Below are positions 1-25,828 of a stretch of 25,828 nt of DNA, piece by piece. The translations under genes and the position numbers were made by a program. The DNA lies in the IMG/VR virus record IMGVR_UViG_3300020430_000083, positions 1-25,828 of that record. One strand, written 5' to 3'. Below the pieces are notes generated by a model. It saw only the letters and a program-made list of their open reading frames with translations. It did no database searches and was not told the origin of the DNA. The first letter of the stretch is position 1; each line of letters begins with the position of its first letter. Source of the DNA: a virus.

Positions 1-223
1 CAAACCCCCATGCTTTTAGAGCCAAGGCTTTTCTAGTGGGTGTTCCGTCTTTGTTTTTCATTGCGCCCTTCATTCCAGCGAATCTTGCGGCGAACGAAAC
101 ACGGCGGCTGTCCGTTCCAGTCTTTTGCGGTCTTTTAAGATTAGAACCTTCTGTTCGATTTAGATGCTTTCTGCCTGCTTCATTCAAGCCACCACTAGGA
201 TTCTGATGTTTTTTAAGTACCAT
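1..223 (-). CDS. DUF6321-like small basic protein (C-terminus cut by window edge)
   Basis: An open frame starts at ATG 223 and runs off the left edge after 74 codons. It begins MVLKKHQNPSGGLNEAGRKH and continues with an arginine-rich centre and the block FAARFAGMKGAMKNKDGTPT, then RKALALKAWGF. The NPxGGLNxxGR start and the ARxxGMxGxM...PTRKALALKxW ending match what I know of the DUF6321 family, small phage proteins usually found near terminase and portal genes. The function is unknown; the basic character and position suggest a packaging or head role (inference). Its start lies inside the last 11 bases of the upstream gene, suggesting translational coupling. Family assignment is from memory of the motif. 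Confidence 0.7.
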   Translation of the reverse strand, partial: MVLKKHQNPSGGLNEAGRKHLNRTEGSNLKRPQKTGTDSRRVSFAARFAGMKGAMKNKDGTPTRKALALKAWGF

Positions 224-344
224 CTTTATCTTCTTCCTTTGGCTCTACATCACTAGGCAAATCTTCATTTGCATTAGATTCAGGTTCAGGCTGTGGATGT
301 ATCGGCTCCCTATGTTTTGGATTTCTGTAATACTTTTCTGCCAT
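213..344 (-). CDS. 43-residue acidic/proline-rich small phage protein
   Basis: The reading frame MAEKYYRNPKHREPIHPQPE continues with a Glu/Asp-rich tail ending EEDKDGT. ATG 344 follows the stop of the upstream gene (347-349) by two bases, and the gene overlaps the next start by 11 bases, so it fits the tightly tiled operon. The N-terminal half is basic and proline-rich, the C-terminal half strongly acidic. No domain or transmembrane helix is visible. I do not recognise a family. The tiling is the main evidence that it is real. Confidence 0.55.
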   Translation of the reverse strand: MAEKYYRNPKHREPIHPQPEPESNANEDLPSDVEPKEEDKDGT

Positions 345-346
345 AA

Positions 347-610
347 TTACCCTAGTGTTGATTTTGGTGAACTTGATGCACCAGCCATATTGGTTGGTGT
401 ATTCAAAGATTTCTGTTTAGGCTGTGGTGCAGATGACACAGACATCTTAATGTTTGAACCAGGTGCATTAGCTTCCGGGAACATTCTTTGTGTCAAAGTC
501 TGTAGGTTTCTTTTCCTATCATATTCTGACAAACCCGGAGCCCTTTGGTTATGCTTTCGCAAGGATGTCATATTCTGCCGCATCCTATCCATCATAACGC
601 CTGACATCAT
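347..610 (-). CDS. Hypothetical small phage protein, 87 aa
   Basis: The protein begins MMSGVMMDRMRQNMTSLRKH: a Met/Arg-rich possibly helical N-terminus, followed by a low-complexity Ser/Pro/Ala tail ending SSSPKSTLG. The AAGGGG ribosome-binding site sits four bases before ATG 610, directly after the previous stop at 611-613. ATG 607 is an alternative start. It lies among the small genes that follow the large terminase and presumably precede the portal (off the window). No recognised domain; probably a virion-assembly or head-associated accessory protein, by position only. A plus-strand open frame over the same bases is rejected because it opposes the operon. Confidence 0.6.
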   Translation of the reverse strand: MMSGVMMDRMRQNMTSLRKHNQRAPGLSEYDRKRNLQTLTQRMFPEANAPGSNIKMSVSSAPQPKQKSLNTPTNMAGASSSPKSTLG

Positions 611-877
611 TTAACCCCTTGGATTTCTAACACTCGGCCCAAGTGTGCTTTGGCCACCTTGGTTATTTTGATTACCTTGGTTGCCTTGCTGGTTGCCAAT
701 TCTTGATTCATCCATAAGGATTGATTGTGAACCACGCCTTGCCCTGCTTCTAGCTGCAAATCTTTTTGATTCACGTTTTTTATTAGCCGCCGCCGCCGCT
801 TCACGCCTAGACAATGTTTCGTCTACTACCGCTGGTGGTGGTGGCGGAGCTTTTGGGGCTCTAAAAATTCCACCCAT
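611..877 (-). CDS. Proline-rich MGGIF-type small phage protein, 88 aa
   Basis: The N-terminus MGGIFRAPKAPPPPP carries five consecutive prolines. It is followed by an alanine/arginine-rich helical stretch (residues about 25-50, RREAAAAANKKRESKRFAAR) and a Gln/Asn/Gly-rich tail. Proteins starting MGG(I/L/V)F with a proline tract are common in podoviruses and siphoviruses near head genes; their function is not established. The gene starts one base after the stop of the gp13-like gene, with GAGGT upstream of ATG 877. The alanine run comes from a GCC triplet repeat and the proline run from repeated CCA/CCG, locally GC-rich compared with the surroundings. Confidence 0.7.
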   Translation of the reverse strand: MGGIFRAPKAPPPPPAVVDETLSRREAAAAANKKRESKRFAARSRARRGSQSILMDESRIGNQQGNQGNQNNQGGQSTLGPSVRNPRG

Positions 878-878
878 A

Positions 879-1370
879 TTAGTACCTCGCCATCATTAAA
901 TAGTTACTTCCTTCCGGGCCGTACTTATGTAAGACCCCTTCATTCTTAAAATAACATCTTTTTGCCCACTCGAGAGCCAAAGCATTTTCAGAGCTGACAG
1001 TTATTTGCAGTCTATTTATATCAGGTTTGCTCATAACTTCATCAAAGATACGCATAGATGCACGGTGAAAAGGGAAGACATATTTCCTAATATTTTCTGT
1101 AGTTGGAATTAACCACGCTTCATAAACACCATTCCACATCCTTGTGAATCCAAAGCAACACGCAACAACACCTTCGCCAATCCCGGTAAAGGCATAACCC
1201 TTTGGGCAAGCACTAGCTAAAATTTGTTCATAATTATCATAGTTGTCATACCACGCCTGATCATATTTATTCATTTTAAGCATAGCTACATGGCTAGGAT
1301 GCCAATCTACAATTTTATATTTAGGGAAAGCTATCCCTGTTAAGCTGTTCAATTCACCTGCTGAAAACAT
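879..1370 (-). CDS. T7 gp13-like virion protein with GNAT-like fold
   Basis: The protein is 163 aa from ATG 1370; a TTG one codon upstream is less likely. The layout matches the T7 gp13 family (PF11090, acetyltransferase-like): a central strand with ACCFGFTRMWNGVYEAWLI (residues about 90-108), a helix FPFHRASMRIFDEVM, then LQITVSSENALALEWAKRCYFKNEG and a final YLMMARY strand. In T7, gp13 is an internal virion protein needed for particle maturation. Catalytic acetyltransferase activity is doubtful because the usual acetyl-CoA loop is not evident. The gene overlaps the end of the large terminase by 17 bases, so the two are probably translationally coupled. Confidence 0.72.
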   Translation of the reverse strand: MFSAGELNSLTGIAFPKYKIVDWHPSHVAMLKMNKYDQAWYDNYDNYEQILASACPKGYAFTGIGEGVVACCFGFTRMWNGVYEAWLIPTTENIRKYVFPFHRASMRIFDEVMSKPDINRLQITVSSENALALEWAKRCYFKNEGVLHKYGPEGSNYLMMARY

Positions 1371-2868
1371 CAAAATCCATTACCTTTGCTTGTTGAGCAC
1401 CAAATTGTGCTTGTGGTCTTCTGACCATCCCCCTATGTTCACCACCACCAAGAAACAGGTAAGCAGCCGCATCACCCACGTGGCTATGCTCGTTTTTGTT
1501 TGGGGTATCCCTGAAGCGTTCTGACGCAGAACCAATCTGAATCCTTTTAAAATGATACCCACCTGCCAAGGCTTTTCTTAGCCGCACACAAGATCTGTTA
1601 ATCATAAACCCTGGCTTACCTTCTATAAGCCTGCCCATTGGAATGGCCATAGCTTCACGCCTAGTTCTAAAATCATTGGTGTGTGTAGGTCTTGCTAGGA
1701 TTCCGTGCTGCTTAAGATGATCAAAAGCTGTAGATTCAAAAATTTGGTCTCTTTGCATACCTGCGGGATCACCCCATACCATTACTTCAAATTTTGGGAA
1801 ATGCTGTTCTATGGCTGTCTTAAGGGCAGTAACGAACCTATTTAGACCCATATCGAAAGTTACTAGCTCATGCAGAACATTCCATCTGCCATTCCTAAGT
1901 TTTTGTGCAAACACGGCGGCTGGTGTCAAACCAAAGTCCAAGCCAATATTTACCGGGATTGTAGGATCTGCTTCTAGATCTTCTACCATAAGATTATCAT
2001 TGTATTCAGACCAAACAGGCTTTCCTTCCTGCACATAGGTATATTCACCTTGTGCATAGCATTTGATCCAGTCACCATTCTTTCCGCCAAGCAGCTGGTC
2101 ATAGTAGCCATCTACAAGATTGCTAATGTTTTCTGCTTTGGAATTTGTTTTCCACCACTTGCCTGATTGAAATGTAAAACCCTGAGCTTCAGGCATATCT
2201 TCGGGCACATCAGATGGATCTACTTCTATAACCCCACCGGGTTGCCTAAAAAATTTCCAAGCAAACTTTCCTTTGGGTGTTTCTTTTTCTGCCAATCGAT
2301 AATACCAGTGATCATCATCCATTGGGTTTGTATCAAGGATGACACCACGCCAAGACGGGCCTCCATCACTTTTACTAGGGAATCTCCCTACTCTATGTGA
2401 CAGGCCATGTATAACTGCCACCGGGAGCTCACGAGCCTCATTGACCCACGCCCCGGTGAGTTCAAGGCTAAGAAGTTTTCGCACGTCTTTAGCATCATCC
2501 AACGCAAGAAAGATTATTTCACAGTCTATCCCGGCCGCTCCATCACGACTTGGCATTTTGATGTGGTGCGTTATTGGGGGTGCATACTTCACCGCTCCAT
2601 ACAAATGTTCAGGTGCTACTTCCAACCACGTCTTGAGTGTTGTGGTTCTAAGCATAGGGTGGGTGTTTCTGACAATTGCAAATCTTGTGTATTTGATGCC
2701 ATCCCTTGGACTAGCCTTTTGTTGGATGGCTCGCTTCAAAATTTCTGTACAGCAGGCAAAAGATTTCCCGGACCCCACCGGACCCATAATCCCCCGGACA
2801 AAAGAATTGTCCTGCAAAAAATTTGCTATGGTAGGACTGCTTGAAAAATCAAATTTAGTATTCTGCAT
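1354..2868 (-). CDS. terL: Terminase large subunit (DNA-packaging ATPase/nuclease)
   Basis: This 504-aa protein is the phage packaging motor. The Walker A motif GPVGSGKS lies at residues 29-36 and a Walker B-like strand GAWVNEARE at 139-147, with the acidic E145 in the VNEARE context typical of podovirus terminases. The C-terminal RNase H-like nuclease shows GLDFGLTP (D311), VWGDPAG (D367) and HVGDAAAYL (D466), the expected acidic metal-binding triad. Length is normal for T7/HMO-type TerL (500-600 aa). ATG 2868 lies inside the end of the zinc-protein gene (14-base overlap). The small terminase is two genes upstream, as expected for a packaging operon. Confidence 0.93.
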   Translation of the reverse strand: MQNTKFDFSSSPTIANFLQDNSFVRGIMGPVGSGKSFACCTEILKRAIQQKASPRDGIKYTRFAIVRNTHPMLRTTTLKTWLEVAPEHLYGAVKYAPPITHHIKMPSRDGAAGIDCEIIFLALDDAKDVRKLLSLELTGAWVNEARELPVAVIHGLSHRVGRFPSKSDGGPSWRGVILDTNPMDDDHWYYRLAEKETPKGKFAWKFFRQPGGVIEVDPSDVPEDMPEAQGFTFQSGKWWKTNSKAENISNLVDGYYDQLLGGKNGDWIKCYAQGEYTYVQEGKPVWSEYNDNLMVEDLEADPTIPVNIGLDFGLTPAAVFAQKLRNGRWNVLHELVTFDMGLNRFVTALKTAIEQHFPKFEVMVWGDPAGMQRDQIFESTAFDHLKQHGILARPTHTNDFRTRREAMAIPMGRLIEGKPGFMINRSCVRLRKALAGGYHFKRIQIGSASERFRDTPNKNEHSHVGDAAAYLFLGGGEHRGMVRRPQAQFGAQQAKVMDFDVFSR

Positions 2869-3016
2869 AGTTTCCCTTTCTTGCAGCTTGTAAGAATCTA
2901 ATTGTTAAGTGCAGCCAACAATCGCCACAAACCTTGCCCTTCTGATTTATAGGGTGGGGTGTTGTGGCTTTTTTATAATTACAATGCGTGCATAAAATTT
3001 TTTTTATATACAGCAT
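2855..3016 (-). CDS. Small CxxC...CxxC zinc-ribbon-like protein, 53 aa
   Basis: The frame starts MLYIKKILCTHC and contains CTHC at residues 9-12 and CGDC at 30-33, followed by WLHL and a basic amphipathic helix ending RKGNYAEY. Two CxxC knuckles 17 residues apart are a classic treble-clef or zinc-ribbon arrangement, so it probably binds one zinc (inference). ATG 3016 comes one base after the TGA of the upstream membrane protein, and the gene ends 14 bases inside terL. This tiling, with a GGGG site about eight bases before ATG, supports it. A packaging-related role is possible by position; no function is known to me. Confidence 0.68.
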   Translation of the reverse strand: MLYIKKILCTHCNYKKATTPHPINQKGKVCGDCWLHLTIRFLQAARKGNYAEY

Positions 3017-3017
3017 A

Positions 3018-3152
3018 TCAAACCCCAAAGAAGTGGGCAGGGTATCTAAGGTATTCCATTACTTCTATAAGAAGGATTCCTGCCAAAAGAATCACAATAA
3101 TGGTGTGATACACATTCCACAAAATTTCATAGTTATTCTTTTTTTTCTTCAT
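3018..3152 (-). CDS. Single-span membrane microprotein, 44 aa
   Basis: The sequence starts MKKKKNNYEILWNVY, then has one hydrophobic helix (residues about 17-30, TIIVILLAGILLIE) and a short tail ending RYPAHFFGV. The charged N-terminus plus one helix suggests an N-in membrane peptide. Start ATG 3152 has a purine-rich AAGGAAG site upstream and lies inside the terS gene (20-base overlap); its stop is one base from the next ATG. Placed between terS and terL it occupies the same slot as the lysis gene 18.5 in T7, so a lysis accessory or pinholin-like role is possible, but there is no sequence match to claim. Confidence 0.62.
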   Translation of the reverse strand: MKKKKNNYEILWNVYHTIIVILLAGILLIEVMEYLRYPAHFFGV

Positions 3153-3552
3153 CCTTGTCTTCCTTTCCGGGCATAACCATTTCAATGTTCATAACCGCAG
3201 GCTTGTCTTCTACAGCTTGCCGTTCCAACAAACCCGCGGATTTTGCCAACATCTGGCCTACCCTAATTTTATCGATTAGTTCTATTTCAAGCTGTTCACC
3301 ATTTTGTGTTGGCGTAACCTTGATCTTCTTTATGGCGGCCAAGGCATGTTCAGGAATATCTTTTGAATCCTTAACTAGCACTTGGCCATTCTTCCAATCC
3401 ATTATGTCTGTAATCTTTACAGCAAATAGACCCATCAAAGCGGTGGCAATGTTATCCCGGTTGTCATAAATCATTTCTGATCCACGTAACCTTTTCTGAA
3501 TATCACCAACGCCACCAAATTTTCCTATAGGTGGAACAGCTCGTTTACTCAT
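3133..3552 (-). CDS. terS: Terminase small subunit-like protein
   Basis: The 139-aa protein carries the C-terminal oligomerisation pattern of small terminases: residues about 30-115 read ATALMGLFAVKITDIMDW, then NGQVLVKDSKDIPEHALAAI and LIDKIRVGQMLAKSAGLLER. The pattern 'G...D...W..G.v.lkd..dip..a..aI...........l.DKi..g.mLak..GLl' recalls TerS proteins that recognise phage DNA and load TerL. The N-terminal helix-turn-helix found in many TerS is not evident; only about 30 residues (with PPIGKFGGVGDIQKR) precede the core. The tail is highly acidic and lysine-rich. ATG 3552 forms an ATGA overlap with the upstream stop. terL follows two micro-genes downstream. Confidence 0.75.
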   Translation of the reverse strand: MSKRAVPPIGKFGGVGDIQKRLRGSEMIYDNRDNIATALMGLFAVKITDIMDWKNGQVLVKDSKDIPEHALAAIKKIKVTPTQNGEQLEIELIDKIRVGQMLAKSAGLLERQAVEDKPAVMNIEMVMPGKEDKDEEKKE

Positions 3553-3821
3553 AACAAAGCACCTTGCCTTTCATCATGGGTTAATGGTTTCCATTCAACA
3601 TCCACTAGGAAGTATTGCCCTTTGAATTTGCTTTGGTACATATTCTGCGGCTTGTTTTTGTTTACTTCCACTAGGGTTTCGCATTGTTCATCAGACAGAT
3701 TCATTGTTTCGCCATTGTGTTGCAGCTTTAATCCGCCTTTGTGCATACCCAAACGCAGGTCTGCATCCCTTACAGACGCATATTTTCCCTGCCATAGCTT
3801 CTTGATGTTCCTTGTAATCAT
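3549..3821 (-). CDS. Hypothetical phage protein, 90 aa
   Basis: I choose ATG 3821 (MITRNIKKLWQGKYASVRD) because it sits one base after the upstream stop; a longer frame to 3869 would run back through that neighbour. The protein is mixed charged, with the block FKGQYFLVDVEWKPLTHDER near the C-terminus suggesting a beta-rich fold. The end overlaps the terS start as ATGA. No motif identifies a function; the position directly before terS suggests an accessory to packaging or a late-early transition gene. The N-terminal basic stretch could contact nucleic acid, but that is a guess. Confidence 0.65.
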   Translation of the reverse strand: MITRNIKKLWQGKYASVRDADLRLGMHKGGLKLQHNGETMNLSDEQCETLVEVNKNKPQNMYQSKFKGQYFLVDVEWKPLTHDERQGALL

Positions 3822-3822
3822 G

Positions 3823-4032
3823 CTAACCACCCATAAATCCATCAGGTGCATCATCTTTATCATTCTCAAATAGGTTCAACCATATCTCTCCATCCTTGTT
3901 TGGGATAGGAAGGACATCTAATTTGATCCTAATCTTGCCTTCTTTTTCCAAACCAATGCCTACTTTTACCCAATAAGGCTTATCCCTACCCGGTATTTCC
4001 TTGGCTTGGCTTAAATTGTACTTAGGTTTCAT
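3823..4032 (-). CDS. Conserved-type small phage protein, 69 aa
   Basis: ATG 4032 is chosen over an upstream TTG (4194) because a strong AAGGAG site precedes it by seven bases and the upstream extension reads as implausible Trp/Cys-rich sequence through hairpins. The protein starts MKPKYNLSQAKEIPGRDKPY, then a two-strand pattern WVKVGIGL...KIRIKLDVLPIP...GEIWLNLFE and an acidic tail ending DGFMGG. Small proteins with 'W.kVG.......g.I.lklD.lP' are frequent in phages and mobile elements, without firm function. It is the first gene after a structured 186-base leader and probably starts a new transcript or follows a processing site. Confidence 0.68.
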   Translation of the reverse strand: MKPKYNLSQAKEIPGRDKPYWVKVGIGLEKEGKIRIKLDVLPIPNKDGEIWLNLFENDKDDAPDGFMGG

Positions 4033-4055
4033 TACTAACTCCTTGTTAAATGTTT

Positions 4056-4078
4056 TTTCCCGAAATATTTTTGGGAAA
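4056..4078. repeat. Imperfect palindrome in the leader of the 3823-4032 gene
   Basis: Arms TTTCCCGAAA and TTTTGGGAAA flank a three-base loop and pair in full with one G-T wobble. It lies 24 bases upstream of ATG 4032, in the 5' untranslated leader of the small gene. Neither strand has a T-run directly after it, so it is more likely an RNA structure or protein site than a terminator. Confidence 0.5.
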
Positions 4079-4094
4079 CCCCCATAACGTATAG

Positions 4095-4126
4095 ACAGAC
4101 CCAGGGGGGGTAAGGTCTGTTTTTTT
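4095..4126 (+). terminator. Hairpin plus T-run reading left to right (antisense to the operon)
   Basis: Arms ACAGACC (4095-4101) and GGTCTGT (4114-4120) enclose a G-rich loop, followed by a run of seven T (4120-4126). This is the shape of a Rho-independent terminator on the plus strand, although all genes around it are on the minus strand. On the minus strand the stem is followed by CTATACG with no T-run. It may stop antisense transcription, or the hairpin may serve the minus transcript as a processing or stability element. Confidence 0.45.
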
Positions 4127-4128
4127 CT

Positions 4129-4156
4129 GTGGTGGCAAAGGCAACACCCCCACCAC
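4129..4156. repeat. Inverted repeat GTGGTGG / CCACCAC
   Basis: Seven-base arms GTGGTGG (4129-4135) and CCACCAC (4150-4156) can form a GC-rich stem with a 14-base loop. It is the third inverted repeat in the only substantial gap (4033-4218) of the left operon. Apart from these three structures I see no gene in that gap; no convincing -35/-10 pair on the minus strand was found. Confidence 0.4.
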
Positions 4157-4218
4157 CAAAAGAAAGCTATCGATTGCTTGTGTAAAGTTTTCAAATGACC
4201 CTTTGAATAGTTTACAAA

Positions 4219-5127
4219 TCATCTAGGCAACCTCATTTTAGCTGCCATCATCTTGACTATGGCCTGACTATCCATTGGTTTACCCTTGTTCTCTTTCATC
4301 TTGATGAAGTAAAGCAATGAATGTGGTGCAGGTTTATTGTTTAGCTTCATCTTATCAAGCAACCTGGTTGCTATGTCTTCAAAGGTACTAGCATCCATTA
4401 CAGATAGCAGATCCTTTGCTAGTTCCATCTGCCTAAAGTCATAGCTCCAAGGCCTTCCATAGGTGGCTTGGACTATGTTGCTATACAAATTGCATAACTG
4501 CTTACAATCATTTTCCTTTATATTATCTTTATTAGTTAATCTATTGTAGTTATTTACTAGCTGGGGTTTGTTATCAGATACAATGTCCACCTTGTTATTC
4601 TTACTAATACTATCTGCACTTTGTACAACCTCCACCTTGTTATCAAGGAAGTTATCTACAGGCTTATCCCCAGTTCCTTCTATGAAAGCAAGGGTGTCTT
4701 CTGCTTGATCCTTTTCTATCAATGGATCTTTATGTGTAGCTTTGAATGAATCTATGATGTCCTTTCTTGGGTCATAGATTACACGCCATATTGCACCCTT
4801 CTTACCATAGGCACGACGCACATCTTGATTCCTGATCTTTTCTAGATAACCCCATTGGATTAGCTTGGTCATATGATGTGATATAGCTTGTTGGCTACAT
4901 TCACAGATGGCCGCAAGTGTCCTTTGGTTTACAAAGAATGTACCTGAATAGGATGATGCGTGGCTACTACAGACACCAAGCACTCTGTATGTCATTGGAT
5001 ATTGGTTGAATCTGACATCACCAAATGATCTAGCAGGCAAGACACTATGTTGCCCCGGACATTGGTATTCACCTTTGGGTGGATCTCTTACCACATCAGG
5101 TGTAACTTTACTTTTCTTCATTCCCAT
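4219..5127 (-). CDS. Winged-helix replication initiation-type protein
   Basis: The protein is 302 aa. Residues about 45-118 form a winged helix: YRVLGVCSSHAS, then FFVNQRTLAAICECSQQAIS as helix-turn-helix, HHMTKLIQWGYLEKI as recognition helix and turn, and a wing ending AIWRVIYD. This recalls phage replication initiators of the lambda O / replisome-organiser kind. Residues about 150-205 are an Asn/Asp-rich linker with repeated D(N/K) units. The C-terminus (YGRPWSYDFRQMELAKDLL...LLYFIKMKEN) is helical, as in initiators that contact a helicase or loader. It overlaps the methyltransferase stop by 20 bases; ATG 5121 is an alternative start. It could instead be a transcription regulator, but the linker repeats and neighbours favour replication. 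Confidence 0.62.
   Translation of the reverse strand: MGMKKSKVTPDVVRDPPKGEYQCPGQHSVLPARSFGDVRFNQYPMTYRVLGVCSSHASSYSGTFFVNQRTLAAICECSQQAISHHMTKLIQWGYLEKIRNQDVRRAYGKKGAIWRVIYDPRKDIIDSFKATHKDPLIEKDQAEDTLAFIEGTGDKPVDNFLDNKVEVVQSADSISKNNKVDIVSDNKPQLVNNYNRLTNKDNIKENDCKQLCNLYSNIVQATYGRPWSYDFRQMELAKDLLSVMDASTFEDIATRLLDKMKLNNKPAPHSLLYFIKMKENKGKPMDSQAIVKMMAAKMRLPR
4511..4672. other. Candidate replication origin inside the initiator gene
   Basis: Plus-strand reading shows a 49-base AT-rich stretch (4511-4559, about 16% GC), then repeats: TCCACCTTGTTAT occurs exactly at 4586-4598 and 4631-4643, and TTATC occurs at 4571, 4640, 4652 and 4664, the last three spaced exactly 12 bases. TTATCTACA (4652-4660) and TTATCCCCA (4664-4672) each differ by one base from the DnaA box TTATCCACA. 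In lambdoid phages the origin lies in the O gene with iterons beside an AT-rich unwinding element, so the arrangement is suggestive. The repeats also encode repeated D(N/K) residues, so they could be a protein-level repeat only. Confidence 0.42.
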
Positions 5128-6427
5128 AAACTTTCTGTATCTGCTGCCCTATGTATTTCATAACAGGAACAGCCATACTATTTCCCAATGCTTTGTACCT
5201 TGGTGCATCACCAACCATCTTCCCTTTGAATGGTATCTTGGTGTAGTCATCATCAAAGCCTTGCAACCTTTCACATTCTTTTGGTGTAAGTCTTCTGATA
5301 GCTTGGCCGGGATTAGACACAGCTGTGCCTTGGTCAGGCTTTGCCCTAAGTGTAGGTGTAAGATCTTCTGTTGCCGCCGGACTAAACTGTTTGCCTGCGT
5401 CATGGTTAAAAGCAATTGTATGATTAAGAATTGTTTGATGGTTTAGTTTGGATGCACCACATTCTGTATCAAGTGCATTGACTACTAGCTTGTTTAGTTC
5501 TGCTTCATCAAAGCCAACACCCTTTGCATCCCTAGCTCTGAGTGTGCCTGCAACCTGATCAGAATTGTAGCATGGTGCTATCAAACCACCTGCACCACCA
5601 CCATTGTTGCCACCTTGTGATGGCAAAGTACCAAAGGCATCTTCAGTATTATATATTCTGTCACCTTGATAGCCTGTTGAATCTACTACTTGGTAGGCGT
5701 CAAGTTCTTGTGCTCCCCCTGTGCTACTGAATGGAGAACTTGCTGTAACTGTGGGGGAAGTGGCTTTCCCCTTTTTTCTGCACGGTCTAGGATTCCACGA
5801 CATGCTTTCGGTGATAGGTAATAACGCGTCGGCAACACCCCATCTTCTAGCACCTCCTGAAGAGAGCACAAAGATCCGCCTCCTTCGCTGAGCCACTCCG
5901 AAATATTGGGCGTCCATAACGCGCCAAGCGGCTGTCCGCTTTTCCCCATGAACCACACCTGCGTAGCTCCATCCGTCCCTTGGCGGTTGGATGGGGGTGT
6001 CACATCCACATAGTCCTGCCAAGAAGGAACCGAAGGCGTTGTCTTCTGTGGACAAGACGCCCGGGACGTTTTCCCATAGGATTCTTGCTGGTTCTTTTCC
6101 AGCATCATATCGAATATTGTCAATTGCATCTGCTAACCTCACAAATTGTAGTGTTAAGTTTCCTCTATCATCAGACAATGAACCCCTTAATCCTGCGATT
6201 GAAAAGGCTTGGCAAGGTGTACCACCTACCAACAAGTCTGCATTACCTATCCAAGATTCATCCTTAAGTGTGGTGAAGTCACCATACAAGGGCACATCAG
6301 GATAGTAATGTTGGAGTAGAGCTCTTGGGAAAGGTTCAATATCTGAGTAGGCTATTGCTTCCCAACCAAGGCTATGCCAAGCCACGGTGCAGGCTTCAAT
6401 GCCACTACATACAGATATGTATTTCAT
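5108..6427 (-). CDS. DNA (cytosine-5) methyltransferase, Dcm type
   Basis: Full set of C5-MTase motifs, numbered from ATG 6427: motif I SVCSGIEACTVAW (5-17, AdoMet binding), motif IV GGTPCQAFS with catalytic C72, motif VI ENV (119-121), motif VIII QRRRRIFVL (180-188), motif IX RRLTPKECERLQGF and motif X YKALGNSMAVPVM near the end. The variable target-recognition region between VIII and IX is long and Gly/Asn/Ser-rich. ATG 6427 makes an ATGA overlap with the upstream stop and has AAGGA eight bases before it, so it is preferred over ATG 6436. It yields 439 aa. No restriction endonuclease is adjacent, so this is an orphan phage enzyme, probably shielding phage DNA from host restriction. Target sequence cannot be read from the protein. 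Confidence 0.93.
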   Translation of the reverse strand: MKYISVCSGIEACTVAWHSLGWEAIAYSDIEPFPRALLQHYYPDVPLYGDFTTLKDESWIGNADLLVGGTPCQAFSIAGLRGSLSDDRGNLTLQFVRLADAIDNIRYDAGKEPARILWENVPGVLSTEDNAFGSFLAGLCGCDTPIQPPRDGWSYAGVVHGEKRTAAWRVMDAQYFGVAQRRRRIFVLSSGGARRWGVADALLPITESMSWNPRPCRKKGKATSPTVTASSPFSSTGGAQELDAYQVVDSTGYQGDRIYNTEDAFGTLPSQGGNNGGGAGGLIAPCYNSDQVAGTLRARDAKGVGFDEAELNKLVVNALDTECGASKLNHQTILNHTIAFNHDAGKQFSPAATEDLTPTLRAKPDQGTAVSNPGQAIRRLTPKECERLQGFDDDYTKIPFKGKMVGDAPRYKALGNSMAVPVMKYIGQQIQKVYGNEEK

Positions 6428-6705
6428 TCCACCCATCCTTGTGTCTTTAACACCTGGTATTGGTGGAGGATCTTCATAACAATGGTGCTATAATCTTGCC
6501 GCCACTTGTCATCCTTAGTAAGAACATTTCCTTTTTTAATATTGAATAGAATAGTTGAGTGATCACGATGGAACACTTTACCTATTGTCACACTACTATC
6601 TAGTGTGATGTTGTGTGCTATGAAAATACCAATACATCTTTCATCTGCATACTCACGTCTGTTTGCTATCAATACCCTTGGCAGCAAGTCATAGTGCTTA
6701 CACAC
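6424..6705 (-). CDS. DnaA domain IV-like DNA-binding protein (start uncertain)
   Basis: The frame contains SEVCKHYDLLPRVLIANRRE, then YADERCIGIFIAH and GKVFHRDHSTILFNIKKGN. The (R/K)xFxxRDHSTI motif and the spacing from the basic helix are those of DnaA domain IV, which reads DnaA boxes. There is no AAA+ domain: this is a stand-alone origin-binding module. The only ATG (6846) would overlap the DUF1064 gene by 130 bases and has a poor ribosome site; GTG 6705 lies just after that gene's stop but trims the first helix. I list the GTG start with low certainty. A non-standard start near 6727 or a frameshift from the upstream gene are alternatives. Downstream the methyltransferase overlaps by ATGA. 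Confidence 0.7.
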   Translation of the reverse strand: MCKHYDLLPRVLIANRREYADERCIGIFIAHNITLDSSVTIGKVFHRDHSTILFNIKKGNVLTKDDKWRQDYSTIVMKILHQYQVLKTQGWVE

Positions 6706-6716
6706 TTCAGATAGAA

Positions 6717-7082
6717 CTACCTTAGTCGGTATGTTCCCGGTGATATTTCCACAATCAGGGTGCCAGGATACGACGCTTCTACTAGTTTTTTCTTTAGCTT
6801 GTAGACAGCTGTCCTGAATCCCTTTACGTCTTCCACTACTGTGCATCCTACTTGACCATCCTTTCCAATCTTTTCTTTATCAATGTATCTAAAGTCTGCT
6901 TCATACCTGCAGATCTTCTTACCATTGATAATGATTTCATATCGTGGGTGGACTTCCAGGTTGCTTATCTTCCCGGCAGTTAGCAGTGGCTTGAGTACAT
7001 ATTGATAGTGGTTGGCTTCAGCCAAGCTATCAAACTTGTGTCCATCTACTTCTGTTTTCTTGTTCCTATATTTACTAGGCAT
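6717..7082 (-). CDS. DUF1064 family phage nuclease (Holliday-junction resolvase-like)
   Basis: The 121-aa protein begins MPSKYRNKKTEVDGHKFDSL and matches the DUF1064 (PF06356) layout: E22 in AEANHYQ, PRYEI strand (47-51), YEADFRY (60-66) and VVEDVKGFRTAVYKLKKKL (82-100). The E...D...ExK arrangement is that of the PD-(D/E)xK nuclease core used by phage junction resolvases and T7 endonuclease I-like enzymes. Length is typical. It likely trims branched DNA during replication or before packaging. GGAG precedes ATG 7082, and this is the first gene of the left operon, divergent from the plus-strand block, so its promoter should lie in 7083-7135, where I cannot define clear boxes. Confidence 0.82.
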   Translation of the reverse strand: MPSKYRNKKTEVDGHKFDSLAEANHYQYVLKPLLTAGKISNLEVHPRYEIIINGKKICRYEADFRYIDKEKIGKDGQVGCTVVEDVKGFRTAVYKLKKKLVEASYPGTLIVEISPGTYRLR

Positions 7083-7135
7083 CCTTTACTCCACGCTATT
7101 AACTGAACCATATCAGATAAAAATTTTATGAAAAG

Positions 7136-7178
7136 CAGAGCAAACAAATTTATTTACCCCTTGCAATCAGAGCAAACA
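7136..7178. repeat. Direct repeat CAGAGCAAACA in the divergent control region
   Basis: The 11-mer CAGAGCAAACA occurs at 7136-7146 and 7168-7178, start to start 32 bases (about three helical turns). The second copy lies between the -35 and -10 of the plus promoter proposed here, and the first lies just upstream. That geometry suits a repressor or activator pair controlling the divergent operons (inference). Confidence 0.5.
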
Positions 7179-7189
7179 CAGATTAAATT
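7161..7189 (+). promoter_or_regulatory. Sigma70-like promoter for the plus-strand block
   Basis: TTGCAA (7161-7166) and TAAATT (7184-7189) are separated by 17 bases and lie 31 bases before ATG 7221. Each box matches consensus at four of six positions or better. A strong ribosome site AAGGAGG follows at 7209-7215. This would be a host-read early promoter. Not proven; other AT-rich hexamers exist nearby. Confidence 0.45.
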
Positions 7190-7220
7190 ACTAGTATGTG
7201 TTATGAAAAAGGAGGTACTT

Positions 7221-7763
7221 ATGTACAAATTCACATTTAAAAACGGTGACGAACTAGAACTTAAAGGCTTTAAGCATGCACAGTTTGCGTCACAAGAAAC
7301 CCATTGCTTTGAAGCTAGTGTCTACTTCAATGGCAAGAAGATTGGTGTTGTATCTAATGAAGGTCATGGTGGGTGTGATGATTTCACACCTAGTGGTGGC
7401 ATAGATATGTGGAAGTCTACCAACACATTGTGGGAAAGACTTTCTGAAAAGTTAGAAGAAGAACACCCTAAATATTATTGTGATTTCTTGAAGAAAGAAA
7501 CCACTAGATCTATGGAAGGTTGGGTCTGTACCCAAGTCAACAATTGGTTGGCACATAGGGATTTCAAAAAGTATATGAAGTCCAAGGTTGTGTTCACAGA
7601 TCCAACATCAGATGATCCAAAGGCCATCAGATACTTATCCTTCAAGGGTGTAAGGTCAATCACTAAAGCACACATTGACCACATCATTGCCAAGTATCCT
7701 AAGTACAATGTCTTAAATGTAATGCCACAAGAAGAAGCACTAGCACTTTGGATGGCACACTAA
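7221..7763 (+). CDS. Conserved phage hypothetical protein, 180 aa
   Basis: ATG 7221 is chosen because AAGGAGG lies five bases upstream; the frame is open to 7128 but that part is promoter-like. The N-terminus MYKFTFKNGDELELKGFKHA leads into FASQETHCFEASVYFNGKKIGVVSNEGHGGCDDF (residues about 24-57), a block I recognise from phage hypothetical proteins (FASEET..F.A.vy.dGk..g...N.GhGG). The rest is helical and charged with a C-terminal VMPQEEALALWMAH. Function unknown. It is first in the early block and probably expressed early. The gene ends in five tandem TAA triplets (7761-7775). Confidence 0.75.
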   Translation: MYKFTFKNGDELELKGFKHAQFASQETHCFEASVYFNGKKIGVVSNEGHGGCDDFTPSGGIDMWKSTNTLWERLSEKLEEEHPKYYCDFLKKETTRSMEGWVCTQVNNWLAHRDFKKYMKSKVVFTDPTSDDPKAIRYLSFKGVRSITKAHIDHIIAKYPKYNVLNVMPQEEALALWMAH

Positions 7764-7782
7764 TAATAATAATAAAAATGGT

Positions 7783-7802
7783 GGGGTGGCTAGTGCCACC
7801 CC
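7783..7802. terminator. Strong GC hairpin after the first early gene
   Basis: Perfect eight-base stem GGGGTGGC / GCCACCCC with loop TAGT, extendable by a T-A and a G-T pair. On the plus strand it is followed only by ATAGTTTATG, a weak U tract; on the minus strand the downstream side is T-rich (ATTTTTATTATT). It may be a leaky or bidirectional terminator or a transcript-stability hairpin between the first gene and the recombinase gene. Confidence 0.5.
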
Positions 7803-7827
7803 ATAGTTTATGGGAAAGGGAATTATA

Positions 7828-8520
7828 ATGAACAAGGTAGCTTATGGATTGGTAAGGGTATCAACCCACAAACAAGATGTGGAACATCAGATACAGAAGA
7901 TAAGGGAACACTATCCTAATGTAAAGGACTTCTTCATAGAAGAAGGGGTAAGTGGAAAGCTAACAAGATCTGACAGACCTATCTTCCAACAAGCTATTGC
8001 TACTTGTAAGAAAGAAAAGGCAACACTTGTTGTCACCAAGTTAGATAGACTAGGCAGAAATGCTAGTGACATATTAGATTTTTTTCAGAATGAAATTCAA
8101 AAAGGTAGGGTTGATGTAGAAGTTATAGGTTGTCCATTAGACCCTATGACTACACCAATTATGGTGGGTGTAAGTAGTGTTGAAAGGTATCTGATTTCAG
8201 AAAGAACTAAGGATGCCTTGGCTAACATCAACAAAGAAATAAAAGACAAAGGATTCTATATGACCAAGGATGGTAGGAAGATTACCACACTTGGATCACC
8301 AAAGAATTTGTCCAAGGCTAGTGCCAAAGGTCTAGTCACAAGAAGGGCAAAGGCAGACTTGTTTGCAGAAGCAAAGCTACCCCTGATAAAAAGCCTACAA
8401 GATAAGGGGATGTCACTTAGGGGTATAGCCACAAGGCTTAATGAACTAGGTGAAAGAACCATAAGGGGTAATGAATATTCTGCACAACAAGTAAAACTTA
8501 TACTTGATAGGTGTGCATAA
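7828..8520 (+). CDS. Small serine recombinase (resolvase/invertase family)
   Basis: The protein is 230 aa from ATG 7828 (AAAGGG seven bases upstream). The N-terminal catalytic domain has YGLVRVST with nucleophile S12 and R10, EEGVSGK (38-44), TKLDRLGRNASD (R74, R77) and VERYLISERTKDAL (R126 in the ERT motif), matching the resolvase family. After the long E helix comes TTLGSPKNL and a C-terminal helix-turn-helix SLQDKGMSLRGIATRLNELG. Such enzymes cut all four strands and invert, resolve or integrate DNA. I see no inverted-repeat crossover sites in the window. It could be the integrase of a temperate phage or an accessory recombinase. Confidence 0.92.
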   Translation: MNKVAYGLVRVSTHKQDVEHQIQKIREHYPNVKDFFIEEGVSGKLTRSDRPIFQQAIATCKKEKATLVVTKLDRLGRNASDILDFFQNEIQKGRVDVEVIGCPLDPMTTPIMVGVSSVERYLISERTKDALANINKEIKDKGFYMTKDGRKITTLGSPKNLSKASAKGLVTRRAKADLFAEAKLPLIKSLQDKGMSLRGIATRLNELGERTIRGNEYSAQQVKLILDRCA

Positions 8521-8711
8521 TGATTATCAATGTGTCTACAGATTTCATAGATGGCTACAAATCTGCCATCCAAGATGCAAAGGATGGTGGGTTGTATGAC
8601 CTAGCAAATGCTTTGCTTATGTTTGAACTTGATCCACCTGATAGTGAAACCCAAAGGGGTTATCATTATGGTGTGAAGATTATGTACAACAAACAAAAAG
8701 AAAGGGGGTGA
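8520..8711 (+). CDS. Small phage protein, 63 aa
   Basis: ATG 8520 overlaps the recombinase stop by one base (TAATG), with AGGTG seven bases upstream; a longer start at 8511 is less likely. The protein reads MIINVSTDFIDGYKSAIQDA, then GGLYDLANALLMFELDPPDS and a basic tail MYNKQKERG. It appears mostly helical and acidic with no recognised domain. The reading frame ends at TGA right after GGGGG; the frame +1 from here is open and encodes a membrane segment (next feature), so either a programmed shift or simple adjacency is possible. Confidence 0.62.
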   Translation: MIINVSTDFIDGYKSAIQDAKDGGLYDLANALLMFELDPPDSETQRGYHYGVKIMYNKQKERG

Positions 8712-8715
8712 TTTT

Positions 8716-8874
8716 ATCCTAGAAATTTTCAAGTTTGTAGGTGGTGTCCTATTGGGCATCATCTTCTTGGTGTTTGTGTGGGCATCCTTTTGGATTGGAT
8801 GTGCATTAGATGATGTCTGCTATGAACAAAACACAAACCCACATTATTATATAGAAGGGAAAGCTAATGGCTAA
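8716..8874 (+). CDS. Putative single-span membrane protein, non-AUG start or frameshift product
   Basis: A frame open from 8677 to the TAA at 8872-8874 encodes ILEIFKFVGGVLLGIIFLVF, then VWASFWIGCALDDVCYEQNT and a tail ending YIEGKANG: a clear transmembrane helix with two cysteines after it. No ATG or GTG start exists in frame before the helix. A strong AAAGGGGGTG site (8701-8710) sits seven bases before an ATC at 8716; TTG 8752 is the first ordinary alternative. The frame is also what results if a ribosome shifts +1 at the stop of the previous gene. It ends eight bases inside the exonuclease gene. The protein-like composition and tiling support it; the start is uncertain. Confidence 0.48.
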   Translation: MLEIFKFVGGVLLGIIFLVFVWASFWIGCALDDVCYEQNTNPHYYIEGKANG

Positions 8875-9808
8875 ACATACCATTACAGGAAAGGAACTAG
8901 GCACTTCTGAATTGCCGCCACTAGTTCTTAAGAAGACAGCATTTCAAACAAGGCAACAAGTTTGGGATAGGCAATTCAAAGCTAGTAGGGGTGTGGAATC
9001 TATTGAACATATCAGGAATCAATCTGCATTAGATAGGGGAAACTTCCTACAAGATGGGGTGGCGGCTTGGGCAATGTATGAATTGCAAAAGAAAACTTCA
9101 GCCACCCTATCACAATTCGAACCAAGGGATGCCTTTAGAATTAAAGAACTAAAGCTAGGTGCTACCCTTGATAATGTACTTACCATTGAGAATGGAATCT
9201 TGGAATTAGAATATGATGGATTCACCTATGAATTTTCAGGTGATGTGAATCACGAAACCAAGACAGACTTCTATCACAATGGTGTGCCCAAAGCTGATTG
9301 GATTATTCAATGCAATGGACAGATGATGTGTAGTGGTATTGATCAATCTATCATTAGTGTCTTGGCACAAGATGGTAAGCTACATCTATACCCTTGCAGA
9401 ATAGATAAAGAATTGTGTGATGTTATTGCACAGATCTGTTCTGATTTTTGGGAAAGGATAGACAAGGAAGAAAACTATCCTGACCTAGTGGAAGAATCTG
9501 CAAAAGAATTTGTGGATCTTTCACAACACCTTCACAAAACCAACAAGGATCTTGATGGTATGTGTGCAGATCTGAAACATCTGCGTGCAGAAGCCAATGC
9601 TTTTAGTAAGAAGGCAAAGGAAGTGCAAGGTGAAATAGTAGGTGTGATGGACAAGCTAGGTATCACACATGGCATGACCAACACCTTTGAAATTGTATCT
9701 GAACTAGTGTCCAAGCCTAAGAAAAAATATGTGGATACAGGACAGACACAAGAATCTATTAACTTTAAACTAAAGGAAAGGAAAGAAGATGGGAACGCAG
9801 ATAATTAA
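8867..9808 (+). CDS. YqaJ-type phage recombination exonuclease
   Basis: The 313-aa protein has a PD-(D/E)xK nuclease layout: LDRGNFLQDGVAAWAMYE (helix with the family's R-G), GATLDNV with D102, then EFSGDVNHETKTDF with E130 and K132, and DWIIQCNGQMMCSGIDQSII (Q148, Q152), followed by LHLYPCRID and a helix SDFWERIDK. This matches YqaJ/lambda-exonuclease-like enzymes that resect double-stranded ends for annealing recombination. Residues about 210-265 are a charged coiled-coil-like region. The next gene encodes a RecT-type annealing partner, overlapping by 20 bases, which strengthens the call. ATG 8867 follows AGAAGGGAAAG. Confidence 0.84.
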   Translation: MAKHTITGKELGTSELPPLVLKKTAFQTRQQVWDRQFKASRGVESIEHIRNQSALDRGNFLQDGVAAWAMYELQKKTSATLSQFEPRDAFRIKELKLGATLDNVLTIENGILELEYDGFTYEFSGDVNHETKTDFYHNGVPKADWIIQCNGQMMCSGIDQSIISVLAQDGKLHLYPCRIDKELCDVIAQICSDFWERIDKEENYPDLVEESAKEFVDLSQHLHKTNKDLDGMCADLKHLRAEANAFSKKAKEVQGEIVGVMDKLGITHGMTNTFEIVSELVSKPKKKYVDTGQTQESINFKLKERKEDGNADN

Positions 9809-10790
9809 ACCCACTAATCTTACAGAGCTTATGGAATTTTCCCAAGCTCTTGCTAAGTCAGGGTTAGTTCCTAATGATTACCAAGGTAAGCCAAACAATA
9901 TTGTAGTGGCATTACAATGGGGATCTGAAATAGGACTAGCACCTATGCAGGCATTGCAGAATATTTCTGTCATCAATGGTAGGGCAGCTGTGTGGGGTGA
10001 TTCAATGTTAGCATTGGTCACATCACACAAAGATTTTGCAGGCATACAAGAAACCTTTGAAGGTGAGACAGCTGTTTGCATTGTCAAAAGGATGTTGAAG
10101 ACTGGTGAAGTACAAGAAACCAGGGGTGAGTTCAGCATTGATATGGCAAAGAAGGCAGGTCTATGGGGAAGGAAAGGACCGTGGACTAGCTATCCTAATA
10201 GGATGTTGCAGATGCGGGCACGTGGTTTTGCTTTGCGTGATGCCTTCCCGGATGCACTCAAAGGTTCTATGTCTGTAGAAGAAGTCAATGACACACCACC
10301 CCAAGAAACACCACCCCATACAGAAGCAGACAAGGTGGTCAACATAGGTGATGTAGGGTCAAGTGCCAAAGAAATTGTTAAGGCTGTCAAGGAAGCAGAT
10401 AAGCCTAGCAATGACGCAGAGCAGTTAGGCCAAGGCGAAGTTGTGGTGTCACCTACTGAACAAGAGGTGAGCGAAACAGAAGCATCAGAAATTATGCTAC
10501 ATATTCCTAGATGTGCGCCTGAATCTTTTGCAGATATGGAAGGGTATTGCAAAAGATACTATGCTTTGCAACAAGCTGTTGTTGATTCTACCAAGATAGA
10601 ACCAAGGGATAAGATGACTAAGTTAAGGGAACTTGAAGAACAAAATATCAAGACCCTTGAATCAGATCCTAAAGGTGTTGAACTTCTTGATAGAAGAATC
10701 AAGTTAAACAAATACCTTGGTGCGGCAGAACATCATCAAGATGAATCTGCTACTGCAATGAAAGAATGTTTAGGTGAAGCCAATGAATAA
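9789..10790 (+). CDS. recT: RecT-family single-strand annealing protein
   Basis: The 333-aa protein has the RecT core in residues 1-165: ELMEFSQALAKSGLVPNDYQ, NIVVALQWGSEIGLAPMQALQNISVINGRAAVWGDSMLALV, a middle block ending FSIDMAKKAGL, then GPWTSYPNRMLQMRARGFALRDAFPDALKG. The 'G.e.Gl.pmqALqnI.viNGk..l.gd...alv' signature and the YP.RM...RA..falrd ending are typical. It anneals complementary single strands made by the exonuclease. Residues about 170-235 are a disordered acidic linker and the last 100 residues form an extra helical region (PRCAPESFADMEGYCKRYY...). ATG 9789 is preceded by AAAGGAAAG. Confidence 0.88.
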   Translation: MGTQIIKPTNLTELMEFSQALAKSGLVPNDYQGKPNNIVVALQWGSEIGLAPMQALQNISVINGRAAVWGDSMLALVTSHKDFAGIQETFEGETAVCIVKRMLKTGEVQETRGEFSIDMAKKAGLWGRKGPWTSYPNRMLQMRARGFALRDAFPDALKGSMSVEEVNDTPPQETPPHTEADKVVNIGDVGSSAKEIVKAVKEADKPSNDAEQLGQGEVVVSPTEQEVSETEASEIMLHIPRCAPESFADMEGYCKRYYALQQAVVDSTKIEPRDKMTKLRELEEQNIKTLESDPKGVELLDRRIKLNKYLGAAEHHQDESATAMKECLGEANE

Positions 10791-11022
10791 AGCAGGACTT
10801 ACACCAAGACAAAAGGATGTGCTTGGATTCCTTCAGTTGTACTTCAACGAGTATGGAATCTTTCCAAGCCATAGGGAAATAGCAAATGGTAAGATAGAAG
10901 GTAAGCAAGTAATCACTAAGGTTGCAGCTTCTTCTACTATCAAAGATACCTTGGACAGAATAGAAAGACGTGGGCACATAAGAAAGAACCCACATATGCC
11001 AAGGGGATTGGAGTTGCTATGA
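10783..11022 (+). CDS. LexA-type winged-helix DNA-binding protein without peptidase domain
   Basis: ATG 10783 (AGGTGA five bases upstream) lies inside the recT stop; a GTG nine bases earlier is an alternative. The 79-aa protein reads MNKAGLTPRQKDVLGFLQLYF, then EYGIFPSHREIA, an insertion, and STIKDTLDRIERRGHIRKNP ending RGLELL. This is the N-terminal domain of LexA: LT.rQ..vl.fi..y....G..Ps..EIa..., S...i...l..L...G.I.r.....R.i.l. The C-terminal self-cleavage domain is absent, so it would not respond to RecA by cleavage. It may act as a regulator of early or late genes. It ends in ATGA overlap with the next gene. Confidence 0.78.
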   Translation: MNKAGLTPRQKDVLGFLQLYFNEYGIFPSHREIANGKIEGKQVITKVAASSTIKDTLDRIERRGHIRKNPHMPRGLELL

Positions 11023-11201
11023 GTATGGAAGAAGCAATCCACTTCGATAAAGAAAAAGCAGAAGCGTTTAGGGATGAATACATCAAGGCTATGACACATG
11101 GCAAGGACACCTTTATCTTTGAAGGCAAAGGAATCTTTACAGACTATGCCAAGTATATGTGTGAACACCTAACAAATGTAGGGTTACTACCTAAGAACTA
11201 G
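11019..11201 (+). CDS. Conserved small phage protein, 60 aa
   Basis: ATG 11019 overlaps the upstream stop as ATGA. The sequence MSMEEAIHFDKEKAEAFRDE continues YIKAMTHGKDTFIFEGKGIFTDYAKYMCEHL. The pattern 'F...k...f...Y..A...g.d.F.F.g....t.YAkYl.E.L' is one I associate with small conserved phage proteins of unknown role. Its TAG stop (11199-11201) is read on the other strand as the lysozyme stop (11198-11200). It is the last gene of the plus block and no terminator follows it. Confidence 0.72.
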   Translation: MSMEEAIHFDKEKAEAFRDEYIKAMTHGKDTFIFEGKGIFTDYAKYMCEHLTNVGLLPKN

Positions 11202-11644
11202 AGTTCTGCCCTAAAAATTTCTGCAATCCTATGGGCTCGCTGACCTACTTGGCGAGCCCATTTGCTATCTAGTGCTTCTGAATATGCACGCACACCATCA
11301 TCAGATTCAATAGCATCAAGCATGTTTTGGAATTGTAATAGCCGTGGCAGTCCAAGGTTGTAGCACATATTCAATAGTGCTTCTTGTACTTCTTCTTTCT
11401 TTTCTTCTATCCAAGGTAGGGATGTAGATAGTTCTTCCCACATATCCTTCAATGTATTCTGCAAAAGATACATAGCTTCATCTTCTGTTAGGCCACCACC
11501 CTGATCAGGATCTACAAGTTTACCATAACCAATTGTCCAATAGCCTAGATGATCCTTGTACAAAGTATGCTTACCATCATTGATAACTGCACCTTCATCC
11601 CGGACAATAGCTGCAAGCAGTCTGTCCTTATCTAGATGTTCCAT
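11198..11644 (-). CDS. Endolysin, GH24 lysozyme (T4-type muramidase)
   Basis: The 148-aa enzyme has the GH24 catalytic pattern: E17 in IVRDEG, then LYKDHLGYWTIGYGK with D31 and T37, the E/D/T triad, followed by the helical lobe with EEVQEALLNMCYNLGLPRLLQFQNML. Spacing E to D (14 residues) is longer than in T4 lysozyme (9), as in many phage GH24 enzymes. It cleaves the glycan strands of peptidoglycan at lysis. No signal peptide or SAR helix is visible at the N-terminus, so release should depend on the holin at 12177-12563. ATG 11644 overlaps the upstream stop by one base (TAATG). Confidence 0.92.
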   Translation of the reverse strand: MEHLDKDRLLAAIVRDEGAVINDGKHTLYKDHLGYWTIGYGKLVDPDQGGGLTEDEAMYLLQNTLKDMWEELSTSLPWIEEKKEEVQEALLNMCYNLGLPRLLQFQNMLDAIESDDGVRAYSEALDSKWARQVGQRAHRIAEIFRAEL

Positions 11645-11844
11645 TATGCAGACGCCTTCTTCTTCTTGCCATACTTCCGCTTCATCTTTTTTCTAAGTGC
11701 ATCCTTAGATGTCTTAGCAGATTGAACAAATGCTTTGTTGGTAGGCGCACCTTCTGCTCCCGGCTTCCTCATTTTTTCGCCGCTACCTTTTTTGATTCGC
11801 TCACGCTTGGCATGGATGTTGGCGTATAAACCCGGCTTTGCCAT
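11644..11844 (-). CDS. Basic KPGLYANIHAK protein with KYGKKK tail, 66 aa
   Basis: The N-terminus MAKPGLYANIHAKRERIKKG followed by SGEKMRKPGAEGAPT is a block I recognise from many phage genomes, especially marine ones, with no assigned function. The C-terminus ends LRKKMKRKYGKKKKASA, which matches the tails of the next two genes. Very lysine-rich with almost no acidic residues; it could bind DNA or RNA, or be carried in virions (inference). A GGAGG site encoded in the last codons of the upstream gene precedes ATG 11844. Confidence 0.75.
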   Translation of the reverse strand: MAKPGLYANIHAKRERIKKGSGEKMRKPGAEGAPTNKAFVQSAKTSKDALRKKMKRKYGKKKKASA

Positions 11845-11846
11845 AA

Positions 11847-12041
11847 CTATACCTCCTTCCTTTTACCATATTTCTTTTTTAATTTTTTTTGTAATGACTT
11901 TGGTAAATCACTTAAATGAAAAAGTGTTTTACTTTTGGATGTATGTGTTTTGCCTGAGTGTAAAGTTCCATCAGACATTTTGTGCATAGAACCTTTGTGT
12001 TCTTTTCCATCCTTTGTGAAATGCTTAACACCTTTAGCCAT
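11847..12041 (-). CDS. Basic MAKGVKHF-type protein with KYGKRK tail, 64 aa
   Basis: The protein starts MAKGVKHFTKDGKEHKGSMH and continues KMSDGTLHSGKTHT, a histidine/glycine/lysine-rich block known to me from phage small proteins (MAKGVKHF.rDG..hkG..HKm..G.lHtGk.Ht). It ends LQKKLKKKYGKRKEV. The His content could bind metal, but no clear site geometry is present. ATG 12041 overlaps the upstream stop by one base. Its last codons (AAG GAG GTA) double as the ribosome site for the following gene. Confidence 0.73.
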   Translation of the reverse strand: MAKGVKHFTKDGKEHKGSMHKMSDGTLHSGKTHTSKSKTLFHLSDLPKSLQKKLKKKYGKRKEV

Positions 12042-12163
12042 TAGTAGCTCGCCTTCTTCTTACCATATTTCTTTTTAAGTTTGTTTCTCATAGAAACTTT
12101 AGACATAGGTTTCTTAGCAGGTCTTCCTACCTTTGATCCATATGTTCCTTTACCCATTGGCAT
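12041..12163 (-). CDS. Tiny basic protein MPMGKGTYGSKVGRPAKK with KYGKKK tail, 40 aa
   Basis: Below the usual length cut-off but well framed: ATG 12163, stop TAA 12041-12043, one-base overlap with the next ATG. The start MPMGKGTYGSKVGRPAKK is a pattern I associate with tiny phage proteins. It contains GRPAKK (AT-hook-like) and ends MRNKLKKKYGKKKASY, sharing the tail with its two neighbours. A possible AGGGGG site (CAGCTATG context) lies upstream but is not strong. Function unknown; DNA-binding is plausible from composition. Confidence 0.68.
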   Translation of the reverse strand: MPMGKGTYGSKVGRPAKKPMSKVSMRNKLKKKYGKKKASY

Positions 12164-12176
12164 AGCTGCCCCCTTT

Positions 12177-12563
12177 CTACTTGGTTAATTTTTTACTATC
12201 TGTTCCTTTGTACTTGTCATAACTTCGCATCCCGGAAATTCCTAACATCCCGAACATCAACGGCATCATCACAGACATATCAGCCTGCGGAATGTTGACA
12301 CCAAAGCCTGCCATAATAGGTGACACCATATAGTTTATGCCAAGAGACAAGCCGCATATCCATCCAATCAATGGACGCCACGAACTTTGAAACCAATTAC
12401 CTTTGGCATCAGCTTTCAATACTTCTATTTGTTGAAGTGCTATTTCCTGCCCGTGTCTTTCCGCCATAGTTGCCAAGTCATGGGCGAGCCTAGCTTTCTG
12501 ATCTTTGTCTTCGATAAATTTATCTAGCAGTCCTGTGACAGGACCGATTAATGCTTGTAACAT
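12177..12563 (-). CDS. Holin of the 3TM (GTA_holin_3TM) family
   Basis: The 128-aa protein begins with the amphipathic MLQALIGPVTGLLDKFIEDKDQKARLAHDLATMAE, then QEIALQQIEVLKADAKGNWFQSSWRPLIGW and hydrophobic helices (WICGLSLGINYMVSPIMAGF and VMMPLMFGMLGISGM), ending in a basic tail SYDKYKGTDSKK. The 'I....g..D.......d.....a..i.....q......i..nk.ea......sWRP.iGw.c...l' order is typical of PF11351. It forms the inner-membrane lesion that releases the lysozyme. AAGGAGG lies just upstream of ATG 12563. It clusters with the endolysin and two other membrane genes. Confidence 0.82.
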   Translation of the reverse strand: MLQALIGPVTGLLDKFIEDKDQKARLAHDLATMAERHGQEIALQQIEVLKADAKGNWFQSSWRPLIGWICGLSLGINYMVSPIMAGFGVNIPQADMSVMMPLMFGMLGISGMRSYDKYKGTDSKKLTK

Positions 12564-12793
12564 TATACCTCCTTGCCTTTTGGTTCTTTGGCTTCATGTC
12601 CTAGCCATAAACCAAACGCCCCGGTCATTGCCCCGGTGACAACAGATACCAAAGCAGCCTGAGAATTGGACGGCGAATCTAAATCCATAAACCAATTTGT
12701 TACATTAAAATATTGGTAGGTCATTATGATCATCATTGCACGTGGCAGCACTTGATGTTTCTTAGAAGCATCTAATACTTTACCTAACATCAT
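12563..12793 (-). CDS. Small two-helix membrane protein, 76 aa
   Basis: Starts MMLGKVLDASKKHQVLPRAM and has two hydrophobic segments: MMIIMTYQYFNVTNWFM (about 20-36) and AALVSVVTGAMTGAFGLWLG (about 46-65), then a charged tail. The MTYQYFxVTxWFM block resembles small membrane proteins seen next to lysis genes in marine phages. It may be a second holin, antiholin or lysis regulator (by context). It starts with an ATGA overlap and ends in codons that form the SD for the holin gene. Confidence 0.66.
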   Translation of the reverse strand: MMLGKVLDASKKHQVLPRAMMIIMTYQYFNVTNWFMDLDSPSNSQAALVSVVTGAMTGAFGLWLGHEAKEPKGKEV

Positions 12794-13260
12794 AAGATCC
12801 CCTTTCTAACTAGACCCCAAACCACCAAGATAGTTATGAATCCTATAACTAGAATCCCACCTAACCACGCGACTATAAGAAGTGCATTTTCTTTTAGGTC
12901 TGAAATTTTTTTTAATCTATCTGCTTCTGCTTTCTGTCTTCTTTTCCTTGCTTCTACCTGATACTTTACCCAATCACTATGTAAGCCAGGTCTTCCGCAA
13001 TAAATCATTAACTGTTTTAATTCATCTTCCTTCTGCTTCAATTGTTCTAGGTGCATGAAGGTTTCTAAATCATCATCCTGCTTTCCTAAAAAACTTGTCC
13101 ATATACTATTCTTCTTTGCATTGTGCGCCTTCTTTAAATCATCATGGGCATGGGTAAAGTTAGCGATACTTTTGGCACAATCATGTAATTCTTTTCCGTT
13201 TTGGATTGCTCTCTTGACCACCGCAAAAGCGGCATTGGCGGCGGCTACATACTCTAACAT
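12790..13260 (-). CDS. Coiled-coil protein with C-terminal membrane anchor, 156 aa
   Basis: Residues 1-110 are helical and charged (KAHNAKKNSIWTSFLGKQDD; HLEQLKQKEDELKQLMIYCG; VEARKRRQKAEADRLKKISDL) and residues about 128-150 form a transmembrane helix, ALLIVAWLGGILVIGFITILVVW, followed by RKGIL. Proteins of this layout, often beginning with an alanine-rich helix and GKELH, are frequent near the tail/lysis genes of marine phages. It has the general shape of a spanin or lysis accessory but with the helix at the C-terminus; function unproven. ATG 13260 follows the previous gene by three bases. Confidence 0.68.
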   Translation of the reverse strand: MLEYVAAANAAFAVVKRAIQNGKELHDCAKSIANFTHAHDDLKKAHNAKKNSIWTSFLGKQDDDLETFMHLEQLKQKEDELKQLMIYCGRPGLHSDWVKYQVEARKRRQKAEADRLKKISDLKENALLIVAWLGGILVIGFITILVVWGLVRKGIL

Positions 13261-13263
13261 TCA

Positions 13264-13443
13264 CTACCCAAAACCTTTTATTGTTGAATTGAGTAACAAC
13301 AATATTATTGTTCCTGCTGTGCCAAGAATTATATATTCAAGGCGCTTGATCCTAGATAACATTTCATCCCACCTAGCAGAACACACTGCTTCATGGGTAG
13401 ATAATCTTTTATCTAGTTCATTTAGTGTTGTCTTTGTTGCCAT
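13264..13443 (-). CDS. XhlA-like coiled-coil/TM microprotein, 59 aa
   Basis: The frame begins MATKTTLNELDKRLSTHEAV and continues CSARWDEMLSRIKRLEYIIL, then a hydrophobic helix GTAGTIILLLLNSTI and KGFG. The 'L..RL..HE.vC..R......RikRlE.i.i..aG.ii.lLL' pattern is one I know from small phage membrane proteins related to haemolysin XhlA, an accessory to holins. One transmembrane helix at the C-terminus, preceded by an amphipathic coiled coil. It overlaps the upstream gene by 26 bases and has one stop followed by a second (TAG TGA). Length is below 60 residues. Confidence 0.68.
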   Translation of the reverse strand: MATKTTLNELDKRLSTHEAVCSARWDEMLSRIKRLEYIILGTAGTIILLLLNSTIKGFG

Positions 13444-13540
13444 CAGATTTATCTTTCTTAGGTCTACCTGGTTTAGCTTTAGTAGACTTAGATTCCTTAG
13501 AACCTTTTAGTTTAGGATTTAGATCATACAGATGTGCCAT
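13418..13540 (-). CDS. Tiny AT-hook-like lysine-rich protein, 40 aa
   Basis: ATG 13540 lies one base after the upstream stop (TAG C ATG). The peptide MAHLYDLNPKLKGSKESKST is followed by KAKPGRPKKDKSDGNKDNTK. The central KPGRPKK is a textbook AT-hook core (basic residues around GRP), which inserts in the minor groove of AT-rich DNA. Only one hook is present. It overlaps the XhlA-like gene by 26 bases. A similar GRPAKK occurs in the tiny protein at 12041-12163. Its real expression is not proven; the operon fit supports it. Confidence 0.58.
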   Translation of the reverse strand: MAHLYDLNPKLKGSKESKSTKAKPGRPKKDKSDGNKDNTK

Positions 13541-13541
13541 G

Positions 13542-13922
13542 CTAGTCGCCTACCAATGCGTTCTTTTTGGTTGTGTACCCAGCTACAATCTTAGCAATGG
13601 CCGTCTTGACTGTACTATCATCTGTCCTATATGCCTTCAGCTCTGATTCAAGACTATAAGATTGTCTGATTTCATTACGACATTCTTTGTTTAAGCGTGC
13701 AGCTTGTATGCTATTTGCTTTGACCCAATCTTTAGCTGTTGATGAAGTTGTTACCGCAAAATCTTTTTCAGATGATGAACACTCTGCGGCAAAGGCTGTA
13801 TCTAAGAAAGCGTAACTGACACCATTGTCATCTGTGCCATACCATTGTGGTGCAGGTAATTCACTATCATAACCATCAGGTGATGTAAGTGTACCCGTCC
13901 ATTTATAAAGTTTCTGTGCCAT
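13542..13922 (-). CDS. Tail-associated hypothetical protein, 126 aa
   Basis: The protein begins MAQKLYKWTGTLTSPDGYDS with W27 and Y28 (PQWYGTDDNGVSYAFL). Residues 55-120 are helical (TAKDWVKANSIQAARLNKECRNEIRQSYSLESELKAYRTD) and end KIVAGYTTKKNALVGD. The second half resembles a fibre chaperone or adapter helical domain (R..ci..I...Ys...E......), but I do not recognise a family. It immediately follows the RCC1 tail protein (14-base gap), with AAGGAAGG before ATG 13922; a role in tail-fibre assembly is an inference from this position. Confidence 0.7.
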   Translation of the reverse strand: MAQKLYKWTGTLTSPDGYDSELPAPQWYGTDDNGVSYAFLDTAFAAECSSSEKDFAVTTSSTAKDWVKANSIQAARLNKECRNEIRQSYSLESELKAYRTDDSTVKTAIAKIVAGYTTKKNALVGD

Positions 13923-13935
13923 ACTTATCCTTCCT

Positions 13936-15921
13936 TTATGGGGTTAATTGAATCCAGTTACCAATGTAAGACAACCCATGATCCATCTGACCTTGAGCGT
14001 TATACCTCTTACCAAAGATCCTCCCGGTAGTTGTCATAAACACAGCGTGCCCTTCTGATCCTTGGGCATTGCCAAACCCGTGCATATGAACCACTTGTTC
14101 TTCTACCTTACCTGCCCAATGGGAAGTAGTGATAGCAGATGTTGTTGACCACGGCCCTATATCTAGGCGGTAGTTATTGATAGCTTGGTTGCCTGTGCTT
14201 GCTTGGTGGAAGTCTTCACTTTGTGAATAACCGCCTTGCCATATTCTAAACTTGTTATCCATCAAGAAGAAATGTCCCGTGGTTTGTCCTTGACCACCAC
14301 GTGTACCCCAAACTTTTTTAATGTCATTAACAGGCAAGGCTACATCTGTTTCTGTAGGTGCATTGTTAGATGTGGTTGATGTAGTTGTATGTGTAAATAA
14401 TGTTGTGGTTGATGGTTGTGTTGGTGATTGCACATCTGTTTGATTGCCGTTCCCAATCTGGCCTTGTCCATTGTACCCCCAAACAAAAAGATCATCATTA
14501 CAATTGTTAGGCGTACCACCTAAAGCAGCAACAGTTAGATAGTAAGAATTGCCTGCATAGTAGAAAGATGAATAAGTAGCTGAACCACCTATCCTAGTCC
14601 AAGTTCCTTTCTGAACTAGTGTTCCATCACCTACAGATCCAGTAGCATTACCACCTACACCATACAATTCACCTGATGTATTTAGATAATGACCATGTGC
14701 ATACCTTGATGTGTGGTAATGTCCATCAACATTTATTATTTGATAGACATTGTTCTGATTAGAATCAGTAAATGATGTTGAGCTTATGCCACCACCTACA
14801 CCATTCTGATTACTACCGCATATGAATAGATTACCTGATCCATCTACAACATAAGCACTTTGATAGCCTGCTGAAACAGATTTAACATTTGACACACCTG
14901 AAACTAAAACAGGAAATGATTGGTTAGTGGTGTTGCCAACCCCTAGCTTGCCACCACCATTGTATCCCCAGCTAAACAGCCGGCCTGATGTGTCAATAGC
15001 GTAGCATGAACCATAGTTACCTGATCCATTATCAGGCTGATTAGCAACATGGAAGCCTGCAATCTGACAAGATGTACCACCATGTGTAGCATCCGGGCCT
15101 AGTGTTGATATTTTTGTGAAGCTCATTCTGTCAGTTGTTCCACCAATACCAAGCTGTCCATAGGCGTTGTCACCTGCTGAAAACAAATTGCCTTCTGATG
15201 TCAGAATCCAAATGTTGTTATACATAACCCAAAATCTGACAGGGTATTCGCCATCACGCATACCACCAAACTCTGAATTAAAATTAATAACAGCACCTTG
15301 ATTATGCTTTACACCTGCACTTGTGCCAAACCAATAGAAGTCATCATCACCAAACACCACAATTTCGTGGTTGGCGTTCATATAAATAGTCATCCTATAG
15401 ATATATTGGATGCCATTTTCTGCCCAAGGAACCGGTCCACAAGCAGGATTTGCAAACCCACAATGAGGAACCCAGTTGTTAGAATAGTCTGCTAACCAAG
15501 GGTACTTACCATCCTTGCCAAAATCGTTAGATGCAGATGGATTAGATATAATGTCTGCATAATTTGTCTGAAGATACTTGTGCCCTTCATGTCCTTGTTG
15601 TGGTGCAAAGGCTATATCATTCCCATCAACAGTTACAACATCACCTGAATTACCCCTAGCTAACCTAATACTAGTAGTACCATTGTGTGTTAGAATATCA
15701 CCTTGGGTGGTCAATGGATTCGCCCCATCCGCCATCAGATCCCAATGTGTTGTATTACTTGTTGATGGTGTCCCGGCTGCAGAACCCGTCTTGGATGTGG
15801 TATTCACATAAACCCAAGATGATCCCCCGCTAGATACAACATCATCTGCTTCATACGTGTTAGAATTGCTAAAAGCTCCCCGCCAAGTGAACTTTATTTT
15901 TCCTAAATCTACTGTCGCCAC
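13936..15921 (-). CDS. Tail protein with RCC1-type seven-blade beta-propeller
   Basis: The start is GTG 15921 with AAGGAGG upstream. The 661-aa protein opens with a carbohydrate-binding-like module (WRGAFSNSNTYEADDVVSSG...SWVYVN...THWDLMADG, residues 13-66), then PLTTQGDILTHNGTTSIRLARG, a phage tail motif. From residue 243 it has seven RCC1-type repeats with the 'G.L..WG.N..GQLG.G' signature at about 243, 312, 362, 416, 477, 556 and 632, matching one full seven-bladed propeller. It is likely the receptor-binding or host-recognition tail component carried by the T7-type fibre encoded just upstream. Repeats 3, 6 and 7 are more divergent. Confidence 0.8.
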   Translation of the reverse strand: MATVDLGKIKFTWRGAFSNSNTYEADDVVSSGGSSWVYVNTTSKTGSAAGTPSTSNTTHWDLMADGANPLTTQGDILTHNGTTSIRLARGNSGDVVTVDGNDIAFAPQQGHEGHKYLQTNYADIISNPSASNDFGKDGKYPWLADYSNNWVPHCGFANPACGPVPWAENGIQYIYRMTIYMNANHEIVVFGDDDFYWFGTSAGVKHNQGAVINFNSEFGGMRDGEYPVRFWVMYNNIWILTSEGNLFSAGDNAYGQLGIGGTTDRMSFTKISTLGPDATHGGTSCQIAGFHVANQPDNGSGNYGSCYAIDTSGRLFSWGYNGGGKLGVGNTTNQSFPVLVSGVSNVKSVSAGYQSAYVVDGSGNLFICGSNQNGVGGGISSTSFTDSNQNNVYQIINVDGHYHTSRYAHGHYLNTSGELYGVGGNATGSVGDGTLVQKGTWTRIGGSATYSSFYYAGNSYYLTVAALGGTPNNCNDDLFVWGYNGQGQIGNGNQTDVQSPTQPSTTTLFTHTTTSTTSNNAPTETDVALPVNDIKKVWGTRGGQGQTTGHFFLMDNKFRIWQGGYSQSEDFHQASTGNQAINNYRLDIGPWSTTSAITTSHWAGKVEEQVVHMHGFGNAQGSEGHAVFMTTTGRIFGKRYNAQGQMDHGLSYIGNWIQLTP

Positions 15922-15931
15922 TATACCCTCC

Positions 15932-16900
15932 TTATGGTAGATCGATTAAAAGGTGTCCATCAGATGATCTAAGTGTTAGACCAACCGAACCTGTTGCAAA
16001 AAAATAGGTTTCATAATCTGACAACACTAGGTTTTCAGTTCCACCTACCAACGTGTGTTCTTGTTGTAAGATTGTACGCCCAACAGAATCTGTGGTTGTT
16101 TTTACCCCAAAGAACTTTGATGCCACAGCTGTAACACCCGACACCTGTGTGTTTATAGCTTGTGCTACCCTCAAAGGCGTCATGCCTTTTGTGTTTTCTG
16201 TGCCTGCTTCTGCTTCTGTTTGTGAAGCTATAGCATTGAATACACCATCATTACCTGCCGCACCTTGTGATCCTTGTGGTATTGTAAAGTCAAACTCCAC
16301 ATTGCCTGTAGCAGAATCAAAGGTGGCACTAGCTGAAGCACTTGAACCAGCCGCACCCGTGGTTGTTGTTCCTACAGATGCACTAGATACAGAAGATGAT
16401 GAAACTGTAGGCACACCATTAGAATCAAAGGCAAGGTTTTTCCCTGCCCTTGTTGCTTTGTTAGGTATAGTCAAGTCTACTGAAGTTAGTTCGCTTGGTG
16501 GCGCTTTGAGTGATCTTCCTAGCTGTTCATCAGCGTCACCTAGTTTCATAGATATTGTATCAAAGTCATCTTCTAATGAAGTGCCTGTGATGTTTCCCCC
16601 GGTAGAATAAACATTGGATCTTGATAGGGGTAGATCAGATACTATAGAAACTAATGCGTTATTTGCCGGGATATTACCTGATGTAAATTTTACAGTCCCG
16701 GTGCCGTCTGTGTTTAAGCCTGCTACATTTGATGAATCGACAATAGTATAGTGCGTCGATAATGTCTTTAAAACATCATCAACAAAAACCTTAATATCCG
16801 AAGTGGCATTAACCTGAAAGCTAAAAGTAAAATCAGGGTTACTTCCATTACCAGTTCCTACCACCCGCCTTATGGTATCGTTAAGACTAAATGTAGCCAT
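15932..16900 (-). CDS. T7 gp17-type tail fibre protein (short)
   Basis: Residues 1-150 match the T7 tail-fibre N-terminal domain (PF03906): NPDFTFSFQVNATSDIKVFV, YTIVDSS, GNIPANNALVSIVSDLPLSR, then a helix with DDFDTISMKLGDADEQLGRSL. A low-complexity Ser/Ala/Thr segment (165-195) is followed by a collagen-like stretch IPQGSQGAAGNDG (208-220) and the tail motif GTENTKGMTPLRVAQAIN (233-250). At 322 aa it is much shorter than T7 gp17 (553 aa) and lacks a long tip, so the receptor-binding role probably lies with the RCC1 protein. GGAG lies upstream of ATG 16900. It is attached to the tail tube at the portal end in T7. Confidence 0.85.
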   Translation of the reverse strand: MATFSLNDTIRRVVGTGNGSNPDFTFSFQVNATSDIKVFVDDVLKTLSTHYTIVDSSNVAGLNTDGTGTVKFTSGNIPANNALVSIVSDLPLSRSNVYSTGGNITGTSLEDDFDTISMKLGDADEQLGRSLKAPPSELTSVDLTIPNKATRAGKNLAFDSNGVPTVSSSSVSSASVGTTTTGAAGSSASASATFDSATGNVEFDFTIPQGSQGAAGNDGVFNAIASQTEAEAGTENTKGMTPLRVAQAINTQVSGVTAVASKFFGVKTTTDSVGRTILQQEHTLVGGTENLVLSDYETYFFATGSVGLTLRSSDGHLLIDLP

Positions 16901-16961
16901 TTCTTTTTACTCCACTACTAGATATAGCATTTTTTCCTTGACAAGTCATCATATTATTAAA
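16901..16961. other. 61-base gap between fibre and internal virion genes
   Basis: It carries a GGAG site for the fibre gene and a short imperfect palindrome (CTTGACAAG, 16938-16946). TTGTCA and TATATC are present on the minus strand but only 12 bases apart, so I do not call a promoter. A phage-specific promoter cannot be excluded. Confidence 0.3.
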
Positions 16962-19900
16962 TTACCTACTCTGCTCTAAAGCTCTGTTTTTATCTGATAT
17001 GGGCAACCCACTAGGCAGCTTCTTTTCTATTTCCAATATTGTTTGGTTGGTTTCATTCTTAGTTGGCGGCAATGTTGTTTGTGGATAAACGCCAAGGTTT
17101 TCTTGATATGCTTTCTGATTTGCCACTATGGTTGCGTATTCAGGGTAATGTGTGAGGACTAGCAGCTTTGCATAGTTCTTATATATGTTATCTATTTCTT
17201 GTATCTTTCTTAGCTTGTGACCCTTAGACGCAGGCATACGCTCAAATCCGTCTTTGTTTACAACACCAGGCGTAGGAATGTAGTTGTAGTCATCAGATTC
17301 AAATAATTCTGCATAGGCTTCTAGAATAGGCTTGGGCATTAGGTTGCTACCCATAACTGTATTACCAAACACTTCTTTAGCTAATGGTGATGACGCAGGA
17401 TCATTGTAGTATTTTTTATAATCTGCATAAGCTACACCTGTTAGTTTGATGTTAGGTGTATTCATAGATCTAGCTAGTGGTGGCAAACCAGTCAGCAAAA
17501 GGTCTAGCTCTTTGTTGACTATGTTCTTTTGTGGTTTGTCTACAATTCTAACTGGTGCCCAAAAGTTCCACCAAGTTCCCCTAGTTTGTGGTACTTTTTC
17601 ACCCCATCTATTTGTCTTATCAGGCAATGAATCACTACAGCCTATTGTTTTAGAACAAGCCAAGGTTAGCGCTTCATACCCACCCCTAACTGTAGCATCC
17701 AAACCCTGCACACCGGGAAGATGTGGATATATCTGATCTAGATTATTAGGCTTAGTTTCTTTGGCACTAGGCTGTGTAACCCTTTCCACAAGGGATTGCA
17801 TACCTACACCATATTGACCACCAGTTGTTATATGTTCCTTGACTATAATCCCGGCAGTGACTGCTTGTTTAGAAACAATTTCTTGTAGTCGTTCAATTTT
17901 CTTTTCTGCGTCTGCATATGGTGATCCTTGTAGTTCTAGTAGTTCACCAACAAATTGAAGCATAGGTGTTGCAGAACCAACATACCTAGTTGTAGCTATG
18001 CCTAGATTCAACACCATATCATCTAGTGCTTCAGGGTCATCCACATTGTACATAACATCTGCCGTGTCAGCGGCTAAAGCTAGCACCCCTGATAGTGGGT
18101 CAAACCTTGCATAGCTTATCCAAGCGTAACTACCATCTTCTTTTCTAACACCTATAGAATAAGGCTCGTGGTTTTCTAACCAATTAGCTCTTTCCTTCTT
18201 GCGGCGAGGCCCATACCCAGTAATCATAATTCCATCACCATAAGAGCCGGTTGTCAGACCTAACATCAATGCACCTAACCCTGTGCCTGTCACTATCTTT
18301 GACATCATTGCACGTCTTTCAGCGTTAGATCCCATAAGCATCTTTTTCATATTGCTTGGCATAGCAACACTAAGTGGTGTTCTTTCTAAAATTCTAAGCA
18401 TTATGTTTGTTGGCGTTTTGTAGAAAGGCATCCATATTTTCATTAGTGGATGATTCAATGCACCTTGGAATGAACCTAACACTCCCGGTAAATCATCTTG
18501 GAATGTAACATACTTGCCAAACTCTACAGCTCCATCAAAGGCTTCTTGACTATGCAAGGTCTTTAGATAAGCTGCTTGTCCTTCTTCTGTTACTTTGTCG
18601 GGTGACAACCCCCTAGCCTTTGCAGATTTAATAGCTGCTATCTTAGCTTTGACTGCTTCACCTTCAATAAACATACCCCTAGACAAGACCTTAAAGCCTT
18701 CATCTATAGCTACCATTGGTCTGTAACCTTGCAACCTCATTAGTTGCCCAAAGCCATCTATAAACATACCTGCGGCAGATTGTACCTTCCCGGCTTTTCT
18801 ATCTATACCAAACGCTTCAGAGCTTATTGCTTTCATATCTACATCTAGTTTAGATGTTCCGTCTGTCACAGATTTTTCTGTTTTTAGTGCATGCCAAGAT
18901 GCTTTGACTGCATCACCTATGTATTTCTTTTGTGCTTGTAACATAGCTAATGCTTCTAATGGTCTGCCTTCTAGAGCTCGTTCTAGCACTTGAAGTTCTA
19001 GCATTACTGCCTGACCAAGAAAGTTATATGTATGAGTTATTGGATTTGACAATAAAGCTGTTTGATATATTTCTACAAAAGGATCTGCAATGTATTTTCT
19101 AATTATTGAACGCTTTGCAAACTCATGTCTTGTTCTATCATTTGGTGCAATAGAATAGTAGTATAGCAATTGGTCTATGCCACCTTCACCACCATACGCT
19201 TCTATGTAATCAATCAAATTGTCTTGTGTAATTTCACCATTGGTTAGCACCCCGGTCTTATCTAGCATCTGACCCATAGCTTGTATTCTAGCTTTAGATG
19301 GGGATGCTATGATTCTGAATGTTGCTAATGATCTAGCTGCATCACCTTGAGCACCAAACAATTGTATAGAAGCATAACCTTCTAACCCTATAGCTTGAGC
19401 CGCCTTTGCCTTGTCTAATGGATCACCTGTCTTTTGTGCTATCTTAACAAGTCTTTGTGCTTCTAGTTGCAGTGCTACTACAGTTCTTCTAGCTGCTAAA
19501 AATTCTGCATCTGTAAATGGTCTATCACCAGGTTGCCTTTGCATTATCATTAAGAAAGCGTCTACAGAACTAATAGTGTTTGCTTCTTGTATAACTTGTT
19601 TAAATCCACGCTCACCTGTTCTAATGATTCGCTGACCACTAGCAGTTGTTATTTCTTTGTATGTGCTATATGTAGCAAAGATAAGTGATCGCAATGATTC
19701 ATCAGCGTCTTTGCCTTCACCACTTTCTACACGCTTCAAATTAGGTGTAGCTATCTTTAACTTCTTCATTGCCTTCTTGTCGTCTAAAGGCAATGATTCC
19801 CCTTCTTGTGCAAACTTTTGCAGCTTGGTCATTTCATCCGGGGTAGCAGATCTAAATATTACATTACCCGATTCATCTACATTAGCTAGTGACTGTGCTT

Positions 19901-20225
19901 CACCACCACCATCATCTAACTTATCTGCACCTGCTTTAAGTTCCTTGTCTGCTTTTTTCTTATTAGGGGATACAATGACATCAGCCTTGTCTTGTACCTT
20001 ACCATCATCATCTGTAAATTTTTTTATGACATCCCCAGCGACATCAACCGCAGTTTTTCTAACTGGGCCAGCCATAGCCAATTGTATGTTTTCAGTCTGA
20101 TCCTTTTCTATAATGTTAGCTTCATCACTTGGAACAGCTTTATTTTCTACATTGTCTAGTCCGGGATTCCCGGGGGATAATGTGGCGTCATTAGGTGTAT
20201 TATCATCAATAGGTGGTATTGACAT
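16962..20225 (-). CDS. Large internal virion / DNA-ejection protein, 1087 aa
   Basis: The N-terminal 160 residues are acidic, Asp/Lys-rich and disordered. The remainder is mostly helical: KYIADPFVEIYQTALLSNPITHTYNF (378-402), GFGQLMRLQGYRPMVAIDEGFKVLSRG (491-517), MKIWMPFYKTPTNIMLRILERTPLS (595-619) and a glycine-rich hydrophobic helix MSKIVTGTGLGALMLGLTTG (641-660) that may cross a membrane. This SNPxTH...NxxG / MPFxKTPxNI organisation is familiar from large internal virion proteins of marine podoviruses that sit after a T7 gp16-like gene and enter the host envelope during ejection. No lytic-transglycosylase motif is visible. ATG 20225 (AAGGAGG upstream) overlaps the previous gene by 20 bases. 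Confidence 0.74.
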   Translation of the reverse strand: MSIPPIDDNTPNDATLSPGNPGLDNVENKAVPSDEANIIEKDQTENIQLAMAGPVRKTAVDVAGDVIKKFTDDDGKVQDKADVIVSPNKKKADKELKAGADKLDDGGGEAQSLANVDESGNVIFRSATPDEMTKLQKFAQEGESLPLDDKKAMKKLKIATPNLKRVESGEGKDADESLRSLIFATYSTYKEITTASGQRIIRTGERGFKQVIQEANTISSVDAFLMIMQRQPGDRPFTDAEFLAARRTVVALQLEAQRLVKIAQKTGDPLDKAKAAQAIGLEGYASIQLFGAQGDAARSLATFRIIASPSKARIQAMGQMLDKTGVLTNGEITQDNLIDYIEAYGGEGGIDQLLYYYSIAPNDRTRHEFAKRSIIRKYIADPFVEIYQTALLSNPITHTYNFLGQAVMLELQVLERALEGRPLEALAMLQAQKKYIGDAVKASWHALKTEKSVTDGTSKLDVDMKAISSEAFGIDRKAGKVQSAAGMFIDGFGQLMRLQGYRPMVAIDEGFKVLSRGMFIEGEAVKAKIAAIKSAKARGLSPDKVTEEGQAAYLKTLHSQEAFDGAVEFGKYVTFQDDLPGVLGSFQGALNHPLMKIWMPFYKTPTNIMLRILERTPLSVAMPSNMKKMLMGSNAERRAMMSKIVTGTGLGALMLGLTTGSYGDGIMITGYGPRRKKERANWLENHEPYSIGVRKEDGSYAWISYARFDPLSGVLALAADTADVMYNVDDPEALDDMVLNLGIATTRYVGSATPMLQFVGELLELQGSPYADAEKKIERLQEIVSKQAVTAGIIVKEHITTGGQYGVGMQSLVERVTQPSAKETKPNNLDQIYPHLPGVQGLDATVRGGYEALTLACSKTIGCSDSLPDKTNRWGEKVPQTRGTWWNFWAPVRIVDKPQKNIVNKELDLLLTGLPPLARSMNTPNIKLTGVAYADYKKYYNDPASSPLAKEVFGNTVMGSNLMPKPILEAYAELFESDDYNYIPTPGVVNKDGFERMPASKGHKLRKIQEIDNIYKNYAKLLVLTHYPEYATIVANQKAYQENLGVYPQTTLPPTKNETNQTILEIEKKLPSGLPISDKNRALEQSR

Positions 20226-23200
20226 TATCCCCTCCTTCTTGGTTAGTCATCATTTCTGCACCAGTTATTGCCAATGGTAAGGCGCTAAACAAAGCAAAGC
20301 CTTTTTTGATTCTTTCTTTTAGTGCAGGTGTAAAAAGTAAAAGTCTAAACTTATGATCTTTTACTTCATCCATATTCCTGCTTTCACCATATTGACGGTA
20401 ACTTCCTATTCTTCTTGGGTTGTTGTTTAGGTAATCTTCTGCAGGAACATCAATAATTTTTGCATCTGTACCTTCTATTAAGGTTTCTAGATTCTTAGGA
20501 ATAATCTTGTTGTACAACAAAGGATTCTTAATATTTATATCCCGGATTGTTGTAAGTAACTCGTGACTAGGTAAAGCTATACCATCCTTACCTTCATCCA
20601 TTGCCTGCACCAATATTCTTTTAAGTGCTAGGTTTGTGAAGTCTTTACCACCTTTTACAAAAGGTGCATCAGGATACATAGGATATGCGTTAAGGGCAGA
20701 TGTATTTTTGAGCTTAACTTTACGCATCCTTTTTCTAAGATCTGTGTACAATGACATTCCCATAAGCTGTGACACTTGCTTTATAAAACCGTCCGACATC
20801 ACATCCATCATTGTAATATCACCATCAATGTTGATGTTTGTTAGGTTTTCATATTCTTCAAAGATACTTGCATAACTTATCATCCATTCTTTTTCTTCTG
20901 TTAAAACAGCAGTATCCATTAGCTTGGCTGCTTCTACTTCATCAATAGTGTCACTAGCAGAAGTACCCCATGTAAACCCTTCAGGCAATTTGCCTGTTTC
21001 ACGCCAATGCAATATAGCTTCATCTGTTTTGGTTCTGCTAAACGGTGTTGGATCTACAGCATCAAGCTGCCTTCCTTCAAATCGCAAGAAGTTTGACATC
21101 ATACCTGTATCAGGCAACCCATTATATTCATCTGCACTAACTTTAGGTAGGTTGTGCTTTTCAACAAACTTGTCATACAGATTTTGAATATCAAATTGTT
21201 TGGCTTCTAAATTTGCTCTAAGATGTGCTTCCCAGCTTTCTAAACCTAATATTTCATCTTCTTCTATTTCCCCACTTGCACGCAATCGCTTCTGTTCGTT
21301 TAATTGTGCCTGCTCATAGCCATAGCCAAACAATTCACTTACTACTGATTTTCTACCCCTGCCTTCCATAAAAGCTGAATTTAGACCAAACAATTCATTC
21401 ATTACGCTTGCAACAAGTTGACCCTTTTGAAATTTAAAGCTGCTAGTAGCATCATTGAAATCTGCTTGTGTTGGAATTTTGTTAGCTACAGACAAGGCTT
21501 GTTCCATAATATTTTTATAGAAATCAATGTTACCTTCATCTACTTTGATTCCATATTCTTCTAATATACTTGGAAGGGCATCATCTATAGATGATTCTAG
21601 AATTTCACCTACTTCTGCGGCAGAAGTATTAAAGTCTTCTATATTCTTTTCGTTTAACAAACCTTTGCCATAACGTGCATTTTGTGACCAATCGCTTTGG
21701 ATTTCTTCTATGCTTTTAACATTGGCAGGTTGATTTACTATATCTGTAAAGTCACGACCAACAGATCTGTAATGCACTACTTCACCATCCCCAAAATGGG
21801 AATTAGTGTAGATTTGATTATAGCGTATTGTTGGCATATTCTTGTCTGTTATCTGCTTTTCATTAGCAAACGTTAAGGTAATTTCTTCATAATCACCTTG
21901 CATATCTTCGCCATCTAAAGTGTATTCACTAAATCTAGTTTCGCCATCTTCACCTATGCTTGGATAGTCTATATAGCCTTCATCAAAATTATTATTTGAA
22001 ACAGCTTCCCTTACCTGAATGATGTCATGTGGGTTATTGATTTGATATTCTTGTCCATGCCTACCATGTCTGCCCACAATTTCGCCGTCTTTGTATAAAG
22101 TCCATCCATATTCTGCGTTGCCTATAGCATAGAAACCATCATTCCTATCTTGGTTAAATCCTTCTACACTTACCCTACTAAATGGCTGGTCTTCATATCG
22201 AATCCTTACTAGGTCTTCCATATATTCTTCTAGCATACCATGTAGTTCAGGTGATCTTCCTTCTACATTCCCGTGATATATTTCAGTATCTGATTCACGT
22301 GAACGCAATTCTTTGAGTTCATTGATTAGTTCACCAACCTTAACTTCATCTGGATCACCCCTAGCTGTTTCACTACCTGTTAATTTATTTCTAATAAACC
22401 GTGTTATAGCGTCATAATCACCAAATTCTTCATTTTCCAATAACATATCTATTTCTTCAGAAAAGTACCCAGGGTTTTCGCTATCAAATCTTTCATATGA
22501 AATGATGTCTTCTGCAGGATTAGAAACCCTTTCCATTTCCTGCACAGTGCCCTTACGCTCATTTACTTGCAGCTTGACTTGGTTGTTCCTTATGAAATTA
22601 ACTAGCTCTTGCCTATCAAAACTTTTGTTGCCTTTGCTTTCCTGATTTTTTAGGAAGTCATCTACACCAACCCATTTGAGTTCTTCTTCTTTGACGCCAC
22701 CTTTCTTTTTTATAATTTGTATAGCATCAGCAGTAGAAATTTTAGGTGGTAGAATCTTTGCTGCTTCTAGTAGCTGGCTATAGAAACCAAGTTCATCAAT
22801 TTCATTGAATGATACATTTTCACGCAATGCACCGGACCCCACAGACTTATCCTTATCCATTGGCGGTGATGTGTCTTTAACCATTCCCATTTCATTATCA
22901 ACAATGGTATCTATTTCTTTTTTATCCTTAGATGCTTGTGCTTTTTCCCGGGCGTTTTCTAGACCCTTCTTTAATACTTCACCACCTTTTCTAACAAGTG
23001 GCGCACCAACCCTAGTTATTTCTTCCCCTAAGACCGCACCAATAGTTGATGCAGTTGTTAATTCTTTTTTGTTAATGCCATCTTGTTGGTCTGCATTTAT
23101 CCTTACACTTTGTTGTGCAAGGTTGTCTGCAGCACTAAACACAGCACCTTCCACCCCGGTAGCCACAGACGCCTTAGTAGGATTAGCCATAATGATTTCT

Positions 23201-23901
23201 TTAAGAATTGCTTTGACACCTTCTTTGGTAGCAATTTTTCCTGCTTGCTTTCCTGCTACACCTATACCAAAGGTAGCCAACCCAACCCAATTGGTCACAT
23301 CCCAAGCGGCGTGAGCTATACCCATCCCTGTATTAGAAGCAGATATGCCATCTCTATCAGATGTTTCCATTAGGTAATACATAGCCTTGGCTACATCTAC
23401 AGGCATAGATCTAGTCTTGTTGGCTTGTACCATCATATAAGGAAGATTGTAGTTAAACTTCAGCATAAAGTTTACACCCCAATCCGCATAGCTATGCCCT
23501 GAATCTAATGGCTTTGCGTCTTGAGCTTGGGTTGTAGAATTTCTACCATGCCTTTTTCTAGCTGGTTTGTGATTCATATAATGATAAAGGATTCTAGATG
23601 CACCAATCCACAATGGATCTTCATATTGTGAATCTTCAGGCTTTGCTATTTGCTGGTCAATAAATTCCCTATTCATTGCATAGTTAGGCAATGACTGGAA
23701 CTTAGCTCGCATAGCATCATAATCATGTGCTTCGGGTGTTTCAGGCTCTATTCCCGGTGGATAACCTTCATCCCAATTCAAAGGCTTTTGCCCAATAGAT
23801 TCATATACCTTTCCATCTAATGGGTTGCGATACACAAAGCCACTGCCATTTATTCTAACAGCTTGTGTATTCATATGACCTTCTATAAATTCATCTTTCA
23901 T
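20206..23901 (-). CDS. Giant virion protein with polyvalent-protein (LPD-like) domains, 1231 aa
   Basis: Residues 1-330 are helical with WIGASRILYHYMN, WGVNFMLKFNYNLPYMMVQA and hydrophobic glycine-rich helices (200-226), typical of internal virion proteins. Residues 370-450 contain FYSQLLEAAKILPPKISTAD, then KKKGGVKEEELKWVGVDDFL and a block ending FIRNNQVKLQV. Residues about 705-745 have HYRSVGRDF...SIEEIQSDWSQNARYGKG, and near 1110 FTNLALKRILVQAMDEGKDGIAL. This series (GVK.eEl.W.Gl..fL, HYR, EIQSDWxQ, L.lKR.l..A...G.d.ia) is the hallmark of 'large polyvalent protein' domains found in injected phage and conjugative proteins. The C-terminus has a hydrophobic helix GFALFSALPLAITGAEMM. Probably delivered with the DNA. 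Confidence 0.76.
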   Translation of the reverse strand: MKDEFIEGHMNTQAVRINGSGFVYRNPLDGKVYESIGQKPLNWDEGYPPGIEPETPEAHDYDAMRAKFQSLPNYAMNREFIDQQIAKPEDSQYEDPLWIGASRILYHYMNHKPARKRHGRNSTTQAQDAKPLDSGHSYADWGVNFMLKFNYNLPYMMVQANKTRSMPVDVAKAMYYLMETSDRDGISASNTGMGIAHAAWDVTNWVGLATFGIGVAGKQAGKIATKEGVKAILKEIIMANPTKASVATGVEGAVFSAADNLAQQSVRINADQQDGINKKELTTASTIGAVLGEEITRVGAPLVRKGGEVLKKGLENAREKAQASKDKKEIDTIVDNEMGMVKDTSPPMDKDKSVGSGALRENVSFNEIDELGFYSQLLEAAKILPPKISTADAIQIIKKKGGVKEEELKWVGVDDFLKNQESKGNKSFDRQELVNFIRNNQVKLQVNERKGTVQEMERVSNPAEDIISYERFDSENPGYFSEEIDMLLENEEFGDYDAITRFIRNKLTGSETARGDPDEVKVGELINELKELRSRESDTEIYHGNVEGRSPELHGMLEEYMEDLVRIRYEDQPFSRVSVEGFNQDRNDGFYAIGNAEYGWTLYKDGEIVGRHGRHGQEYQINNPHDIIQVREAVSNNNFDEGYIDYPSIGEDGETRFSEYTLDGEDMQGDYEEITLTFANEKQITDKNMPTIRYNQIYTNSHFGDGEVVHYRSVGRDFTDIVNQPANVKSIEEIQSDWSQNARYGKGLLNEKNIEDFNTSAAEVGEILESSIDDALPSILEEYGIKVDEGNIDFYKNIMEQALSVANKIPTQADFNDATSSFKFQKGQLVASVMNELFGLNSAFMEGRGRKSVVSELFGYGYEQAQLNEQKRLRASGEIEEDEILGLESWEAHLRANLEAKQFDIQNLYDKFVEKHNLPKVSADEYNGLPDTGMMSNFLRFEGRQLDAVDPTPFSRTKTDEAILHWRETGKLPEGFTWGTSASDTIDEVEAAKLMDTAVLTEEKEWMISYASIFEEYENLTNINIDGDITMMDVMSDGFIKQVSQLMGMSLYTDLRKRMRKVKLKNTSALNAYPMYPDAPFVKGGKDFTNLALKRILVQAMDEGKDGIALPSHELLTTIRDINIKNPLLYNKIIPKNLETLIEGTDAKIIDVPAEDYLNNNPRRIGSYRQYGESRNMDEVKDHKFRLLLFTPALKERIKKGFALFSALPLAITGAEMMTNQEGGDNVNTTY

Positions 23902-23908
23902 TTATGCC

Positions 23909-25828
23909 TCAATTTATTGGAAAGAAAGATGGCATAACATTGTTAAATTTGTTTTGATTACCATCATCTTCCACTTTGGTTAGTTCTTCTAATATATCTA
24001 ATAGTTCTGCTTTTCTTTCTGCAGTTGTGCTACGGTCAGCTAGTTCCGCTTGTATTGTAGTTTTAGCCTGATCATATGTTCTGACGCCTAGAAAACTAAC
24101 CCTTGCAGCTAGGTTTCTATAAACATTACTTCCATCCGGGCGTAAGCCTTGTTGTAATAGATCTAGGATTTTGGTTTCAAATACTTCCTGATCAAAGCCA
24201 GGTTTACGCATTTCAACAATCAAAGCGTTTTCAATTGCACCATATGTCTGTAAATTTTCTGTGCTTATTGTATTGGCATTTAGAATAATATTAGATGGCA
24301 ATTTAAGTGCAGACTTAACTCTACCAAGTAGATCTTTTGTATCCTGATCCTGCCTAATTGTTAGCTTGTCAGAATAATGTAACATATCCTTATAGGTTAT
24401 TTTATTCTGTTTAAATAAATCTAATAGCTTTGAATGTGTGGTCTTTGCTAGCTCATTACCTTGCAGTAAATCAAGTTCTAGTTCTTGTATTACATCACCT
24501 TCACTTTCAACAATTTTAAAAGCAAAGTTACCACCACGCCCAAAGATGTCAAACCTCGGGCCGACTAATTCTTCTAGGAATGTATTGACCTTTTTACCTT
24601 CTTCAGGGTCTTGCATAAATATTTGTTTAGCAAGGGTTCTAATTTTTTCTAGCTTTTGATCAGGTGGTATAGTGTCATCTACAATAGTAGTAATAATGTT
24701 TCTATTAAGGGTTTGTATGCTATCGTTTTTTACTACTTCTATATTATTAGACACAGCATTATCTAATGTTATGTTGTCACTTAAGGCGGATCTAGCTGCA
24801 TTTAAAACATCTTGTATGCTAGTTAAATCCTTGTTTCTGCCTAAAGCGTAATGCTGTAAAACGTTTTGCAAATTTTTAGGTAAGGCTAGGAAGAATGATG
24901 ATTTCTTTTTACCATTAACAATTCTTTCTGACAGATGCGTGCCTGCTTTTACTTCTGCAATTGCTTGTTCTAGGACATTGTAACCTACTGACCTTTGTTC
25001 ATTGCTTTGTGAATATTCGTGAATAAATGTTTGTGCCTTGCCTTTGGCTGCATTTAGGATTGCTGCATCCCAATCCTTCTTCATAGTCTTTACATATTCA
25101 GAACTATGCCCAGCAGCTATAGCTTTAACTTCCCAATCCTTGAAAATGCCATCTAATAGGTTTTTAGTTGGAACACCACGTTTATTAGATGATTGTGTTG
25201 TGTCAGCAGTATCTTGATCTAGCGCTACATTATCTACTTGCTGTATGAATCCTTTTTCATCCCGGTAATAAGGTGTTCCTGCATCAAACCAGGTGTCCAC
25301 CACATCTAATTCATTTGTCCATGTTCTAGTGAATAGTGCTTTGTTCTGATTTTTTATATCTGTATTGTATTTTGTAGCTACAGTTTCATATTGACCATAG
25401 GCATACATATTAAGTTCTGCTCTGAACTTCCTAGCAAACGCAGGGTTAATGTCATCAAAAACAGAAGCATATCCAGTTACAATGCTTTCATATTGTGTCT
25501 TTACAAATTCAGGTGGGTACAATGCAGGATTCAAATCTGCCTTTAACTTCAGATCACCAATAGCAACCTTGGCGGCATAGGCTAAATCATTGTATGTTGT
25601 GACTTGTGCGGCATCTTTGGCAGCTACACCAAAGGTACTCCAATTATCACCAATCCCTTTTAACTTCTCTTTTACTGCTTGTTTCGCATCAGTAATGGCA
25701 TCTTCTTTGTTAGCATCTGCATCAGGCATTGCAAACGCATCCTGAAGCTGTGTTATATCAGGTGCTTGTTCGGGCCCGTATTCTGCACCTTCAATCTTAG
25801 CAATAGCATTAGCCTTGTTTAGAAAGAA
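23909..25828 (-). CDS. Internal virion protein (gp15-like position), N-terminus outside window
   Basis: An ATG at 25729 exists, but the frame stays open for 33 more codons to the right edge and reads as normal protein (KIEGAEYGPEQAPDITQLQDA), so the true start is outside the window; I list it as partial. The visible 639 residues are alpha-helical, Asp/Lys/Asn-rich, without cysteines in the parts I read, and end NKFNNVMPSFFPIN. Repeated features such as YNDLAYAAKVAIGDLK and ADLNPALYPPEFVKTQYESI recall helical core proteins. By order (upstream of two very large virion genes and a gp17-type fibre) it corresponds to T7 gp15. The next start follows seven bases after its stop. Confidence 0.66.
   Translation of the reverse strand, partial: FFLNKANAIAKIEGAEYGPEQAPDITQLQDAFAMPDADANKEDAITDAKQAVKEKLKGIGDNWSTFGVAAKDAAQVTTYNDLAYAAKVAIGDLKLKADLNPALYPPEFVKTQYESIVTGYASVFDDINPAFARKFRAELNMYAYGQYETVATKYNTDIKNQNKALFTRTWTNELDVVDTWFDAGTPYYRDEKGFIQQVDNVALDQDTADTTQSSNKRGVPTKNLLDGIFKDWEVKAIAAGHSSEYVKTMKKDWDAAILNAAKGKAQTFIHEYSQSNEQRSVGYNVLEQAIAEVKAGTHLSERIVNGKKKSSFFLALPKNLQNVLQHYALGRNKDLTSIQDVLNAARSALSDNITLDNAVSNNIEVVKNDSIQTLNRNIITTIVDDTIPPDQKLEKIRTLAKQIFMQDPEEGKKVNTFLEELVGPRFDIFGRGGNFAFKIVESEGDVIQELELDLLQGNELAKTTHSKLLDLFKQNKITYKDMLHYSDKLTIRQDQDTKDLLGRVKSALKLPSNIILNANTISTENLQTYGAIENALIVEMRKPGFDQEVFETKILDLLQQGLRPDGSNVYRNLAARVSFLGVRTYDQAKTTIQAELADRSTTAERKAELLDILEELTKVEDDGNQNKFNNVMPSFFPIN

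Follow-up and report, generated by a model that had tools for sequence, protein, structure and literature searches.

A basic C-terminal tail shared by unrelated micro-proteins in the lysis cassette of a marine podovirus clade, with a possible role in ligand binding

Why should three adjacent tiny genes of a phage, whose products differ over most of their length, end in nearly the same peptide? The question arises in the marine podovirus record IMGVR_UViG_3300020430_000083, of which positions 1 to 25,828, the whole stretch of 25,828 nucleotides analyzed here, are called the window. On its minus strand, the genes g3, g2, and g1 are tightly packed between a holin and a lysozyme gene, the order of transcription being holin, g3, g2, g1, and lysozyme, and the spacing to the following gene is either a 1-nt overlap (TAATG) or a 2-nt gap. 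The g3 protein (12163–12041, 40 aa) is composed of the body MPMGKGTYGSKVGRPAKK and the tail MRNKLKKKYGKKKASY, the g2 protein (12041–11847, 64 aa) of the body HKMSDGTLHSGKTHT and the tail LQKKLKKKYGKRKEV, and the g1 protein (11844–11644, 66 aa) of the body GLYANIHAKR...SGEKMRKPG and the tail LRKKMKRKYGKKKKASA. An earlier note had described these three adjacent ORFs (11644–11844, 11847–12041, and 12041–12163) as ending in one C-terminal tail, and its coordinates, lengths, and endings proved exact. It had also placed them in a lysis/tail region; more precisely, they are in the lysis cassette, with the tail-fiber genes lying upstream, and not in the tail region itself. The gene immediately upstream of g3 (12177–12563, minus strand) encodes a holin of the 3TM (GTA) type (GTA_holin_3TM, PF11351, E 3.9e-17; phrog_3427, holin), and the lysozyme/endolysin gene (11198–11644, minus strand; Phage_lysozyme, PF00959, E 1.7e-11) has a start codon that overlaps the g1 stop. 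In the same window, an RCC1-repeat protein with a GTG start (13936–15921, minus strand) is found where a tail fiber would be expected.

The C-termini of g1, g2, and g3 have the pattern [LM]xxK[LM]K[KR]KYGK[KR] in common. With the 22-residue end of each protein as the shuffling unit, the summed BLOSUM62 score of the tails was 173, compared with a mean of 69 and a maximum of 115 for the shuffles, and the observed score was reached by none of 20,000 composition-preserving shuffles. Other phage loci, 2.29 Mb in all, yielded 23,147 mechanical ORFs (1,136 of them K/R-rich with a K/R-rich end), and none had the ending; since not every such ORF is a gene and the loci partly overlap, the figure of 0/23,147 is a yardstick and not a rate. 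It bears on the concern, raised when the tail was first described, that random lysine-rich proteins might show it equally often.

Close relatives were found by a lysozyme search and comprise five distinct phages (L162, L163/L164, L165, L166, and L177; L163 and L164 are identical here), with lysozymes that are 68–96% identical. The gene order is the same in all of these records (holin, g3, g1, lysozyme), and in all five the tail is found on g3 as well as on g1. The DNA pattern AARWWYGGNAARARR occurs only in the three tails in the window record and exactly twice in each of the five relatives. No g2 was found in the records of the five relatives, all of which may be fragments, and scans with lysozyme and holin profiles detected no additional tail-bearing members of the clade. 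The earlier note would have been refuted if homologues in related phages lacked the tail in two of the three genes. Within the clade it withstands this check, the tail being kept in g1 and g3 of six phages; outside the clade, the homologues examined lack it.

The tails of different genes within one phage differ at 7–13 of 33 core nucleotides and at only 2–4 of 11 residues, and 6 of the 8 differing codons between the L163 tails are synonymous. Since the nucleotide divergence between the paralogous tails is largely synonymous, it is the peptide that has been conserved, and the tails are not a fresh DNA repeat. The same counts, in which many differences are at synonymous positions, led us to reject the idea that one tail was recently duplicated, or spread by gene conversion, among the three genes. 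These sequence comparisons show that the tail is a real module conserved at the protein level in this clade. Chance convergence among small lysine-rich proteins is hardly credible and was rejected on the shuffles, the background ORFs, and the retention of the tail on both g1 and g3 throughout the clade, even though at least 120 viral-contig stretches contain KKYGKKK, often in tiny lysine-rich proteins.

Concerning the bodies, residues 1–47 of g1 match positions 1–47 of the 50-position profile phrog_16028 (E 1.9e-25), a 50-aa family of unknown function formed by the GLYANIHAKR micro-proteins of marine phages. Family members usually end near residue 50, whereas g1 continues with a 17-residue additional tail; at least 584 g1-related stretches were found in viral contigs. 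The g2 body belongs to a family present in 233 viral-contig stretches, and among phage isolates it has just two weaker relatives and no g3–g2 fusion. The g3 body, of a family widespread in marine phages, has at its N-terminus the very common GTYGSKVGRP element, which recurs in micro-proteins of cyanophages, pelagiphages, and roseophages that form no named family; these differ from g3 in ending with other C-terminal modules (LTAKQKTLPxxLxxKIxKxKK, HHTxKHM, and HTGKTHT) and have no KYGK. Outside the clade of the window, the KYGK tail was found in none of about 70 distinct g1, 17 g2, and some 70 g3 homologues. No above-threshold match to Pfam or NCBIfam profiles was obtained for g1, g2, or g3, and no solved structure matched the three proteins in sequence. 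As judged from their sequences, the bodies are mutually unrelated, as the earlier note had stated, and each comes from a common family of marine-phage micro-proteins. Neither the tail nor DUF6321, a module discussed below, is described in the papers that a word search turned up. Proteins related to the bodies are numerous and have no explanation so far; the common tail adds a new form to the modular way in which they are built.

The modular build can also be seen elsewhere. Across L362–L441, a wide variety of C-terminal modules follows the GTYGSKVGRP element, and one of these, LTAKQKTLPxxLxxKIxKxKK, also stands alone as a 29-aa protein (L102:3132–3221). In the clade itself, a LYDLNP small protein (window 13418–13540, minus strand; L163:1514–1630) has an AT-hook-like end, which reads KPGRPKK in the window and KKRGRPKKVK in relatives. 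The core of the AT-hook is RGRP. Both KVGRPAKK of g3 and KPGRPKK of the LYDLNP protein resemble AT-hook proteins, and a true RGRPKK is present in the neighboring LYDLNP-type proteins of L163 and L166; a canonical AT-hook in g3 was rejected, as g3 reads VGRP and the first arginine of the core is missing.

Relatives of these modules are located near head and packaging genes. Marine Autographiviridae encode g3 and/or g1 in the interval from the scaffold (or connector) gene to the major capsid gene, in many cases accompanied by DUF6321 (PF19846), a small basic module that adjoins g1 or is fused with it and that is unrelated in sequence to the tail. In ACG-2014e, one protein consists of a g1-like part and DUF6321 and is encoded between the terminase small and large subunits; in L066, g1 is fused to DUF6321, and in L388 and L405, g3 and g2 are in a single ORF. 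For the g2 model, a match was obtained to a portion of a viral XkdF-type protein. One protein of phage S-SCSM1 that ends in DUF6321 and is encoded in the vicinity of terL carries a virion-protein annotation; mass spectrometry detected 45 virion proteins in this phage (PMC9602691). This virion protein (L609:1666–3219) resembles a string of micro-protein modules, including DUF6321, that are separate genes in other phages, and two of its inner segments appear, by eye, similar to the separate micro-proteins just before the g2 relative of CRP-902. From their sequences and positions, g1, g2, g3, and DUF6321 appear to form a wider set of phage micro-protein modules beside or fused into head and packaging proteins. 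We infer from this that g1–g3 themselves may also be associated with the head in the clade of the window, where their genes are in the lysis cassette and not in a head operon.

KKYGKKK endings are also found on other tiny phage proteins. Many of the matches listed for KKYGKKK carry it internally and belong to other small families, e.g., IGRKKYGKKKFQKLAAKGR; 16 are distinct tiny ORFs ending in the motif. As to whether KYGK-ended proteins cluster in genomes, as the earlier note had proposed to check, portal, terminase, or DUF6321 genes lay within 2.5 kb of 6 of these 16 terminal-motif ORFs vs. 7 of 89 internal-motif ones (Fisher p 0.0045, or 0.014 once two near-identical ORFs were merged), a comparison that is confined to the matches listed and whose marker patterns were picked after some of the loci had been inspected. 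In L272, L274, L305, and L341, the tailed ORF lies immediately before the DUF6321 gene, between terminase and the head–tail connector. An RNPK-type ORF in another frame overlaps the micro-ORF with the KYGK tail (L272:2811–2964, L305:8462–8645, L341:3410–3575, and L326:1845–2058). In L274, L341, and L326, the RNPK-type ORF stops ahead of the tail, which is thus encoded by codons that only the KYGK frame, and not the RNPK frame, leaves open. As an observation in its own right, these two ORFs between terminase and portal are a candidate overlapping gene pair.

The podoviruses with these tiny ORFs (L272, L274, L305, L341, and L326) share with the window the terminal motif and the TerL, phrog_4177, MGGIF, and DUF6321 neighbors, and differ from it in the bodies, in the genome position, and in the overlap with another ORF. 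The left end of the window (2–2868) encodes TerL, a phrog_4177 protein, an MGGIF protein, and DUF6321, as in those podoviruses; the DUF6321-type micro-protein (2–223, minus strand), near the terminase and truncated by the record end, has PHROGs in common with DUF6321 proteins of other phages. No KYGK ORF is present beside the terminase and DUF6321 at this left end. Close by, a small protein at 213–344 (minus strand) and an otherwise different one of L177 (1307–1462) have the segment LPSDVEPK in common (EDLPSDVEPKEED and DSLPSDVEPKND, respectively), which is possibly a second case of a short module shared within this phage group.

In AlphaFold2 models, the tail is predicted with moderate confidence as a helix, spanning residues 47–65 in g1 (H47–65, block pLDDT about 81) and 48–58 in g2 (H48–58), where it ends at Tyr-Gly; the g2 model gave no significant match in the PDB. 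A strongly cationic predicted C-terminal helix, together with the position between holin and lysozyme in 6 of 6 phages, would suit cationic peptides that aid these two proteins in disrupting the envelope, and small cationic proteins in a lysis cassette are indeed what such lysis peptides have in common with g1–g3. However, the helical hydrophobic moment of the tail was not above that of shuffled sequences, so amphipathicity is unsupported; no signal or membrane segment was seen by eye; and the bodies neighbor head genes in the annotated phages examined. A lysis role is considered highly unlikely.

The gene junctions offer another explanation, in which the AAG-rich 3' ends serve as ribosome-binding sites of the next overlapping gene, the junction DNA has been copied or recombined, and the peptide is functionless. 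Shine-Dalgarno sites do lie inside the final tail codons, just before the next starts: AAGAAGG before g2 in the g3 tail coding region (MRNKLKKKYGKKKASY plus stop, 12041–12091), AAGGAGGT before g1 in that of g2 (LQKKLKKKYGKRKEV plus stop, 11847–11894), and AGAAGG before lysozyme in that of g1 (LRKKMKRKYGKKKKASA plus stop, 11644–11697), all on the minus strand. The last residues, namely KEV, KEA, and part of KKASA, are explained in this way. The conserved core, however, sits upstream of the Shine-Dalgarno part, and its codons change synonymously while the residues remain constant; g1 of L163 and L177 keeps the tail despite lacking a good Shine-Dalgarno site before lysozyme, and the Tyr-to-Phe changes described below are irrelevant to ribosome binding. 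A plain ribosome-binding by-product was rejected, as it leaves the core unexplained, and we regard the explanation by gene architecture as a whole as unlikely.

The g2/g1 junction likewise speaks for the copying of junction DNA. The g2 tail, known in one phage only, that of the window, is most like the L163 g3 tail, with 34 of 40 nucleotides identical and the same 2-nt gap before g1, whereas g3 in the window ends differently, with a TAATG overlap. The g2 tail and junction look derived, by their sequence, from the old g3/g1 junction. The simplest history would have g2 enter at the tail, between g3 and g1, in the lineage of the window; loss of g2 in the other lineages is possible and needs more events. 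The proposal that the tail was spread by duplication of a gene end is thus supported only in part: recent copying is at odds with the nucleotide differences between the tails, and g2 alone looks as if it had taken over an older end. Elsewhere in the window, on the opposite strand (7810–10790, plus), a serine recombinase of the DNA invertase type, a RecE-like exonuclease, and a RecT-like annealing protein are encoded, and the RecE-like/RecT-like pair could favor recombination at short repeats.

In L165, the tail tyrosine is replaced by phenylalanine in both tails through separate mutations, g3 having gone from TAT to TTT and g1 from TAC to TTC, with the third bases retained. A codon comparison of L163 with L165 gives 10 synonymous and 2 nonsynonymous differences for g1, and 1 and 2, respectively, for g3; in each gene, the tail tyrosine accounts for one of the nonsynonymous differences. 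A rough estimate, made after the fact, puts the odds of a coincidental parallel change at about 1 in 30 to 1 in 200. This substitution, a single case noticed afterwards in the sequences, is suggestive of a common ligand.

One such ligand might be an assembly protein (scaffold, portal, terminase, or lysis protein) that recognizes the same terminal peptide on unrelated proteins as an address or docking tag. In the internal proteins of T4, a capsid targeting sequence is N-terminal and is cleaved by the prohead protease. Like that sequence, the tail is a short terminal peptide common to several unrelated small proteins, and unlike it, the tail is C-terminal with no known cleavage. The identical tail type on unrelated bodies, the parallel change in L165, which fits a single recognizing partner better than general charge, and the modules g1, g2, g3, and DUF6321 that are fused together or beside head genes would all be in accordance with such a tag. 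On the other hand, there is just one co-change, a lysine-rich sequence is equally expected of DNA binding, and the genes are in the lysis cassette in this clade. Docking to an assembly protein is rather doubtful. Slightly more doubtful is a fuller version, in which the KYGK tail is an address tag that sends several unrelated micro-proteins of the clade to one assembly or DNA site, the bodies are swapped by recombination at the tail-coding ends, and a new body such as g2 would join by gaining the tag.

Taken together, the sequences and models are most easily reconciled with binding of nucleic acid or docking to a partner. Our preferred, still tentative form of it, to which we give slightly less than an even chance, is that the tail acts as a basic C-terminal helix giving tiny proteins affinity for one shared ligand, with DNA the likelier candidate. 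A lysine-rich helix leading to Tyr-Gly and then a basic run, placed on two (in the window, three) unrelated tiny basic proteins, would confer binding to one ligand common to all tailed proteins; DNA, during packaging or inside the head, would be somewhat likelier than a common assembly protein. The last codons would double as ribosome-binding sites of the next gene, and the alike tail DNA at the gene junctions may have allowed the clean insertion of g2 between g3 and g1. Both the ligand and the route of g2 insertion are what we infer. Points against this reading are the location of the genes in the lysis cassette, the unremarkable helical moment of the tail, and the RNPK-type frame that overlaps some of the KYGK micro-ORFs close to portal genes.

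Phage genomes are rich in tiny basic proteins without an assigned role, and a constant tail on differing bodies, with a parallel substitution in two genes, provides a handle on micro-protein function. If the tail is truly an address tag, it would represent a compact signal for cargo loading or DNA packaging, and it would illustrate how a process already in place takes on new micro-genes.
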